Origin: Streptomyces sp. NBC_01351
Lineage (GTDB): Bacteria > Actinomycetota > Actinomycetes > Streptomycetales > Streptomycetaceae
Assembly (NCBI RefSeq): GCF_036237315.1
Contig: NZ_CP108356.1
Span: forward strand, 3,282,501-3,346,500
DNA: 64,000 nt
Direction: 5' to 3'
The notes beneath the pieces were generated by a model. The model searched no databases, was not told the DNA's origin, and saw nothing but the letters and a program-made list of their open reading frames with translations. Of this stretch, positions 1 to 64,000 are shown piece by piece. Position 1 is the stretch's first letter. Every line of letters begins with the position of its first letter. A program made the position numbers and the translations under genes.

Positions 1-558
1 GTGCGGGACGTGCTCGACCACCTCGGCGTGCAGCGGGCGGCCCTGGTCGGAAGCTCCTACGGCGGCAGGGTCGCGCTGCGGCTGGCCGCGCTGCACCCGG
101 AGCGGGTGACGTCGCTGCTGCTGCTCTGCGCGGGCCGGCCCGGGCACGTGCCGAGCTCGGAGCTGCGGAGGTTCGGGGCGGCCGAGGACGTCCTGCTCGA
201 CGCGGGGGACCTGGCCGGCGCGGCCGAGCTGAACACCCGTACCTGGCTCGGCCCGGACGCCGACGCCGACGCGCACGCCCTCGTACGGGCCATGCAGCTG
301 GGGAACTTCGAGGGCGCCCTGGCCGTCACCGGGAGCCATGAGCTGCCGGATTCCCCGGTGGACCTGGCGGCCGTCCAGGCCCCCGTCCTCGCCGTCGGCG
401 GCGCCCACGACCACCCGGACTTCCGCCGCATCGCCGCCGAACTCCCCTCGCTCGTCCCGGGTGCGGAGCACGTGGAGCTGCCCTGGGCGGGCCACCTCCC
501 GTCGCTGGAGCGTCCGGCGGAGACGACCCGGCTGATGCTGGATTTCCTTCGGTCCTGA
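1..558 (+). CDS. alpha/beta hydrolase, 5'-truncated by the window edge
   Basis: The reading frame is open from base 1, so the true start lies upstream; about 185 C-terminal residues are visible. The nucleophile elbow GSSYGG (Ser at visible residue 19), an acidic residue in GGAHDHPD and a C-terminal GHLPSLERP histidine form the expected Ser-Asp-His triad of the alpha/beta hydrolase fold. The C-terminal pattern is common in streptomycete hydrolases related to 3-oxoadipate enol-lactonase, but the substrate cannot be inferred. It ends 88 bases before the next gene, and the operator-flanked promoter downstream starts within that gap, so it is probably not part of the next operon. Confidence 0.85.
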   Translation: MRDVLDHLGVQRAALVGSSYGGRVALRLAALHPERVTSLLLLCAGRPGHVPSSELRRFGAAEDVLLDAGDLAGAAELNTRTWLGPDADADAHALVRAMQLGNFEGALAVTGSHELPDSPVDLAAVQAPVLAVGGAHDHPDFRRIAAELPSLVPGAEHVELPWAGHLPSLERPAETTRLMLDFLRS

Positions 559-574
559 GCACGCACCCATTCGC

Positions 575-633
575 TTGAACTTGTTCAAAAAAAGGCCTAG
601 AGTCAGCCATGCCAACGAGTTGAACACGTTCAA
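575..633 (+). promoter_or_regulatory. promoter framed by two TTGAAC-N2-GTTCAA operators
   Basis: Two 14-bp perfect palindromes of the form TTGAAC-NN-GTTCAA lie at 575-588 and 620-633, centres 45 bp apart. The first supplies a -35 hexamer TTGAAC (575-580), followed after 17 bp by a -10 TAGAGT (598-603). The second palindrome lies just downstream of the expected transcription start and ends 13 bases before the ATG at 647. The TetR gene at 1504 is the third gene of the same transcription unit and is the obvious candidate ligand; that assignment is inference. Confidence 0.75.
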
Positions 634-646
634 GGGGGCTGGGGCT

Positions 647-1051
647 ATGGACCTCACCGTGGTTGCGTACGTCATCTACCTGCTCATCAGCATCGGCCTC
701 ACCATCTGGGTGGCCCGCACGCTCAGCCGCAACGGCCGCGTCTTCATCGGCGACGTGCTCGCGGGGAACGAGAAGCTCGCCGACGCCGTCAACCAGCTCC
801 TCGTGGTGGGCTTCTACCTCGTGAACATCGGCTTCGTGACCCTCTTCCTGCGCTCGGCGAAGGAGATCACCACGGCCCGCGACCTCTTCGAGGCGCTGTC
901 GGTCAAGCTCGGTGTCGTCCTGCTGGTGCTCGGGGTCATGCACCTCGGCAACGTGTGGGTGCTCAACAAGATGCGGCGCCGCGGGATCATGGAGCGCCAG
1001 CAGACCCCGCCGGTCGCCCCGCAGGGGTGGACCGCGCCGGCCGGGGCCTGA
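647..1051 (+). CDS. small integral membrane protein, first gene of the TetR operon
   Basis: A 134-residue protein with three predicted membrane helices: residues about 3-24, 46-66 and 85-105, followed by a basic stretch NKMRRRG and a Pro-rich tail. I do not recognise a function; it resembles short DUF-type streptomycete membrane proteins. The ATG at 647 was chosen because it follows a purine-rich GGGGG-containing stretch and begins directly with a hydrophobic helix, whereas the upstream in-frame TTG at 575 lies inside the promoter. The next gene starts 3 bases after the stop, so the two are probably co-transcribed with the TetR regulator and repressed by it. Confidence 0.75.
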   Translation: MDLTVVAYVIYLLISIGLTIWVARTLSRNGRVFIGDVLAGNEKLADAVNQLLVVGFYLVNIGFVTLFLRSAKEITTARDLFEALSVKLGVVLLVLGVMHLGNVWVLNKMRRRGIMERQQTPPVAPQGWTAPAGA

Positions 1052-1054
1052 CCG

Positions 1055-1492
1055 GTGGCCGCGGCAGGGGTGGCGGTACGGCACCTGACCGTGCTCTACG
1101 ACGCCGACTGCCCGCTCTGCGTGCACATCCGGCACTGGCTGCTCGGCCGGCGCTGGCTGGTACCGCTACGACTGATCCCCGCCGCGTCCTTCGAGGCGCG
1201 GCGGCGGTTCCCACAGCTCGACCACGAGTCCACCCTCCGCGAGATCACCGTCGTGGGGGACTCGGGCCAGGTGTGGAGGGGGACGGACGCCTTCATCGTC
1301 TGTCTGTGGGCCCTGGCCGAGCACCGGCCGCGGGCCAACTGGCTGGCCACCGCGGCCGGCCGGCCCTTCGCCCGGGCCGCCATGTACACGGCCTCCGCCT
1401 GGCGGCAGGCGGTACGCACCGAGGGCGGCCCGGGCAACGAAGCGGAGCTGGAGGGACCGGCCTGTGACGACCACTGCCCCGTCCCCCGATAG
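1055..1492 (+). CDS. DCC-family (DUF393) thiol-disulfide oxidoreductase-like protein
   Basis: The 145-residue product begins with a strand-turn containing YDADCPLC, the D-x-x-C-P-x-C signature that names the DCC family and resembles the thioredoxin CxxC region. Family members are small proteins thought to act in redox or electron-transfer roles, but few are characterised. The start is the GTG at 1055, four bases after the last base of the preceding gene, implying translational coupling. The C-terminus has two further cysteines close together, with CDDHC as the last motif. Its partner membrane protein upstream and the TetR gene downstream suggest a small stress- or ligand-induced operon. Confidence 0.75.
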   Translation: MAAAGVAVRHLTVLYDADCPLCVHIRHWLLGRRWLVPLRLIPAASFEARRRFPQLDHESTLREITVVGDSGQVWRGTDAFIVCLWALAEHRPRANWLATAAGRPFARAAMYTASAWRQAVRTEGGPGNEAELEGPACDDHCPVPR

Positions 1493-1503
1493 GCTCATAC
1501 ACC

Positions 1504-2238
1504 GTGACTGATCAGAAGGCTCCCAAGAGCGAGCAGACCCGCACGCTCATCCTCGAGACCGCGCTCCGACTCTTCCAGGAGCGCGGCTTCGACAAGACGA
1601 CGATGCGGGGTATCGCGAAGGAGGCCGGTGTCTCGGTCGGCAACGCCTACTACTACTTCGAATCGAAGGAACACCTGGTCCAGGGGTTCTACGACCGGAT
1701 CGGCGCCGCACACCAGGCGGCCGTCCGGCCCATCCTGGACAGCGAGACCGATCTGCAGAAGCGGTACGCGGGCGTGCTGACGAGCTGGATGGACATCGCG
1801 GCTCCGTATCACGAGTTCGCCTCCCAGTTCTTCAAGAACGCCGCGGACCCGGAAAGTCCGCTCAGCCCCTTCTCCCCGGAGTCGGAGGCCGCGCGGCAGG
1901 CGGCGATCAAGATCCACCGCGAGGTGCTGGCAGGCGCGAAGACCAAGGTGCCGGCCGAACTGGCCGACGTACTGCCGGAGCTGATGTGGCTCGCGCAGAT
2001 GGGCCTGGTCCTCTACTGGGTCTTCGACCGATCGCCGAACAGCGAGAAGACCCGGCGGCTCGCCGAGCGCGGCGCGCAGCTCACCACGCGCGGCATCGTG
2101 CTGGCCCGCTTCCGGGTGCTGCGGCCGCTGGTGCGCGAAGTGCACGAGCTGTTCGCGGACTTCCTGCCGGGCATGGCCCAGACGGCGACGGCGGGGGCCC
2201 GCAAGCGGGCCTCGGACCCGGACCCCGACCCCGCGTAG
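1504..2238 (+). CDS. TetR-family transcriptional regulator
   Basis: A 244-residue regulator. Residues about 13-60 form the TetR helix-turn-helix, with TLILETALRLF, GFDKTTMRGIA and GVSVGNAYYYF followed by SKEHL, a clear family match. The remaining helices form the ligand and dimer domain; the ligand is unknown. The start is GTG 1504. A TAGGCT hexamer (1490-1495) that overlaps the preceding stop codon lies 8 bases before the start, so an additional leaderless promoter is plausible. The likely targets are the two TTGAAC palindromes at 575-633, which would make it an autoregulator of its own operon. The C-terminus is a low-complexity DPDPDPA tail. Confidence 0.9.
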   Translation: MTDQKAPKSEQTRTLILETALRLFQERGFDKTTMRGIAKEAGVSVGNAYYYFESKEHLVQGFYDRIGAAHQAAVRPILDSETDLQKRYAGVLTSWMDIAAPYHEFASQFFKNAADPESPLSPFSPESEAARQAAIKIHREVLAGAKTKVPAELADVLPELMWLAQMGLVLYWVFDRSPNSEKTRRLAERGAQLTTRGIVLARFRVLRPLVREVHELFADFLPGMAQTATAGARKRASDPDPDPA

Positions 2239-2305
2239 GCCCGGACGGACCTGCGGCGCCGGCCGAGACCTCGCCGGCGCCCGGTCGTTGCCGCTCCGGG
2301 CCGGG

Positions 2306-3784
2306 TCAGGCCTGGTACGAGGCGAGTTCGACCACGGTGATGTCGGACGGCGCGCCCACCCGGACCGGCGGCCCCCAGGCTCCCGCCCCGCGGGACACGT
2401 ACAGCTGGGTGTCGCCGTAGCGCTCCAGGCCAGCCACGGTGGGGTTGGCGAGCTCGGCAAGGTAGTTGCCGGGCCAGAGCTGGCCGCCGTGGGTGTGGCC
2501 GGACAGCTGGAGGTCGACGCCGTGCCGGACGGCGTCGTGGATGACCACGGGCTGGTGGGCGAGGAGTACGGCGGCGCGGGACCGGTCGCGGTCGCCGAGG
2601 GCCGCCCGGAAGTCGGGGCCCTCCCCCTCGCTCTCGCCCGCGATGTCGTTGACGCCGGCGAGGTCGAAGTGCGGCAGGGCGCGGCGGGCGTTCTCCAGCG
2701 GGGTCAGGCCGAGCTCACGGACGTGGTCCACCCACTGCTGGGCCCCGGAGAAGTACTCGTGGTTGCCGGTGACGAAGTACGTTCCGTGGCGCGCGGCCAG
2801 CCCGCGCAGCGGCTCGGCGGCGGGCCCGAGGTCGTGGACGTCGCCGTCGACGAGGTCGCCGACGATGGCGATGAGGTCGGGCTGGGTGCGGTTGACGGTG
2901 TCGACGATCCGCTGGGCGTGGGCGCGGCCGAGGACCGGGCCCAGGTGGACGTCGCTGACGACGGCGATCCGGAAGCCGTGCGCCGCGCGGGGCAGTTTGG
3001 CGAGCGGTACCCGCACCCGCCGCACGCTCGGCCCGTTCAGGACCCCGTAGGCCCCGGCCCCGACCGTCCCGAGGGCCACCGCGGCGGCCGTCCCGCCCAC
3101 CGCTCGCGCGATGAACCTCCGGCGGTCCAGCAGGCCGGCCACCGCCGCCGTGGCCGGGCCGGCCGCGCCGTCCGCGCCGGCCAGGGACTCCTCGCCCTCG
3201 GCGGGCTCCGGCCGGGTCCCGACCGCACCGGCGGGGGTCGCGGCCGGCTCCGCGGAGCCGTCGCCCTGCCGGGCGGAACCCGCGTGCGGGGCTTCGCCCG
3301 CCGGGGCCGGGCCCGTGGATCCGGCCGCGTGCGCCGGGAGTGCCGTACGGCCGGCGGCCGAGGCCGCGCCGACCGGCTCGCCTCCGGCCCCCTTCCCCGC
3401 GGGCTCCGGCTCGTCGCCGCGCAGCGGACCCGCAGGGGCCCGCCCCTCCCCGGAGGTGGCCTCCTGGGCCAGACGGCGGAGCAACAGCGCGCGGATCGGC
3501 TCCGCGACCAGCATCGTCAGGGTCAGGTACAGGAGTACCGCGAGCCAGAGGAACCCGGGCCAGGCCACCGTCTGCTGGAGCCAGAAGGGGGCGCCGCCGC
3601 GGCCCGTGGTCAGGGCGGCCACAGAGAGGAGCGGCAGGGCGATGACCAGGATCGTGCCGGCCCGCCGGGCCGGGCCGCCGGGGACGGTGGTGTCGCGCAC
3701 CAGCCGGATCCAGAGCCAGCGGTGGACCACGACCAGGAGTGCGAGCACGGCGAGCGCGACCAGCGCGAACATCACGATCTTCAT
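2306..3784 (-). CDS. membrane-anchored calcineurin-like metallophosphoesterase
   Basis: A 492-residue protein. The N-terminus has three membrane helices (about 3-27, 43-60, 72-95), then a 120-residue Ala/Gly/Pro-rich linker. A fourth hydrophobic segment (about 224-247) is preceded by RRRF, which looks like a twin-arginine-type signal. The catalytic domain has every metallophosphoesterase block: SDVH (277-280), GDLVDGD (309-315), GNHE (340-343), H410 and GHTHGG (429-434), so two-metal catalysis should be intact. The topology suggests an extracytoplasmic active site. Its start overlaps the stop of the upstream membrane-protein gene as ATGA, so the two form an operon. The substrate is unknown. 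Confidence 0.88.
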   Translation of the reverse strand: MKIVMFALVALAVLALLVVVHRWLWIRLVRDTTVPGGPARRAGTILVIALPLLSVAALTTGRGGAPFWLQQTVAWPGFLWLAVLLYLTLTMLVAEPIRALLLRRLAQEATSGEGRAPAGPLRGDEPEPAGKGAGGEPVGAASAAGRTALPAHAAGSTGPAPAGEAPHAGSARQGDGSAEPAATPAGAVGTRPEPAEGEESLAGADGAAGPATAAVAGLLDRRRFIARAVGGTAAAVALGTVGAGAYGVLNGPSVRRVRVPLAKLPRAAHGFRIAVVSDVHLGPVLGRAHAQRIVDTVNRTQPDLIAIVGDLVDGDVHDLGPAAEPLRGLAARHGTYFVTGNHEYFSGAQQWVDHVRELGLTPLENARRALPHFDLAGVNDIAGESEGEGPDFRAALGDRDRSRAAVLLAHQPVVIHDAVRHGVDLQLSGHTHGGQLWPGNYLAELANPTVAGLERYGDTQLYVSRGAGAWGPPVRVGAPSDITVVELASYQA

Positions 3785-4101
3785 GCGGAGTGACCCTCGC
3801 CCGTTCCCTCGCCAGTTGCCTTGCCAGTTGCCTCGCCCGGTGCCGCGCCGGTCTCCTCGCGTGATGCGCGCCGCAGCGCCCGGACCCCGCGCAACCCGAT
3901 CACACCGACGGCCGTCCCCAGGAGAAAGGACGTCACCGCGAGGGTCAGGTGCACCCAGAAGTAGGAGGTGGGGTCACCCGCCGCATCAAACGCCAGGCCA
4001 CTGCCGTTCTTCCACAGGTTCCGGACGAAAGACACCCAGATGAACCAGCTCCACACTCCGAAGGCGAGCAGGAACCAGGAGGCGGCACGGCTGAGTCTCA
4101 T
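3781..4101 (-). CDS. two-helix integral membrane protein
   Basis: A 106-residue protein with a short N-terminal basic segment, a Trp-rich first helix (about 8-27) and a second helix (about 47-70). It ends in a basic patch and a low-complexity tail built from repeats of the type GEATGKATGEGTGEG. The ATG at 4101 is the first start giving a membrane-helix N-terminus; longer readings run antisense to the carboxypeptidase gene and were discarded. The stop overlaps the ATG of the metallophosphoesterase by 4 bp, so the two are translationally coupled. It is divergent from the carboxypeptidase, with about 120 bp between them. Function unknown. Confidence 0.75.
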   Translation of the reverse strand: MRLSRAASWFLLAFGVWSWFIWVSFVRNLWKNGSGLAFDAAGDPTSYFWVHLTLAVTSFLLGTAVGVIGLRGVRALRRASREETGAAPGEATGKATGEGTGEGHSA

Positions 4102-4222
4102 GCCCTCAGTATCGGTTTCTTCCCCAGGACGGACGCGCCGGGGTGGGCTGTACCGGCGGAGCTTGGAGCGAATTGGCCGGTCCGTGACCGTGATCAGCTC
4201 ATCGGGATGTACTTTCACCTGC

Positions 4223-5470
4223 GTGTCCGCCAAGAAGACCGCGCTGACGGTCCTATCCGCCGCGTTGCTCGTCCCCGCGATGCTCGTGGCCCCCGCGCAC
4301 GCCGCGCCGTCCCCGCCGGCCGACGGGAAGGGCGGCGGGCCGGCCAAGGCCCCGCAGGCCCCGGCCCCGCCCGCGTCGATGTCCACGGTCGGCGGGACGC
4401 GGCTCGGCCAGCCGGGGACGCAGGTCCATCTGCTGCCCGGCGCTCCGGCGCTGCCCGCGAACCTCACGGGCCGGTCCTGGATCGTGGCGGACGCCGAGTC
4501 CGGGGAGGTCCTCGCGGCGCACAACGCGCACTGGCGGCTCCCCCCGGCGTCCACGATGAAGATGCTCTTCGCGGACACCCTGCTGCCCGGCCTGCCCAAG
4601 GACCGGGTCCACAAGGTCACCGAGCAGGACATGGACGGCGTGGGCCCCGGCAGCAGTCTGGTCGGGGTGAAGGAGGATCTCGAGTACAGCGTCCACGACC
4701 TGTGGCTCGGGGTGTTCCTGCGCTCGGGGAACGACGCCGTGCACGTGCTTTCGGCCATGAACGGCGGCGTCGAGAAGACCGTCAGGGACATGCAGGCCCA
4801 CGCCGAGGAACTGCAGGCACTGGACACGCACGTCGTGTCCCCCGACGGGTACGACGCCCCGGAGCAGGTGTCGAGCGCGTACGACCTCACGCTCATCGCC
4901 CGCTCCGGGCTGCAGAAGCAGGACTTCCGCGAGTACTGCGGCACGGCGAGCGCGAAGTTCCCCGGGAAGCAGGACGCCGGGAAGGGACGCGAGTACTTCG
5001 AGATCCAGAACACCAACCGGCTGATGACGGGCGTCGGCGGCATCTCCCCCTACAAGGGCATCGCCGGGGTGAAGAACGGCAACACCACCATGGCCGGCTC
5101 CACCTTCACCGGCGCCGCCCAGCAGGGCGAGCGCAAGCTCCTGGTCACGGTGATGAACCCGGGCGCGGGCGGGGCGAACTCGGTGTACGAGGAGACCGCC
5201 GCGCTCCTCGACTGGGGTTTCGCGGCGGCCGGGAAGGTGAAGCCGGTGGGTGAGCTGGTGCCGCCGAAGAGCGCGGACACCTCCTCCCACGGCTCCCCGG
5301 CCCAGTCGCACGAGAACAACCCGGCGGCGGCCGGCGGCGGCTCGGGCGGCGGCGTCGGCACCGCGCTCGGCGTCGCGGGCGGCGCGCTGGCCGCCCTGGC
5401 GGGCGGCGCCTACGTGATCAACCGGCGCTGGCCGCGGGCCCGGCGGGGTCGGGGCGAGGAGCTGGTGTAG
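4223..5470 (+). CDS. secreted D-alanyl-D-alanine carboxypeptidase (S11, PBP type)
   Basis: The 415-residue protein starts with a signal peptide (SAKK then a hydrophobic core, cleavage near AHA at 25-27) and a Pro/Ala linker. The S11 serine peptidase motifs follow: S110-T-M-K113 (SxxK, nucleophile and lysine), S168-G-N170 (SxN), and K284-N-G286 where most family members have KTG. A Gly-rich stretch, one C-terminal helix and a basic stop-transfer sequence would anchor it in the membrane with the active site outside. It should trim the terminal D-Ala from peptidoglycan stem peptides. GTG 4223 was chosen because it opens the signal peptide; an in-frame GTG at 4184 is an alternative. The last 53 bp overlap the convergent next gene. 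Confidence 0.88.
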   Translation: MSAKKTALTVLSAALLVPAMLVAPAHAAPSPPADGKGGGPAKAPQAPAPPASMSTVGGTRLGQPGTQVHLLPGAPALPANLTGRSWIVADAESGEVLAAHNAHWRLPPASTMKMLFADTLLPGLPKDRVHKVTEQDMDGVGPGSSLVGVKEDLEYSVHDLWLGVFLRSGNDAVHVLSAMNGGVEKTVRDMQAHAEELQALDTHVVSPDGYDAPEQVSSAYDLTLIARSGLQKQDFREYCGTASAKFPGKQDAGKGREYFEIQNTNRLMTGVGGISPYKGIAGVKNGNTTMAGSTFTGAAQQGERKLLVTVMNPGAGGANSVYEETAALLDWGFAAAGKVKPVGELVPPKSADTSSHGSPAQSHENNPAAAGGGSGGGVGTALGVAGGALAALAGGAYVINRRWPRARRGRGEELV

Positions 5471-6374
5471 CGGCGTCCCCGTCGCTCCCGTCGTCCTCGG
5501 TGTCCTCGTCATTGTCGGCGTTGTCGTCGTCACGCGTGGCCGTCCAGGCGGCGCAGAACAGCAGCAGCTTCGCCGTGAAGTTGATCCAGAGCAGCAGGGC
5601 GATCGGCACGCCGAAGGCCCCGTACATGCTCTTCGCGGCGACCTCCCGCATGTAGCCGCTGAGCAGCAGCTTCAGCAGCTCGAAGCCGACCGCGCCGATC
5701 AGGGCCGCCTGGATCAGGCGGCCGCGCGGCGGCTCGACCCCGGGCAGCAGAGTCAGCAGGTAAAGCAGCAGAAGGAAGGCGGCCAGCACGCCGACGAGGA
5801 AGGCGCCGCCGCGCAGCAGCCCGCCCCCCACGCCCTCGCGCGGGACGCCCAGCAACTCGCCGAACTTCCCGACCGCGCTGGACCCGATGATCGACGCGGC
5901 GGCCGAGGCCAGTCCCGCGCCGCCGAGGCCGATGAGGACGAGCCCGTCCTTGCCCCTGCGGACGACGGGGTTGCCCTGGTCCTCGTCGTCCTTGTCCCAG
6001 ACCGCGCGCAGGCAGTCCCGCATGGAGCCGACCCACCCCATGCCGGTGAACAGCAGCAGGGCCCCGGCCACGAGGCCGACCGTGCCCGCGTTGGCGACGA
6101 GCCCGTCGAGGTTCAGCTGGTCGGAGATCCCGGGCACCTGCTCGGCGAGGTTGTCCTGCAGCCGCTTCAACTGGTCCTCGCTGAGCAGCGCCGCGCCGAT
6201 CGCGGCGGCCACGGTGATCAGCGGGAAGAGGGCGAGGAAGCTGATGAAGGTGATGGCGGCGGCGAGCCGGCTCCAGTGCACGCGGTCGAGACGTTCGTAC
6301 GAACGCCACGCGTGCGTCCGCATCAGTCGGGCCATCAGTGGCCCGACTACCGGGAGTTTCGTCAGCCAGTCCAT
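5418..6374 (-). CDS. YihY/BrkB-family membrane protein
   Basis: A 318-residue protein with about six membrane helices and the family hallmarks: an N-terminal segment with HAWRSYERLDRVHWSRLAAA, a first helix with ISFLALFPL, and a last helix region ALLLWINF. The family (once misnamed ribonuclease BN) comprises inner-membrane proteins of unsettled function, some possibly transporters. The C-terminus is an acidic tail of Asp/Glu/Asn followed by Pro/Ala. The ATG at 6374 precedes residues MDWLTKLP typical of the family. Its 3' end overlaps the carboxypeptidase coding region by 53 bp in convergent orientation, so the two transcripts share antisense sequence. Confidence 0.88.
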   Translation of the reverse strand: MDWLTKLPVVGPLMARLMRTHAWRSYERLDRVHWSRLAAAITFISFLALFPLITVAAAIGAALLSEDQLKRLQDNLAEQVPGISDQLNLDGLVANAGTVGLVAGALLLFTGMGWVGSMRDCLRAVWDKDDEDQGNPVVRRGKDGLVLIGLGGAGLASAAASIIGSSAVGKFGELLGVPREGVGGGLLRGGAFLVGVLAAFLLLLYLLTLLPGVEPPRGRLIQAALIGAVGFELLKLLLSGYMREVAAKSMYGAFGVPIALLLWINFTAKLLLFCAAWTATRDDDNADNDEDTEDDGSDGDAATPAPRPDPAGPAASAG

Positions 6375-6555
6375 GAAGTCACCGTAAATGAGCTGCCGGA
6401 AATAGCCGGGATTGTCGGTTTCGGAGACTACGGTCGTCGATTGTGACTTTTCGCCCGACGACTCATCCGTTCCATGCCCTGGTCTTGCGCAGGCTGCGGT
6501 TCCGCGCCCGGCTCACCGCCCGGATCGCCTTCCGGCTGCCCAGGCGACCGCTCGG

Positions 6556-7170
6556 TCAGGAGGGACGCACGGTGGCCGCGGCCGCCGCGTCGGCGGGCGC
6601 GCCCGGCTGCGCCGGAACGCCCGTCGGGCCCGTGCCGAAAGGGTATTCGCGCAGCTTGCGCCAGACCCCGTCGGAGCCCTGTTCGTAGAGCGCGAAGCCC
6701 TCGCAGACCCACTCCGCGGCGTACTCGGCGAGCGCGGTGAACGCCAGGTCCATCGCTTCCTCGGAGATCCCGTGGGCGACGGTGACGTGCGGGTGGTACG
6801 GGAACGCCAGCTCGCGGCTCAGCGGACCCTCCGGGTCGCGGACCTCGCTCTGGAGGCGGGTGCAGCCCGCGCCGCCCTCGACAACCTGGACGAAGACGAC
6901 CGGCGACAGGGGCCGGAAGGTTCCCGTCCCGGCGAGGCGCATCCGGAAGCCGCGGAAGGCCTCCGCGACCTCGGCCAGGTGGGCGCGGATCGCCGGCAGC
7001 CGGTCGGCCTCGACCTCGGTGGGCGGCACGAGGGTGACATGCGTGGGAATACCGTGCGCGGCAGCGTCCCCGAAGCCCGCGCGCAGCTCCTGGAGCTGGC
7101 TGCCGTACGGCTCCGGGACCGCGATCGAAACGCCGAGCGTTACGGTCCCCACGTATGTCTCCTCCGTCAT
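6556..7170 (-). CDS. 2'-5' RNA ligase-like (2H phosphoesterase superfamily) protein
   Basis: The 204-residue protein carries the two HxT/Sx motifs that define 2H phosphoesterases: HVTL near residue 43 in IPTHVTLVPP, and HVTV near residue 127 in YHPHVTVAHG. The length and spacing agree with the bacterial 2'-5' RNA ligase / cyclic phosphodiesterase family, which act on 2',3'-cyclic or 2'-5' linked nucleotides; the physiological substrate is unknown. The ATG at 7170 was preferred over a GTG at 7206 because the added residues do not match the family start, although neither has a strong ribosome site. The C-terminus is a low-complexity Ala/Pro tail. It lies downstream of trpS with an 87-bp gap and may be co-transcribed. 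Confidence 0.85.
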   Translation of the reverse strand: MTEETYVGTVTLGVSIAVPEPYGSQLQELRAGFGDAAAHGIPTHVTLVPPTEVEADRLPAIRAHLAEVAEAFRGFRMRLAGTGTFRPLSPVVFVQVVEGGAGCTRLQSEVRDPEGPLSRELAFPYHPHVTVAHGISEEAMDLAFTALAEYAAEWVCEGFALYEQGSDGVWRKLREYPFGTGPTGVPAQPGAPADAAAAATVRPS

Positions 7171-7257
7171 CCGAGTGCGTGCTGTCGCCCAGTGTGGGGG
7201 CAGCACCCCCTGTCCCGCCAGGGCGGTCTTTCGCGAGTGCTTCCGACCGCGCTTCCG

Positions 7258-8729
<1,472 letters not shown>

Positions 8730-10001
8730 TCAGGACAGGGGGAGGCCCGGGGCCGGGTACGCGGACATGAGGTCACCGACCTCGGACCGGATCGCCACCA
8801 GCTCGGCCTCGTCGGCCTTGGCGGCGGCCGCCACGGCCCGGGAGATCCACTCCGCGACCACCGGCATGTGCTCGACCCCCAGCCCCCGCGACGTCAGCGA
8901 CGGCGTCCCGATCCGGATCCCCGAGGGATCGAACGGCTTGCGCGTGTCGAACGGCACCGTGTTGTAGTTCACCACGATCCCCGCCCGGTCCAGCGCCTTG
9001 GCCGCGACCTTCCCCGGGACCCCGCGCGAGGTGAGGTCCATCAGGATCAGGTGGTTGTCCGTACCGCCCGAGACCAGGTCGAAGCCCCGTTCCAGCAGAG
9101 CGGCGGCCAGCGCCCGCGCGTTCGCGACGACCGCGTGCGCGTACGCCGTGAAGGACGGCTGCGCCGCCTCGTGGAGGGCGACCGCGATGCCGGCCGTCGT
9201 CTGGTTGTGGGGCCCACCCTGGAGGCCCGGGAAGACCGCCTTGTCGATGGCCTTCGCGTGCTCCTCCCGGCACATCAGCATCGCGCCGCGCGGACCCCGC
9301 AGGGTCTTGTGCGTGGTGGTGGAGATGACGTCCACGTGCCCCGCCGGGGACGGGTGCGCGCCGCCCGCGATCAGGCCGGCGATGTGCGCCACGTCCGCGA
9401 CCAGGATCGAGCCCGCCTCCTCGGCGATCGACGCGAAGGCCGCGAAGTCGATCGTGCGCGGGAGTGCCGTACCGCCACAGAAGATGATCTTCGGGCGCTC
9501 GGCCAGCGCCAGCTCGCGCACCGCGTCGTAGTCGATGCGCCCGTCGTCCGCGCGCACGCCGTACTGCACGCCCCGGAACCACGAGCCCGTCGCCGAGACG
9601 CCCCAGCCGTGGGTCAGGTGCCCGCCCATCGGCAGGGCCATGCCCATCACCGTGTCGCCGGGCTTCGCGAAGGCCAGGTACACGGCCAGGTTCGCCGGGG
9701 AGCCGGAGTACGGCTGCACGTTCGCGTGGTCGACCCCGAAGAGGCCCTTCGCGCGCTCGACGGCCAGCGCCTCCACGCGGTCGATGTTCTGCTGGCCCTC
9801 GTAGTAGCGGCGGCCCGGGTAGCCCTCGCTGTACTTGTTCTGGAGGACGGTGCCGGAGGCTTCGAGGACGGCCGCCGAGACGTAGTTCTCGCTGGGGATC
9901 AGCCTCAGCGTCTCGGCCTGCAGGGTCTCCTCCGCCGCGACGAAGGACGCCAGCTCGGGGTCGGTCGCGAGAAGGGCGGGGTGACGGTGGTTCGCGCTCA
10001 T
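8730..10001 (-). CDS. glyA: serine hydroxymethyltransferase
   Basis: A 423-residue PLP enzyme that interconverts serine and glycine with transfer of a one-carbon unit to tetrahydrofolate. Visible hallmarks are LIPSENYVS near the N-terminus, NVQPYSGSPAN, ADVAHIAGL, the PLP-lysine motif STTTHKTLRGPRG, and VSGGTDNHL towards the C-terminal part. The ATG at 10001 has a strong GGAGGAG ribosome site 6 bases upstream; the longer open frame runs through the leader and is not coding. The leader contains a probable ZTP riboswitch (10044-10126), which would tie expression to folate/purine status. A 3' repeat element follows the stop codon. Confidence 0.97.
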   Translation of the reverse strand: MSANHRHPALLATDPELASFVAAEETLQAETLRLIPSENYVSAAVLEASGTVLQNKYSEGYPGRRYYEGQQNIDRVEALAVERAKGLFGVDHANVQPYSGSPANLAVYLAFAKPGDTVMGMALPMGGHLTHGWGVSATGSWFRGVQYGVRADDGRIDYDAVRELALAERPKIIFCGGTALPRTIDFAAFASIAEEAGSILVADVAHIAGLIAGGAHPSPAGHVDVISTTTHKTLRGPRGAMLMCREEHAKAIDKAVFPGLQGGPHNQTTAGIAVALHEAAQPSFTAYAHAVVANARALAAALLERGFDLVSGGTDNHLILMDLTSRGVPGKVAAKALDRAGIVVNYNTVPFDTRKPFDPSGIRIGTPSLTSRGLGVEHMPVVAEWISRAVAAAAKADEAELVAIRSEVGDLMSAYPAPGLPLS

Positions 10002-10043
10002 GGCGGCTCCTCCGGGGTCGATTTCGTGTCTCGTCCCCGCGAG

Positions 10044-10126
10044 GCCCAGGCGAGCGGCCCTGTATGCGGTCCTGCGCGCACGACTCCCCCGGAGTTGGTT
10101 CTCCGTACGCCAGTCGCCGTGCGTAC
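10044..10126 (-). ncRNA. candidate ZTP (pfl) riboswitch in the glyA leader
   Basis: On the minus strand the leader shows the conserved pieces of the pfl/ZTP aptamer in order. A 5' stem contains GCACG and CGACTGGCG, followed by the hairpin GGAG-AACCAA-CTCC, then GGGGAGTCGTGC closing the stem. After a variable linker comes CGCCTGGGC (10044-10052), whose GCC can form the pseudoknot with GGC of CTGGC. These match, from memory, the published ZTP consensus (CUGGC, a hairpin with AACC, CCGGGGAG, and CGCCUGGGC). The aptamer ends 42 nt before the glyA ATG. The -10 TAAGGT at 10132-10137 places the transcription start almost exactly at its 5' edge. Confidence 0.82.
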
Positions 10127-10131
10127 CGCCC

Positions 10132-10137
10132 ACCTTA
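10132..10137 (-). promoter_or_regulatory. -10 element of the glyA promoter
   Basis: Read on the minus strand the hexamer is TAAGGT, fitting TANNNT. It lies about 6-7 nt upstream of the first conserved position of the riboswitch, as expected for a promoter that starts transcription at the aptamer. No convincing -35 hexamer is visible, which is common for streptomycete promoters. The probable right end of the tnpB element lies only about 50 bp further upstream. Confidence 0.5.
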
Positions 10138-10182
10138 GCGGGCGCGCCACGAGACGGGCTTTCTGTCCGGCATACGAGCGAG

Positions 10183-10212
10183 GGTGACCTCCACTCCCGG
10201 CGATAGCCGGAG
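10183..10212 (-). mobile_element. candidate right end / omega-RNA 3' region of the tnpB element
   Basis: Downstream of the tnpB stop (minus strand) a bulged hairpin CTCCGGC-TATC-GCCGGGAG (10194-10212) is followed by GTGGAGGTCACC. IS605/IS1341-type elements end in a subterminal hairpin followed by a short purine-rich end, and TnpB guide RNAs terminate at that boundary. The exact end cannot be fixed without a comparison to an empty site. If it ends near 10185, the adjacent 16-20 nt toward glyA would be the guide segment. Confidence 0.35.
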
Positions 10213-10229
10213 GCTTCCTGCATCGGTGG

Positions 10230-11459
10230 CTAAGCCGCCTGGCAGAGGACCGGTCCGGCCCTGTGGAGGACGTTGAGAGCGCCGACATGGTCGGCGTTGG
10301 CGGTGAAGCCGCATTCAACGCACTTGAATTTCTCCTGGGTGCGGTTGTCCCCGGACACGTGCCCGCATCCTCCTGCGGAGGGTGGGCAGGTGCGGGACGT
10401 GTTGCGGGCGTCGACCGGGATCACGACACGACCGGCGCTTTCAGCCTTGTGCGCGAGGATGCCCAGGAACACCCCCCAACCCGCATCGTGGATCGACTTG
10501 CTCAGCCCGGCCTTCGCCGCTGCGCCGTTCGACAGGAAGACACCGGGCTGCTCGGGGGCGGGCTTGGGTTTGGGGGCGCGGACCATGCCCACGATGTTCA
10601 GCTTTTCGTGAGCGATCACGTCGTGGGCACCGACCAGGGCGAAGGCGGCCTTGTGGGCGTGATCGAGTCGCTGCAAGCGGACCTTGCGGTGGAGTTTTAC
10701 GACCTCCTCGACCGCTACGCGGTGTTTCTTGGTGCGGTCCTCGGCCTTGCAGCGCGGAAAAGCGGAGAGGGTGCGTTGTGCGTCGGCGAGGAACCCGGCC
10801 ATCGTCCGGCCGGGGCGGGGATTGGGTTCGTGATTGCCGTCCGAGTCGGTGAGGAAGTGGGCGATCCCGAGGTCGATACCGACCACGCTGCCCGTCTTCG
10901 GCAGGGGCTCGGCGGGAACCTGATCGCAGGCGAGGATGACGTACCAACGCCGTCCCTCACGCTTGACGCTCACGGTCTTCACGCGGCCTTTGACGGGGCG
11001 GTGCTGGTGCACCCGGACGTGTCCCACACCTTGGAAGCGGACGCGGGTCTGACGGTCTTCGGGAGTGGAGTTCCACCGGCAGCCGTCCCCGTCCCTGGGA
11101 AACTCCGCCGTGTCGAACCAGTTCACCCCCCGAAAACGCGGGTAACCAGGTGTCTCTCCGGCCTTGACCCGGCGGAAGAACGCCTGCATCGCCTTGTCCA
11201 ATCGGCGCAAGGTCGCCTGTTGGGAGGAGAACGACCAGCGCCCCTGACGCTCCGGGTCGAATGAACGAATGTCCTTGAGCTGCGCGGACTGCATCCCGTA
11301 CTTGACGCTGGTCTTCGACACATGCCGGTAGGCGTCACGGCGCTCCTGCAACGCCCCGTTGTAGAGCGAGCAGTGATCAGCCAGCATCTCCGTCAGGGCC
11401 CGGGCCTGACGGACGGTGGGACGGAGGAGGAACTTATACGCGCGGCGCACTGCCCTCAC
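10230..11459 (-). CDS. tnpB: TnpB-type RNA-guided nuclease of an IS1341-like (IS200/IS605) element
   Basis: The 409-residue protein is full length for TnpB. The N-terminal REC/wedge part begins RRAYKFLLRPT, as in OrfB proteins. The RuvC residues are present: D196 in GIDLG, E285 in AHEKL and D390 in TANADHVGALN. The zinc-finger cysteines are C358, C365, C380 and C383, with a longer first loop than the usual CxxC. No tnpA transposase is adjacent, so this is a tnpB-only element. The start is GTG 11459, with a second in-frame GTG 9 bases on. Its catalytic set looks intact rather than decayed. It lies between rocD and the glyA promoter and is transcribed toward glyA. Confidence 0.9.
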   Translation of the reverse strand: MRAVRRAYKFLLRPTVRQARALTEMLADHCSLYNGALQERRDAYRHVSKTSVKYGMQSAQLKDIRSFDPERQGRWSFSSQQATLRRLDKAMQAFFRRVKAGETPGYPRFRGVNWFDTAEFPRDGDGCRWNSTPEDRQTRVRFQGVGHVRVHQHRPVKGRVKTVSVKREGRRWYVILACDQVPAEPLPKTGSVVGIDLGIAHFLTDSDGNHEPNPRPGRTMAGFLADAQRTLSAFPRCKAEDRTKKHRVAVEEVVKLHRKVRLQRLDHAHKAAFALVGAHDVIAHEKLNIVGMVRAPKPKPAPEQPGVFLSNGAAAKAGLSKSIHDAGWGVFLGILAHKAESAGRVVIPVDARNTSRTCPPSAGGCGHVSGDNRTQEKFKCVECGFTANADHVGALNVLHRAGPVLCQAA

Positions 11460-11720
11460 CCTGGTAGGGATACGAGGTGCGCCCGGCTTGCTCCTCTTCC
11501 CTCCACGTCGTCATAACCTCAACCTAGAGCCGCAACCTGATTCGCTCCCCGCAACCCCGACACCTCACCCGAACGAGTGACCGACCAACCAGCGGCGATT
11601 CAGCTTCCCTGCCCCAATACGCGGGAATGTGGATTTCTTCCGGGCCTTACCGCCTGGGCGTCATCCAGTTACCCAGTGACGCCACCCTCGTCACAGGCCT
11701 GACGGACGATCGGAGACCCC
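11460..11720. other. non-coding region between tnpB and rocD
   Basis: No gene is visible in these 261 bp. Base composition is lower in G+C around 11510-11560 than in neighbouring genes, consistent with the left flank of the transposable element, but no clear left-end hairpin could be assigned. The right part holds the rocD upstream region, including the inverted repeat at 11657-11683. Confidence 0.6.
11657..11683. promoter_or_regulatory. inverted repeat upstream of rocD
   Basis: GGCGTCA (11657-11663) and TGACGCC (11677-11683) form a perfect 7-bp inverted repeat with a 13-bp spacer, ending 37 bases before the rocD GTG. The position and symmetry suggest a regulator-binding site for amino-acid-dependent control; the regulator is not identified. 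A simple RNA hairpin in the leader is the alternative. Confidence 0.45.
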
Positions 11721-12926
11721 GTGTCGACAACTGCTGAAGCCATGCGTTCCGCCGACGCGCACAGCGCGCACAACTACCACCCGCTGCCCGTGGTCGTCGC
11801 CTCCGCGGAAGGCGCGTGGATGACCGACGTGGAGGGCCGCCGCTACCTCGACATGCTCGCCGGCTACTCGGCGCTCAACTTCGGGCACGGCCACCGCCGG
11901 CTGCTCGATGCCGCCCACGCGCAACTGGAGCGGGTCACCCTCACCTCGCGCGCCTTCCACCACGACCGCTTCGCCGACTTCTGCACCGAACTCGCCGCGC
12001 TCTGCGGCAAGGACATGGTGCTGCCCATGAACACGGGCGCGGAAGCCGTGGAGACGGCCGTGAAGACCGCCCGCAAGTGGGGCTACGAGGTCAAGGGCGT
12101 CCCGGACGGGCACGCCAAGATCGTGGTCGCCGCCGACAACTTCCACGGCCGGACCACCACCATCGTGTCCTTCTCCACGGACCACGACGCCCGCGACCAC
12201 TTCGGCCCGTACACCCCGGGCTTCGAGATCGTCCCGTACGGGGACCTCACCGCCCTCGCGCACGCCGTCACCGAGAACACCGTCGCCGTGCTGCTGGAGC
12301 CGATCCAGGGCGAGGCGGGGGTGCTGGTGCCGCCCGCCGGATACCTCCAGGGCGTACGGGAGCTCACGCGCGAGCGGAACGTCCTCTTCATGGCGGACGA
12401 GATCCAGTCGGGCCTCGGCCGGACCGGCAAGACCTTCGCGTGCGAGCACGAGGACGTCGTCCCCGACGTGTACATCCTCGGGAAGGCGCTCGGCGGCGGC
12501 GTGGTGCCGGTCTCGGCCGTCGTCGCCGACCGGGACGTGCTCGGGGTGTTCAAGCCCGGCGAACACGGCTCCACCTTCGGCGGGAACCCCCTCGCCTGCG
12601 CCGTCGCCCTGGAGGTGATCGCGATGCTGCGCACCGGCGAGTACCAGCAGCGCGCCGCCGAACTGGGCGACCACCTGCACCGGGAGCTGAACCTGCTGGT
12701 CGGCGGGGGCGCGGTGACCGCCGTACGCGGCCGCGGGCTGTGGGCGGGCGTCGACATCGACCCGTCGCGCGGGACGGGCCGGGACGTCTCGGAGAAGCTG
12801 ATGGAGCTCGGCGTACTGGTGAAGGACACCCACGGGTCGACGATCCGCATCGCGCCGCCGCTGGTGATCAGCAAGGAGGACCTGGACTGGGGCCTGGACC
12901 AGCTCAGGTCGGTCCTCTCCGCCTAG
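11721..12926 (+). CDS. rocD: ornithine--oxo-acid transaminase (ornithine aminotransferase)
   Basis: A 401-residue class III PLP aminotransferase. Motifs agree with ornithine aminotransferases: SAHNYHPLPVV near the N-terminus, NTGAEAVETA (104-113), EPIQGEAGV (193-201), ADEIQSGLGRTG (225-236) with PLP-binding D226, and the Schiff-base lysine K255 in ILGKALGGG. It converts ornithine to glutamate-5-semialdehyde in arginine/ornithine catabolism. GTG 11721 has a GGAGA ribosome site 6 bases upstream. It ends 17 bp from the convergent glutathionylspermidine-synthase-like gene with no evident terminator between. Acetylornithine aminotransferase is the main alternative, but the N-terminal block favours RocD. 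Confidence 0.93.
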   Translation: MSTTAEAMRSADAHSAHNYHPLPVVVASAEGAWMTDVEGRRYLDMLAGYSALNFGHGHRRLLDAAHAQLERVTLTSRAFHHDRFADFCTELAALCGKDMVLPMNTGAEAVETAVKTARKWGYEVKGVPDGHAKIVVAADNFHGRTTTIVSFSTDHDARDHFGPYTPGFEIVPYGDLTALAHAVTENTVAVLLEPIQGEAGVLVPPAGYLQGVRELTRERNVLFMADEIQSGLGRTGKTFACEHEDVVPDVYILGKALGGGVVPVSAVVADRDVLGVFKPGEHGSTFGGNPLACAVALEVIAMLRTGEYQQRAAELGDHLHRELNLLVGGGAVTAVRGRGLWAGVDIDPSRGTGRDVSEKLMELGVLVKDTHGSTIRIAPPLVISKEDLDWGLDQLRSVLSA

Positions 12927-12943
12927 CCAGAGGATGCTGTGCC

Positions 12944-14134
12944 CTATTGAATGACGTGGGGCAGGAAGCGGGCGTACTCGTCCGTGACCGGCCCCGCGGA
13001 TTCGCGGATGCCGAGCCCCGCCGCCTCGTCCTCGACGACCCACGCGCCGAGCACCACCCGGTTGCCGTCGAAGTCAGGCAGCGGGGCCAGGCCCTGGAAG
13101 CAGTACTGCTCGCCCTCCTGCGCCACGAAGGCCTCGCCGGCCCCGCCCGCCTCGTGGAGGGTGACGCCCGCGCCCTCCCGGCCCAGCAGCGGCTTCGCTA
13201 CGTAACCGGTGGTGTCGGCGAGCTCGCGCGGCCCGTCGAGGTAGGCGGGCAGCAGGTTCGGGTGCTCCGGGAAGAGCTCCCAGAGGACCGCGAGCAGCGC
13301 CTTGTTGGAGAGCAGCATCTTCCACAGCGGCTCGATCCAGGAGGTGGTGCCGCTGCCGCCGAGGTCGTACGTGCCGAGGACCATGGGGCCGAACTCGTCC
13401 TTGACCAGCCACTCCCACGGGTAGAGCTTGAAGCAGCCGCGGATGAAGCGGAGCTTCTCGTCCACGAACCGGCCCGACAGGCTGTCCCAGCCGATCTGTT
13501 CGACGGACAGCGCGTGGGTTTCGATGCCGGCCTGCTCGGCGGTCTCCTGGAGGTAGGCGACCGTCATCAGGTCCTCGCCGAGCTCGTCGCTCTCGGAGTG
13601 AGCGAAGTGCAACGGGCCGGGGGGCAGCAGCTCGGCCTGTCGGCGCCAGGCGTCGACGAGGCGCTCGTGGAGGGAGTTCCACTGGTCGGCTCCGGGGAAG
13701 CGCTCCTCCATCCAGAACCACTGCGGGCTCGCCGCCTCCACCAGCGAGGTGGGGGTGTCGGCGTTGTACTCCAGCATCTTGGCCGGGCCGGTGCCGTCGT
13801 ACCGCAGGTCGAAGCGGCCGTAGAGGGAGGGCTGTTCGGCGCGCCGCCGCCAGGACTCGGCGACGAGCGCGGCGAGGCGCGGGTCGGTGATGCCCAGGTC
13901 CGCGAAACGGTCCTTCTCCACGATGTGCGCGGCCGCGGCCAGGCACATGGCGTGCAGTTCCTCGACGACGTTCTCCAGCGCCTCCACTTCGGGGAGGGAG
14001 AAGGAGTAGTACGCGCTCTCGTCCCAGTACGGGCGCAGGGAGTCGTCGGGGTAGCGGGTGAGGGGGTAGATCAGCCCCTGCTCCTCGACGGTCTTCTGCC
14101 AGCCGGGCCGGGGTTCGATGGTGTGCCGCTTCAT
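12944..14134 (-). CDS. glutathionylspermidine synthase-like ATP-grasp protein (YgiC/YjfC type)
   Basis: The 396-residue protein matches the stand-alone synthetase domain of the glutathionylspermidine synthase family. Visible blocks are DLRYDGTGPAKMLEYNADTP (about 117-136, with the metal/ATP Glu and Asn), WFWMEERFP, CFKLYPWEWL, and the ATP-grasp region VAKPLLGREGAGV. E. coli YgiC and YjfC share this domain and lack the amidase half; their true substrate is unknown, and streptomycetes use mycothiol rather than glutathione, so the name should be read as a family label. ATG 14134 was chosen by family start MKRHTIEPRPGW. It lies 17 bp downstream of the lipoprotein gene at 14152-14451, forming an operon. 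Confidence 0.85.
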   Translation of the reverse strand: MKRHTIEPRPGWQKTVEEQGLIYPLTRYPDDSLRPYWDESAYYSFSLPEVEALENVVEELHAMCLAAAAHIVEKDRFADLGITDPRLAALVAESWRRRAEQPSLYGRFDLRYDGTGPAKMLEYNADTPTSLVEAASPQWFWMEERFPGADQWNSLHERLVDAWRRQAELLPPGPLHFAHSESDELGEDLMTVAYLQETAEQAGIETHALSVEQIGWDSLSGRFVDEKLRFIRGCFKLYPWEWLVKDEFGPMVLGTYDLGGSGTTSWIEPLWKMLLSNKALLAVLWELFPEHPNLLPAYLDGPRELADTTGYVAKPLLGREGAGVTLHEAGGAGEAFVAQEGEQYCFQGLAPLPDFDGNRVVLGAWVVEDEAAGLGIRESAGPVTDEYARFLPHVIQ

Positions 14135-14151
14135 TGCTGCTTGCCCGTTCC

Positions 14152-14451
14152 TCAGCCGCCGCTGGAGCCGGAAGTGCTCCCGCCGATGCCGCCCCGAGTG
14201 ACGGCGGACTTGTCGAAGCTGCCGCCGCTGACCTTGCCGGCGGTGACGTAGCCGCCGTAGTAGTAGGCGCCGCGGCCGCCGCTCTTGCACTCCTTGTTGT
14301 TCAGGTGCTCCAGCGTCGAGCGGGACGCGCAGCGCTTGTCCGGCTCGTCGCTGCTGCCGCACGCCACGAGGGTGGCCGCGAGCAGGCCCATGCCGCCCAG
14401 GGCGACCGCGCCGGAGCGCATGCGGCGCTGATTGGTGTTGCTGCTGTCCAT
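14152..14451 (-). CDS. small lipoprotein, DUF1190/YgiB-like partner of the YgiC-type synthetase
   Basis: A 99-residue protein: a basic N-terminus (NQRRMRSG), a hydrophobic segment ending in the lipobox LVAC with Cys31, then a short domain with two further cysteines (C41, C55) and a Gly/Ser/Tyr-rich tail (YYYGG, GGSFDKSAVTRGGIGG). E. coli ygiB (DUF1190) encodes a lipoprotein with a similar Gly/Ser-rich end and sits directly upstream of ygiC, the same arrangement as here. The gene is too short and low in complexity for a firm family call. It precedes the synthetase with a 17-bp gap and is likely translated from ATG 14451. Confidence 0.72.
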   Translation of the reverse strand: MDSSNTNQRRMRSGAVALGGMGLLAATLVACGSSDEPDKRCASRSTLEHLNNKECKSGGRGAYYYGGYVTAGKVSGGSFDKSAVTRGGIGGSTSGSSGG

Positions 14452-14556
14452 GTCTGCTGCTCCCCCTGGGACCCGGCGTACTGCGGGACAGAGTAGAGCG
14501 GTGGGCCCGGGGGATGGAATCCGGCCGTCGTGAGATCTGTGACCTAGAGTCAGTTC

Positions 14557-15402
14557 GTGCTCATTGGGATGATTTGCGCACTCGGTGCGGCGGTCTGCTT
14601 CGGTACGGCGTCCGTTCTGCAGGCGGTGGCGGCGCGGGCCGCGGAGCCCGGGACGGGCTCCGGGGTCGACCCGGCGCTCATGCTGCGGGCGCTGCGGCAG
14701 TGGCGGTACCTGGTCGGCCTCGGGCTGGACGGGGCCGGGTTCGTGCTCCAGATCATCGCCCTGCGCCACATCCCGATCTACGCGGTGGGCGCCGCGCTGG
14801 CGGCGAGCCTCGCGGTGACGGCGGTGGTCGCCTCGCGGCTGCTGCGGGTGCGGCTGTCGCGGATGGAGTGGGGTGCGGTGTGGGTGGTGTGCACGGGGCT
14901 GCTGATGCTGGGGCTCGCCTCCGGGGAGGAGGGCTCCGGAGAGGGGTCCCTGGCCCTCAAGCTGGGACTGCTGGGGGTGGCGGTGATGGTGCTGCTGGTG
15001 GGCGCGGCGGCCGGCCGGCTCCCGGACGGGCCGCGAGCCCTCGTCCTCGGCCTGGCCTCGGGGACGGGCTTCGGGGTGGTGGAGGTGTCGGTACGCCTCA
15101 TCGACACCGTCTCCCTGCGGGAGTTGGCCAACCCGGCGCTGTACGCGCTCCTGCTGGGCGGCGCGGCGGGGTTCCTCCTGCTCACCTCCGCGCTGCAAAG
15201 GGGCTCCGTGACGGCGGCGACGGCCGGCCTGGTCCTCGGCGAGACGATCGGCCCGGCGGTGGTGGGTGTGGTCTGGCTCGGCGACCGCACGCGCGAAGGC
15301 CTGACGTGGCTGGCGGTGGCCGGCTTCGCCGTAGCCCTGGCCGGGGCGCTTGCGCTGGCCCGCTTCGGGGAGCCCCCGGAGCCGGAGCCGGTCACCCCGT
15401 GA
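14557..15402 (+). CDS. DMT/EamA-like integral membrane protein
   Basis: A 281-residue protein with nine to ten hydrophobic helices and two EamA-like halves. The first starts at GAAVCFGTASVLQAVAAR, and the second ends with GETIGPAVVGVVWLGDR, the helix pattern of drug/metabolite transporters. The substrate is unknown. A TAGAGT hexamer at 14545-14550 is followed after exactly 6 bases by the GTG at 14557, the classic arrangement of a leaderless streptomycete mRNA, which supports this start. The gene ends 20 bp before a copy of the dispersed 3' repeat (15424-15512). Confidence 0.8.
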   Translation: MLIGMICALGAAVCFGTASVLQAVAARAAEPGTGSGVDPALMLRALRQWRYLVGLGLDGAGFVLQIIALRHIPIYAVGAALAASLAVTAVVASRLLRVRLSRMEWGAVWVVCTGLLMLGLASGEEGSGEGSLALKLGLLGVAVMVLLVGAAAGRLPDGPRALVLGLASGTGFGVVEVSVRLIDTVSLRELANPALYALLLGGAAGFLLLTSALQRGSVTAATAGLVLGETIGPAVVGVVWLGDRTREGLTWLAVAGFAVALAGALALARFGEPPEPEPVTP

Positions 15403-15854
15403 CCCTCCGGGGGCGTACGGGTTGCCGCTGCGCCGAGCCCTTCCCCCACCCCACCCCTTCCCGAAACCGGGCTCTGCCCGGACCCGCGCCTCAATCGCCG
15501 GCAGGGCTGGATTTCGCCCGGCCAGGACTGGAAACGCCCAGGACGGGGACGGGGTGGGGTGTTGTCCCGGACGTAAAACGTGATGTGTGGCGCGGCAGCA
15601 CCCGCACCAACGAAGACACGCCCAGGCGCCATAAATCATGAGTCCCGGACGACACCCCACCCCGGCACCGGCCCCCACACGAAGCCCCCGCCACGAACAC
15701 CGCACCGGCCCTTCCCGGCACCCCGCCAGGGGACACCGCCCCGGCGCAGCCGGACCCGTACGACACCCCGCCAAGCCCCCGGCACGGGACCCCGCACCGG
15801 CCCCCCACACGCAGCCCCCGGCACGGGAGCCGCACCCCCACCCCGCCAAACGGC
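15403..15854. repeat. 452-bp non-coding region: dispersed repeat, MITE-like palindrome and degenerate repeats
   Basis: No gene is supported. From left to right it holds three things. The first is a sense-oriented copy of the 3' repeat family (15424-15512, ending CGCCTCAATCGCCGGCAGGGCTGGAT). The second is a 115-bp inverted-repeat element (15551-15665) described separately. The third, about 15666-15850, is very C-rich degenerate repeats in which GCACCGGCCCCC, ACACG(A/C)AGCCCCCG and CGGCACGGGA recur. Open frames across it are artefacts of base composition. Confidence 0.75.
15551..15665. mobile_element. MITE-like element with 23-bp imperfect terminal inverted repeats
   Basis: The left end (15551-15573) begins CGGGGTGGGGTGT and ends GTCCCGGAC. 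The right end (15643-15665) is its inverse, with about 20 of 23 positions identical. Similarity continues inward: CGTGATGTGTGGCGC on the left matches inverted GGCGCCATAAATCATG on the right. The whole could fold into one long hairpin about 115 nt long. It codes for nothing. A miniature inverted-repeat transposable element is the simplest reading; a structured RNA or large terminator for the convergent genes is the alternative. Confidence 0.55.
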
Positions 15855-17267
15855 CTACGGCAAAACCGCCGACAGCGCCGCCAGCGTAGGCGCCCACGCG
15901 CTGTCCGACGGCGTCCCGTAGCCGACCACCAGCGCCGCCCGCGGCGGGAGGTCGGCCTCCGGGTGGCGGTGGCGGGACAGGCCGTCCAGGGCGAGGTCCT
16001 GCCAGGCCCCCGACTGGATCACCGAGCGCTCCGTCACCCCCTCCGGGAGGTCCAGCACCGCGTGCAGCCCCGCCGCGATCCCCGACACGCCGACCCGCCC
16101 GCCCACCGCCGCGACCAGCTCGTCCCGCCGCCGCCGGTACCGCAGCCGCATGCCGCGCACGTGCCGGTCGTACGCCCCCGACGTGATGAACTCCGCCAGC
16201 GTGAGCTGCTCCAGCGCGCTGGAGGTCCAGTCGGTCAGGCCCTTGACCGCCAGGACCTCCTCGACGAGCCCCGCCGGGACCACCATCCACCCCGTCCGCA
16301 GCCCCGGCGCCAGGGACTTGCTGGCGGTGCCCAGGTACACCACGCGCTCCGGGTCCAGCCCCTGGAGCGCCCCCACCGGCTGGCGGTCGTAGCGGAACTC
16401 CCCGTCGTAGTCGTCCTCCAGGATCAGCCCGCCCGTGGTGCGCGCCCAGTCGACCGCCGCCGCCCGCCGGGCCGGGGTCAGCGCGGCCCCGGTCGGGAAC
16501 TGGTGCGCGGGAGTCAGCAACACCGCGCCGATACCCGCGCGCCCGCCCAGTTCCCCCGTACGGGCCCCGTCCCCGTCCACCCCCAGCGGGCGCGTCCGCA
16601 GGCCCGCCTTCGCCAGCAGGTCCCGGTGGATGTCCAGCCCGTACCCCTCCACCGCCACCTCCCGCACCCGGCGCGCCCGCAGCGCCCCCGCCAGCAGCGT
16701 CAGCCCGTGCACGAACCCGGCGCACAGCACGATCCGCTCCGGGTCCGCGTACACCCCGCGCGCCCGCGCCAGGTACCCCGCGAGGGCCTCCCGCAGCTCG
16801 ATCCGGCCGCGCGGATCGACCGCGTACCCGAAGGCCTCGTTCGGCGCGTTGGTCAGCGCCCGCCGGGCCGCCGTGAGCCAGGCGGCGCGCGGGAAGCCGC
16901 TCAGGTCCGGGGAGCCGGGCTGGAGGCTGTACGAGGGCCCCCGGCGCGCGGGCCCGCGGGCCCGGGCGGCGCCGGCGGCGGCCTGGGTCCGGCGCGGACG
17001 CGCACGTTCGGCGACCCGGGTCCCGGAGCCCTGCCGGGCCGTCAGCCAGCCCTCGGCGACGAGCTCGGCGTACGCCTCCGCGACCGTGTTCCGCGCGATG
17101 CCCAGGTCCACGGCGAGCGACCGCGAGGACGGCAACCGCGTCCCGGCCGCCAGCCGCCCGCTGCGCGCGGCCTCCCGCAGCGCCTCGGTGAGCCCGGCCC
17201 GCAGGCCGCGCCCGGTGGAGAGGTCGAGGTGCAGGTCGGCGCCGAAAGTGGCCCAGGAATCCGTCAT
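15855..17267 (-). CDS. MocR/PdxR-type regulator (GntR helix-turn-helix fused to aminotransferase fold)
   Basis: The 470-residue protein has an N-terminal GntR winged helix (about 12-85, with LREAARSGRLAAGTRLPSSRSLA and LGIARNTVAEAYAELVAEGWL). A linker follows, then a class I aminotransferase domain with the PLP-binding block LEDDYDGEFRYDR and the lysine region YLGTASKSLAPGLR. MocR proteins use PLP as an effector and usually regulate a divergent gene. Here the divergent neighbour encodes the carboxymuconolactone-decarboxylase-like protein 46 bp away, and the 15-bp palindrome at 17269-17283 between them is the likely operator. A TATGGT hexamer inside that palindrome lies 8 bases before its ATG, so the mRNA is probably leaderless. 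Confidence 0.9.
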   Translation of the reverse strand: MTDSWATFGADLHLDLSTGRGLRAGLTEALREAARSGRLAAGTRLPSSRSLAVDLGIARNTVAEAYAELVAEGWLTARQGSGTRVAERARPRRTQAAAGAARARGPARRGPSYSLQPGSPDLSGFPRAAWLTAARRALTNAPNEAFGYAVDPRGRIELREALAGYLARARGVYADPERIVLCAGFVHGLTLLAGALRARRVREVAVEGYGLDIHRDLLAKAGLRTRPLGVDGDGARTGELGGRAGIGAVLLTPAHQFPTGAALTPARRAAAVDWARTTGGLILEDDYDGEFRYDRQPVGALQGLDPERVVYLGTASKSLAPGLRTGWMVVPAGLVEEVLAVKGLTDWTSSALEQLTLAEFITSGAYDRHVRGMRLRYRRRRDELVAAVGGRVGVSGIAAGLHAVLDLPEGVTERSVIQSGAWQDLALDGLSRHRHPEADLPPRAALVVGYGTPSDSAWAPTLAALSAVLP

Positions 17268-17268
17268 G

Positions 17269-17283
17269 GATATGGACCATATC
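17269..17283. promoter_or_regulatory. perfect 15-bp palindromic operator between divergent promoters
   Basis: The sequence GATATGG-A-CCATATC is a perfect palindrome around a central base. On the minus strand it contains the putative -10 TATGGT of the MocR gene; on the plus strand it lies where the -35 of the divergent gene should be (its -10 TAGGGT is at 17302-17307, 6 bases before ATG 17314). One bound regulator could therefore control both genes. Confidence 0.7.
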
Positions 17284-17313
17284 CCTGGGCCGCCCGCCTC
17301 CTAGGGTGAACAC

Positions 17314-17817
17314 ATGACGGATACGCAGAACGCACACGCTCACGCCCACCCCCACACCCCCCGCATGCAGATGGCGAAGGTCGTCCCCGAGGTCTACAAG
17401 GCCGTCCTGGCCCTGGAGATCGCCGCCAAGAAGGGCCTTGACCCGGCCCTGGTCGAACTCGTCAAGATCCGCGCCTCGCAGATCAACCACTGCGCCTTCT
17501 GCATCGACATGCACACCAAGGACGCCGTCGCGGCGGGCGAGAGCGTCGAGCGCATCGTGCTGCTGCCCGCCTGGGAGGAGTCGCGGCACTTCTACACCGA
17601 GAAGGAGCTCGCCGCGATCGAGCTCACCGAGGCCGTCACCGTCCTCACGGACGGCTTCGTGCCGGACGAGGTCTACGAGAAGGCCGCGAAGCACTTCGAG
17701 GAGCGCGAGCTGGCCCAGCTGATCGCCGTCATCGCGACGATCAACGTCTGGAACCGCATCGGCGTCACCACCCGCCTGGTGCCGGGCCGTTACACCCCGG
17801 GCACGTACAAGGCCTGA
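17314..17817 (+). CDS. carboxymuconolactone decarboxylase / AhpD-like protein
   Basis: A 167-residue protein of the CMD/AhpD fold. The signature INHCAFCIDMHTKDA has the CxxC pair with the following His, the redox-active arrangement of alkylhydroperoxidase AhpD-like proteins, so a peroxidase or thiol-redox role is more likely than decarboxylation. The N-terminus is His-rich (AHAHAHPHTPR), which could bind metal. ATG 17314 follows a TAGGGT box by 6 bases, a leaderless arrangement. Expression is probably controlled by the divergent MocR regulator through the shared palindrome. A strong bidirectional terminator follows at 17836-17879. Confidence 0.88.
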   Translation: MTDTQNAHAHAHPHTPRMQMAKVVPEVYKAVLALEIAAKKGLDPALVELVKIRASQINHCAFCIDMHTKDAVAAGESVERIVLLPAWEESRHFYTEKELAAIELTEAVTVLTDGFVPDEVYEKAAKHFEERELAQLIAVIATINVWNRIGVTTRLVPGRYTPGTYKA

Positions 17818-17835
17818 TACGCCGACACTCAGACG

Positions 17836-17879
17836 CACGAGAACGCCCCGGCGGGCAGGCCCGCCGGGGCGTTCTCGTG
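17836..17879. terminator. bidirectional terminator, 20-bp perfect stem
   Basis: The arms 17836-17855 and 17860-17879 are perfectly complementary (CACGAGAACGCC...), with a 4-nt CAGG loop. It sits between the convergent CMD-like gene and mdh and can serve both. There is no U-tract, as is usual in Streptomyces. Confidence 0.85.
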
Positions 17880-17916
17880 GAGTGAAGCGATCCGGTCCGC
17901 GACGGACCGGGGTGGA

Positions 17917-19668
<1,752 letters not shown>

Positions 19669-19679
<11 letters not shown>

Positions 19680-20529
19680 TGGTGCTCCGTTCCGCCGCCT
19701 CGACGACATTGACCAGCAGCTGGGCCCGGGTCATGGGGCCGACGCCGCCCGGGTTCGGGGAGATCCAGGCCGCCACCTCGGCGACTCCCGGGTGCACGTC
19801 GCCGACGATCTTCCCGTTCTCGTCGCGGCTGACGCCCACGTCGAGGACGGCCGCGCCCGGCTTCACGTCCTCCGGCTTGACCAGGTGCGGGACACCGGCC
19901 GCCGCGACGATGATGTCGGCCTGGCGCAGCAGCCCGGACAGGTCGCGCGTACCGGTGTGGCAGAGCGTCACGGTGGCGTTCTCGGACTTGCGGGTCAGCA
20001 GCAGCCCGATGGACCGTCCGACGGTGATGCCGCGGCCGAGGACGACGACGTGCGCGCCGTTGATCTCGACGCCGTGGTGGCGCAGCAGTTCGACGATCCC
20101 GTACGGGGTGCAGGGCAGCGGCCCCGGCTCGTTGAGCACCAGCCGGCCGAGGGAGGTGGGGTGCAGGCCGTCGGCGTCCTTGAGCGGATCCATCAGCTCC
20201 AGGACCCGGTTGGTGTCGATGCCCTTGGGGAGCGGGAGTTGGACGATGTAGCCCGTGCACTCCGGGTTGGCGTTGAGTTCCCCGACGACCGCCTCGATGT
20301 CCTCTTGGGAGGCCGTCGCGGGCAGTTCGCGCTGGATGGAGGCGATGCCGACCTCGGCGCAGTCCTTGTGCTTGCCGTTGACGTACCAGCGGCTGCCCGG
20401 ATCGTCACCGACCAGCAGGGTACCGAGGCCGGGGGTGATGCCCCGGGCCTTCAGGGCCGCCACGCGGGCGGTCAGTTCGGACTTGATCGCGGCCGCGGTG
20501 GCCTTGCCATCGAGAATCTGGGCGGTCAT
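19669..20529 (-). CDS. folD: bifunctional methylenetetrahydrofolate dehydrogenase / methenyltetrahydrofolate cyclohydrolase
   Basis: The 286-residue FolD interconverts 5,10-methylene-, 5,10-methenyl- and 10-formyl-tetrahydrofolate and so feeds the formyl donor to PurN and PurH encoded nearby. Diagnostic stretches are [21 protein letters not shown] (catalytic Lys in NGKHK), [10 protein letters not shown], the nucleotide-binding [17 protein letters not shown] and [18 protein letters not shown] 20529 begins the family-typical [16 protein letters not shown]. Its stop overlaps the start of the DUF3017 gene, forming a two-gene operon. Confidence 0.96.
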
Positions 20530-20782
20530 GCACCCATCCTCCCGGATGGAGTGGCCCCGGTTCCAGTCATGGGCTTCCGGAACACCTCGTGGGCGTACGA
20601 GGTTGATTGCACTTGCACAACAAGTCAGGGGCCCCACGGCAACCAACTGGACAAGCCCTTGCCGATCCGAGGACGATGCACTCAAAGAGTGCCGCGGGCA
20701 GTGCCGGGGGGCGGACCGCAGACAGCAGAAATTCCTCCGCGCGTGCCGTGCGTCCCCGCACTTCCACGGAGGAACACCGCAA

Positions 20783-21385
20783 ATGAGCTTCGGCGACCCG
20801 AACAACCCGTACGGACAGCAGCCCCAGGCCCCGCAGGGCCAGCCCGGCTACGGCTACCCGCAGCAGGCCCCGCAGGGCATCCCGCCGCAGGGCGGCTACG
20901 CCTACCCGCAGCAGGGTGCGCCCCAGGGCTACCCGGCCGGCCCCGGTGGCTACCAGGGCATGCCGATGCAGATGCCGGGTCTGCTGAAGACCTCGCGCGT
21001 CCTGCTCTTCATCATCGGCGGCCTGCAGATCATCGGCGGCCTGTTCATGGGCCTCGGCGCGGCCGCGCTGTCGGGCAGCGACTCGACGGGCGCCGCCGGC
21101 GACGTCGTGGGCGGTGTCCTCGTGATCATCGGTCTGGTCGTCCTCGCGCTCGGCGGCCTGGCCATCTTCCTCGGCGTCAAGTTCGCCAAGGGCGGCAACG
21201 GCATCCGCATCACCACGATCATCTACGGCGGGCTTTCCGTACTGGGCAGCCTCGCCAACTTCACCAACACCGAGACCGCCGGCGGCCCGGCCGGCGGCGT
21301 CGTCGGCCTCGCCATCGGCGGCATCATCCTCGCCTCGGTGGTCACCGCCGACGGCGCTGCCTGGTTCAAGCGCCCGCGCTACTGA
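20783..21385 (+). CDS. membrane protein with Gln/Pro/Gly/Tyr-rich N-terminus
   Basis: A 200-residue protein. Residues about 1-65 are repeats rich in YPQQ, APQG and PGYG, a likely disordered cytoplasmic segment. Four hydrophobic helices follow (first at [22 protein letters not shown]). The type is common in streptomycetes, but function is unknown. ATG 20783 has a strong GGAGGAA ribosome site at 20768-20774. The leader contains a direct repeat TTGCAC-TTGCAC near 20612 that might belong to the promoter region. A long terminator hairpin follows at 21403-21462, convergent with purH. Confidence 0.75.
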
Positions 21386-21402
21386 GCCTCGTAGCTCCAC
21401 CA

Positions 21403-21462
21403 CGCATACGGCGAAGGCCGCGACCCGCAGCAGTGCGCGGGTCGCGGCCTTCGCCGTGTGCG
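21403..21462. terminator. bidirectional terminator, 26-bp stem
   Basis: The arms 21403-21428 and 21437-21462 pair over 26 positions with a single mismatch around an 8-nt loop. The stem includes GGCGAAGGCCGCGACCCGC. It separates the convergent membrane-protein gene and purH. Confidence 0.85.
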
Positions 21463-21476
21463 GAGCCTGTCCGGTC

Positions 21477-23087
21477 TCAGTGGAAGAAGTGGCGCGTCCC
21501 CGTGAAGTACATCGTCACGCCGGCCTTCTTCGCGGCCTCGACGACCAGCTCGTCCCGCATCGAACCGCCCGGCTGGACCACGGCCTTGATGCCCGCGGCC
21601 GTCAGGATCTCCAGCCCGTCCGGGAAGGGGAAGAAGGCGTCGGAGGCGGCGTACGAGCCCTGCGCGCGCTCGGCGCCCGCCCGCTCGACGGCGAGCTTCG
21701 CCGAGTCGACGCGGTTGACCTGGCCCATGCCGACGCCGACCGAGGCGCCGTCCTTGGCGAGCAGGATCGCGTTGGACTTGACGGCCCGGCAGGCCTTCCA
21801 CGCGAACGCCAGCTCGGCGAGCTCGTCGGCGGAGAGGGCGTCGCCGGTGGCGAGGGTCCAGTTGGCCGGGTCGTCGCCGTCCGCCTGGCCCCTCCCCTTT
21901 TCAAACGTGTCCGACTGCTGGAGCAGCACGCCGCCGGAGATCGGCTTCAGGTCGCCCGGCTGGTGCGGGGTACCGTCCACCTTCAGCACGCGGATGTTCT
22001 TCTTCTTGGCCAGGATCTCGACCGCGCCGTCCTCGTAGGCGGGGGCGGCGATGACCTCGGTGAAGATCTCCGCGACCTGCTCGGCGAGCTCGACGGTCAC
22101 CGGGCGGTTGACGGCGATGACGCCGCCGAAGGCCGACAGCGGGTCGCAGGCGTGCGCCTTGCGGTGGGCCGCGGCGACGTCGTCCGCGTCGACCGCGATG
22201 CCGCACGGGTTGGCGTGCTTGATGATCGCGACGCAGGGCTCTTCGTGGTCGTAGGCGGCCCGGCGGGCGGCCTCGGTGTCCACGTAGTTGTTGAAGGACA
22301 TCTCCTTGCCGTGCAGCTGCTCGGCGTTGGCGAGCCCGCCCGGCTGACCGTCCGTGTACAGCGCGGCGGCCTGGTGCGGGTTCTCGCCGTACCGGAGGGT
22401 GGACTTGCGGTCCCAGGCGCCCGCGAGGAACTCGGGCAGGACGGCGCCCTCTTCCGGCGCGTACGCGTTCGTGAACCAGGAGGCCACGGCAACGTCGTAG
22501 GCGGCGGTGTGCTGGAAGGCCTCGGCCGCGAGCCGCTTGCGGGCGGTGAGGTCGAAGCCGCCGCCCTGGGCGGCCGCGATCACGTCGGCGTAGCGGGCCG
22601 GGCTGGTGACGACGGCGACCGAGGGGTGGTTCTTGGCCGCGGCGCGGACCATCGACGGGCCGCCGATGTCGATCTGCTCCACGCACTCGTCCGGGGTGGC
22701 ACCCGACTGGACGGTGGCCAGGAAGGGGTAGAGGTTGACGATCACCAGGTCGAAGGGCTCCACGCCCAGCTCGGCGAGCTGGTTGCGGTGGTCCTCCAGG
22801 CGCAGGTCGGCGAGGATGCCGGCGTGCACGCGCGGGTGCAGGGTCTTGACGCGGCCGTCCAGGCACTCGGGGAAGCCGGTGAGCTCCTCGACCTTGGTGA
22901 CGGGAACCCCGGCGGCGGCGATCTTCGAGGCGGTGGAACCGGTGGAGACGAGCGCGACGCCGGCCTCGTGCAGACCGCGGGCCAGGTCTTCCAGTCCCGT
23001 CTTGTCGTAGACGCTGACGAGCGCACGCCGGATCGGCCGCTGGGTCGTGGTCGGTTCGTTGCTCTCTGCGGTCTCTACGGCGGTCAC
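21477..23087 (-). CDS. purH: bifunctional AICAR formyltransferase / IMP cyclohydrolase
   Basis: A 536-residue enzyme catalysing the last two steps of IMP synthesis. The N-terminal cyclohydrolase part starts [17 protein letters not shown] and includes [14 protein letters not shown]. The C-terminal transformylase part has [14 protein letters not shown] and the catalytic KHANPCG; the end is FTGTRHFFH, the near-invariant PurH terminus. GTG 23087 overlaps the purN stop (GTGA), so PurN and PurH are translationally coupled. The substrate 10-formyl-THF is made by the FolD encoded 1 kb away. Confidence 0.97.
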
Positions 23088-23707
23088 TGGATTGTTACCT
23101 TTCGTCCCTCAATGCGGTAGCCGTGCCGGGCCAGGCGCCCCACGACGTCGACGAGCAGCTGGCGCTCGACTTCCTTGATGCGCTCATGGAGAGCGGCTTC
23201 GTCGTCCTCGTCCCGTACCTCGACCACACCCTGGGCGATGATCGGACCGGTGTCCACGCCGCTGTCCACGAAGTGGACCGTGCAGCCGGTGACCCTCGCG
23301 CCGTAGGCGAGCGCGTCCCGTACGCCGTGCGCACCGGGGAAGGCGGGGAGGAGGGCGGGGTGGGTGTTGACGAACCGGCCGCCGAAGCGGTCGATGAACG
23401 TCTTGCCCACGATCTTCATGAACCCGGCGGACACGACGAGGTCCGGGGCGTACGAGTCGGTCGCCTCGGTGAGCGCGACATCCCACTCCTCGCGGCTCCC
23501 GTACGCCTTGACCGGGCACACGAAGGTGGGGATCCCGGCCTTCTCGGCCCGCTCCAGGCCCGCGATGTTCTCTCGGTCGGCCCCCACGGCGACGACTTCG
23601 GCACCGAAGCCCTCGGATCCGCCGGGGTGGGCGTCGATGGCGTCGAGCAGGGCCTGGAGGTTGGTGCCGGAACCGGAGACCAGCACGACCAGGCGGGAGG
23701 CGGCCAT
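23084..23707 (-). CDS. purN: phosphoribosylglycinamide formyltransferase
   Basis: The 207-residue PurN transfers a formyl group from 10-formyl-THF to GAR. Motifs: [16 protein letters not shown] (10-25), the folate and catalytic region [14 protein letters not shown], and [20 protein letters not shown], with the catalytic Asn/His/Asp set completed by [18 protein letters not shown] 23707 follows an AAAGGG element. It is the first gene of a purN-purH operon. Upstream, CATACGAA occurs twice in direct orientation (23753-23760 and 23788-23795), a candidate regulatory repeat. Confidence 0.97.
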
Positions 23708-23930
23708 GGGAGGCCCTTTCTCGCGTATTTGCGGTGTTCGTCTTTGTGTGGTCATACGAAACTTCGGGGTACCGATATACGGGGAACCATACGAAGCCAC
23801 CGACCGCCTGCAACGATACCGGCACACCGGACGGCCCCCGAGGGACGGGGGGACGGCCGGACGGTAGCGTCTGGCGTACACGCCTCGACGTCGCCCTGAC
23901 GTCCATGACACAGGGGAAGAAACGCACCCG

Positions 23931-24578
23931 ATGCCGGACCGCCGCCAGCCCGACTCCTCCACCCCCTCCCCCTCCACCGACGACAACCCCTTCGCCGCTC
24001 CGCCGGAGGGCCGCCCCGACCAGCCGTGGCAGCCGCGCGCGGGCGCCGACGGCGGACCGGGTCCGGGGGGCGGGGAGGACCCGGGGAAAGCGGACCGCCA
24101 GGGCGGCCCGGCCCGCTGGGACCCGACGGACCCCGTCCAGCGGCGGGCGCGGTACGCGCTGCTGGCCGGCATGTGGGGCTTCTTCTTCGGCATCTTCGGG
24201 ATCCCCTCGGTGGGCCTCCTCCTGGGCGCGCTGGCCATGTACTGGGGCATCAGCGCCCTCCGCGGCCGCCCGGCCCCTGCCACCGCCTCGGCCTCCGCCT
24301 CGACCTCCGCCACCACTTCGGAGCAGCCCGCGCCCCAGCCCCAGGGCGGCCTGGCGGCCCTCGGCCCGGCGGCCCGCCCCCAGCGCACGGCGGCGGTGAG
24401 CGGCCTGGTCACGGCCTCGCTGGCGATCCTGCTGGCGATGAGCTCGTACGCCTTGCAGCTGGCCTACAAGGACTTCTACGTCTGCCGCGACGACGCCCTG
24501 ACCCAGTCCGCGGAACTCCAGTGCAACACCCTGCTCCCGGACAACTTCGTGGGCGACGTCCTCAAGGTCCGCGAGTAG
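23931..24578 (+). CDS. DUF4190-like integral membrane protein
   Basis: A 215-residue protein: about 75 hydrophilic Pro/Gly/Asp-rich residues, a helical pair (WGFFFGIFGIPSVGLLLGALAMYWG, about 85-108), a Ser/Ala/Thr linker, a third helix (about 162-180), and a C-terminal extracytoplasmic segment with two cysteines (YVCRDD and QCNTLL) that could form a disulfide. ATG 23931 follows an AGGGGAAG ribosome site. Function unknown. It is divergent from purN and followed by the tandem repeats at 24686-24799. Confidence 0.75.
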   Translation: MPDRRQPDSSTPSPSTDDNPFAAPPEGRPDQPWQPRAGADGGPGPGGGEDPGKADRQGGPARWDPTDPVQRRARYALLAGMWGFFFGIFGIPSVGLLLGALAMYWGISALRGRPAPATASASASTSATTSEQPAPQPQGGLAALGPAARPQRTAAVSGLVTASLAILLAMSSYALQLAYKDFYVCRDDALTQSAELQCNTLLPDNFVGDVLKVRE

Positions 24579-24685
24579 CCGTGCGGCGCGCCGAGTAAGC
24601 CCCCTCACCCCGCCACCGCGCAACCCTCCGGGCCCCGACTCCCGACCTCGGGCCCCGGGCCCCGGGCCCCGGGCCCCGGCGGAGC

Positions 24686-24799
24686 GAATCCAGCCTCGCC
24701 GACGTCTGCGGCGCGGGGGTCCCGAATCCAGCCTCGCCGGCGTTTGAGGCGCGGGGGTCCCGAATCCAGCCTCGCCGGCGTTTGAGGCGCGGGGGTCCG
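24686..24799 (-). repeat. three tandem 38-bp copies of the dispersed 3' repeat
   Basis: Units start at 24686, 24724 and 24762, each reading GAATCCAGCCTCGCCG then a variable core (ACGTCTGCGG in the first, GCGTTTGAGG in the other two), then CGCGGGGGTCC. The period is exactly 38 bp. In the minus orientation they read as the 3' element that follows several other genes, here starting 44 bp after the DUF6350-like stop codon, with the hairpin GGGGGCTCTGCCCCC between. Adjacent bases 24653-24680 are a short (GGGCCCC)n tract. The rest of 24579-24843 holds no gene. Confidence 0.9.
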
Positions 24800-24843
24800 G
24801 GGGCAGAGCCCCCGGCAGCGGCGCCGCAGACGCAAACGGCGGG

Positions 24844-26451
24844 CTAGGCCGGCGGCTTACGGCGGGCCAGCACCCGGGCGCCGACCACGGGCGGCACCAG
24901 CGGGGCCGGCGCAGCCGGCGGCAAGGTGAGCTCCGGCCCTACCGCGGGCACGACGGTCAGCACCCGGGCCGGGACGGCACCCGGCACAGCAGCGGCGGCA
25001 GCCGGCACGGCAGCGCCCTCCGGCGGGGCCGGGGCCGCAAGCGGGGCCGCGGTAGGCGCCGGAGATGAGGCGGGGGCCGGCACCGGCGGGCGCGAGATGT
25101 CCGGGATCAGGCCGCCGGCGGCCGCCCTCAAGGCCTCCCAGCGAAGCTCCCGCACCCCGCTGTCGTGCCACCCGTCACCCCCCTGCGCGGCCAGCGCATC
25201 GGCGACCGGCCGGTTCCGCCACGCGTGCACCGCCACCGCCACCAGAACCCCCGGCAGGGTCCACGCGAAGGCCGCCGCCCCCACCGCCCACCACACCGGC
25301 CCGAACTCCGCGAGCTCCCGCGACCCCAGCGGCCCCGCCGAAGCCGCAGCCAGCCCGGCCATGGCCAGCCCGCACACCAGCGCTCCCAGGGCGGCGGTGA
25401 GCACGGTCTCCCCGTACGAGACCTCCCGCGCGCGGCGCACCGCGAACCACCCCACCGCCAGCCCGGCCACCACCGGCACCCCGGCGGCAGCCCAGGTCAG
25501 CGGGGTGCCCGGCCCCTCGGGCGGCAGCGCGGCCAGCAGCGGGAAGCGCGGCAGCGAGGGCGATCCGGCGAAGCCGAGCGGGGTGGCGCTCGCGCCGGCG
25601 CCGAGGGCGAAACCGGGCCCGAGGGCGTACGCCGCGCCCCACACCATGGCGTTCGGAATCAGCGCGACCGCGAGCAGCAGCACCGCGAACCGCCCGGACC
25701 ACACCCCGGTCAGCGCCACGAACGACCCCTGCACCTCCGCCCCGTGCCACGCGAGCGAGAGCCCCACGAGCAGCGCGCCGCCGCCGAGCAGCACGAGCGC
25801 CCCACCCGCCCCGGCGCGGAGCGCCAGCGCGTAACGGGGGCGCGTGACGGCCCTGCGTACGCCCCCGGGCACCCAGGACGGCAGCGGCCCGAGCGGACGC
25901 CCCCGGGCCGCCCACACCCCGCCGGCGGCGGCGAGCACGGCGACCAGCGGCACGTGCCAGGCCGCGCTGAGGGGGTCGGCCGGCATCGGCCCCCCGGCGG
26001 CGTACACGGTGGCGAGGGCCCCGACCGATAGGTATCCGCAGAGCACGGCCGAGAAGACGGCGCTGCCGGGCAGCACCTCCTCACCGTCCTCCTCGGAGCC
26101 GCTCCCCAGCCGTGCGGCCCGCCGCATCAGCAGCGCGGGCAGCCAGACGAGCAGCAGCGGAGTCACCCCGACCGGCGCGGGCGCGCCGGACAGGGTCTCG
26201 TACCGCACCAGCTCCGTACCGTGCGCCAGCAGCCACAGGCCGGCGGCGAGGTGCAGGGCGCCGCCGGGGCCGCTGTCGGGGTACGGGGAGCTGATCCACA
26301 GGACGATGACGAGCACGGCGAGGAAGCCGAGCCCGAGCCCGGCCGCCACGGCGCCGCCCATCACGCATGCGGCTGCGGCAGGAGAACGGCGCCGCCGGCC
26401 GGCTCGCGGGGCCGCCGGCAACGAGGTCCCGCGTTCGGTCACTTGGGTCAC
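24844..26451 (-). CDS. DUF6350-like polytopic membrane protein
   Basis: A 535-residue protein with ten or more hydrophobic helices between about 25 and 430, then a Pro/Ala-rich cytoplasmic-like tail ending VLARRKPPA. The arrangement and the proximity to purN/purH fit the actinobacterial DUF6350 family (some members annotated as cell division protein PerM-like); function is not established. GTG 26451 gives the basic N-terminus before the first helix; GTG 26442 is an equally possible start, and no strong ribosome site marks either. It is divergent from the XRE/sigma-like gene. Confidence 0.72.
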
Positions 26452-26570
26452 CCCGTCATGGTGCCAACGACACGCGCTATGAGCGGGTAACAGGCGAATG
26501 CCCGTGGTGTCGCTCAATATACGTTTATGTACTTTTTCGCCCAGGGCTGTCGGGTCGCGGGGAGTGTGGC

Positions 26571-28364
26571 ATGACACAAAGCGTCGAGACGACCTCCGCA
26601 TCGGACGCGGAGCGGAGCCTCCCGTCCCCGAAGGAGCGCCGCAGACTGCGCGAAGCGGCGGATCTGACGCACGATGAGGTCGCGGCGGCCGTCGGCGTCA
26701 CCCCGACCACGGTCCGCTCCTGGGAGACCGGCCGCACGGCCCCGCGCGGCCGCAAGCGCGAGGTCTACGCCCGCTTCCTGACCCGCCTTCAGACCCCGGC
26801 GGACACCCCGCCGGGCGCAGCCGCCCCGCACGCGAACACCCCTGCGGGCCCCGAGTCCGACGCGCCGGCATCCACCCCGGCCGGACCCCCCTCCGCACCG
26901 CGCACGCACACCCTTGCGGGCCCCGAGGCCCCCGCACCGGCCGCCGCGGCGTCGTCAACCACGCCCGCCGAGCCCGCCGCCACCGCGGCGGCCCCGGCCC
27001 GCGCCGACAGCGCTGCTGCGCACGCGGATACCCCCGTGCGGCCGGAAGCGATCGCGCCACCCGAGGCCGCGCCCCGGTCCGCCGCTGACGCCGGCTCACC
27101 CGCCACCCCCGCGTCCGGGTTGCGCGCGACCGGAGCCGTACGGGACTTCGCCGGCGTCGGTGCCGGTGCCGGTGCCGGTGCCGGGACCCGGCCCGAGGCC
27201 GCCGCGAAGCAGGCCGCGAAGCCGCCCGCCGGGGCGGTCCGGCACACCGCCGAGCCCCCGGTCCCGGTCGCCCCCGGCGGCTACCCCGAGTCGCCCGGAA
27301 CCGCCGCGCCCACCCACGCGCCGGCCGAACCGAACGAGCCCGACCGGCGGTCGGCGCCGTCAAAGACGGCGGCGTCGGCAGGGACCGCCGCGGCCCCGGC
27401 AACAGACGACCGGCAGCCGGCAGCCACACCGGGGACCGCCGGGACCACCATGGCGACCACCGCGGAGGCGCCGCAGGCCGACGCCGACCCCGCCACCGAC
27501 CCCGACCCCGACCCCGACCCCGACCAGGCAACGCCGCAGGCGCCACGGCACCGGACACCCGTCCAGGACTTCGACGCGCTCCACGCCCACGCCGCCCCCG
27601 CCCTCACCCGGCAGACCTACCTGCTCACCGGCCGCCGCGCCCTCGCGCAGGAGGCCGTGGAGCGGGCCTTCCAGCAGGCGTGGGAGCGGTGGCCCGAGGT
27701 GGCGACCGACCCGGACCCCGTGGGCTGGGTGCGCGCGGCCGCGTACGAGTACGCGCTCTCCCCCTGGCACCTGTTCCGCCGAGCCCACCGCCACCCCGAC
27801 AAGCCCCCCGCCGAGCCCGCCGACCGGATCCTCCTCGACGCGATGCTCGCGCTGCCCACCAACCACCGCCGCACCGTGCTGCTGTACGACGGCGTGGGAC
27901 TCGACCTCCCCGACACCGCCGCGGAGACGGAGGCCAGCACGCCCACCGCCGGCAACCGGCTGCTCCACGCGCACGCCACGCTCGCCGAACGGATCCCCGA
28001 GCTGGCCGACGTGGCGCCCGAGAAGCAGTCGGCGCTGCTGCGCGACAGGTTCACCGCGCTGCGGCCGGCCGTGGCGCTCGACCCGCGCCCGGCGGCCGTC
28101 GTACGGGACTCCGGCGAGCGGCGCACCCGGCTGTGGACGCGGGTCGCGGTCGGCGTGACCGCGGTCATCGCGGTGGCCACCGCGTTCACGGCGGCGACCG
28201 CACCGACCAAGTACGAGCCGCCGAACGCCCCCGGGGCGAACGTCTCCGGCGTGCCCCCGCACAGCGGGCCCCAGCGGCTCACCGAGGAGAGCAGGACGCT
28301 CCACGACAAGCTGCGCTCCGACCCCGACGCCGGTCCGGCCAGGATCGTCCCGAAGGGCGAATGA
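26571..28364 (+). CDS. membrane-anchored fusion of an XRE-type HTH and a degenerate ECF-sigma-like domain
   Basis: A 597-residue protein with an unusual layout. Residues 21-72 form a helix-turn-helix ([36 protein letters not shown]). Residues about 75-325 are Pro/Ala-rich linker. Residues about 330-495 read like an ECF sigma factor: [30 protein letters not shown] resembles region 2, and [25 protein letters not shown] with a degenerate helix-turn-helix resembles region 4. A single transmembrane helix (about 523-545) and a 50-residue outside tail follow. ATG 26571 has a GGGGAG ribosome site. The upstream A+T-rich patch (26516-26537) is the probable promoter. It may be a membrane-tethered regulator; no function is known to me. 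Confidence 0.75.
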
Positions 28365-28377
28365 GGAGCGTACGAAA

Positions 28378-28421
28378 ACGGGCGTGACCCGCACCTCCCG
28401 AGGGGTGCGGGCCACGCCCGT
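28378..28421. terminator. bidirectional terminator between the fusion gene and sucD
   Basis: Arms 28378-28395 (ACGGGCGTGACCCGCACC) and 28404-28421 pair with one mismatch around an 8-nt loop. It lies between convergent genes, 14 bp after one stop and 20 bp before the other. Confidence 0.8.
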
Positions 28422-28440
28422 ACATGCTTGTGCAGACTGC

Positions 28441-29331
28441 TTACTGAGCGGCGTTCAGGATCTCGCGCGCCAGCTTCGCGGTCTCGGTCGGCGTCTTGCC
28501 GACCTTCACGCCCGCGGCCTCCAGGGCTTCCTTCTTGGCCTGTGCGGTGCCAGAAGAACCGGAGACGATGGCACCCGCGTGGCCCATGGTCTTGCCCTCG
28601 GGGGCGGTGAAGCCCGCGACGTAGCCGACGACCGGCTTGGTGACGTTCTTCGCGATGAAGTCCGCCGCACGCTCCTCGGCGTCGCCGCCGATCTCGCCGA
28701 TCATGACGATGAGCTCGGTCTCCGGGTCGGCCTCGAAGGCCTCCAGGGCGTCGATGTGCGTGGTCCCGATGACCGGGTCGCCACCGATGCCGACGGCGGA
28801 GGTGAAGCCGATGTCGCGCAGCTCGTACATCATCTGGTAGGTCAGCGTGCCGGACTTGGACACGAGACCGATCTTGCCGGGCTTGGTGATGTCGCCCGGG
28901 ATGATGCCGGCGTTGGACTGGCCGGGGGTGATCAGACCCGGGCAGTTCGGGCCGATGATGCGGGTCTTGTTGCCCTTGGCGGTCGCGTACGCCCAGAAGG
29001 CGGCGGAGTCGTGCACCGCGATGCCCTCGGTGATGACGACGGCCAGCGGGATCTCGGCGTCGATCGCCTCGACCACGGCGGACTTGGCGAAGGCCGGCGG
29101 GACGAAGAGGACGGAGACGTTGGCGCCCGTCTTCTCCATCGCCTCGGCGACGGAGCCGAAGACCGGGACCTCGGTGCCGTCGAAGTCGACGGTGGTGCCG
29201 GCCTTGCGCGGGTTCACGCCGCCGACGATGTTGGTGCCGTCAGCCAGCATCAGCTTGGTGTGCTTCATGCCCGTGGCACCGGTCATGCCCTGGACGATGA
29301 CCTTGCTGTCCTTGTTGAGGAAGATAGCCAT
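28441..29331 (-). CDS. sucD: succinyl-CoA synthetase alpha subunit
   Basis: The 296-residue alpha subunit forms succinyl-CoA synthetase with SucC in the TCA cycle. The CoA-binding N-terminus [18 protein letters not shown], the [10 protein letters not shown] block, the phosphate-binding [11 protein letters not shown] and the phosphorylated histidine in [14 protein letters not shown] are all present. ATG 29331 lies 21 bp downstream of the sucC stop, so the two form an operon. A terminator follows at 28378-28421. Confidence 0.97.
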
Positions 29332-29352
29332 GTGAGTCTGTGACCTCTGCCC

Positions 29353-30531
29353 TTACTTCGCAGCCGCGAGCTCGGCGGCCTTGTCGGCCGCGCCGTCCAT
29401 GGTGTCCACGCGCTGCACCAGCGGGTGGTTGGCGTCCGAGAGGATCTTGCGACCCAGCTCGGCGTTGTTGCCGTCGAGACGGACGACCAGCGGCTTGGTG
29501 ACCGCCTCGCCCTTGTCCGCGAGCAGCTGCAGCGCCTGGACGATGCCGTTGGCGACCTCGTCACAGGCGGTGATGCCACCGAAGACGTTGACGAAGACGG
29601 ACTTGACGTCCGGGTCGCCGAGGATGATCTCGAGACCGTTGGCCATGACGGCGGCGGAGGCGCCACCGCCGATGTCCAGGAAGTTGGCGGGCTTGACGCC
29701 GCCGTGGTTCTCGCCGGCGTAGGCGACGACGTCGAGGGTGCTCATGACGAGACCCGCGCCGTTGCCGATGATGCCGACCTCACCGTCGAGCTTGACGTAG
29801 TTGAGGTTCTTCGCCTTGGCGGCCGCCTCGAGCGGGTTCGCGGCAGCGTGGTCCACGAACTCCTCGTGGCCCGGCTGACGGAACTCGGCGTTCTCGTCGA
29901 GCGAGACCTTGCCGTCGAGGGCGATGACGTCGCCGTTGGCGACCTTCGCGAGCGGGTTGACCTCGACGAGGAGCGCGTCCTCGGCGATGAAGGTCGCCCA
30001 CAGGGTCACGAGGACCTCGGCGACCTTCTCGGCGACCTCGGCCGGGAACTGCGCCAGGGCGACGATCTCGCGGGCCTTCTCGATGGTCACGCCCTCGTTG
30101 GCGTTCACCGGGACCTTCGCGAGCTTCTCCGGGGTCTCCTCGGCGACCTGCTCGATGTCCATGCCGCCCGCGACCGAGGCCATGGCCAGGAAGGTGCGGT
30201 TGGTGCGGTCGAGGAGGTAGGAGACGTAGTACTCCTCCAGGATCTCCGGCGCGGTCTCGGCGATCATCACCTTGTGGACCGTGTGGCCCTTGATGTCCAT
30301 GCCGAGGATGTCCGTCGCACGGGCGACGGCCTCGTCCGGGGTGGCGGCAAGCTTCACGCCGCCGGCCTTGCCGCGGCCGCCGACCTTCACCTGCGCCTTG
30401 ACGACCGACTTGCCGCCCAGCCGCTCGGTGGCCTCGCGAGCCGCCTCAGGCGTGTCGATGACTTCACCGGCCAGCACCGGTACACCGTGCTTGGCGAAGA
30501 GGTCCCTCGCCTGGTACTCGAACAGGTCCAC
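29353..30531 (-). CDS. sucC: succinyl-CoA synthetase beta subunit
   Basis: The 392-residue ATP-grasp beta subunit. The N-terminus [18 protein letters not shown] is typical, followed by [20 protein letters not shown] (nucleotide-binding lysines), EVNPLAKV (metal-binding Glu/Asn), [14 protein letters not shown] and [13 protein letters not shown]. With SucD it makes ATP or GTP from succinyl-CoA. ATG 30531 is the first gene of the sucCD operon. Its roughly 280-bp upstream region contains the symmetrical GTGAC-N6-GTCAC at 30613-30628. Confidence 0.97.
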
Positions 30532-30809
30532 GCGCGTCCGTCCCTTGTCTTCAAAGATTCGCAGTGATTCGCGGTTGTCTGCTATCTGCGTGGGCGTGCC
30601 GCGGAGGGCAACGTGACGGCGCTGTCACAAGGAAGGCGCACACGGTGACCGTGGACGCGGCATGTCCGTCCCGCAGGTTATCCCTGTGGGACGTAGGTCC
30701 CTAAATCGCAGATCACACCTGAGCGGTGATACCTGTCACAGATCGCCTCACGGTTGAGCTGGAACTTCGTGCGATCTACCCATTCCCACGGTGGCTCGGT
30801 CCGGGCCCG
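30532..30809. other. intergenic region between sucC and the VWA gene, with palindromes
   Basis: No gene is visible in these 278 bp, which carry the sucCD promoter region and the 3' end of the VWA operon. GTGAC-GGCGCT-GTCAC (30613-30628) is a perfect 5-bp-arm inverted repeat about 85 bases upstream of sucC and may be an operator. Its 8-bp inner spacing between GTGA and TCAC does not fit the CRP consensus (6). GTCCCGCAGG-TTATC-CCTGTGGGAC (30668-30692) is a 10-bp hairpin with one wobble pair, a candidate terminator for the VWA operon. Confidence 0.55.
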
Positions 30810-32117
30810 TCACGGCACGGGGAGGGGCCGCTTCTCGAGCGCCGCGGCCATCACCTCGGGGAACAGGTCGGGGGTGCAGGCGAAGGCCGGCGCCCCAAGC
30901 GCCGCAAGGGCGGCGGCGTGCTCGCGGTCGTAGGCCGGGGCGCCCTCGTCGGACAGCGCCAGCAGGGTCACGAACTCGACCCCCGACGCCTTCATCGCGG
31001 CGACCCGCTTCAGCATCTCGTTGCGTATGCCGCCCTCGTAAAGGTCGCTGATGAGAACGACGACGGTGTCGGCGGGTCGGGTGATCTTCGACTGGCAGTA
31101 GGCCAGGGCCCGGTTGATGTCGGTGCCACCGCCCAGCTGGGTGCCGAACAGAACGTCCACCGGGTCGTCGAGCTGGTCCGTCAGGTCCACGACGGCGGTG
31201 TCGAAGACGACCAGCCTGGTCGCGATCGACCGCATCGAGGCCAGCACCGCCCCGAACACGGAGGCGTAGACGACGGAGGCCGCCATCGAACCCGACTGGT
31301 CGATGCAGAGGATCACCTCCTTCTTCACCGACTGCGCCGCCCGGCCGTAGCCGATCAGCCGTTCGGGGACGACGGTGCGGTACTCCGGCAGGTAGTTCTT
31401 GAGGTTGGCCCGGATCGTGCGGTCCCAGTCGATGTCGTGGTGGCGGGGCCGGCTGATCCGGGCGGACCGGTCGAGCGCGCCGGTGAGCGTGGCCCGCGTC
31501 TTGGCCGCGAGCTTCTTCTCCAACTGCTCGACGACCTTCCGGACGACGGCCCGCGCCGTCTCCTTCGTCGTCTCGGGCATCGCCTTGTTCAGGGAGAGCA
31601 GGGTGCCGACCAGATGGACGTCGGGCTCCACGGCCTCCAGCATCTCGGGCTCCAGCAGCAGGGCGGACAGGCCGAGCCGCTCGATCGCGTCGCGCTGCAT
31701 CACCTGGACCACGGAGCTGGGGAAATACGTACGGATGTCCCCGAGCCACCGGGCCACGTTCGGCGCGGAGCCGCCCAGCCCGGCCGACCGCTCGCCGGAC
31801 CCCTTCCGGGACCGCTCACCACCCCCACCGCCGCCGTACAGCGCCCCGAGAGCGGCGTCCATGGCCGCGTCCCGCCCGCTCAGCGCACACCCGGTCCCAT
31901 CGGCCTCTCCCCCACCGAGCACCATCCGCCACCGCCGCAACCGCCCCTCGCCCACGGCGCTGCTCGCGGCCATCCCCTGGCCACTCCGCAGCCCGCCCGG
32001 CCCGCCGCCGGCGGCGGTGCCGGCGTCGTCCGGGCCTCCTCCGGTCGGCTGCCCGTCCGGCGCGACCGCCTGATGCGCGCCCGCTCGGAGCTCCGCCTGG
32101 TTTCCCGTCATGGCCAT
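30810..32117 (-). CDS. VWA (von Willebrand A) domain protein of the MoxR/DUF5682 operon (YehP-like)
   Basis: A 435-residue cytoplasmic protein. About 100 N-terminal residues are Gly/Ala-rich, then a helical region (VVQVMQRDAIERLGL, LVGTLLSLNKAMPE) and a C-terminal VWA domain from about 260. The MIDAS metal site is complete: DQSGSM, the Thr in GGGTDINRA and the Asp in ISDLYEGG. VWA proteins paired with MoxR ATPases act as adaptors in ATP-dependent assembly of metal or protein complexes. ATG 32117 has a GGGGGA ribosome site; an ATG at 32111 is also in frame. It is the last gene of the operon, separated from DUF5682 by 150 bp that hold a 3' repeat copy. Confidence 0.85.
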   Translation of the reverse strand: MAMTGNQAELRAGAHQAVAPDGQPTGGGPDDAGTAAGGGPGGLRSGQGMAASSAVGEGRLRRWRMVLGGGEADGTGCALSGRDAAMDAALGALYGGGGGGERSRKGSGERSAGLGGSAPNVARWLGDIRTYFPSSVVQVMQRDAIERLGLSALLLEPEMLEAVEPDVHLVGTLLSLNKAMPETTKETARAVVRKVVEQLEKKLAAKTRATLTGALDRSARISRPRHHDIDWDRTIRANLKNYLPEYRTVVPERLIGYGRAAQSVKKEVILCIDQSGSMAASVVYASVFGAVLASMRSIATRLVVFDTAVVDLTDQLDDPVDVLFGTQLGGGTDINRALAYCQSKITRPADTVVVLISDLYEGGIRNEMLKRVAAMKASGVEFVTLLALSDEGAPAYDREHAAALAALGAPAFACTPDLFPEVMAAALEKRPLPVP

Positions 32118-32182
32118 ACGTCCGTCCCCCTGCACTCGTCATCTCCACCGACCTTCACGGCCGCCACCTTCAACCCCTCCGG

Positions 32183-32245
32183 CGGGCGCACTCAGCCCCG
32201 CCGGCGATTGAGGCGCGGGGCCCGGGGCAGCGCCCCGGCAATGGC
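32183..32245 (-). repeat. dispersed 3' repeat copy after the DUF5682 gene
   Basis: Read on the minus strand it contains CCGGGGCGCTGCCCCGG (hairpin), then CCCGCGCCTCAATCGCCGGCGGGGCTGA, the family core, starting about 20-50 bp after the DUF5682 stop. It interrupts the operon between DUF5682 and the VWA gene and could attenuate or process the transcript there. Confidence 0.75.
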
Positions 32246-32267
32246 GCCGCACCCGGCAACCGCGCCC

Positions 32268-34556
32268 TCAGGCCACCGCACCGGCGAGCAGCAGCCGAAC
32301 CAGCGGCACGACCGCGTCCGCCCGCTCCGGGTCCAGCTCCGGCGCGAAGCCCTCGGGGGCCTCGCCCGAGGGAGCCACCGAGCCCGGCCGCCCGCCAGGG
32401 CCCCGGCGGACCAGCTCGCCCAGCGTGCGCTTCACCCCCGGCTCGTACGCCCCGAACGTGCGCCGCAGCAGCGGCAGTACATCGGTGAACGCGCGCTCCG
32501 GGACCCCCACCAGCCAGCTGTCGATCAGGCCCAGCAGCCGCTCGTCGTGGACGAGCAGCGTGCCGCCGCCCGAACTCCCGCCCGCGAAGCCCTCGATCCA
32601 GCCCGCCGCGTCGGCCGGCTCGGCCGCCGGTGACAGCGCGAGCCCCATCAGCCGGGCCGTCTCCTCGGCCGGCAGCCGCCCGTCGTCGAGCAGCAGCCTG
32701 GCCGCCCGGCCGCGGATCAGGCCGGGCACGGTGTCCCGGCCGGCCAGCGTCCGCAGCACCGCGGACCAGCGCTCGCGCAGCCCCTCCTCCGCGTCCGCGA
32801 ACAGCCCGATCGCGCCGTGCACCCCGTCCACGTGGCCCCGCAGCTCCGCCGCCGCGTCGGCGTCGAGCCCGGTCGCGCAGGCCGACGGGAGGGCCACGCA
32901 TATCCGCTCGGCGAGGCCGGTCGCCACCGTGGCGAGGGCCGCCGCGTCGGTGCCCCGGACGTCCCCGTACCGCAGCGAACGGGCCAGCGCCGGCAGGGCC
33001 TTCGCGAGCCGCGCCACATCGGTGTCCAGCGCCGCCCGGTCGGCGAGGGCCCTCAGCACGGCGGGCAGTGCCTCGGACAGCCCGGCCAGCAGGCACTGCT
33101 CGGCCAGTGCCGTGACCTCGCCCAGTTCCTCGGCGGCGGCCGCTTCGGTCTCGGCCTTGGCGGTGGCCGCCGCCAGGACGGTGGTCCCCCATATGCCGGC
33201 CTCGGCGACCCGCACCGACAGCTCCGGCTCCCACCGGAGCCGCCAGGTCTCCCGGAAGGTCCCGGTGCTGCCCCGGGAGGCGGTCGGCCTGCCCCACTCG
33301 ATCCCGAGCAGCCGCAGCCGGTGCAGCAGCAGGGACTTCGCGGCGTCGGTGTCCTTGCGGAGGTCCAGTTCCAGTTCGCGGTCGTGCGCCTCGGCCTTGA
33401 GGCGCAGCGAGCGCTGCTGCCGGGTGAGGTCGCGCTGGAGCGGTACAACGGGAGCGCCGTCGGGGACCTCTCCGAGCACGTCGCCGACCACCAGGCGGTC
33501 CTCGATCAGCGCGAGCGGTACGTCGGAGCCGTCGCACATCACCGCGCGGACGGCCTCCAGCGTCTCGGTGAGCCCGGGCAGCGGTCTCCCCCGCATCGCG
33601 GCCAGGGTCTCGGCCAGCCGGACCGCCTCGATCACGTGCGCCGAGGAGACCTGCCGGTCCTCCTCCCGCAGCAGGCCGGCGACCTTGGTCAGCCATCGTT
33701 CGACGGGCCGGTCGCGGGCCGCGAAGAGGTGGGCGTACCAGCCGGGCGAGGTGATGCCCGCCCCGTACCCGCCGGCCCGGGCGAGCCTGCGGTGGGTCCA
33801 GGGCACCCAGGTGGTCTCCACCTTGACCTTCGGGAGGCCGGTGAGCAGCGCCTTGTCCGCGGCGACGGTGGTCTTCGCGCGCAGTGCCGGGACATGCCAG
33901 GCCCCGCAGACCACGGCGTACCGGTCGCCGAACTCCCTGCGGGCGGCGCGCATGCGCTGGCGCATGTACGCCTCGCGCACGAGGTCCCGGGCGTGGCCGC
34001 CGTCGCCGTACGCCTCCCGCAGGGCGCCCATGGCCTCGCCGAGCGCCTCGAACGCGCCCAGCGCGTCGGCCTCCTTGGCCCCCCGGTGTTCGACCACGTC
34101 CTCCCACCAGCGCTCGGGGTCGTCGTACCCGGCGGTCTCGGCCAGCACCGCGAGGGGGTCCACCCGGACGGGATCGGCTCCCTCGTCCCCGTCTTCCCCT
34201 TGCGCCGCCTTCCCCGCCTCCCCGACGGCGAGCGAGTGCGCGGCCGGCAGGTCCATGAACCGCACCGGTACGCCCGCCTGCTGCGCCCAGCGGATGGCGA
34301 CCCATTCCGGGGAGAACTCGGCCAGCGGCCAGAACGCGGCCCGGCCCGGGTCGTCCGCGGCGTGGGCGAGCAGCGCCACGGGGGGCCGCATGCCCGGGTC
34401 GGCGGCGAGTGCGAGGAGGGCGTCCCCCTCGGGCGGGCCCTCGATCAGGACCGCCGCCGGCCGGGCGGTCTCCAGGGCGGCCCGCACCGCGCGGGCCGAC
34501 CCGGGCCCGTGGTGCCGTACGCCCAGCAGCAGGGGGCCCTCGGGGCTCGGGCTCAT
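32268..34556 (-). CDS. DUF5682-family protein (YehM-like), middle gene of MoxR/VWA operon
   Basis: A 762-residue, mostly helical cytoplasmic protein. The N-terminus LLLGVRHHGPGSARAV is characteristic of DUF5682, with ALLIEGPP-type (VLIEGPPEGD) and VRFMDLPAAHSLA strands after it. E. coli YehM has a similar size and operon position. It contains no catalytic motif I can name, though the paired His (RHHG) and the strand-end acidic residues suggest a possible metal site. ATG 34556 overlaps the stop of the AAA+ gene as ATGA, so translation is coupled. Genes of this type co-occur with MoxR, VWA and SWIM proteins; the function of the set is unknown. Confidence 0.82.
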   Translation of the reverse strand: MSPSPEGPLLLGVRHHGPGSARAVRAALETARPAAVLIEGPPEGDALLALAADPGMRPPVALLAHAADDPGRAAFWPLAEFSPEWVAIRWAQQAGVPVRFMDLPAAHSLAVGEAGKAAQGEDGDEGADPVRVDPLAVLAETAGYDDPERWWEDVVEHRGAKEADALGAFEALGEAMGALREAYGDGGHARDLVREAYMRQRMRAARREFGDRYAVVCGAWHVPALRAKTTVAADKALLTGLPKVKVETTWVPWTHRRLARAGGYGAGITSPGWYAHLFAARDRPVERWLTKVAGLLREEDRQVSSAHVIEAVRLAETLAAMRGRPLPGLTETLEAVRAVMCDGSDVPLALIEDRLVVGDVLGEVPDGAPVVPLQRDLTRQQRSLRLKAEAHDRELELDLRKDTDAAKSLLLHRLRLLGIEWGRPTASRGSTGTFRETWRLRWEPELSVRVAEAGIWGTTVLAAATAKAETEAAAAEELGEVTALAEQCLLAGLSEALPAVLRALADRAALDTDVARLAKALPALARSLRYGDVRGTDAAALATVATGLAERICVALPSACATGLDADAAAELRGHVDGVHGAIGLFADAEEGLRERWSAVLRTLAGRDTVPGLIRGRAARLLLDDGRLPAEETARLMGLALSPAAEPADAAGWIEGFAGGSSGGGTLLVHDERLLGLIDSWLVGVPERAFTDVLPLLRRTFGAYEPGVKRTLGELVRRGPGGRPGSVAPSGEAPEGFAPELDPERADAVVPLVRLLLAGAVA

Positions 34557-35659
34557 ACCGTCACCTCCCGGCAGGCGCGGTAGAAGTCCTTCCAGCCGTC
34601 GCGCTCGCGGACCACGGCCTCCAGGTACTCCTGCCAGACGACCTTGTCGGCGGCGGGGTCGCGGACGACGGCGCCGAGGATCCCCGCGGCCACGTCGGAG
34701 GGGCGCAGCACGCCGTCCCCGAAGTGGGCGGCGAGGGCGAGGCCTCCGGTGACGACGGAGATGGCCTCGGCCGTGGACAGGGTGCCGCTGGGGGACTTCA
34801 CCTTGGTGCGGCCGTCGTCGGTGACCCCGTCGCGCAGCTCGCGGAAGACGGTGACGACGCGGCGGATCTCTTCCAGGCCCTCGGGCGCGGCCGGCAGGTC
34901 GAGGGCGCGGCCCATCTGGTCGACGCGGCGGGCGACGATGTCCACCTCGGCGTCGGCCGTGGCGGGCAGCGGCAGGACCACGGTGTTGAAGCGGCGGCGC
35001 AGCGCGCTGGAGAGCTCGTTGACCCCGCGGTCGCGGTCGTTGGCGGTGGCGATGAGGTTGAACCCGCGCACGGCCTGCACCTCTTCGCCGAGCTCCGGTA
35101 TCGGCAGGGTCTTCTCGGACAGGACGGTGATGAGGGTGTCCTGGACGTCGGCCGGGATACGGGTGAGCTCCTCGACGCGGGCGGTCATGCCGTCGGCCAT
35201 GGCCCGCATGACGGGGCTGGGGACGATCGCTTCGCGGCTGGGGCCGTGGGCCAGGAGCCGGGCGTAGTTCCAGCCGTAGCGGATGGCCTCCTCGGGGGTG
35301 CCGGCGGTGCCTTGGACGAGGAGGGTGGAGTCTCCGCTGACCGCGGCCGCGAGGTGTTCGGACACCCAGGTCTTGGCGGTGCCGGGGACTCCGAGCAGGA
35401 GCAGGGCGCGGTCGGTCGCGAGGGTGGTGACGGCGACTTCGACGATGCGGCGCGGCCCGACGTACTTGGGTGTGATGACCGTGCCGTCGGCGAGGGTGCC
35501 GCCCTGCAGGTAGGTGGCGACGGCCCACGGAGAGAGCTTCCAGCGGGTCGGGCGAGGCCGGTCGTCGGCGGCCGCCAGGGCTTTCAGTTCGTGTGCGAAG
35601 GCGTCTTCGGCGTGCGGTCGCAGGGCCTCGGCTCCGCTGCCGTTCTCGTGCTTGGTCAT
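34553..35659 (-). CDS. MoxR-type AAA+ ATPase (YehL-like)
   Basis: A 368-residue ATPase. The Walker A motif is GVPGTAKT (90-97), sensor 1 is IATANDRDRG, the arginine-finger region is LSSALRRRFN, and a C-terminal lid follows. At the Walker B position the usual DE appears as EE in TARVEELTRIP, so the first acidic residue is Glu. MoxR ATPases work with VWA partners to remodel or activate target complexes. ATG 35659 has a GGAGGGGG ribosome site 3-8 bases upstream; the longer frame has none. It heads the operon AAA+ - DUF5682 - VWA, divergent from the SWIM gene across a 134-bp region with a 10-bp inverted repeat. Confidence 0.9.
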   Translation of the reverse strand: MTKHENGSGAEALRPHAEDAFAHELKALAAADDRPRPTRWKLSPWAVATYLQGGTLADGTVITPKYVGPRRIVEVAVTTLATDRALLLLGVPGTAKTWVSEHLAAAVSGDSTLLVQGTAGTPEEAIRYGWNYARLLAHGPSREAIVPSPVMRAMADGMTARVEELTRIPADVQDTLITVLSEKTLPIPELGEEVQAVRGFNLIATANDRDRGVNELSSALRRRFNTVVLPLPATADAEVDIVARRVDQMGRALDLPAAPEGLEEIRRVVTVFRELRDGVTDDGRTKVKSPSGTLSTAEAISVVTGGLALAAHFGDGVLRPSDVAAGILGAVVRDPAADKVVWQEYLEAVVRERDGWKDFYRACREVTV

Positions 35660-35716
35660 GGTCCCCCTCCAATGCTCGGCAGCCGCTCCCGACTGCTGGT
35701 TCCAAGGTGCACCACG

Positions 35717-35773
35717 CCACTGACAACGGGCCCTATTCATAGCGTTGTTGCAGGTCAGAGCGATTGTCAGTGG
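35717..35773. promoter_or_regulatory. paired inverted-repeat arms flanking the divergent promoters of the MoxR and SWIM genes
   Basis: CCACTGACAA (35717-35726) and TTGTCAGTGG (35764-35773) are perfect 10-bp inverse copies, 37 bp apart. Between them on the minus strand are candidate promoter hexamers (CTGACC, 17 bp, TAGGGC). The right arm lies 7 bp before TACGGT (35781-35786), the likely leaderless -10 of the SWIM gene. Two half-sites bound by one regulator could control both operons. Confidence 0.6.
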
Positions 35774-35793
35774 GGGTCTCTACGGTTGTTGAC

Positions 35794-37137
35794 ATGACTG
35801 AGCAGGGGGTCCGCTGGACAGCGGAACAGGTACTGGCTCTGGCTCCTGACGATGCCTCACGCAAGGCGGGAAGCAGACTCGGCGGGACGGGGCCGTGGTC
35901 GCAGATCGGAGGTTCCGCTTCCGGTTCTGTATGGGGGTTGTGCAAGGGCAGCGGCCGCACGCCGTACCGGACGGTCGTGGACCTGACGGGACCGGCATAC
36001 AAGTGCTCTTGCCCGAGCCGGAAGTTCCCGTGCAAGCACGCGCTGGGGCTGCTGCTGCTCTGGTCCGCCGAGGGGGTGGGCGAGCCCGGGGAGGCGCCGG
36101 ACTGGGCCGCGCAGTGGCTGGCGGACCGGGCGGCGAAGGCCGCCCGCCCGGCTGCCGGGGCGGCCGGTCCGGTGGACGCGGAAGCCGCGCGGAAGCGGGC
36201 CGAGCGGCGGGCCTCGCGGATCGGCGCGGGTGTCACCGAGCTGGAGCAGCGGCTGGCCGATGTGCTGCGCGGCGGCCTCGCGGGCCAGGAGCAGGCCGGA
36301 TACGCGGCGTGGGAGGAGACGGCGGCCCGGATGGTGGACGCCCAGGCTCCGGGACTGGCGGGGCGGGTACGGGAGTTGGGGACGATACCCAGTTGCGGGC
36401 CCGGCTGGCCCGCCCGGATGCTGGAGGAGGCGGCGCTGCTGCACTTGCTGGACCGGGCCTGGCTCGGTGTGGCCGGGCTGCCCGAACAGCTGGCCGCGAC
36501 GGTGCGCAGCCGAGTGGGACTGCCGGCCTCCGGGGAGGGGGAGGCCGTACGGGACCGCTGGCTGGTGCTGGCCCAGTACGACTCGGCGTCACCGGACGGC
36601 CGGCTCACCACCCGCCGGATATGGCTGCGCGGGCTGGCGGGCGGGCGGCCGGCCCTGGTGCTGGACTTCGGACCGCCCGGGCGGCCACCGGGGCTGGCGC
36701 TGCCCGTGGGGCTGGTGCTGGAGGCGGAGATCCGCTTCCGGCCCGGGTCGGCGGGGCTGCGGGCGGACCTCGGGGAGAGATTCGCGGCGGCCATGCCGTG
36801 CACGGAGGTTCCGGCCGGGGTGAGCACGGGGGCGGCGCTGGAGGCGTACGGGGCGGCACTGCGGGATGACCCGTGGCTGGAGTCCTGGCCTGTGGTGCTG
36901 GGCCCGGTGGTTCCGATACCGGGAGAGCTCGGCTGGCAGCTGGCGGACGCGGAGGGCACCTCCGCGTTGCCTGTGCCGCTCACGGGGACGGGCAGCCGGT
37001 CCCGCGGGGGCCTGTGGCAGCTGGCCGCACTGTCGGGCGGGGGTCCGGTGACGGTGTTCGGCGAATGCGGTCACCGGGGATTCACCCCGCTGACGGCCTG
37101 GCAGCCGGGCTCACCGGAGCCGGTGGCCCTGGGCTGA
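35794..37137 (+). CDS. SWIM zinc-finger protein (YehQ-like)
   Basis: A 447-residue protein. The SWIM signature CxC..CxH is complete at C71, C73, C80 and H82 (KCSCPSRKFPCKHALG); it binds zinc and usually mediates DNA or protein contacts. The rest is helical then beta-rich, with RLTTRRIWLRGL and VLDFGPPGRPP, and has no enzyme motif I recognise. ATG 35794 follows TACGGT by 7 bases, so the mRNA may be leaderless. The gene is divergent from the AAA+ operon, as SWIM genes are in related clusters, and is followed by the DUF5691 gene after 295 bp. Confidence 0.88.
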   Translation: MTEQGVRWTAEQVLALAPDDASRKAGSRLGGTGPWSQIGGSASGSVWGLCKGSGRTPYRTVVDLTGPAYKCSCPSRKFPCKHALGLLLLWSAEGVGEPGEAPDWAAQWLADRAAKAARPAAGAAGPVDAEAARKRAERRASRIGAGVTELEQRLADVLRGGLAGQEQAGYAAWEETAARMVDAQAPGLAGRVRELGTIPSCGPGWPARMLEEAALLHLLDRAWLGVAGLPEQLAATVRSRVGLPASGEGEAVRDRWLVLAQYDSASPDGRLTTRRIWLRGLAGGRPALVLDFGPPGRPPGLALPVGLVLEAEIRFRPGSAGLRADLGERFAAAMPCTEVPAGVSTGAALEAYGAALRDDPWLESWPVVLGPVVPIPGELGWQLADAEGTSALPVPLTGTGSRSRGGLWQLAALSGGGPVTVFGECGHRGFTPLTAWQPGSPEPVALG

Positions 37138-37432
37138 CCGGGCCGGAAAACAAGGGAAAACGCTGGGGGCCTGGGGGGTCCTGTGTCCTCTCGCGAGGAC
37201 GGCGGGAAGTACGCGGCGGCGCGGGGGCGCCGGCGTGTTGGCGACGAGAAGCCGGGGGGCTTGCATGAGCGACAACCACGCCAGTTGAGCGCAGTTGAAC
37301 GAGTCGGACAGGTCGAGCAGGGCCGGCAGGCCGAGCAGGCCTGACGGGGCATGGACGGCTCCGGTCCCGCGGAGGGGGCGGGACCGGAGCGCGGGACACG
37401 GAGCGGGAAGAGCGGGGAGAGGGAGGGGCGCG
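37138..37432. other. intergenic region upstream of the DUF5691 gene
   Basis: No gene, tRNA or clear terminator is visible in these 295 bp. A short-range repeat CAGTTGA-GCG-CAGTTGA occurs near 37280-37300, and the final 60 bases are strongly purine-rich, ending in the DUF5691 ribosome site. Open frames that extend the downstream gene into this region lack ribosome sites. Confidence 0.5.
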
Positions 37433-39019
37433 ATGGACAAGGGCGACGAGGGGTACGGGAACTGGGAGGAGCTGGTCGGCGCCGCACTGCTGGGCACCGA
37501 GCGGCGCGGGGGCGGGGGGCCGACCGGCTCTCCGGAGGCGCTGCTGGACGCGGCGGCCGTGCACGCCGTGCGGCGCCGGGCCGGGCTGCTGCCGGCCGAG
37601 GCGGGCCCGCGCCCGGAGCCCGCGCCCCGGGATCCACGGCCGGCGCCGCCGGAAGCGGCCCGGCGGCGGCTCGCGCAGCTGCTGGCGGGCCGCTCGGGTG
37701 CGGCCGCCAGTGGCGGGCGGAGGGGGGCCGCCCCGGATCTTACGGAGCTGCTGCCCCAGTGGCTGGCCGCCGCCCGGCGGCACGGCTACCGCTCACCGGC
37801 CTCGCTCCTCCCGGCGCTGCTGGACGCCGCCCGGGCGCGTACGGACCTGCGGCCGCACGCCCTGGCGTTGGCCGGGGTGCGGGGGTTGTGGCTGGCCCGG
37901 CTGAATCCGGACTGGCGGTTCGCCCTGCGGGGAGGGGCGACGGGCGCGGGGGAGCTCCCGGACGTGACCGACGCGGCGGGGGTGGAACGACTCTGGGAGG
38001 AGGGGCTGTTCGCGGAGCGGGTGGCGCTGCTGGGCGCCGTACGGGCACATGAGGCGGCGGCCGCGCCCCGCTTGCTGACGACGACCTGGACCACGGAACG
38101 GGCCGAGGACCGGCTGATGTTCCTCGACTCCCTGAGGGTGGGTCTGTCGGACGGGGACGAGCCGTTCCTGGAGGCGGCGCTCGGTGACCGCAGCCGCAAT
38201 GTCCGCGCGACTGCCGCCGAATTGCTGTCGGCGCTGCCGCGCTCCGCGCTGGCGGGGCGGATGGCGGAGCGCGCGCTGGCCTGCGTGGGCCCGGAGGGGG
38301 TGACCCCGCCGGCCGAGTGCGATGCGGGGATGCTCCGCGACGGGGTGGTCAAGCGGCCGCCCGCCGGGCGGGGGGAGCGGGCGTGGTGGCTCGGCCAGCT
38401 GGTTGAGGCGGCTCCGCTGTCCTGCTGGCGGGAGCGGTTCGGGGGCCTCGGACCGGCGGAGATAGTGGCCCTGCCGATCGCCGGGGGCGAGGGCTGGACG
38501 GAGGAACTGCACGCGGCGTGGTGCCGGGCGGCGGTGCGCCAGCGTGACGCGGAGTGGTCGCGGGCGCTGCTCGGCCCGGCGTCCGCGCCACCCGCGGCGG
38601 GCCCGGGCACGGCCTCGCTGGCCGAGCGGGCCAAGCTGCTGTCGATCCTGCCGGACGCGGAGCGGGCGGCCTGGGTCGCGGAGTTCATACGTGCCCACGG
38701 ACTCTCGGAGGCGTTCCAGTTGCTCGGGGTGTGCGTGGTGCCGTGGGCGGGGGCGCTGGGGCGGGCGGTCGTGGACGCGCTGGACATAGCCCGGGAAGCG
38801 GGCAGCTACCCGTGGAGCTTCAGCGGTGTGATGGGGCTGGCGGAACGCTGCCTCGACCCCGCGGAGGCCGGACGGCTGGAGGCGCTGACCGCTGCCGCGG
38901 AGGATCCGCGGGACGCGGTGCCGGGGGCTGCCGCGTACTGGGCGGAGGCCTTTCAGCGGCTGGTCGCCACGCTGCGGCTGCGCGAGGCCATGCTGGCGGA
39001 GCTGGCCGTGGCGGCCTGA
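37433..39019 (+). CDS. DUF5691-family protein, helical-repeat type
   Basis: A 528-residue, mostly alpha-helical protein. The N-terminal NWEELVGAALLGTERRG is typical of DUF5691. The central part (about 200-300) has HEAT-like helical repeats, with LEAALGDRSRNVRATAAELLSALP, and the C-terminus has YPWSFSGVMGLAERCLDP. No catalytic motif is evident; a scaffold or adaptor role is plausible. ATG 37433 has a GGGAGGGG ribosome site. In actinobacteria this gene commonly follows the SWIM gene and faces the MoxR/DUF5682/VWA operon, so it is probably a fifth component. A 3' repeat copy starts about 33 bp after the stop. Confidence 0.82.
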   Translation: MDKGDEGYGNWEELVGAALLGTERRGGGGPTGSPEALLDAAAVHAVRRRAGLLPAEAGPRPEPAPRDPRPAPPEAARRRLAQLLAGRSGAAASGGRRGAAPDLTELLPQWLAAARRHGYRSPASLLPALLDAARARTDLRPHALALAGVRGLWLARLNPDWRFALRGGATGAGELPDVTDAAGVERLWEEGLFAERVALLGAVRAHEAAAAPRLLTTTWTTERAEDRLMFLDSLRVGLSDGDEPFLEAALGDRSRNVRATAAELLSALPRSALAGRMAERALACVGPEGVTPPAECDAGMLRDGVVKRPPAGRGERAWWLGQLVEAAPLSCWRERFGGLGPAEIVALPIAGGEGWTEELHAAWCRAAVRQRDAEWSRALLGPASAPPAAGPGTASLAERAKLLSILPDAERAAWVAEFIRAHGLSEAFQLLGVCVVPWAGALGRAVVDALDIAREAGSYPWSFSGVMGLAERCLDPAEAGRLEALTAAAEDPRDAVPGAAAYWAEAFQRLVATLRLREAMLAELAVAA

Positions 39020-39051
39020 CGCCTCCCGGCGGGGGGTGCGGGGTGCGGGCC

Positions 39052-39218
39052 GCCGCTGCGCGGAGCTTCTCCCCGCCCCGCCCTTTCTCCGTTTCCCGGG
39101 CTCTGCCCGAACCCCCGCGCCTCAAACGCCGGCGGGGCTGAAATTGCCCCACGGGCAATCCAGCCCCGCCGGCGTTTGAGGCGCGGGGGTTCGGGGGCGG
39201 GGCCCCCGACAACGGCGG
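39052..39218. repeat. back-to-back dispersed 3' repeats between convergent DUF5691 and icmB genes
   Basis: A sense copy for DUF5691 (39052-39141: GCCGCTGCGCGGAGC..., a CCCGGGCTCTGCCCG hairpin, then CGCGCCTCAAACGCCGGCGGGGCTG) meets an inverse copy (39158-39218) in sense orientation for icmB. The two cores can pair into a stem of about 24 bp around a 17-19-nt loop, giving a bidirectional terminator-like structure. Confidence 0.85.
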
Positions 39219-39251
39219 CGCGGCCGAATCCGGACCGGCTGCCGCCGGAGG

Positions 39252-39653
39252 CTACTGGCGGACGTTCGCGCGGACCCAGTCCACGATCGCGGTCGTCGTC
39301 GCGCCCGGGGTGAAGATTTCGGCCACGCCCTTGTCCTTGAGCGGAGCGATGTCAGCCTCCGGGATGATGCCGCCGCCGAAGACCTTGATGTCCTCCGCGT
39401 CGCGCTCCTTGAGCAGTTCGAGGACGCGGACGAACAGCGTGTTGTGGGCGCCGGAGAGGATCGAGAGGCCGATCGCGTCGGCGTCCTCCTGGATGGCGGT
39501 GTCCACGATTTGCTCGGGGGTCTGGTGCAGGCCCGTGTAGATGACCTCCATGCCCGCGTCCCGCAGCGCCCGAGCGATCACCTTGGCCCCGCGGTCGTGG
39601 CCGTCGAGACCCGGCTTGGCCACCACCACACGGATCGGACCGGTCACACCCAT
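39252..39653 (-). CDS. icmB: isobutyryl-CoA mutase small (cobalamin-binding) subunit
   Basis: A 133-residue stand-alone B12-binding domain. The signature DxHxxG is in [12 protein letters not shown] (D18, H20, G23; His is the lower cobalt ligand), with SxL in GLSILSGAH and GG in VFGGGIIP, exactly the pattern of the mutase family. In Streptomyces the isobutyryl-CoA mutase small subunit IcmB is a separate protein of this length, whereas methylmalonyl-CoA mutase carries the domain fused. It interconverts isobutyryl- and n-butyryl-CoA together with IcmA, which is not in this window. ATG 39653 has a GGGAGG site; TAACGT (39677-39682, minus strand) is a likely -10. Another orphan B12-domain role is possible. 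Confidence 0.8.
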
Positions 39654-39751
39654 CGCACTGCCTCCCGAGTGAACGAACGTTAAGTACAGCATCGCGCACG
39701 CCACCGTTTCACGGTGAACCACGAGGGGGAAATCACACGTGGGACGGCATC

Positions 39752-39788
39752 GCGCCACCGTGCCGACAGCCGCACGGCACGGTGGCGC
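39752..39788. other. 14-bp perfect hairpin in the lipase upstream region
   Basis: GCGCCACCGTGCCG (39752-39765) and its exact inverse (39775-39788) enclose a 9-nt loop. It lies 35 bp before the lipase ribosome site and 99 bp from the divergent icmB start. It could be a 5'-UTR structure of the lipase mRNA or an operator; a terminator would be unexpected between divergent genes. Confidence 0.6.
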
Positions 39789-39835
39789 TACCGGCCGCGG
39801 TCCCAGAGGCTCAGGGGAGGCCAGGGGAGGCCGCG

Positions 39836-40624
39836 ATGGGGCTGTCCGTGCCCGGAATGTCGTCGATACCCACCACCGGTGCCGCGTTACGGGCGGGCGC
39901 GCTGGAGGTGGTCGTGCTCGGCGGGCACCTCCTCCTCTATCCCACCGGAGTGCGCCAGGAGAAGGTCGACCCCGCCCCGCCTTCGGCACGGCCGCCCGTA
40001 CTCCTCCTCCACGGGTTCACCGACAACCGCTCCGTCTTCGTCCTGCTGCGCCGCGCCCTCGGGGCCGGCGGCCTGCGGCACGTGGAGGCGTACAACTACT
40101 CGCCTTTCACCCGCGACCTGCGCGTCACCGCCCGCCACCTCGCCCGGCGCGTCGAGGAGCTGTGCGCGCGCACCGGGCAGGACCGGGTCGACCTCGTCGG
40201 GCACAGCCTTGGCGGGCTGGTCGGCCGGTACTACGTCCAGCGCCTCGGCGGTGACACCCGCGTCCGCACCCTCATCACGCTCGGCACTCCGCATTCGGGC
40301 ACGGCGGTCGCCCCCTTCATGGACGCGCACCCGCTGGTCCGCCAGATGCGGCCGGACTCCGAGGTCATGACCGAACTGGCGCTGCCCGCGCCCGGCTGCG
40401 CCACCCGATGCGTCGCGTTCTGGAGCGAGTTCGACGCGGTGATGGCCCCGGTGGGGACGGCCAGGATCGAGCATCCGGACCTCCGCGTGGAGAACGTGCA
40501 GGTCACCGGGATCGGCCACCTCGCGCTCCCCGCACATCCCACCGTGATCGCCGCGGTCCGGCGGGCCCTCGACGGGCCCGGCGCGGCGATGGTCGCGGGC
40601 TCGGAAGCCGCGTCGGTCGCGTAG
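39836..40624 (+). CDS. secreted-type lipase / esterase (alpha/beta hydrolase) with a TTA codon
   Basis: The 262-residue protein has a lipase-type oxyanion motif [11 protein letters not shown] (about 59-69), the nucleophile in [14 protein letters not shown], and a following [12 protein letters not shown], which together point to triacylglycerol-lipase or esterase relatives. The catalytic His is likely in [11 protein letters not shown]. There is no clear signal peptide, only a moderately hydrophobic N-terminal stretch ([15 protein letters not shown]). ATG 39836 has an AGGGGAGG ribosome site 5 bases upstream. Codon 18 (39887-39889) is TTA, so translation should depend on the bldA leucyl-tRNA. 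Divergent from icmB. Confidence 0.85.
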
Positions 40625-40845
40625 CCGTCGGACGGCTCGGAGTCGAACGGATTTCGAACTCAAGGCCAAGGGTGCGTCTTTCGGCGACCGAAAGGCGGCC
40701 GAATGCCCGGTTCCGGCAATCCGGAACCCCGCCGAAGATTGTCGATGCGAGTAACCGCCGGGTACAGTCACGCCACTGCTCTCCTCCGGTGAACTTCGAG
40801 TTCCCGGCCACCCAGGCCCCCGCTGCCGAGGCGAAAGAGAAGTTG

Positions 40846-42369
40846 GTGAACGACCGCCCCTCGTCGGGCCAGTACCCGGATCTCGGGTACGACGGCCTCG
40901 GCACCACCACTTTCGCTGGTGACTCGACCTACGTTTCCTATGAAACGCAGGGCCAGGGGGTCAACTACGCGGCCTACGGCTCCTATGAGACCGGCGCGTA
41001 CGACACCACGGCATGGACCTCCCAGGACGGTTATCTGTCCACGATCCCGGCCCAGAGCATCCCCGAGGACACCACGGGGTCCTGGGACACGAACGCCTGG
41101 AACACGCCGAGCACGGACTACTCCGCGTACCAGGCGGCGCCTTCCTTCGGCTACGACACCTCGGCCGAGCAGACCGGACACTGGGCGATGCCGGGCTACG
41201 GCACCGAGACCGGCGCCTACGACGCCACCGCCTGGAACACGGCGGGCGGCGCGGGCGACACCGGCGGCACCACTGACTACACCGGCGGCACCACCGACTA
41301 CACCGGCTACTCCGCCGAGTACCAGGGCTACGCATACGAGACGACGACCACCGAGGCCTACGCCTACGAGGTTCCCGTCGTCCCCGAGTCCGACACCTAT
41401 GTCGAGACCTCCGTCTTCGAGGTCGTGGAGGCCTTCGAGGTCGCCGACGATCTCGGCTTCGACCCCGAGCCGGTTCCCGACGGCGTGCCCGAGGTCCACG
41501 ACCTCCCCACCCAGGCCGTGCCGGTGACCTCCGTCCCGCGCTCCGCGCGCCGGGCCGCCCCCAAGGGCAACGCGAAGGCCAATGCCAAGGCGGCCAACGC
41601 CAAGGCCGGAAGCGCCAAGGCGGGCAACAGCCGTCGCCGCACCCCGGCGAAGCGTTCCGCCCTGCTGACCGTGGCCGTGCCCTCCGCCTGCGTGATGGGC
41701 GTCGCCGGTGTCGCGGCCGCCTCCGTCGGCGGGCTGACCGGCACGGAAAAGTCCTCCGAGGACACCACCACGATGGCCGCGCCCGACCCGGCCTCGGTGA
41801 AGCCGGTCGCGGCGAACACCAAGCTCGACACCCAGCTGGCAGCCCTCAGCGCCGACGCGGGCGACTTCGCGGACCGCGCGAGCCGCACGCAGGAGCGCAT
41901 CGACCTGCGCGAGCGCCAGGAAGAGGAAAAGAAGAAGAAGGCGGAGGAGGCCGCGGCCAAGGAGGCGGCCCGCCCCAAGTTCGCGCTCCCCGTCTCGCAG
42001 CAGGGCCTCAGCGCCAGCTACGGCCAGTCCGGCGGCATGTGGATGTCCGTGCACACCGGCATCGACTTCCCGGTCTCCTACGGAACCCCGGTCATGGCCG
42101 CCACGGACGGCACCGTGCGCACGCAGTACAACAGCGCCTACGGGAACATGGCCATAGTCACCGCCCCCGACGGCACCGAGACCTGGTACTGCCACCTGAG
42201 CAGCACCAAGATCCGCGGCGGCAAGGTCAAGGCGGGCGACGTCATCGCCTACTCCGGCAACTCCGGCAACTCCACCGGCCCGCACCTCCACTTCGAGGTA
42301 CGGCCCGGCGGCGGCAGCGCGATCGACCCCCTGTCGTGGCTCCGCAGCCACGGCCTGGACCCGAGGTAG
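40846..42369 (+). CDS. membrane-anchored M23 (LytM-type) peptidoglycan endopeptidase
   Basis: A 507-residue protein in four parts. Residues 1-245 are rich in Tyr, Thr, Gly, Asp and Glu, with repeats such as YETGAYD(T/A)TAW and TDYTGGTTDYTG. Then comes a basic Lys/Ala stretch, a membrane helix (about 270-292) and a short charged coiled-coil (RLRERQEEEKKKKAEE region). The C-terminal M23 domain (about 378-507) has the zinc residues H and D in HTGIDFP and H in GPHLHFE. The peptidase lies outside, and the long low-complexity segment inside. GTG 40846 has an AAGAGAAG ribosome site; GTG 40789 is a possible earlier start. It ends 6 bp from convergent pcrA. Confidence 0.85.
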   Translation: MNDRPSSGQYPDLGYDGLGTTTFAGDSTYVSYETQGQGVNYAAYGSYETGAYDTTAWTSQDGYLSTIPAQSIPEDTTGSWDTNAWNTPSTDYSAYQAAPSFGYDTSAEQTGHWAMPGYGTETGAYDATAWNTAGGAGDTGGTTDYTGGTTDYTGYSAEYQGYAYETTTTEAYAYEVPVVPESDTYVETSVFEVVEAFEVADDLGFDPEPVPDGVPEVHDLPTQAVPVTSVPRSARRAAPKGNAKANAKAANAKAGSAKAGNSRRRTPAKRSALLTVAVPSACVMGVAGVAAASVGGLTGTEKSSEDTTTMAAPDPASVKPVAANTKLDTQLAALSADAGDFADRASRTQERIDLRERQEEEKKKKAEEAAAKEAARPKFALPVSQQGLSASYGQSGGMWMSVHTGIDFPVSYGTPVMAATDGTVRTQYNSAYGNMAIVTAPDGTETWYCHLSSTKIRGGKVKAGDVIAYSGNSGNSTGPHLHFEVRPGGGSAIDPLSWLRSHGLDPR

Positions 42370-42375
42370 CAGCGG

Positions 42376-44889
42376 CTACAGCTTCTGCACCGGCGCGTAG
42401 CGCAGGAGCAGCCGCTTCGGCTTGTCGTCCCCGAAGTCGATGGTGGCCTGCGCGTCCGAGCCCGCGCCCTTGACCTCCATGACGGTGCCCAGCCCGAACT
42501 GGTCGTGCGTGACCCGGTCCCCGACCACCAGGCCGATGACCGGCTTGTCGGCGGCCCGGCGCGTCGCGAATCCCGACGGGCCCGACTTCGTACGCGACGA
42601 GGACAGGAACGACTCCGGCGAGGTGCCGAACGAGGCCTTGCCGCCGCCCAGGCTCCGCATCGGGCCGGCCGGCTTCTGCGCGGCGCCCGTCCGCTTCCAC
42701 TGCAGGTACTGCGCCGGGATCTCTTCCAGGAACCGCGACGGCGGGTTGTACGAGGGAGTGCCCCACGCGCTGCGCATGCTGGAGCGGGTCAGGTACAGCC
42801 GCTCGCGCGCCCGCGTAATGCCGACGTAGGCGAGGCGGCGCTCCTCCTCCAGCTCCTTGGTCTGGCCCAGCGCCCGCATGTGCGGGAAGACCCCGTCCTC
42901 CATGCCGGTCAGGAAGACCACCGGGAACTCCAGGCCCTTCGCCGTGTGCAGGGTCATCAGGGTGATGACGCCCGTGCCCTCGGTGTCCTCGTCCGGGATC
43001 TGGTCGGAGTCGGCGACGAGCGCGACCTGCTCCAGGAACTCGGCCAGGGTGCCCGGGCCGGGGGCCGGGGTGCCGTTCTCGGCCGCTTCGGTGGCCGCCG
43101 CCTCCCTGGCCTGCTCGAACTCCAGCGCCACGGCCGCGAGTTCCTGAAGGTTCTCGATCCGCGTCTCGTCCTGCGGGTCGGTCGAGGCCTGGAGCTCGGC
43201 GAGGTAACCGGTGCGCTCCAGCACCGCCTCCAGCACAACCGCGGGGCCTGCGCCGGAGTCGACGATGGTCCGCAGCTCCTCCATCAGCACGTTGAACCGC
43301 TTGACGGCGTTGGTCGAGCGCGCGGCCATGCCGAAGGCCTCGTCCACGCGCCGCAGCGCCTGCGGGAAGGTGATCTTCTCGCGGAGCGCGAGGGCACCGA
43401 TCATCGCCTCGGCGCGCTCGCCGATGCCGCGCTTGGGTACGTTCAGGATGCGGCGCAGCGGGACGTCGTCCTCGGGGTTCGCGAGGACGCGCAGGTACGC
43501 GAGGACGTCGCGGACCTCCTTGCGCTCGTAGAACCGGACCCCGCCGACGACCTTGTAGGGCAGTCCGACGCGGATGAAGATCTCCTCGAACACGCGCGAC
43601 TGGGCGTTGGTCCGGTAGAAGATCGCGACGTCGCCTGCCTTGGCGTCCCCGGCGTCCGTCAGCCGGTCGATCTCGTCGGCGACGAACTGGGCCTCGTCGT
43701 GTTCGGTGTCCGCGACGTAGCCGGTGATGACGGCGCCGGTGCCGGCCTGGGTCCACAGGTTCTTCGCGCGGCGGTTCTCGTTGCGCTCGATGACCGCGTT
43801 GGCGGCGGAGAGGATCGTCTGCGTGGAGCGGTAGTTCTGCTCCAGCAGGATCGTCGTCGCGTCCTTGTAGTCCTCTTCGAACTGGAGGATGTTGCGGATG
43901 GTCGCGCCGCGGAAGGCGTAGATCGACTGGTCGGCGTCACCCACCACGCACAGCTCGGCCGGGGCCAGGTCCGGGTAGCCGGTGCCGACCAGCTCGCGCA
44001 CGAGCGTGTACTGGGCGTGGTTGGTGTCCTGGTACTCGTCGACGAGGACGTGCCGGAAGCGGCGCCGGTAGTGCTCGGCGACTTCCGGGAACGCCTGGAG
44101 CAGGTGGACCGTGGTCATGATGATGTCGTCGAAGTCGAGGGCGTTGGCCTCGCGCAGCCGCCCCTGGTACATCGCGTACGCCTGGGCGAGGGTCTTCTCG
44201 AAGCCGTCGGCCGCCTGCCCTGCGAAGGCGTCCTCGTCGATGAGCTCGTTCTTGAGGTTCGAGATCTTGGCGTTGAAGGACTTCGGCGGGAACTTCTTCG
44301 GGTCCAGGTCCAGGTCGCGGCAGACGAGCGCCATCAGACGCTTCGAGTCGGCCGCGTCGTAGATCGAGAACGACGAGGTGAAACCGAGCCGCTTGGACTC
44401 GCGGCGCAGGATGCGGACGCACGCGCTGTGGAAGGTGGAGACCCACATGGCGTTGGCGCGCGGGCCGACGAGGCCCTCGACGCGCTCCTTCATCTCACCG
44501 GCGGCCTTGTTGGTGAAGGTGATCGCCAGGATCTGGCCGGGGTGGACGTTCCGCGCGGACAGCAGGTGCCCGATGCGGTGCGTCAGCACGCGGGTCTTGC
44601 CGGAGCCGGCGCCGGCCACGATGAGCAGCGGGGAGCCCGCGTGCACCACGGCCGCGCGCTGCTCCTCGTTCAGCCCGTCCAGGAGCGTCGCCGGGTCGAT
44701 GACGGGCTTGGGGGCGCCGTCCCGGTAGTACGCGTCCCCGCGCCCCCCACTGCCGTCGGCCACGTCGAACCTGCCCCCGAAGAGATCGTCCGCGCCCGGC
44801 TCGGGGGCGGCGTGGTCCTCGGGTGGCGGCGGGACCTCGTCGGAGGGGGTGAGGTCGGCCAGGAAGCTGTCGTCAAAGAGGCTGCTCAT
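42376..44889 (-). CDS. pcrA: UvrD/PcrA-family ATP-dependent DNA helicase
   Basis: An 837-residue superfamily 1A 3'-5' helicase. The core starts at LNEEQRAAVVHAGSPLLIVAGAGSGKT (Walker A), then TFTNKAAGEMKERV (motif Ia), DEYQDTNHAQY (motif II), VVGDADQSIYAFRGA (motif III), EQNYRSTQTIL (motif IV), TLHTAKGLEFPVVFL (motif V) and VGITRARERL (motif VI). The C-terminal Tudor-like domain (VGDRVTHDQFGLGTVMEV) matches PcrA and contacts RNA polymerase. About 75 acidic N-terminal residues precede the core. ATG 44889 lies inside the 3' end of the ArsR gene (17-bp overlap), so the two may be coupled. Confidence 0.95.
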   Translation of the reverse strand: MSSLFDDSFLADLTPSDEVPPPPEDHAAPEPGADDLFGGRFDVADGSGGRGDAYYRDGAPKPVIDPATLLDGLNEEQRAAVVHAGSPLLIVAGAGSGKTRVLTHRIGHLLSARNVHPGQILAITFTNKAAGEMKERVEGLVGPRANAMWVSTFHSACVRILRRESKRLGFTSSFSIYDAADSKRLMALVCRDLDLDPKKFPPKSFNAKISNLKNELIDEDAFAGQAADGFEKTLAQAYAMYQGRLREANALDFDDIIMTTVHLLQAFPEVAEHYRRRFRHVLVDEYQDTNHAQYTLVRELVGTGYPDLAPAELCVVGDADQSIYAFRGATIRNILQFEEDYKDATTILLEQNYRSTQTILSAANAVIERNENRRAKNLWTQAGTGAVITGYVADTEHDEAQFVADEIDRLTDAGDAKAGDVAIFYRTNAQSRVFEEIFIRVGLPYKVVGGVRFYERKEVRDVLAYLRVLANPEDDVPLRRILNVPKRGIGERAEAMIGALALREKITFPQALRRVDEAFGMAARSTNAVKRFNVLMEELRTIVDSGAGPAVVLEAVLERTGYLAELQASTDPQDETRIENLQELAAVALEFEQAREAAATEAAENGTPAPGPGTLAEFLEQVALVADSDQIPDEDTEGTGVITLMTLHTAKGLEFPVVFLTGMEDGVFPHMRALGQTKELEEERRLAYVGITRARERLYLTRSSMRSAWGTPSYNPPSRFLEEIPAQYLQWKRTGAAQKPAGPMRSLGGGKASFGTSPESFLSSSRTKSGPSGFATRRAADKPVIGLVVGDRVTHDQFGLGTVMEVKGAGSDAQATIDFGDDKPKRLLLRYAPVQKL

Positions 44890-45220
44890 CGCATTCCGAG
44901 TCTAGGGGGCGGGACCGACAGCCGAGCACGAGTTCCAGCAGACCGGGGAAGCACTGGTCCAGGTCGTCTCGGCGCAGCGCGAGGTAGAGCTTGCGGCCGC
45001 GCGGCCGCTGACAGATCACTCCGCTCTCGCGCAGCGTCTTGAGGTGGTGCGTGACGCTCGACCTGGGCAGGTCCGGCACGACCTCACCGCAGAACGCCTC
45101 CTCCCCGGAGGCCAGCTTGCGGACGATCTCCAGTCGGACGGGATGCCCGAGCGCCGCCAGAACCTCGACCAGGTCGATGCGGTCGGTGGCGGGGTGGGTC
45201 AGCTCAGCAGCGGCAGCCAT
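44873..45220 (-). CDS. ArsR-family transcriptional regulator
   Basis: A 115-residue winged-helix repressor. The motif run LAALGHPVRLEIVRKLASG, SSVTHHLKTLRESGVI and GRKLYLALR is diagnostic for ArsR proteins. There is no ELCVCDL-type metal site; Cys43 lies in AFCGEV and two more cysteines are near the C-terminus, so thiol or redox sensing is possible. ATG 45220 is divergent from the epoxide-hydrolase-like gene with 109 bp between, holding three similar 15-bp palindromic sites. The 3' end overlaps the pcrA start by 17 bp. Confidence 0.92.
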   Translation of the reverse strand: MAAAAELTHPATDRIDLVEVLAALGHPVRLEIVRKLASGEEAFCGEVVPDLPRSSVTHHLKTLRESGVICQRPRGRKLYLALRRDDLDQCFPGLLELVLGCRSRPLDSECDEQPL

Positions 45221-45230
45221 GTCCCCACTG

Positions 45231-45304
45231 TACGCAGATCTCGTACGGACATTGCCAGACCGTTCGAAGATCTCGTACAGTCCTGTCCGTACGAAATCTT
45301 CGTA
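45231..45304. promoter_or_regulatory. three ArsR-type operator sites between divergent genes
   Basis: Three 15-bp near-palindromes share the pattern TACGAA-G/A-ATCT(T/C)CGTA: 45231-45245 (TACGCAGATCTCGTA), 45263-45277 (TTCGAAGATCTCGTA) and 45290-45304 (TACGAAATCTTCGTA). They cover the whole divergent promoter region between the ArsR gene and the hydrolase. Spacing is 32 and 27 bp, about three helical turns, suitable for side-by-side dimers. Confidence 0.8.
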
Positions 45305-45329
45305 CGGTCACTTCGACGTGAGGACCCCC

Positions 45330-46235
45330 ATGTCCGTCACCACCCCGCCCGTCACCACCCCGCTCGACGACGCAGCCCTCGCCGCCTCCCTCGACGGCGG
45401 CTTCACCAGCCGGCACGCCGAGGTCAACGGCACCCGCCTCCACTACGTGGAAGGCGGCAGCGGCGAAACACTCGTCCTCCTCGGCGGCTGGCCCCAGACC
45501 TGGTGGCAGTGGAACAAGGTGATGCCCGCACTGGCCCGCCGCTACCGGGTGATCGCCGTCGACCTGCGCGGCATGGGCGGCTCCGCCAAGCCCGAGGACG
45601 GCTACGACAAGAAGACGATGGCCGCCGACGTCCGCGCCCTCCTCGACCACCTCTCCATCGGGTCCGCGCACCTCGCCGGCCACGACATCGGCGCGATGGT
45701 CGCCTACGCCTTCGCCGCCAACCACCCCGAGGCCACCCGCCGCATCGCCCTGCTCGACGTCTTGCACCCCGACGACAGCTGGGCCCAGATGCCCCTGCTC
45801 CCCCGGTCCGACCTGTTCCACCTGTGGTGGTTCGCCTTCAACCAGGTGGAGGGCCTGCCCGAGCGTCTCCTGGAGGGCCGCTACCACCTCCTGCTGGACT
45901 GGCTGTTCGGGAACGCGGCCGTCGACCAGTCCTCGATCGACGTCCGTTCCCGCGCGGTGTACGCCCGCGCGTACGACTCCCCGGACGCGATCCGCGCCGG
46001 CAACGCCTGGTACCGCGCCTTCGGCCAGGACATCGCCGACCTCGCCGACTACACCCCCGTAGCCGCCCCGCTGCTCGCCCTCGGCGGCGAGTACAGCAAC
46101 TACGAACAGCTGGTCGCCGCGGTCCCGGCGCTCGGCATCGACACCCGGGTCGTCCGGGTCGACGGCAGCGGCCACTACGTGCCGGAGGAACAGCCGGAGT
46201 TCGTAGTGGCCGAGTTGACCCGCTTCTTCGGCTGA
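45330..46235 (+). CDS. alpha/beta hydrolase, epoxide hydrolase-like
   Basis: A 301-residue protein. The oxyanion-hole block LLGGWPQTWWQW fits the HGxP region, the nucleophile is Asp in AGHDIGAMVAY (typical of epoxide hydrolases and haloalkane dehalogenases rather than Ser esterases), and the base His lies in GSGHYVPEEQPE. VDLRGMGGSAKP is also characteristic. ATG 45330 has a GAGG ribosome site; a GTG at 45318 is in frame. It is divergently transcribed from the ArsR gene and probably repressed by it, suggesting induction by a reactive or electrophilic compound. Confidence 0.88.
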   Translation: MSVTTPPVTTPLDDAALAASLDGGFTSRHAEVNGTRLHYVEGGSGETLVLLGGWPQTWWQWNKVMPALARRYRVIAVDLRGMGGSAKPEDGYDKKTMAADVRALLDHLSIGSAHLAGHDIGAMVAYAFAANHPEATRRIALLDVLHPDDSWAQMPLLPRSDLFHLWWFAFNQVEGLPERLLEGRYHLLLDWLFGNAAVDQSSIDVRSRAVYARAYDSPDAIRAGNAWYRAFGQDIADLADYTPVAAPLLALGGEYSNYEQLVAAVPALGIDTRVVRVDGSGHYVPEEQPEFVVAELTRFFG

Positions 46236-46260
46236 CCGGCACGTCGGTCACTCAGCGCCA

Positions 46261-46290
46261 GCGCCACGCCGGGCGGCCCCGGCGTGGCGC
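46261..46290. terminator. terminator after the epoxide-hydrolase-like gene
   Basis: A 13-bp perfect stem (46261-46273 with 46278-46290, GCGCCACGCCGGG) around a CGGC loop starts 26 bp after the stop codon. Confidence 0.8.
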
Positions 46291-46456
46291 GTTCTCCCCG
46301 CTCACCCTCTGTACCAGCGGGAGTTGCCGGACCCGATGCCAACTCTCCGCCCCCACTGCTCCGTTCGTGGCGCACGAGTCGCCGGTTCGGCCCACCACAC
46401 CTAGCGTCGAGCCGAAAGAGGTGCATTTCGCGCCTTTTCGACCCGGAGGATTCACC

Positions 46457-46984
46457 ATGCGTGCGATACGTGTCGCGTCCGTCGCCCTGCTGTCCACCGC
46501 CGCCCTCGCGCTCGCCGCGCCCCTGGCCTCGGCCAACGACGGCGGGACCACGCCCAACGTGACGTCGTTCGGCTTCACCGTCTCCCCCGCCACCGTCGCC
46601 GCCGGCGGGACGGTCACCCTGAACGCCACCGGCTGCCAGGAGCCGCAGGTCAAGGTCTCCTCGGGCGTCTTCGACGCGGTCGAGCTCAACGAGGGCAAGT
46701 CCGCCACCGCCAAGGTCGACGTCGACGCCAAGGCCGGCGCGCAGTACGAGGTGACCTTCGACTGCAAGGGCGAGAAGGGCACCACCACCCTCACCGTCGC
46801 GGGCGCCGCCACCACCAAGCCGGGCGGGACCACGGCCCCCGACAAGGGCGTCAAGGCCGGCCTCGGCGGCGGCGCCGGAGGCGGTCTGAACACCTCGGCG
46901 ATCGCGGTCGGTTCCGCGCTCCTCGCGGGCGCCGTCGGCGGCGGTGTGCTGCTGATGCGCCGCCGCGCCGACGGCAACGCCTGA
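46457..46984 (+). CDS. secreted, C-terminally anchored surface protein
   Basis: A 175-residue protein. It has a signal peptide (MRAIRVASVALL, cleavage near ASA at 24-26), a beta-sandwich-like domain of about 85 residues with two cysteines (TGCQEP and FDCKGE), a Gly/Thr/Lys linker, and a C-terminal hydrophobic helix ending MRRRADGNA. The end looks like a wall-anchor signal but has no LPxTG or LAxTG motif. ATG 46457 has a GGAGGA ribosome site. It precedes a class F sortase gene by 89 bp with a terminator-like hairpin between, an arrangement common in streptomycetes, so the two may work together. Confidence 0.8.
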   Translation: MRAIRVASVALLSTAALALAAPLASANDGGTTPNVTSFGFTVSPATVAAGGTVTLNATGCQEPQVKVSSGVFDAVELNEGKSATAKVDVDAKAGAQYEVTFDCKGEKGTTTLTVAGAATTKPGGTTAPDKGVKAGLGGGAGGGLNTSAIAVGSALLAGAVGGGVLLMRRRADGNA

Positions 46985-46993
46985 CCCGAGACT

Positions 46994-47036
46994 CCCCGGC
47001 CCGTCCGGCCGCCCCTGGCTGCCGGACGGGCCGGGG
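46994..47036 (+). terminator. hairpin between the surface-protein gene and the sortase gene
   Basis: Arms 46994-47008 (CCCCGGCCCGTCCGG) and 47022-47036 are perfectly complementary over 15 bp, with a 13-nt loop. It begins 10 bp after the stop. As both genes face the same way, it may terminate partially, giving more surface protein than sortase. Confidence 0.75.
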
Positions 47037-47073
47037 CCATGGCCCACACCCAGAGGCACAAGGAGGCACGGCC

Positions 47074-47727
47074 ATGGCAGGCCCCGGTACCAAGCCCCGC
47101 AGCGGCTGGGGCGTCGTGGCCCTCGTCGCCCTCCTCGGCATCTACCTCCTCGGCAACGGCCTCGACGCGAACGGCGGCCCCCCGCAGCCCGCGCAGGCCG
47201 CGGGCCTGGTCAGCGACCCCGCCCACGACGCGGCGGCCCGCGCCCTCCCGCCGGCCCCCGCGCCGCTGAAGGCCTCCGCCCCGCGGCGGGTACGGATCCC
47301 CGCCCTGCGCGTCGACGCACCCGTCACCCGCGTCGGGCTCGACCCCGAGGGCTGGGTGGACGCCCCGCCCCCGCAGGAACGGAACCTCGCGGGCTGGTAC
47401 GAGGGCTCCCCCACCCCCGGCTCCCGGGGCACGGCGGTGCTCGACGGCCACGTCGACAACAAGGAGGGCCCGGCGGTCTTCTACGAACTCGGCTCCCTCG
47501 AGCCGGGCCGGCACATCGAGGTGGACCGGGCGGACGGCCGTACCGCCGTGTTCACGGCGTACGGCGTCGAGGTGGTGAACAAGGACGACTTCCCGGCCGC
47601 CCGCGTCTACGGTCCCAAGGGCGAGGCCGAGCTCCGCGTGATCACCTGCGGCGGCGGATTCTCGAAGACGACGGGCTACGACGGCAACGTCGTCGTATTC
47701 GCCCGCCTGACCGAAGTCCGCGATTAG
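47074..47727 (+). CDS. class F sortase
   Basis: A 217-residue sortase with an uncleaved N-terminal membrane helix (about 12-30). The catalytic triad is H126 in LDGHVDNKEG, C192 in RVITCGGGF and R211 in VVVFARL. The lack of a typical TLxTC motif, and the length, fit actinobacterial class F sortases. Sortases cleave surface proteins at a sorting motif and attach them to peptidoglycan. ATG 47074 is preceded by an AAGGAGG-like purine stretch. The upstream gene encodes a possible partner, though it lacks a standard motif. Confidence 0.88.
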   Translation: MAGPGTKPRSGWGVVALVALLGIYLLGNGLDANGGPPQPAQAAGLVSDPAHDAAARALPPAPAPLKASAPRRVRIPALRVDAPVTRVGLDPEGWVDAPPPQERNLAGWYEGSPTPGSRGTAVLDGHVDNKEGPAVFYELGSLEPGRHIEVDRADGRTAVFTAYGVEVVNKDDFPAARVYGPKGEAELRVITCGGGFSKTTGYDGNVVVFARLTEVRD

Positions 47728-47748
47728 CCGCCCCGTACGCTCGGCGCC

Positions 47749-48102
47749 ATGGACGTACTCATCAGTGTTTTCGTCGGCCTGCACATCATCGGGATCGCCT
47801 CGCTCCTCGGCGGCTTCCTCACCCAGATGAAGGCGATGAGCGCGGGCACCGCCCGCTTCGTGCCCGCGATGCTGCACGGCGCGCTCACCATGCTCGTCAC
47901 CGGTGTGCTCCTGGTCGGCTTCCGCGAGATGGACGGCACCTCCGTCAACCACGTCAAGATCGGCGTGAAGCTCGCCGTCCTCTTCGTGGTCCTCGCCCTC
48001 GTCTACGTCAAGCGCGACGAGGAGCGGGTGGAGAAGGCCCTGTTCGGCGCGGTCGGCGGACTGACCATCGCCAATATCTTTATCGCCGTTCTCTGGCACT
48101 GA
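47749..48102 (+). CDS. four-helix integral membrane protein
   Basis: A 117-residue protein with four hydrophobic helices (about 3-24, 42-60, 70-88 and 98-116) and a short charged loop VKRDEERVEKA. It belongs to a widespread streptomycete membrane-protein type of unknown function. TACGCT (47736-47741) lies 7 bases before ATG 47749, suggesting a leaderless transcript independent of the sortase gene 21 bp upstream. Confidence 0.75.
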   Translation: MDVLISVFVGLHIIGIASLLGGFLTQMKAMSAGTARFVPAMLHGALTMLVTGVLLVGFREMDGTSVNHVKIGVKLAVLFVVLALVYVKRDEERVEKALFGAVGGLTIANIFIAVLWH

Positions 48103-48218
48103 TCACCACCGATCCACCACATCCGATCAGTTCGGGTCATCTCGTCATCGGCCCGTTACGTTCAGGTTTAGCGTCCTCCCCCAAGACCCAGCCGACAGGG
48201 GAAGGACGTGAGGCCCTC

Positions 48219-49295
48219 GTGGCCAGTCATCGAAAGCCCAGGCAGCGCCCGCTCTCCGGCGGCACGGTACGGACCACCGCCGCCACCCTCGCCCTCGCGG
48301 GCGCTGCCACCGCCACCGCCTTCGAAGGCACCTCCCAGGCCGACCCCGGCTCCACCCCCTCCCAGGTCAAGTCGGAGGTGGACCGGCTCTACCAGGAGGC
48401 CGAGGCCGCGACCGAGCGGTACAACGGGGCGAAGGAGAAGGCCGACGAGGCCGATCGCGCGCTGACCGCCCTGCGCGAGGAAACCGCCCGCAAGACCGAC
48501 CAGCTCAACACCGCCCGCAGCGCCCTCGGTTCGCTCGCCGCAGGCCAGTACCGCAGCGGCTCGCTCGGCACCGCCGTACAGCTCGCGCTGGCGGCCGACC
48601 CGCAGGAGTACCTGGCCCAGGCCTCCTTCATCAGCCGCGCCCACGAACGCAACGCCGCCGGGATCAACACCGTGCGCCGCCGCCTCGACGAGGTCGGCAA
48701 GCTCCGGGAGCAGGCCGCCGGGCGGCTCACCGACCTCCGCGCCCGGCAGGACGAACTCGCCGAGCACAAGGCGGCGATCGAGGGCAAGCTCGATGCCGCC
48801 AAGCGCCTGCTGGCCAGGCTCACCGCCGAGCAGCGCGCCGCGTACGAGGCCCAGTCGGCCGGGAGCTCCCCCGCCGGACCGCGCACCACGAACACGACTC
48901 CGCCGCCGCCCGGATGGGGGCACCTCCCAGCGGTAGCTGGGGGAGGCTCCCGCGCGGCGCGCGCCGTGGCCTTCGCGTACGGGGCGATCGGGAAGCCGTA
49001 CGTGTGGGGCGCGACGGGCCCTGGGTCCTTCGACTGCTCGGGCCTGACCCAGGCGGCCTGGCGCTCGGCGGGGGTTTCGCTGCCCCGCACCACCTACACC
49101 CAGATCAATGCCGGCCGGCGCGTCTCCCGCGGCGAACTGGCCCCCGGTGACCTGGTGTTCTTCTACTCCGGGGTGACCCACGTCGGGATGTACATCGGCA
49201 ACGGCCAGATGATCCACGCCCCGCGCCCCGGCTCCACGGTCCGGTTGGCCCCGATCGACTCGATGCCCTGGGCGGGCGCCTCCCGCCCCGCGTGA
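48219..49295 (+). CDS. secreted NlpC/P60 (C40) peptidoglycan peptidase
   Basis: A 358-residue protein. The signal peptide has a basic start (RKPRQR) and cleavage near residues 40-42. A long coiled-coil (about 50-225, rich in Glu/Ala/Lys/Arg) is followed by a linker and the C40 domain from about 245. The catalytic residues are Cys in FDCSGLTQ, His in THVGMYIG and His in MIHAPRPG. It should cut between D-Glu and the diamino acid in stem peptides. GTG 48219 has a GAGG site 6 bases upstream, and TAGCGT (48169-48174) is a likely -10. The linker (about 228-243) is encoded by a palindromic repeat of a type otherwise found between genes. Confidence 0.9.
   Translation: MASHRKPRQRPLSGGTVRTTAATLALAGAATATAFEGTSQADPGSTPSQVKSEVDRLYQEAEAATERYNGAKEKADEADRALTALREETARKTDQLNTARSALGSLAAGQYRSGSLGTAVQLALAADPQEYLAQASFISRAHERNAAGINTVRRRLDEVGKLREQAAGRLTDLRARQDELAEHKAAIEGKLDAAKRLLARLTAEQRAAYEAQSAGSSPAGPRTTNTTPPPPGWGHLPAVAGGGSRAARAVAFAYGAIGKPYVWGATGPGSFDCSGLTQAAWRSAGVSLPRTTYTQINAGRRVSRGELAPGDLVFFYSGVTHVGMYIGNGQMIHAPRPGSTVRLAPIDSMPWAGASRPA
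48915..48946 (+). repeat. palindromic repeat inserted in frame in the NlpC/P60 linker
   Basis: GGGGGCACCTCCCAGC-GGTA-GCTGGGGGAGG forms a hairpin with a 9-11-bp stem. Related palindromes occur in non-coding DNA, here at 8614-8645. It encodes the Pro/Gly-rich segment between the coiled-coil and the peptidase domain and keeps the frame open. Confidence 0.7.
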
Positions 49296-49313
49296 GATCC
49301 GGACGACCCAGCG

Positions 49314-50426
49314 CTACGGCGCCTTGACCACGCCGCTCAGCCAGCCGAAGGTCTGCGGCAGCTGCTTGGACCACGCTTCGAGGTTGTGGCCGCCGACCAC
49401 CTTCTCCGCGTGCACCGTGGTCGGGGCCTTCGCCAGGGCCTTGAGGTCCGTGCCGGACAGGTAGCCGTCGTGTTCGGCCCCCGACATCCACAGCGAGACC
49501 GCCGGCGGCGCGGGCGCGGCCTGGAGCACGGCCTTCAGGTTGTGCGTGCGGCGCAGTTCCGGATCCTGGGCCACCGGCGAGGAGGGCTCCTGGCCGGGGT
49601 CGTTGTAGCCGGAGAGGGAGACGGCCGCGCTGTAGCGGTCGGGGTGGGCGATGGCCAGTTTGGCGGCGCAGTAGGCGCCCGCCGAGTAGCCGGCGACGCC
49701 CCAGGTGCGGGAGTCCTCCGAGGCCCGGAAGTTGTCGACGACCATCTTGCGGACGTCGACGCTGAACCAGCTGTCGGCGTTGACCTTGCCGGGGATGTTG
49801 GCGCAGCCGGTGTCGCCGTTGCCGAGCAGCATGGCGCGCGGGGAGACGAGGATGAACGGCTGCACCTTGCCGCTCTTCATCAGCGGTTCCAGCACCTCGT
49901 GCGCCTTGAGCCCCTGGAACCAGGACTTGCCCGTGCCCGGGATGCCCGGGATCAGCTCGACGACCGGGAACTTCTTGTCCTTGTAGGCCGGGTCGTCGTA
50001 CTGCGGCGGCAGCCACACCATGACGTCGCCCTTGACCCCGGATATCTTGCCGTCGACTTCGGTCTTCTTGACCCGCCCGCCGAGGCCGTCCACCGGCTGG
50101 AACTCCTGCAGCACCTTCGGCGCCTTCCCGACCTCCTCCGCCTTCTTCCCGCCGAGGCCGTCCGGGCCGAGGTCGGGGGCGGCGGTGACGTACTTCCCGG
50201 TGCCGAAGAGGTCGCCCCAGGACGTGTAGAAGTGCTCGGCCCGGTTGACCGCGACGAACACCACGGCGACGGCGGTGACCTGCGCGAACACCACCATGAG
50301 CGCCCGCGCGGCGACCCGTACGGCGACGGGGCCGCGGACCTTGCTCCACACGGCCAGCGGAAGGATGACGGCGATCGCGGTGAGCGCGATCGCCGTCACG
50401 AAGAAGGGTGTCCCCGTCAGGCTCAT
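49314..50426 (-). CDS. membrane-anchored esterase (alpha/beta hydrolase, esterase D / antigen 85-like)
   Basis: A 370-residue protein with two N-terminal hydrophobic helices (about 9-30 and 38-62), then an extracytoplasmic esterase domain. VWLPPQYDDP and the oxyanion-side LIPGIPGTGKSW lead to the nucleophile in VAGYSAGAYCA; the acid is probably in SGAEHDGYLSG and the base His in VVGGHNLEAW. The fold and order match the esterase D / mycolyltransferase-like group common in actinobacteria; the substrate is unknown. ATG 50426 was chosen over a TTG 12 bases upstream because GGGTGG precedes it. Convergent with the NlpC/P60 gene, 18 bp apart. Confidence 0.83.
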   Translation of the reverse strand: MSLTGTPFFVTAIALTAIAVILPLAVWSKVRGPVAVRVAARALMVVFAQVTAVAVVFVAVNRAEHFYTSWGDLFGTGKYVTAAPDLGPDGLGGKKAEEVGKAPKVLQEFQPVDGLGGRVKKTEVDGKISGVKGDVMVWLPPQYDDPAYKDKKFPVVELIPGIPGTGKSWFQGLKAHEVLEPLMKSGKVQPFILVSPRAMLLGNGDTGCANIPGKVNADSWFSVDVRKMVVDNFRASEDSRTWGVAGYSAGAYCAAKLAIAHPDRYSAAVSLSGYNDPGQEPSSPVAQDPELRRTHNLKAVLQAAPAPPAVSLWMSGAEHDGYLSGTDLKALAKAPTTVHAEKVVGGHNLEAWSKQLPQTFGWLSGVVKAP

Positions 50427-50486
50427 CACGCCACCCAAGAGGGCGGCGTGACGCGGCCCGGTTGCGCGATCAGCCTGCGGTGTGGA

Positions 50487-51176
50487 TCACACCAGCCGGC
50501 GGGCCGTCGCCCAGCGGGTCAGTTCGTGGCGGTTGGAGAGCTGGAGCTTCCTGAGCACCGCCGAGACGTGCGATTCGACGGTCTTCACCGAGATGAAGAG
50601 CTGCTTGGCGATCTCCTTGTACGCGTATCCGCGCGCGATCAGCCGCAGCACCTCGCGCTCGCGCTGCGTCAGGCGGTCCAGGTCCTCGTCGACCGGCGGG
50701 GCGTCCGTCGAGGCGAAGGCGTCGAGCACGAAGCCGGCCAGCCGCGGCGAGAACACCGCGTCCCCGTCCTGCACCCGGAAGACCGAGTTCACCAGTTCGG
50801 TGCCGGTGATGGTCTTGGTGACGTAGCCGCGGGCGCCGCCCCGGATGACCCCGATGACGTCCTCGGCCGCGTCGGACACCGACAGCGCCAGGAATCTGAC
50901 CGGGGCCTCGGCCGCCGCCATCAGCGGGGCGCAGCGGCGCAGCACCTCGACACCGCCGCCGCCGGGCAGGTGCACGTCGAGCAGGACCACCTCGGGTCGG
51001 GTGGCGGTGATGACGGTGACGGCCTGGTCGACGTCGGCCGCCTCGCCGACGACCTCGACCCCGGTCCGCTCGGTCTCGCCGATCTCGGCCTGTACGCCCG
51101 CGCGGAACATCCGGTGGTCGTCGACGAGCACGACCCGGACCCTGCGGGTCTCCTTCTCAGCGCTGTCCTCGGTCAT
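50487..51176 (-). CDS. NarL/LuxR-family response regulator
   Basis: A 229-residue response regulator. The receiver domain (about 12-135) has the acidic pocket VDDHRMF, the phospho-acceptor Asp in VVLLDVHLPGG, and the conserved Ser/Lys in ALSVSD and YVTKTI. The C-terminal LuxR domain contains LTQREREVLRLIARGYAYKEIA and ISVKTVESHVSAVLRKL. ATG 51176 overlaps the stop of the kinase gene by 4 bp, so the pair is translationally coupled. Likely targets are the kinase's own promoter and the divergent PspC-domain gene, where repeats lie at 52498-52537. Confidence 0.94.
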   Translation of the reverse strand: MTEDSAEKETRRVRVVLVDDHRMFRAGVQAEIGETERTGVEVVGEAADVDQAVTVITATRPEVVLLDVHLPGGGGVEVLRRCAPLMAAAEAPVRFLALSVSDAAEDVIGVIRGGARGYVTKTITGTELVNSVFRVQDGDAVFSPRLAGFVLDAFASTDAPPVDEDLDRLTQREREVLRLIARGYAYKEIAKQLFISVKTVESHVSAVLRKLQLSNRHELTRWATARRLV

Positions 51177-52462
51177 GCCGCTTTCGCCGCCCTCTCCATC
51201 TCCAGCTCGACTTCCGTGCCGCCGTCGGGCGCGGACCGCAGTCGTGCGGTCCCGCCGTTGCGCTGCATCCGGCCGATGATCGATTCTCGTACGCCCATGC
51301 GGTCGTCCGGTACCGCGTCGATGTCGAAGCCCGGTCCCCGGTCCCGTACGGACACGAACACCGTCTGCCCCTCCACTTCGGCGTACACCTGTACCGGCCC
51401 GCCGTCGCCACCGTACTTGGCGGCGTTGACCATCGCCTCGCGCGCTGCCTGGATCTGTGCGGCCAGCTTCTCGTCGAGGGGGCAGTCACCGACGACCACG
51501 ACCTCGATGGGCACCCCGTGATGGTCCTCGACCTCGGCGGCGATCTTCTTCACTGCGTCCGCGAGGGTGGCCGGTTCCTCGGCCTCGTCCTTGCCGGTGC
51601 CCTCGGGCTTGTACAGCCAGTTCCGCAGCTCCCGCTCCTGGGCGCGCGCGAGCCGGCGCACCTCCCCCACGTCCTCCGCGTTGCGCTGGATCAGGGTGAG
51701 GGTGTGCAGGACGGAGTCGTGGACGTGGGCGGCGACCTCGGCGCGCTCCTGGGCTCGGATGCGCATCAGGCGTTCCTCGGAGAGGTCCTGGGTCATCCGG
51801 ATCAGCCAGGGTCCGGCGAGCAGGGCGATGCCGATGAGGACGGCGAGGGTGGCGGTGAGTACGTTGCCGAGCTGCGCGGCGGAGCCCCGTACGACGAGGA
51901 AGACGGTCAGCCCCACTCCGACGAGGGCGACTCCGGCGAGCGCCCGGACGAGCTGGAACACCCGGCCGCGGCCGGCGGCGGCATCGCCCCAGTGGGCGCG
52001 CCGCGCGTTGTCGGCCTGCCGCCACACGAGGACCACGCCCGCGCCGACCAGCAGGGTCGGCCACACGTAGCGCCCGGAGGTGCCGCCGATCTCGAGCTTG
52101 GCGATGAAGATCCACACGCCGACGAGGAGGACGACCAGCGCGAGCACCTGCCCCTTGTCGGGTCTGCGCAGGTGACGGCCGCCGTCGGCGAGGGTCTCGA
52201 AGAAGGAGCGGTTCTCGGCGCGGCCGCCGACGCCGAGCGGTACGAACACCCAGAACGCGGCGTACAGCATCACGCCGAGGCCGTCCCCGAACATGAACAG
52301 GCCGAGGAAGGTGAGCCGGACCCAGATCACGGGCAGGCCGAGGTGCCCGGCGAGACCCCGCGCGACTCCGCCGAGCATCCGGCCGTCGGCGCTGCGGTAG
52401 AGCTTGCGCGGCGGCGCCTCGTCGGTGTCGGGCACGTGGTGGGGAGCGGCGGCTACGGGCAT
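51173..52462 (-). CDS. sensor histidine kinase with N-terminal PspC domain
   Basis: A 429-residue kinase. The PspC domain at residues about 18-80 (RSADGRMLGGVARGLAGHLGL, then a membrane helix) is followed by further helices (about 105-125, 130-150, 180-205, 212-235), a HisKA_3 dimerisation domain with the phospho-accepting His in HVHDSVLHTL, and an ATPase domain with EAMVNAAKYGG (N box), DRGPGFD and GMGVRESI-like G boxes. PspC domains sense or respond to envelope stress. ATG 52462 is preferred; GTG 52477 and GTG 52468 are in frame. Divergent from another PspC-domain gene. Confidence 0.9.
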   Translation of the reverse strand: MPVAAAPHHVPDTDEAPPRKLYRSADGRMLGGVARGLAGHLGLPVIWVRLTFLGLFMFGDGLGVMLYAAFWVFVPLGVGGRAENRSFFETLADGGRHLRRPDKGQVLALVVLLVGVWIFIAKLEIGGTSGRYVWPTLLVGAGVVLVWRQADNARRAHWGDAAAGRGRVFQLVRALAGVALVGVGLTVFLVVRGSAAQLGNVLTATLAVLIGIALLAGPWLIRMTQDLSEERLMRIRAQERAEVAAHVHDSVLHTLTLIQRNAEDVGEVRRLARAQERELRNWLYKPEGTGKDEAEEPATLADAVKKIAAEVEDHHGVPIEVVVVGDCPLDEKLAAQIQAAREAMVNAAKYGGDGGPVQVYAEVEGQTVFVSVRDRGPGFDIDAVPDDRMGVRESIIGRMQRNGGTARLRSAPDGGTEVELEMERAAKAA

Positions 52463-52497
52463 GTCACCAAGGGTCACACGTGCGCGGGTGGCCGGGC

Positions 52498-52550
52498 ATC
52501 AGGGCATCCCCCCATTCCGGTCGGGGGGATATCAGGGTTGCGCCAGGGTT
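52498..52550. promoter_or_regulatory. repeats between the divergent kinase and PspC genes
   Basis: ATCAGGG occurs at 52498-52504 and 52531-52537, with a related CCAGGGTT at 52543-52550. Between the first two lies a perfect 8-bp inverted repeat ATCCCCCC-N9-GGGGGGAT (52506-52513 / 52523-52530). Position and symmetry suggest binding of the adjacent response regulator to control both divergent genes. Confidence 0.6.
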
Positions 52551-52593
52551 CGGCCGGATGCCCGGGGCCGCCCGGGCCGGTCACCATGGACGC

Positions 52594-53907
52594 ATGACCG
52601 AAGTACACGACGCCCCACCGACAGAACCCGGAGCCCCTCAGCCTCCAGATGCCCGGCCGCCCGTTCGCCGCAGCAAGGGGGACAAGGTCGTCGCGGGCGT
52701 GTGCGGGGGCCTGGGCCGGTACTTCGACCTGGATCCGGTGGTGTTCCGGATCGTCATCGGCGTGCTCACCTTCACCGGGGGCGTCGGCCTGATCTTCTAC
52801 GGCTTCGCGTGGCTGCTCCTCCCGCAGGAGGGCGAGGAGGACAGCGAGGCGAAACGGCTGCTGACGGGCCGGGTCGAGGGTTCGACGCTGGCGGCGGTGT
52901 TCGCGGCCCTGGTGGGCTGCGCGCTGTTCCTGTCGATGCTGACCAACGGCGGGCTCGCGGTCTTCTCCGTACTGGTCATCCTGGCGCTCGGCGGCGCCTC
53001 CCACTGGTCGCGGCAGCGCCGGCAGGGCCAGACCCCCGAGGCCGAGGCCCCCGACGCGCAGCGCGCCGCGCATTCGCCCGCCCCGCCGGAGACGAAGGCG
53101 CCGCCGGCGCCCGGCGGCCCGTCCTGGTGGCGGGACCCGCTGGTCAAGGACGGCACCACCGGCCCCGTCGGGTCCACCGGCTACCTGTGGGGCCCCGCGG
53201 ACACCGAGGACGCGACGCCGCGCACCGAGGCTCCGCGGGCGCCCGAGGCACCGGTCTACGCACCGGCCCGCCCGCGCGGCGGGATCGGCGGGCGGGTCTT
53301 CGTACTGGCCCTGCTGGCCGGGGGCATCGGCACCGCCTCCGTGTGGGAGGGGAGCACGCTGAGCCACGCCCTGCAGATCGGGCTCGCCGCGGCGCTGGCC
53401 GTCTTCGGCCTCGGCCTCGCGGTCAGCTCCGTCAAGGGCCGCACCGGCTTCGGCACGGTGCTGCTGGCGCTGATCACCGCCGGGCTGCTGGCGGGCGCCT
53501 CGGCGCTGCCGCGCGAGATCGGCACCGACTGGAAGCGGATCGACTGGCGGCCGGCCGCCGTGGCCGACGTACGGCCCGTGTACGAGGCGGGCACCGGGCT
53601 CGCCACCTTGGACCTGAGCCGGCTGGACGTCCCGAAGGGCGCCACGGTGAAGGTGCGCGCCTCCATCGACGCGGGGCGGCTCAAGGTGATCGTGCCCCGG
53701 GAGGTCACGGCGCGGGCCGACGTGTCGGTGAAGCTGGGCGACATCCACATGCCCGGCGAGACCAGCCAGGACGTACGCATCAAGAGCGGCGGCGAAACGC
53801 AGGCGGCGACCCTGCCGCCCGCAGCCGGCACCGAGGCCGGCGGGACGATCGAGCTGCACCTGAACGCGGGTGTGGGACAGGTGGAGGTGGCCCGTGCCGC
53901 GTCATGA
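52594..53907 (+). CDS. PspC-domain membrane protein with C-terminal adhesin-like beta domain
   Basis: A 437-residue protein. A PspC domain (about 26-80: RSKGDKVVAGVCGGLGRYFDLDPVVFR plus a helix ending LLLPQEG) is followed by two helices, a Pro/Ala/Glu linker, two to three further helices (about 235-305), and a C-terminal beta-rich domain with LDLSRLDVPKGATVKV and DVSVKLGDIHMPG, similar to DUF4097-type repeats. ATG 52594 has no strong ribosome site. It faces the PspC-kinase operon and is overlapped by the next small gene, so an envelope-stress module is likely. Confidence 0.83.
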   Translation: MTEVHDAPPTEPGAPQPPDARPPVRRSKGDKVVAGVCGGLGRYFDLDPVVFRIVIGVLTFTGGVGLIFYGFAWLLLPQEGEEDSEAKRLLTGRVEGSTLAAVFAALVGCALFLSMLTNGGLAVFSVLVILALGGASHWSRQRRQGQTPEAEAPDAQRAAHSPAPPETKAPPAPGGPSWWRDPLVKDGTTGPVGSTGYLWGPADTEDATPRTEAPRAPEAPVYAPARPRGGIGGRVFVLALLAGGIGTASVWEGSTLSHALQIGLAAALAVFGLGLAVSSVKGRTGFGTVLLALITAGLLAGASALPREIGTDWKRIDWRPAAVADVRPVYEAGTGLATLDLSRLDVPKGATVKVRASIDAGRLKVIVPREVTARADVSVKLGDIHMPGETSQDVRIKSGGETQAATLPPAAGTEAGGTIELHLNAGVGQVEVARAAS

Positions 53908-54118
53908 GTTCCAGCCGGGACGGCTCCTCGCGGGGATCGTACTGCTGACCGCGGGGATCGTGTACCTCCTCGACGCGTCCGGCGAGGCCGACGTGCCGTG
54001 GTTCCTGGTCATCCCCATGGCCGTGGGCGGGCTCTGCCTCTCGTCGCTGGTCGGGATGGTGACCTACGCCGTCCGCAGGGACCGCCGGGACCGGATCAGC
54101 GAGTCCAGCGACAGATAG
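53894..54118 (+). CDS. small two-helix membrane protein downstream of the PspC gene
   Basis: A 74-residue protein with two hydrophobic helices (about 11-26 and 35-56) and a basic end VRRDRRDR. GTG 53894 was chosen because GGAGG lies 6 bases upstream and it overlaps the preceding stop by 14 bp; the longer reading starting at 53870 lacks a site. Small proteins of this type commonly follow PspC genes in streptomycetes. The 3' end overlaps the convergent DoxX gene by 55 bp. Confidence 0.75.
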   Translation: MPRHEFQPGRLLAGIVLLTAGIVYLLDASGEADVPWFLVIPMAVGGLCLSSLVGMVTYAVRRDRRDRISESSDR

Positions 54119-54570
54119 GGCGCCCCGGCGAGGATCAGCGGGGTCCAGGCCATCAGGTAGATCAGGTCGTTGCCGTAGTAGTACGGGGTCACCGCCCACG
54201 ACACGGTGAGCCACAGGCTGAGCGAGATCAGCGCTCCGCCGACGGCCGCGATCCGGGTCAGCAGGCCGGCCAGCACTCCGAGGCCGACCAGCAGCTCGCC
54301 GATGGCGATGGCCACGGCGAAGCCGACGGGGGACTTCAGGGACAGGTCCACCAGGGCGGGGATCGCGGAGGTGTCGCGCACCCCGCTCATGATCTCGCCG
54401 ATGGAGCCGGAGCCGGAGGCGGACAGGAAGGCCGAGTCGGTCAGCTTGTCCAGCCCCGCGTAGACGAAGGTCACGCCGAGGAAGATCCTCAGGGGCAGCA
54501 GGGCGTGGCGGGTGGCGAGGGCGCGGAGCCCCTCCGCTCCGGAGGGGACGTCAGTTCGGGTATGGGTCAC
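54064..54570 (-). CDS. DoxX-family membrane protein
   Basis: A 168-residue protein with four membrane helices. The first holds the DoxX motif RIFLGVTFVYAGLDKLTD (about 28-45), and later GELLVGLGVLAGLLTRIAA is also typical. DoxX proteins are linked to redox homeostasis and thiosulfate-quinone chemistry in some bacteria, and to oxidative stress complexes in actinobacteria. GTG 54570 is the likely start; a TACACA hexamer six bases upstream hints at a leaderless mRNA. Its 3' end overlaps the small membrane-protein gene by 55 bp in convergent orientation. Confidence 0.88.
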   Translation of the reverse strand: MTHTRTDVPSGAEGLRALATRHALLPLRIFLGVTFVYAGLDKLTDSAFLSASGSGSIGEIMSGVRDTSAIPALVDLSLKSPVGFAVAIAIGELLVGLGVLAGLLTRIAAVGGALISLSLWLTVSWAVTPYYYGNDLIYLMAWTPLILAGAPYLSLDSLIRSRRSLRTA

Positions 54571-54588
54571 GCGACATGTGTACCCCCA

Positions 54589-55845
54589 TCACTCGGCCAC
54601 GTCGATGGTGCATCGGTTGGATTCCACTCCTGCGGCGGTGACCACCTGGATCTCGATCCGCCCCGGTTCCACTTCCGCGGGCACCGGCACGGTGAGCACC
54701 GCGTCGGAGGGGTTGGTGAACCCGCCCGCCACCGGGACCAGCGGAACGTGCACGTGGACCGCCCCGATCCGTACGACCAAACGGGCCAGCATCTCCGGCG
54801 TCTGCGCCCCGGGCGGTACGAAGCCCACGCCCCGGATCTCGATGTCGTCCCCGGGGCGGACGGCGGCGTCCAGGTCCCCGGGCTCCCGTCTGCGGACCAC
54901 CGACAGCACGAGCGGCCGGCTGCCCTCCGCGTACTTCGCCGCCAGGTACACCGCCGCCGACAGCGCCACCAGCAGGGCCAGCGCCCACGGCAGCTGCGGG
55001 AGCCGTTCGGGGAAGCGGGCCATCGACACCCCCGCGTAGGCCAGCACCACCGTGCAGACCAGTACGTACTGCGCGTCCGGGAAGCTGCCGCGCCCGGCGT
55101 CGTCCGTCAGCAGGTCCACCCCGCGCGGCCGGTCGGCGGGCAGCTTCTGCAGCCGCTGCCCCATGATCCGTACGGTGACCACCCGGCGCACCAGCACTGC
55201 CACCGCCGAGGTCAGCGACACCACCGCCAGCAGCGGCAGCGCCCGGTCCAGCGCCAGCCCCGCGTACAGGGCCTGGCGATCCGGGCCCGGCGAGGAGGCC
55301 GCCAGCCGCAGCGCCGGCAGCAGCGCCGCGAAGGCCGTCAGCACGACCCAGGCGCTCGCCGTCGCCTTCGAGGTGGACAGCCGGTTGTCCTCGCCGACCA
55401 GCGGGGCCAGCAGCCCGCCGCGCACCGACTGGGCGCGCGCCCCGACCGTCAGCAGCCCGGCCAGGACCAGGGCGGCCAGCAGTCCGGCGGTGCGGGCCGC
55501 GGACCAGCCGGTGCCGAGCGCGGTGCCGACCTGGACCAGCAGCAGGACCCCGGCGGCGATCCACACGGCGAGGACGGCCCGCCGGGAGAACAGGTACAGC
55601 CAGGAGTTCCCGGCCTCCCGGCCCCGGTCGGCGACCGTGCGGGCCGACAGGGTCAGCTCGTCGGAGACCCACTGGCGGGACGCGCCGAGGGAGTGCGCCA
55701 CGGCGGCCGGCACCCCCTGCCCGGAGGCGAACTCGTCGCGCTTCTCCAGGAACGCGGCGACCGCTCGCCGGTGCCCCTCCCGGGCGCACTCCTCACAGCC
55801 ACAGGCGGCCGTATGGGTACCCCGGGACATCTCTTGGACAGCCAC
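54589..55845 (-). CDS. polytopic membrane protein with N-terminal Cys motif and C-terminal beta domain
   Basis: A 418-residue protein. The N-terminus has a CxC..C motif (ACGCEECAREGHRR, about 15-28), a possible zinc site. About eight hydrophobic helices (roughly 88-310) follow. The C-terminal 95 residues are beta-rich (PGDDIEIRGVGFVPPG ... GRIEIQVVTAAG), reminiscent of an IPT/TIG-type Ig fold. I do not recognise the family. GTG 55845 is used; ATG 55830 (MSRGTH) is an alternative start. It stands alone between DoxX and the adducin-like gene. Confidence 0.68.
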   Translation of the reverse strand: MAVQEMSRGTHTAACGCEECAREGHRRAVAAFLEKRDEFASGQGVPAAVAHSLGASRQWVSDELTLSARTVADRGREAGNSWLYLFSRRAVLAVWIAAGVLLLVQVGTALGTGWSAARTAGLLAALVLAGLLTVGARAQSVRGGLLAPLVGEDNRLSTSKATASAWVVLTAFAALLPALRLAASSPGPDRQALYAGLALDRALPLLAVVSLTSAVAVLVRRVVTVRIMGQRLQKLPADRPRGVDLLTDDAGRGSFPDAQYVLVCTVVLAYAGVSMARFPERLPQLPWALALLVALSAAVYLAAKYAEGSRPLVLSVVRRREPGDLDAAVRPGDDIEIRGVGFVPPGAQTPEMLARLVVRIGAVHVHVPLVPVAGGFTNPSDAVLTVPVPAEVEPGRIEIQVVTAAGVESNRCTIDVAE

Positions 55846-55947
55846 GTGCGTGCCGCCTCTCTGAACTACGGTGCGATGCCAGCGAATTGTGCACCACTGC
55901 GGCAGTGCTCCGGATTGCGCACGATGTCAGAGCAGGTGATTAACCGT

Positions 55948-56709
55948 TCATGATGTTGACGCCACCTCTTCGCGCAGCGGCTGGTAGCTCACCCAGGCGG
56001 CCAGATCGGACCCGAACCGCTCCCGGGTGGCGACCGCCGCGCGGTGGTCGATCGGCACCGGTTTCCCGGCCGCGCGGGCGATCAGCTGCACCTGCGCCGC
56101 CCGCTCCGCCGCGATGAACCACCAGGCCGCCGCGTCCACCGAGTCCCCGACCGTCAGCAGTCCCCGGTTGCGCAGGACCAGCGCCTTGTACGGGCCCAGC
56201 GCGTGCGCGATCCGGCCCGGATCGTCCGCCCCGGTGAACTCGTCCAGCAGCGCGTGGTCCTCGTAGAAGGCGCAGGCCTCCTGGCTGATCGGGGCGAGCA
56301 GTTCGCCCAGCGCCGCGAGCGCGCGGCCGTACGGTGCCTGCGTGCGCACGACGGCGACCGCGCCGGGGCGTGCCCGGTGGACGGCGGCGTGCACGGCGAA
56401 GGCCAGCTCGTTGACCCGGCGGCCGCCCCGGAGCACCCGCCCGTCCCCGTCGACCAGCAGCAGGTCGTCGACGGTGAGGGTGGTGAAGGCCCGCCCGAAC
56501 GGGTTCACCCAGTAGCAGTCCTCGAACTCGGGGTCCCGCGCGGTGATCTGCCCGCCCACCCCGTCCTCGTATCCGAGCCGCCCCAACAGCCGCAGCGCCC
56601 CGGCGAGCCGTTCCTTGCGGTGGGCGCGCGCCGCCTCGACGGTGTCGTGCACGGGCGGCATCTCGAAGCCGAGCCGCTCCACGGGCACGGGTACGGGCTG
56701 GTCCGGCAT
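55948..56709 (-). CDS. class II aldolase/adducin-fold protein lacking metal-binding histidines
   Basis: A 253-residue protein clearly homologous to class II aldolase/adducin proteins: LAGALRLLGRLGYEDGVGGQITARDP, WVNPFGRAF, ISQEACAFYEDHALLDEFTG and LRNRGLLTVG. In catalytic members the zinc ligands are the two His of a VHTHS-type motif and the His of NHG. Here these positions read VRTQA (about residue 120) and NRG, and the His of GHIT is Gln, so metal-dependent aldolase activity is very unlikely. ATG 56709 has a GGAGGAG ribosome site. The guaA terminator lies upstream. Its role may be structural or regulatory, as in adducin. Confidence 0.85.
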   Translation of the reverse strand: MPDQPVPVPVERLGFEMPPVHDTVEAARAHRKERLAGALRLLGRLGYEDGVGGQITARDPEFEDCYWVNPFGRAFTTLTVDDLLLVDGDGRVLRGGRRVNELAFAVHAAVHRARPGAVAVVRTQAPYGRALAALGELLAPISQEACAFYEDHALLDEFTGADDPGRIAHALGPYKALVLRNRGLLTVGDSVDAAAWWFIAAERAAQVQLIARAAGKPVPIDHRAAVATRERFGSDLAAWVSYQPLREEVASTS

Positions 56710-56783
56710 GGGGCGCTCCTCCGACGGCTCGGCTCGACTCGCGGCGCAAGGTACCCGCGCCCCTGCCAAGTGGCCATAGGAAC

Positions 56784-56821
56784 GACGGAGCCGCCGCTCC
56801 CCGGGGAGCGGCGGCTTCGTC
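56784..56821 (-). terminator. terminator downstream of guaA
   Basis: Arms 56784-56800 (GACGGAGCCGCCGCTCC) and 56805-56821 pair over 17 positions with one wobble-type mismatch, around a CCGG loop. It begins 27 bp after the guaA stop codon. Confidence 0.85.
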
Positions 56822-56847
56822 TCACGTCCGGGTGGGACGGGTGGGGA

Positions 56848-58434
56848 CTACTCCCACTCGATGGTGCCCGGGGGCTTGCTCGTGCAGTCGAGGACCACGC
56901 GGTTGACCTCCGGCACCTCGTTGGTGATGCGGGTGGAGATCCGGGCGAGCACCTCGTACGGCATGCGCGTCCAGTCCGCGGTCATCGCGTCCTCGGAGGA
57001 GACGGGGCGCAGCACGATCGGGTGGCCGTAGGTACGGCCGTCGCCCTGCACGCCGACGCTGCGGACGTCGGCCAGCAGCACGACCGGGCACTGCCAGATC
57101 TCGCGGTCCAGGCCGGCCGCGGTGAGCTCGTGGCGGGCGATGGCGTCGGCCTCGCGCAGCAGGTCCAGGCGCTCCTTGGTGACCTCGCCGACGATGCGGA
57201 TGCCGAGGCCGGGGCCGGGGAAGGGCTGGCGCTGGACGATCTCGTCGGGCAGGCCGAGCTCCTGGCCGACCATCCGGACCTCGTCCTTGAACAGCTGGCG
57301 CAGCGGCTCGACGAGCTCGAACTCGATGTCGTCGGGGAGGCCGCCCACGTTGTGGTGGGACTTGATGTTCGCGGTGCCGGTGCCGCCGCCGGACTCGACG
57401 ACGTCCGGGTACAGGGTGCCCTGCACCAGGAAGGCGACCGCGGGGCCCTCCTCCTGGAGGATCTCCAGCTGCGCCTGCTCGAAGACGCGGATGAACTCGC
57501 GGCCGATGATCTTCCGCTTGGTCTCCGGGTCGGAGACGCCGGCGAGCGCGTTCAGGAAGCGTTCCTGCGCGTCGACGACCTTCAGCTGCACGCCGGTGGC
57601 GGCGACGAAGTCCTTCTCGACCTGCTCGGTCTCGCCCTTGCGCATCAGGCCGTGGTCGACGTAGACGCAGGTCAGCTGCGACCCGATGGCCTTCTGCACG
57701 AGCGCCGCGGCGACCGCGGAGTCCACGCCGCCGGAGAGGCCGCAGATGGCGCGCTTGTCGCCGACCTGCTCGCGGATGGCCGCGACCTGCTCCTCGACGA
57801 TGTTGCCGGTGGTCCAGGTGGGCTTCAGGCCGGCGCCGCGGTAGAGGAAGTGCTCCAGGACCTGCTGGCCGTGCGTGGAGTGCATCACCTCGGGGTGGTA
57901 CTGCACGCCGTACAGCTTCTTCTCGTCGTTCTCGAAGGCCGCGACCGGGACGACGTTCGTCGACGCGGTGACGGTGAAGCCCTCGGGAGCGGCGGAGCAG
58001 GCGTCGCCGTGGGACATCCACACCGACTGGTTCTCGGGAGTGCCCTCGAAGAGGGTCGACCCGGCCTTGGAGACGGCCAGCGGGGTGCGGCCGTACTCGC
58101 GGGCACCGGTGTTGTCGACCTGTCCGCCGAGGACGGTCGCCATCAGCTGGAAGCCGTAGCACATGCCGAAGACGGGGATCCCGGCCTCGAACAGGGCGTG
58201 GTCGAGCTGCGGGGCACCCTCTTCGTACACGGAGGACGGTCCGCCGGAGAGGATGATCGCCTTGGGGTTCTTGGCCAGCATCTCGTCGACGGGCATCGAG
58301 CTCGGCACGATCTCGCTGTAGACCCGTGCCTCGCGGACGCGGCGGGCGATGAGCTGGGCGTACTGGGCGCCGAAGTCGACGACGAGAACCGTGTCCGGGG
58401 CGCTGTCGTGGGCGGCGGAGGGTGCTTCTGGCAC
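56848..58434 (-). CDS. guaA: GMP synthase (glutamine-hydrolysing)
   Basis: The 528-residue enzyme converts XMP to GMP. The N-terminal glutamine amidotransferase domain starts [18 protein letters not shown] and carries the nucleophile Cys in GMCYGFQLM plus His and Glu in QYHPEVMHS. The ATP-pyrophosphatase domain has the PP-loop [15 protein letters not shown], and the dimerisation domain has [13 protein letters not shown] and ends KPPGTIEWE, the invariant terminus. GTG 58434 gives the usual length; a GGAAGG lies 10 bases upstream. TAGAAT (minus strand, 58473-58478) is a good -10, giving a leader of about 30 nt. Confidence 0.97.
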
Positions 58435-58521
58435 GGGGCGGCCTTCCGGCGGAAGAGGAGGTTGTTTTGTCGATTCTAACGGGGGACGTAGGGCCCTCTT
58501 CGTCTCACCATCCGAACTTGC

Positions 58522-58551
58522 TTGGCCCGGAGCGGGAGGGAGGGCAATAAT
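58522..58551 (+). promoter_or_regulatory. promoter of the chorismate mutase leader transcript
   Basis: TTGGCC (58522-58527), an 18-bp spacer and AATAAT (58546-58551, five of six consensus bases) form a good vegetative promoter. The GTG of the leader ORF lies 7 bases after the -10, so the transcript probably starts at or next to its start codon. Confidence 0.6.
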
Positions 58552-58558
58552 CCCTTCC

Positions 58559-58627
58559 GTGCGCAAGCAGCTGAGCTTCCTCTTTACCTATGGCACCGGT
58601 CGGTCCGGTCGCCATGGGTCATCGTGA
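58559..58627 (+). CDS. candidate 22-residue leader peptide (Phe/Tyr codons)
   Basis: GTG 58559 opens a 22-residue ORF beginning [12 protein letters not shown] and ending at TGA 58625-58627. Three aromatic codons (Phe7, Phe9, Tyr11) lie within five residues. It is followed after 25 bp by a 15-bp terminator hairpin and then by the chorismate mutase gene at 58759, whose product leads to Phe and Tyr. Bases 58599-58608 (GTCGGTCCGG) can pair with 58661-58670 in the terminator's 5' arm (9 of 10 pairs), a possible antiterminator. The promoter position makes it leaderless. The call rests on arrangement and composition, not on a known homologue. Confidence 0.6.
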
Positions 58628-58652
58628 TGCTCGCTTGAGCCACTGACTTCCC

Positions 58653-58686
58653 AGAGCGCCCCGGTCCGACAGGACCGGGGCGCTCT
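58653..58686 (+). terminator. attenuator-type terminator before the chorismate mutase gene
   Basis: A perfect 15-bp stem (AGAGCGCCCCGGTCC, 58653-58667, with 58672-58686) and a GACA loop, followed by TGCGTTTC. It lies between the leader ORF and the chorismate mutase gene in the same orientation, where it would stop transcription unless prevented. Confidence 0.8.
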
Positions 58687-58758
58687 TGCGTTTCTCGGAC
58701 CTGCCGGCCCCGGAGCCCCGACCCCGGACTCCGGACCCACCTCACAGGAGAGAAGACC

Positions 58759-59022
58759 ATGACCACGATCACCACCACCCCCGAGCAGCTGATCGCCGAC
58801 TCCCGTACCCGTATCGACGCCATCGACGACCGGATCATCGGACTGATCCAGGAGCGGATGGCCGTCTCGACGGTGATCCAGGAGGCGCGCATCGAGTCCG
58901 GCGGGCGGCGGGTGCACCTGTCACGCGAGATGGAGGTGCTCTCGCATTGGAGCGATGCGCTCGGGAAGCCCGGTACCGGCCTCGCCATGACGCTGCTGGA
59001 GCTGTGCCGGGGTCGCGTGTGA
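58759..59022 (+). CDS. chorismate mutase (AroQ class)
   Basis: The 87-residue all-helical protein matches the AroQ chorismate mutase pattern: SRTRIDAIDDRIIGLIQERMAV with the first-helix Arg, VIQEARIESGG, and HLSREMEVLSHW. It converts chorismate to prephenate, the branch point to phenylalanine and tyrosine. The ATG at 58759 has an AGGAG ribosome site. The gene is monofunctional, without a prephenate dehydratase domain. It is preceded by a candidate leader peptide and terminator, so transcription may be attenuated according to aromatic amino acid supply. Confidence 0.9.
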   Translation: MTTITTTPEQLIADSRTRIDAIDDRIIGLIQERMAVSTVIQEARIESGGRRVHLSREMEVLSHWSDALGKPGTGLAMTLLELCRGRV

Positions 59023-59321
59023 CGCCTGTTCGTCACTCGTCCGGACCGTGACGGCGCCCGGGGGACCTCGTTGGTGAGGTTGTCCGTGCCAGCCAGGTGC
59101 GGGACCGCACCACCACGCGTGGCTCCGCTGGAGCGATGAGACGGGCGCCCTGTGGAGCGCACGTCGTGGGACCTCGCTCCTTCGCGTGACCGGACGGCAG
59201 GGGACAGCAGCCCGGTCACCCCGGAAAAGACGGCCGGCCCGGGGGACGCCCCGGACCGGCCGTTCTCGTCATCGGCTCTCGGCCGTCTTGCCGCCGCCGG
59301 ATCGCCGGATCGCCTACGAGG
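59023..59321. other. intergenic region between the chorismate mutase gene and the wall-anchored protein gene
   Basis: No gene is visible in these 299 bp. The only clear structure is the hairpin at 59230-59263 (arms ACGGCCGGCCCGGGG and its inverse with one mismatch, 4-nt loop), a probable bidirectional terminator for the two convergent genes, 58 bp from the surface-protein stop. Confidence 0.65.
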
Positions 59322-60980
59322 TCACGCGCCCGCGGCGGCCCTGCGGCGGCGGAACACCAGGAACAGCACACCACCGGCGGCGACGAGTGCGGCGCCGCCG
59401 ATCGCGATCGGGCCCGCGGTGCTGCCGGTGGAGGCCAGGCCACCGTTCGGGGTGCCGTTGTTGCCCGCGGCCGGCGCGGTGGCCGAGGTGCCCGGGGCCG
59501 GGGTGCCCGTGCCGGTGCCCGTGGAGGTCGACGGGGCCGGGGTCGGGGTCGGGGTCGGCGCGGGGACGACGTCCTTCCCGTTGATCACGACGGAGGCCTT
59601 GTCGTTCGCGTGGTTCGGGTCCCACTTCTGCGGGTTCGTGCCGCGCGCGCCCTCGGCCAGCTTGCCGACCGTGACCGAGCCGGTGGCCTCCGCCACCACT
59701 TCCTCGATCTCCAGGTCGAAGGGGTAGGTGACCTTCTCCTGCTCCCTGATGAGCTTCGGCATCAGGCAGAAGTAGCGCGGCGCGCCCAGATGCCCGTCGC
59801 GGCGCGAGCCGTCCGCCGCGGCGCCGCGGCATTCCTCCGACGCCTTGGTGACCTTCACACCGGCCGGGATCACGATGTCCGCCCACGTGGCTTCCGAGTC
59901 GAGGCGGATGTTCGCGACCCATGCCGGGCCGTCGTTGCGCAGGCCGAGCTCGGCCGTGACCGTCTCGCCCGCCTTGCCCTTGAGGGAGGCGCCGACCGCC
60001 ACGAAGTCGGCGGTGTTCTTCACGAGCACGTCGACCACGTGGCGGTTGTTCCACACGTCAAGGTCGGCCGACCGCGGCGCGGCCTTGGCCTCGCGCTTCC
60101 CGACCGTCAGCGTCTTGCCCGTGGCGGGCGTGGTGGCCTTCTGCGCGGGCTTGGGCTCGTCGCCGGCCGCGTGCACGGCGTAGGTCAGCCCGTCGACGAA
60201 GCCGTGCGGGGCGGCCTTGAGCGTCAGCGCTCCGGTGATCTCGTAGATCCCACCCGGCTCGAACTCGCCGTCGAGGGTGCAGAGCACCTTGCTCGGGCTC
60301 AGGTTCCAGGGCCATTCGGGGGTGCCGCCCTCGCTGTAGCGGCAGTTGTCGTACTTCTCCACGAAGCCGATGCCGTGCGTGGTGTTCAGCTCCAGCACCA
60401 CGCCCCGGGAGGGGTCGGTGCCCGCATTGGAGAAGACGATCGGAAGCGGCTGTGTGGCACCGGGCTTCATGTTCTTGTTGAGCGGGGCCTTCTGCACCAC
60501 CACGTCGGGGCCGCCGACCCTGATCTTGGTGGTGGCGGCCTTGAAGGTGGCGCCCTCGGCCTTGCCGGTCATCGTCACATCGGCGGTCGCGCCGACCTTG
60601 CTGCCCTTGGCGGCGCTGAACCCCAGCTGGACGAACGACGACACTCCCGGCTGGAACCTGCGCGTCTTGCACGTCAGGCTGGTCGCGGTGAGCGTGCAGT
60701 AGTCACCCCCGCCGTCCTCGAAGGCGACGTCGGCGACACCCTTGAGCGGGCTCAGGTCGAGCGAGAAGGTGCTCTCCGAGTCGAAGTGCTGCCCGGTCTC
60801 ATTGTTGATCATGAAGAGCACCCGGGTCTTCTCGCCCTCTCCGCTCCCCGGGTGGGGGTGCAGCCCGACCTGGGCCGGGCCGACGAGGGTGAACACGGGG
60901 TCCGCCGCGTTCGCGGGAGCGGCGGCCAGACCCACGGCCATCAGGCCGGCCGCCACCAACAGGGAGATGCGCTTTCTCAT
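59322..60980 (-). CDS. LAXTG-type cell-wall-anchored surface protein
   Basis: A 552-residue secreted protein. It has a signal peptide (MRKRISLLVAAGLM..., cleavage near ANA at 22-24), several beta-rich repeats with four or more cysteines (YCTLTATSLTCKT, NCRYSEG, KVLCTLDG), a Thr/Pro/Gly linker, and the C-terminal sorting signal LASTG, hydrophobic helix and RRRR. LAXTG is the motif used by class E sortases in Streptomyces, which suggests covalent attachment to peptidoglycan; no class E sortase gene is in the window. ATG 60980 has an AAGGGG site. The ligand or role is unknown. Confidence 0.82.
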   Translation of the reverse strand: MRKRISLLVAAGLMAVGLAAAPANAADPVFTLVGPAQVGLHPHPGSGEGEKTRVLFMINNETGQHFDSESTFSLDLSPLKGVADVAFEDGGGDYCTLTATSLTCKTRRFQPGVSSFVQLGFSAAKGSKVGATADVTMTGKAEGATFKAATTKIRVGGPDVVVQKAPLNKNMKPGATQPLPIVFSNAGTDPSRGVVLELNTTHGIGFVEKYDNCRYSEGGTPEWPWNLSPSKVLCTLDGEFEPGGIYEITGALTLKAAPHGFVDGLTYAVHAAGDEPKPAQKATTPATGKTLTVGKREAKAAPRSADLDVWNNRHVVDVLVKNTADFVAVGASLKGKAGETVTAELGLRNDGPAWVANIRLDSEATWADIVIPAGVKVTKASEECRGAAADGSRRDGHLGAPRYFCLMPKLIREQEKVTYPFDLEIEEVVAEATGSVTVGKLAEGARGTNPQKWDPNHANDKASVVINGKDVVPAPTPTPTPAPSTSTGTGTGTPAPGTSATAPAAGNNGTPNGGLASTGSTAGPIAIGGAALVAAGGVLFLVFRRRRAAAGA

Positions 60981-61103
60981 GCACCCCTTGACCCCCGGAG
61001 CAAGGCTCCGGTTGCGCGTTTGACCACGTGACGGACGCCACAGTCCGGCAGGTCGGGTTCCGGTACAACCTTCGGGCCTGACCACCTGTCACTCATGTAT
61101 CGC

Positions 61104-61140
61104 GTCGGCACCGCGCTCGGAGGGGGAGTGCGGTGCCGAC
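61104..61140 (-). terminator. terminator after the GMC oxidoreductase gene
   Basis: GTCGGCACCGC (61104-61114) and its exact inverse (61130-61140) form an 11-bp stem with a 15-nt loop, 38 bp after the oxidoreductase stop. The remainder of 60981-61177 shows no gene and carries the promoter region of the wall-anchored protein. Confidence 0.7.
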
Positions 61141-61177
61141 CGCGCATCGTCCGGGTGCCCCGGTCGGGGCGGCGGTG

Positions 61178-62980
61178 TCAGTCCCCGCGCTTCGGCGGGA
61201 CCTCCGGGATCCCCAGGAACGGCAGCCGCAGCGCCCCGAAGGCCTCCTTCGGGACCGCCGGGCGGGCCGGCTCCACCGCTGCGAGGCGTACGTAGGCCGC
61301 GCCCTGTTCGGGGCGCGGGTCCCGCTCGCCGTTGTTCGGCCAGTACGACATCGCCCGCTCCGCCTGCGCCGTGATCGTCAGCGAGGGGTTGACCCCGAGG
61401 TTCGCGGAGACGGCCGCGCCGTCCACCACCGAGATGCCCGGGTGCCCGTAGAGCCGGTGGTACGGGTCCACCACGCCCTCCTCCGGCGAGGCGCCGATCG
61501 GGCAGCCGCCCAGGAAGTGCGCGGTCAGCGGGGTCCCCATCAGCTCGCCGACATTGCTGCCGGCGAAGCCGTTGATCTCCTCGGCGAGCAGGGTCGCGGC
61601 CTGCGTGGCCTCCGCGATCTGCACCGGGTTCGGGGCGCCGTGGCCCTGGCGGGCGGTGAGCAGGCCCTTCCCTATGCCGCCGGGCTTGCGGTAGGTGGTC
61701 AGGGAGTTGTCCAGCGACTGCATGACCAGGCCGATGATGGTCCGCTCCGACCAGCGCCGGTTGGAGAGCGAACGCAGCAGCTGCACGGGGTGCCTGGCGG
61801 TACGGGCGAACCAGGAGCGGACCCGGTGCGGGCCGTAGGGGACCTGGAGGACGGTCATGAACCCCATGGCGTTGGAGCCCTTGCCGTAGCGGACGGGCTC
61901 GATGTGCGTGTCGGCGTTGGGGTGCACGGAGGAGGTGATGGCCACGCCCCGGGTGAAGTCGGCGCGCGTGTCCTTCCCGTGCCGCCTGCGGTATCGGCGG
62001 TCGTCGGTCTGCGCGCCGACCAGGCCCTCCGAGTTGGTGCGGGTCAGGTCGCCGAGGCGCTTCGAGAGGTGCGGGAGCTCGCCTCGGTCCTTCATCGTGT
62101 GCAGCAGGGTCTGCGTGCCGTAGGTGCCCGCCGCGACGACCACGTAGCGGGCGCGCAGCACCTTCACCCGGTCCTTGGCGTGCCTGCGGCGCTGGTCGGT
62201 GGGGACGGTGCGGACGCGGTAGCCGCCGCCGGGGTGGTCGGAGAGCGCGGTGACCGTGGTCATCGGGTGGATGACGGCGCCGGCGCGCTCGGCGAGGTGC
62301 AGGTAGTTCTCGTTCAGGGTGTTCTTCGCGCCGTGCCGGCAGCCGGTCATGCACTCGCCGCATTCGGTGCAGGCCTTGCGGGCGGGGCCGGCGCCGCCGA
62401 AGTAGGGGTCGGCGACCTCGTCCCCGGGGCGGACCTTCGGCTGCCCCGCGCCCCTTTCACCATCCTCCCCGTCTCCGAAGAAGACGCCGACCGGGGCCAT
62501 GTGGAAGGAGTCGGCGACGCCCATCTTCTCGGCGGCCGCCTTGAGGTGGACGTCGGAGGGGGTCATCGTCGGGTTGAGCCGCACGCCCAGCATCCGCTTG
62601 GCCTGGTCGTAATAGGGACTGAGTTCCTCGTGCCAGTCGGTGATGGAGGCCCACTGGCGGTCCTCGAAGAAGGCCGTGGGCGGCACGTAGAGCGTGTTGG
62701 CGTAGTTGAGCGAGCCGCCGCCCACGCCGGCGCCCGCGAGCACCATCACGTTGCCGAGCAGGTGGATGCGCTGGATCCCGTACAGGCCGAGGGCCGGGGC
62801 CCACAGGTAGTTGCGCAGGTCCCAGCTGTTCTTCGGCAGGCTCTCGCGGGTGAAGCGGCGTCCTGCCTCCAGGACGCCGACGCGGTACCCCTTCTCGGTG
62901 AGGCGCAGTGCCGAGACCGACCCCCCGAAGCCCGATCCGATGACGATGACGTCGTAGTCGTACGACTCAGACTCAGACAC
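61178..62980 (-). CDS. GMC-family FAD oxidoreductase (cholesterol oxidase-like) with a cysteine cluster
   Basis: A 600-residue flavoprotein. The FAD Rossmann motif is VIVIGSGFGGSVSALRL, followed by AGAGVGGGSLNYANT, the substrate-domain region, and the C-terminal GMC block DGAAVSANLGVNPSLTITA with VDP/TAHFLGGC. A Cys-rich segment CTECGECMTGCRHGAKNT (about 205-222, CxxCxxCxxxC) is typical of actinobacterial ChoD-like proteins and may bind an iron-sulfur centre. The substrate is probably an alcohol or sterol; it is not determined. GTG 62980 has an AAAGGGG site 10 bases upstream. It lies 12 bp after the aldehyde dehydrogenase gene, an operon in which alcohol and aldehyde oxidation could be sequential. 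Confidence 0.88.
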   Translation of the reverse strand: MSESESYDYDVIVIGSGFGGSVSALRLTEKGYRVGVLEAGRRFTRESLPKNSWDLRNYLWAPALGLYGIQRIHLLGNVMVLAGAGVGGGSLNYANTLYVPPTAFFEDRQWASITDWHEELSPYYDQAKRMLGVRLNPTMTPSDVHLKAAAEKMGVADSFHMAPVGVFFGDGEDGERGAGQPKVRPGDEVADPYFGGAGPARKACTECGECMTGCRHGAKNTLNENYLHLAERAGAVIHPMTTVTALSDHPGGGYRVRTVPTDQRRRHAKDRVKVLRARYVVVAAGTYGTQTLLHTMKDRGELPHLSKRLGDLTRTNSEGLVGAQTDDRRYRRRHGKDTRADFTRGVAITSSVHPNADTHIEPVRYGKGSNAMGFMTVLQVPYGPHRVRSWFARTARHPVQLLRSLSNRRWSERTIIGLVMQSLDNSLTTYRKPGGIGKGLLTARQGHGAPNPVQIAEATQAATLLAEEINGFAGSNVGELMGTPLTAHFLGGCPIGASPEEGVVDPYHRLYGHPGISVVDGAAVSANLGVNPSLTITAQAERAMSYWPNNGERDPRPEQGAAYVRLAAVEPARPAVPKEAFGALRLPFLGIPEVPPKRGD

Positions 62981-62992
62981 GGTGCTGCCCCT

Positions 62993-64000
62993 TTAGCGGA
63001 GTCGGAGGGCCTTCATGACCTTGAGGCTGCGGGTCATGAACGCCGCGTACTTCTCGTCGTCCATGCCCAGCGAGGGCGCCATCGGCAGCAGTCGCTGGTG
63101 GGCGACGGTCTGGGCCTCGGTGTACTTGAGGATGCCCTCGGAGCCGTGGCGGCGGCCGAGGCCGGAGTCCTTCATTCCGCCCATGGGCGCCTGCGCGCTG
63201 CCGTAGGCGGGGGCGTAGCCCTCGTTGATGTTGACGGTGCCGGTGCGCAGGCGGGCGGCGACGGCGTGGCCGCGGCGGGAGTCCTTGGTCCAGACGCTGG
63301 AGTTGAGGCCGTAGGCGGTGGCGTTGGCCTCCGCGATGGCCGCGTCCTCGTCGGTGAAGCGGTAGATCGAGACGACCGGGCCGAAGGTCTCCTCGCCGCA
63401 GACCGCCATGGGCGCCTCGACGCCGTCGAGGATGGTGGGCTCGTAGAAGAGCGGGCCGATGTCGGGGCGGGCGGTGCCGCCGGCGACGAGGGTGGCGCCC
63501 TTGGCGACGGCCTCGTCCACGTGCCGCTGTACGGTCTCCAGCTGGCGCTCGCCGACCAGGGAGCCCATGTCGGCGCCGTACGCGAGGGAGGCGCCCAGCC
63601 GCATGGCCTTCGTACGGGCGGCGAACCGTTCGACGAAGGCGTCGGCGATCGAGGCGTGGACGTAGAGCCGCTCGATGGAGATGCACAGCTGGCCGGCGGA
63701 GGAGAAGCAGGCGCGGACGGCGCCCGCGGCGGCCTTCTCGATGTCGGCGTCGTGCAGGACAAGCATGGCGTTCTTGCCGCCGAGTTCGAGGGAGACCCCG
63801 ACGAGGCGGTCGGCCGCGCCCCGGGCGACCTCGCGGCCGGTACGGGTGGAGCCCGTGAAGGAGACGTAGTCGGCGTGCCTGACCACCTCGGGGCCGACGA
63901 CGGGCCCCTCGCCGAGGACGATCTGGAAGACCTCGGGCGGCAGCCCGGCCTCGATCAGCAGGTCACGGGCCCACAGGGCGGTCAGCGCGGTCTCGGTGTC
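62993..64000 (-). CDS. aldehyde dehydrogenase, succinate-semialdehyde dehydrogenase type, 5'-truncated by the window end
   Basis: The frame stays open to base 64000 and continues into ALDH sequence (LLIEAGLPPEVFQIVLGEG), so the gene starts outside the window; about 335 residues are visible. The NAD(P) region VSFTGSTRTGREVA, the general base Glu in SLELGGKNAM, the catalytic Cys in SSAGQLCISIERLY and the GEETFGPVVSIYRF block are intact. The pattern with QLCISIERL matches actinobacterial succinic semialdehyde dehydrogenases (GabD2-type), but other aldehydes are possible. It is the upstream partner of the GMC oxidoreductase gene, with a 12-bp gap. Confidence 0.9.
   Translation of the reverse strand, partial: DTETALTALWARDLLIEAGLPPEVFQIVLGEGPVVGPEVVRHADYVSFTGSTRTGREVARGAADRLVGVSLELGGKNAMLVLHDADIEKAAAGAVRACFSSAGQLCISIERLYVHASIADAFVERFAARTKAMRLGASLAYGADMGSLVGERQLETVQRHVDEAVAKGATLVAGGTARPDIGPLFYEPTILDGVEAPMAVCGEETFGPVVSIYRFTDEDAAIAEANATAYGLNSSVWTKDSRRGHAVAARLRTGTVNINEGYAPAYGSAQAPMGGMKDSGLGRRHGSEGILKYTEAQTVAHQRLLPMAPSLGMDDEKYAAFMTRSLKVMKALRLR

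What the first reader, a model, noticed from the sequence alone, without database searches (positions are those of the whole stretch)
30810..39019. YehLMPQ-like MoxR/VWA/SWIM system with DUF5682 and DUF5691
Five genes in two divergent units encode a MoxR-type AAA+ ATPase, a DUF5682 protein, a VWA protein with an intact metal site, a SWIM zinc-finger protein and a helical-repeat DUF5691 protein. E. coli yehL, yehM, yehP and yehQ have the same main components, and MoxR-VWA pairs have been proposed in regulated conflict or chaperone systems. The function is still unknown. The ATPase has Glu at the first Walker B acidic position, possibly a subfamily mark. Coupled starts (ATGA) and a shared control region argue that the parts act as one complex.
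Basis: partly seen in the sequence, partly recalled or inferred. Interest (0 to 1): 0.75.

Follow-up and report, generated by a model that had tools for sequence, protein, structure and literature searches.

The report
DNA-damage-linked MoxR-VWA machine with TraB-like domain
Five neighbouring Streptomyces genes appear to encode one ATP-driven protein-remodelling machine that carries a protease-like domain and sits behind a DNA-damage-type promoter, which would give a first testable role to a bacterial gene set (E. coli has a cousin, yehLMPQ) for which I found no known function.

The parts
30810..32117 (-). VWA (CoxE-like) protein, co-chaperone candidate; metal-site motifs DQSGS, GGGTDI, ISDLYE
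   Evidence: Pfam PF05762 7.7e-61; 36% identical to E. coli YehP; motifs conserved
32268..34556 (-). DUF5682 protein (762 aa): N-terminal TIKI/TraB-like domain plus C-terminal helical-repeat part
   Evidence: PF18934 1.1e-294; models; fold matches
33837..34556 (-). TIKI/TraB/ChaN/Ere-like domain of DUF5682, residues 1-240; candidate active-site residues H15, E39, H221, with R194/E195 and E84
   Evidence: Foldseek and VIA, hhalign to PrgY, conservation 115-116 of 116
32397..33179 (-). helical-repeat (HEAT-like) region of DUF5682, about residues 460-720
   Evidence: model and PP2A-scaffold/importin/VPS35-type matches; may be only a common helical arrangement
34553..35659 (-). MoxR-type AAA+ ATPase, YehL-like; Walker A GVPGTAKT, Walker B acidic pair EE
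   Evidence: PF07728 6.7e-37; 40% identical to YehL; EE in 110 of 110
35704..35726 (-). second copy of the promoter motif facing the AAA gene: TTGTCAGTG-N8-CACCTT (relaxed -10)
   Evidence: relaxed form in 70 of 74 Streptomyces loci
35764..35786 (+). DNA-damage (RecA-NDp/PafBC-type) promoter motif TTGTCAGTG-GGGGTCTC-TACGGT, 7 nt before the SWIM ATG (would give a leaderless or near-leaderless transcript)
   Evidence: exact consensus match; none in 40 simulated first-order Markov copies of the window; 70 of 74 Streptomyces loci; 18 sites in the genome
35794..37137 (+). SWIM zinc-finger protein (447 aa), CxC...CxH ligands invariant in 7 aligned relatives
   Evidence: PF04434 2.9e-6; alignment A6
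37433..39019 (+). DUF5691 protein (528 aa), possibly helical repeats; in one reading frame with SWIM in Hymenobacter
   Evidence: PF18944 7.1e-163, HEAT only 0.067; fusion L142

Best explanation
The five products form one ATP-driven machine of the LexA-independent DNA damage response. Steps supported here: (a) the genes form a nearly obligate set; (b) in Streptomyces both divergent units start at a RecA-NDp/PafBC-type damage promoter motif (exact towards SWIM, relaxed towards AAA); (c) DUF5682 carries a TIKI/TraB-like domain with conserved catalytic-type residues joined to a helical-repeat arm; (d) the AAA and VWA parts have intact ATP and metal sites. Inferred steps: damage switches on both units; SWIM plus DUF5691 recognise a target at damaged or topologically stressed DNA; VWA holds a peptide of that target and bridges to the MoxR ring; ATP hydrolysis unfolds or pulls the target; the TraB-like domain of DUF5682 cleaves it. 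The likeliest targets are protein complexes stuck on DNA, topoisomerase complexes being the first candidate because the S. coelicolor cluster is induced about eightfold on TopA depletion and its disruption changes topA and gyrB expression.
Confidence: 0.5

Rival explanations
1. A dedicated maturation chaperone: the MoxR-VWA pair activates or assembles one cellular enzyme complex, as RavA-ViaA or NorQ are proposed to do, and the TraB-like domain is a structural or cofactor-binding part. The damage promoter only places it among stress genes.
For: MoxR proteins studied so far are thought to mature specific complexes (PMC3893208 passages); solved sequence relatives of the AAA part include midasin and NorQ; near-core distribution in Streptomyces.
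Against: No client gene stands out: sucC, sucD and the mutase gene that flank it in Streptomyces were not found in 17 other stretches. Catalytic-type residues of DUF5682 are kept across four divergent types, which a mere scaffold would not need.
Confidence: 0.2
2. A conflict (anti-phage or anti-plasmid) system: SWIM/DUF5691 sense invader nucleoprotein, MoxR-VWA sets a threshold and DUF5682 is the effector.
For: vWA-MoxR ternary systems are proposed conflict systems (PMC7159879 passages); type-A relatives lie on plasmids of Rhizobium, Methylosinus, Hymenobacter and Deinococcus, and a type-B locus on an Iodobacter plasmid lies beside type I restriction-modification genes.
Against: No PADLOC hit; no VMAP or effector-associated domains found; within 5 kb of sucCD in 65 of 65 testable Streptomyces loci and DUF5691 in 143 of 150 genomes, unlike typically patchy defence genes.
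Confidence: 0.12
3. A transcription regulator of topoisomerase genes, as proposed for SCO4804: the DUF5682 protein acts at the topA promoter, possibly with SCO4805.
For: Transposon insertion in sco4804 lowers topA transcript to about 70% and TopA protein to about 50%; over-expression raises topA promoter activity (PMC8120823 Results).
Against: The protein has a TIKI/TraB-like domain and helical repeats and no Pfam DNA-binding domain; the mutant was also polar on sco4805 and gyrB fell too, so the effect may be indirect.
Confidence: 0.08
4. A DNA-damage-induced protein-turnover route unrelated to topoisomerases, for example removal of repair or division proteins after stress, with MoxR-VWA feeding the TraB-like peptidase.
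For: Same motif and domain evidence as the best explanation.
Against: Gives no account of the topA/gyrB effects.
Confidence: 0.1

Closest known systems
E. coli YehL-YehM-YehP-YehQ (with YehI/DUF4132)
   Same: Homologous AAA (40%), DUF5682 (29%) and VWA (36%) proteins, same order AAA-DUF5682-VWA, EE Walker B, a SWIM protein nearby
   Different: No similarity to YehQ detected outside SWIM; yeh has DUF4132, this locus has DUF5691; separate branch of the AAA tree; both types coexist in this genome
TIKI/TraB/PrgY, ChaN and erythromycin-esterase superfamily
   Same: Fold of DUF5682 residues 1-240; His...Glu...GxxH pattern and the R(E/D)xx(M/L) helix as in PrgY
   Different: DUF5682 adds a long helical-repeat arm and a linked MoxR-VWA pair; lacks the Glu two residues before the first His that RRSP has; activity untested
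RavA-ViaA and other MoxR-VWA pairs
   Same: MoxR-type AAA+ plus VWA partner; the ViaA model is the best NCBIfam hit of the VWA protein, far below its cut-off
   Different: Different subfamily; three extra linked partners
vWA-MoxR-VMAP ternary conflict systems (PMC7159879, passages)
   Same: MoxR plus VWA plus a third large protein
   Different: No VMAP, effector-associated or ternary-complex domains found; bpMoxR Pfam score below cut-off
RecA-NDp/PafBC regulon of mycobacteria (PMC5656591 and PMC6789036, passages)
   Same: Exact promoter consensus upstream of SWIM; recA, ruvC and other repair genes carry the motif here
   Different: Described for mycobacteria; PMC9380542 (passages) says an initial search suggested the motif is not conserved in S. 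venezuelae, whereas 21 of 21 Streptomyces genomes searched here hold 14-44 exact copies

Membership tests
E. coli-type YehLMPQ system | Homologues of YehL, YehM and YehP adjacent in the order L-M-P | tested here: met
E. coli-type YehLMPQ system | YehQ homologue beyond the SWIM finger | tested here: inconclusive
   no blastp similarity; hhalign probability 20.9% over 48 columns, with a SWIM set that contained fused and overlong frames
E. coli-type YehLMPQ system | Linked DUF4132 protein (seen in all eight type-B loci here) | tested here: not met
   no DUF4132 match at the window locus or at the 13 other type-A stretches listed
E. coli-type YehLMPQ system | AAA falls in the same tree branch as YehL | tested here: not met
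   20 type-A rows on one side of a branch (90; 99* with Fusobacterium), YehL with types B, C, D on the other (99*); quick tree, unrooted, long branches flagged
TIKI/TraB/ChaN/Ere superfamily (DUF5682 N-terminal domain) | Core fold of the superfamily | tested here: met
TIKI/TraB/ChaN/Ere superfamily (DUF5682 N-terminal domain) | Conserved active-site His and Glu residues (2His/2Glu in PMC6254334) | tested here: met
   H15, E39, H221 kept; which residue is the second Glu (E84 or E195) is not resolved
TIKI/TraB/ChaN/Ere superfamily (DUF5682 N-terminal domain) | Sequence-profile kinship to TraB/PrgY | tested here: met
   hhalign probability 72.8, P 3.2e-5, 199 columns, controls 0.1-0.8; moderate only, and no Pfam TraB hit at E 0.1
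TIKI/TraB/ChaN/Ere superfamily (DUF5682 N-terminal domain) | Peptidase or esterase activity | not testable with these tools
   -
vWA-MoxR-VMAP ternary conflict systems | VMAP or effector-associated partner domains | tested here: not met
   Pfam scan of the five proteins at E 0.1
Known anti-phage systems (PADLOC) | Significant match to a system model | tested here: not met
   best E 0.012
RecA-NDp/PafBC-type regulon | Promoter consensus TTGTCRGTG-N8-TANNNT at promoter distance | tested here: met
   (SWIM direction; AAA direction only in relaxed form)
RecA-NDp/PafBC-type regulon | PafBC-dependent induction by DNA damage | not testable with these tools
   -

The most novel reading that the evidence does not exclude
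A bacterial DNA-protein-complex clearing machine: a damage-induced MoxR-VWA motor that extracts proteins trapped on DNA (for example covalent or stalled topoisomerase complexes) and hands them to a TIKI/TraB-type peptidase, recruited by a SWIM/DUF5691 module. It would be a functional analogue of the eukaryotic p97-SPRTN pair (recalled), with E. coli YehLMPQ-DUF4132 as a variant using another recruitment module.
Probability: 0.2. Interest if true: 0.92.

Novelty: new variant of a known kind. Interest (0 to 1): 0.75.

Why it matters
YehL is one of seven named MoxR subfamilies and one of two MoxR proteins in E. coli K-12 (PMC3893208 passages), yet my searches turned up no function for its operon. 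Two concrete handles now exist: a TraB/TIKI-like domain with conserved catalytic-type residues in the DUF5682/YehM family, and a DNA-damage-type promoter at the Streptomyces locus. Both can be tested with one deletion, one damage time course and three point mutants. The motif result also suggests a sizeable RecA-NDp-type regulon in Streptomyces, which a published initial search had not found conserved in S. venezuelae.

Tried and rejected
A viral-contig scan with the DUF5682 alignment matched 34 stretches and confirmed none. Profile searches of the PDB with DUF5682, DUF5691 and SWIM gave nothing useful (best E 0.29, none, none). The full-length DUF5682 model was dominated by helical-repeat matches, with a TraB chain at rank 8, so the N-domain was folded alone. 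The erythromycin-esterase set for hhalign failed (wrong reading frame seeded, one row), so that comparison is void. DUF5691 against DUF4132, tested as possible equivalents, gave 0.8%; the strong DUF5691-SWIM hit there comes from fused frames in both sets. DUF5691 was not detected in Fusobacterium, where a 637-aa protein without a Pfam family fills its slot. LexA- and DdrO-type boxes: none at the operon starts of the other loci scanned, apart from loose CTG-N10-CAG matches just inside the coding start of the window's SWIM, L142 and L143, and one 25 nt before yehF. I first mapped SCO4804 to SWIM; its 815 aa, the polar effect on sco4805 and two secreted-looking ORFs between VWA and sucC in L060 point instead to DUF5682. 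The sco numbers of icmB (4800) and sucC (4808) are recalled; the S. coelicolor sequence was not held.

Counting caveats: types A-D are my own labels from gene content. Three genomes (G049, G153, G187) have DUF5691 matches below the cut-off and no DUF5682; I did not count them. The first glycine of the GxxH motif is kept in 107 of 116 (Pro in 8, one gap), so only the His/Glu/His residues are claimed as conserved; 80 of the 116 are Streptomyces near-relatives. The metal-site table shows at most eight patterns per type; L144 and L151 were left out because their VWA gene is split, and three of six type-D VWA proteins have N in place of the metal-site T. In one search, gaps outside 80-260 nt were dropped (67 kept, window included). 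68 (narrower region) and 70 of 74 are two counts of the same motif. L125 was not scanned for the motif. Genes behind the 18 genomic sites were taken as ORFs starting within 450 nt of the motif. The superfamily membership of VIA rows 2qgm and 6a8j is judged from title and residue numbering.
Full report
WHAT IS THERE. The window lies in an 8.9-Mb Streptomyces-like genome (G000). Three genes run left (AAA, DUF5682, VWA) and two run right (SWIM, DUF5691) from a 134-nt gap at 35660-35793. Pfam confirms all five names. E. coli yehL, yehM and yehP match the AAA, DUF5682 and VWA proteins at 40, 29 and 36% identity. YehQ matches neither the SWIM nor the DUF5691 protein by blastp.

ONE UNIT. In 246 genomes of the phylum, DUF5682 is in 19 and DUF5691 (over cut-off) in 17; all 17 are among the 19 and the two genes lie within about 6 kb of each other. 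Three more genomes have sub-cut-off DUF5691 matches and no DUF5682. The two DUF5682 genomes without DUF5691, G204 and G124, have only other DUF5682 types. In 150 Streptomyces genomes DUF5691 is in 143. Of the 7 misses, G253, G281, G358 and G359 lack the type-A AAA, DUF5682 and SWIM genes too (VWA was not searched); in G272, G354 and G385 the contig ends at or inside the locus. Of 80 named Streptomyces loci, 63 show the same five genes in the same order and directions. Sixteen of the others are cut by a contig end; L103 has no VWA in the 1.4 kb after DUF5682 and is a true or assembly exception. sucC and sucD lie beyond VWA, at 0.2-4.5 kb, in 65 of 65 loci long enough to tell, and the B12-binding mutase gene lies on the DUF5691 side in 65 of 65. 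Outside Streptomyces, 13 of 13 type-A loci (nine actinobacterial, and Deinococcus, Hymenobacter, Methylosinus and Rhizobium plasmids) have one collinear run SWIM-DUF5691-AAA-DUF5682-VWA. The Methylosinus VWA gene is split over three frames. Hymenobacter fuses SWIM to DUF5691, and the two share a frame in L123 and L124. Fusobacterium has the run with a 637-aa protein of no Pfam family in the DUF5691 slot.

A SISTER OF YEH, NOT YEH. Four types can be told by gene content (my labels). A: this one. B: AAA, DUF5682, VWA and a YehQ-like SWIM protein with DUF4132, in E. coli, Agrobacterium, Sinorhizobium, Iodobacter and some actinobacteria, including this genome (L134). C: AAA with a DUF5682-VWA frame, with DUF4132 in this genome (L133/L188) and on an S. 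atratus plasmid. D: VWA-AAA-DUF5682 with a divergent DUF5682. The AAA tree puts 20 type-A rows on one side of a branch (support 90; 99 with Fusobacterium), away from B, C and D (99) (quick method, unrooted, some long branches). The Glu-Glu Walker B pair is shared by all: 110 of 110.

THE PROMOTER. Aligning 67 Streptomyces SWIM-AAA gaps showed two conserved inverted copies of TTGTCAGTG. Towards SWIM the sequence is TTGTCAGTG-N8-TACGGT, an exact match to the LexA-independent DNA-damage promoter consensus tTGTCRgtg-8nt-TannnT (PMC5656591, passages); the motif called RecA-NDp is activated by PafBC in mycobacteria (PMC6789036, passages). It is present in 70 of 74 loci, its -10 box 7 nt (66) or 6 nt (4) before the first in-frame start codon. 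Towards AAA the copy has a CANNNT -10 in the 71 found; by the narrower count the relaxed form is in 70 of 74 and the strict form in none. In the whole genome the exact motif occurs 18 times and the reversed control never. Behind the 18 sites are recA, dnaX, dnaG, polA, ruvC, ung, an SNF2-type helicase, a protein with a RecD2-HHH domain, this SWIM gene, the DUF4132 gene in front of the type-C DUF5682 cluster, a glyoxalase, a macro-domain protein, a transposase, a YidC-like protein (weakly assigned) and four ORFs without a Pfam hit. In 21 of 21 Streptomyces genomes there are 14-44 exact matches, with 0 or 1 for the control. In the five genomes listed in full and one listed in part besides, one match lies 1.5-1.7 kb from DUF5691, where SWIM starts. 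PMC9380542 (passages) states that Streptomyces encode PafBC homologues but that an initial search suggested the motif is not conserved in S. venezuelae; the present counts disagree for these 21 genomes, though S. venezuelae itself was not identified among them. In the 13 non-Streptomyces type-A stretches no strict motif was found; L123 has TTGTCGGT at the same place. Of 15 actinobacterial stretches of types B, C and D scanned, 6 hold a strict motif.

WHAT EXPERIMENTS EXIST. PMC8120823 (abstract, passages, and two of three parts of Results) reports that a transposon in S. coelicolor sco4804 (815 aa) lowers topA transcript to about 70% and TopA protein to about 50%, lowers gyrB, reduces sco4805 transcript, and that sco4804 and adjacent genes rise about eightfold on TopA depletion. 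By length (DUF5682 is 748-870 aa in 68 of the 70 loci; two frames read longer), gene order and the two secreted-looking ORFs between VWA and sucC in L060, I infer sco4803 = AAA, sco4804 = DUF5682 and sco4805 = VWA. This rests on recalled numbers for icmB and sucC and was not checked on the S. coelicolor sequence; the 103-nt upstream gap reported for sco4804 does not fit the usual AAA/DUF5682 overlap unless its start was annotated downstream. The authors propose a transcription regulator. The domain result here argues for an enzyme-chaperone machine, and the promoter result offers DNA damage as a reason for the induction. In Deinococcus radiodurans the DUF4132 protein DRA0166 rises with mitomycin C in an IrrE/DdrO-dependent manner (PMC8533742, passages), so a relative of the sister type's partner is damage-induced too; whether DRA0166 is linked to a DUF5682 system was not checked.

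MECHANISM. Shown: one gene set; intact ATPase and metal sites; a TIKI/TraB-like domain (model and profile) with conserved residues; a damage-type promoter motif. Inferred: induction by damage, assembly into a complex, target recognition by SWIM/DUF5691, ATP-driven remodelling through VWA, cleavage by DUF5682, and topoisomerase-DNA complexes as clients. I give the whole chain 0.5, with the last element the weakest.

NOVELTY. MoxR-VWA systems and the YehL subfamily are known (PMC3893208, passages). Searches for DUF5682 and DUF5691 found no paper, and searches combining MoxR, SWIM and vWA or MoxR, TraB and ChaN terms listed none that joins these parts, judged from titles, abstract starts and the passages read. 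The library holds open-licence papers only. I rate it a new variant of a known kind.

Noticed in passing
G000 and 20 other Streptomyces genomes; sites L188-L205: Exact RecA-NDp/PafBC-type promoter motifs (14-44 per genome, reversed control 0-1); in G000 they precede recA, ruvC, ung, polA, dnaG and dnaX, against a published remark that an initial search did not find the motif conserved in S. venezuelae.
   Followed up: partly
G000:C1:375000-394500 (L133) and G000:C1:759000-778500 (L134): Two further DUF5682 systems in the same genome: a DUF4132-containing type C and a yehLMPQ-type B.
   Followed up: partly
L142 9362-9970 and L143 9756-9989: Small proteins without a Pfam hit (203 and 78 aa) lie between AAA and DUF5682 in Hymenobacter and Deinococcus; they could be extra subunits.
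   Followed up: no
L150 6956-8866: In Fusobacterium a 637-aa protein of no Pfam family takes the DUF5691 slot, so this position may be an exchangeable module.
   Followed up: no
L126-L128, L130, L132: One actinobacterial family (f29) has a short DUF5691 (frames of 312-352 aa) that matches only the N-terminal part of the family.
   Followed up: no
window 32170-32240 and 39120-39190: Similar GC-rich stretches (with GCCGGCG...TTGAGGCGCGGGG-like text, read by eye) follow DUF5682 and DUF5691; they look like a dispersed repeat or terminator.
   Followed up: no
L002 near 6450 (upstream of yehF): A LexA-like CTG-N10-CAG lies 25 nt before yehF, the WGR gene of the E. coli yeh region.
   Followed up: no
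L189, L191, L204: Other genes behind the damage motif in this genome include a protein whose N-terminus reads by eye like a VWA domain and a small ORF (neither with a Pfam hit at 1e-5), and a macro-domain protein.
   Followed up: no
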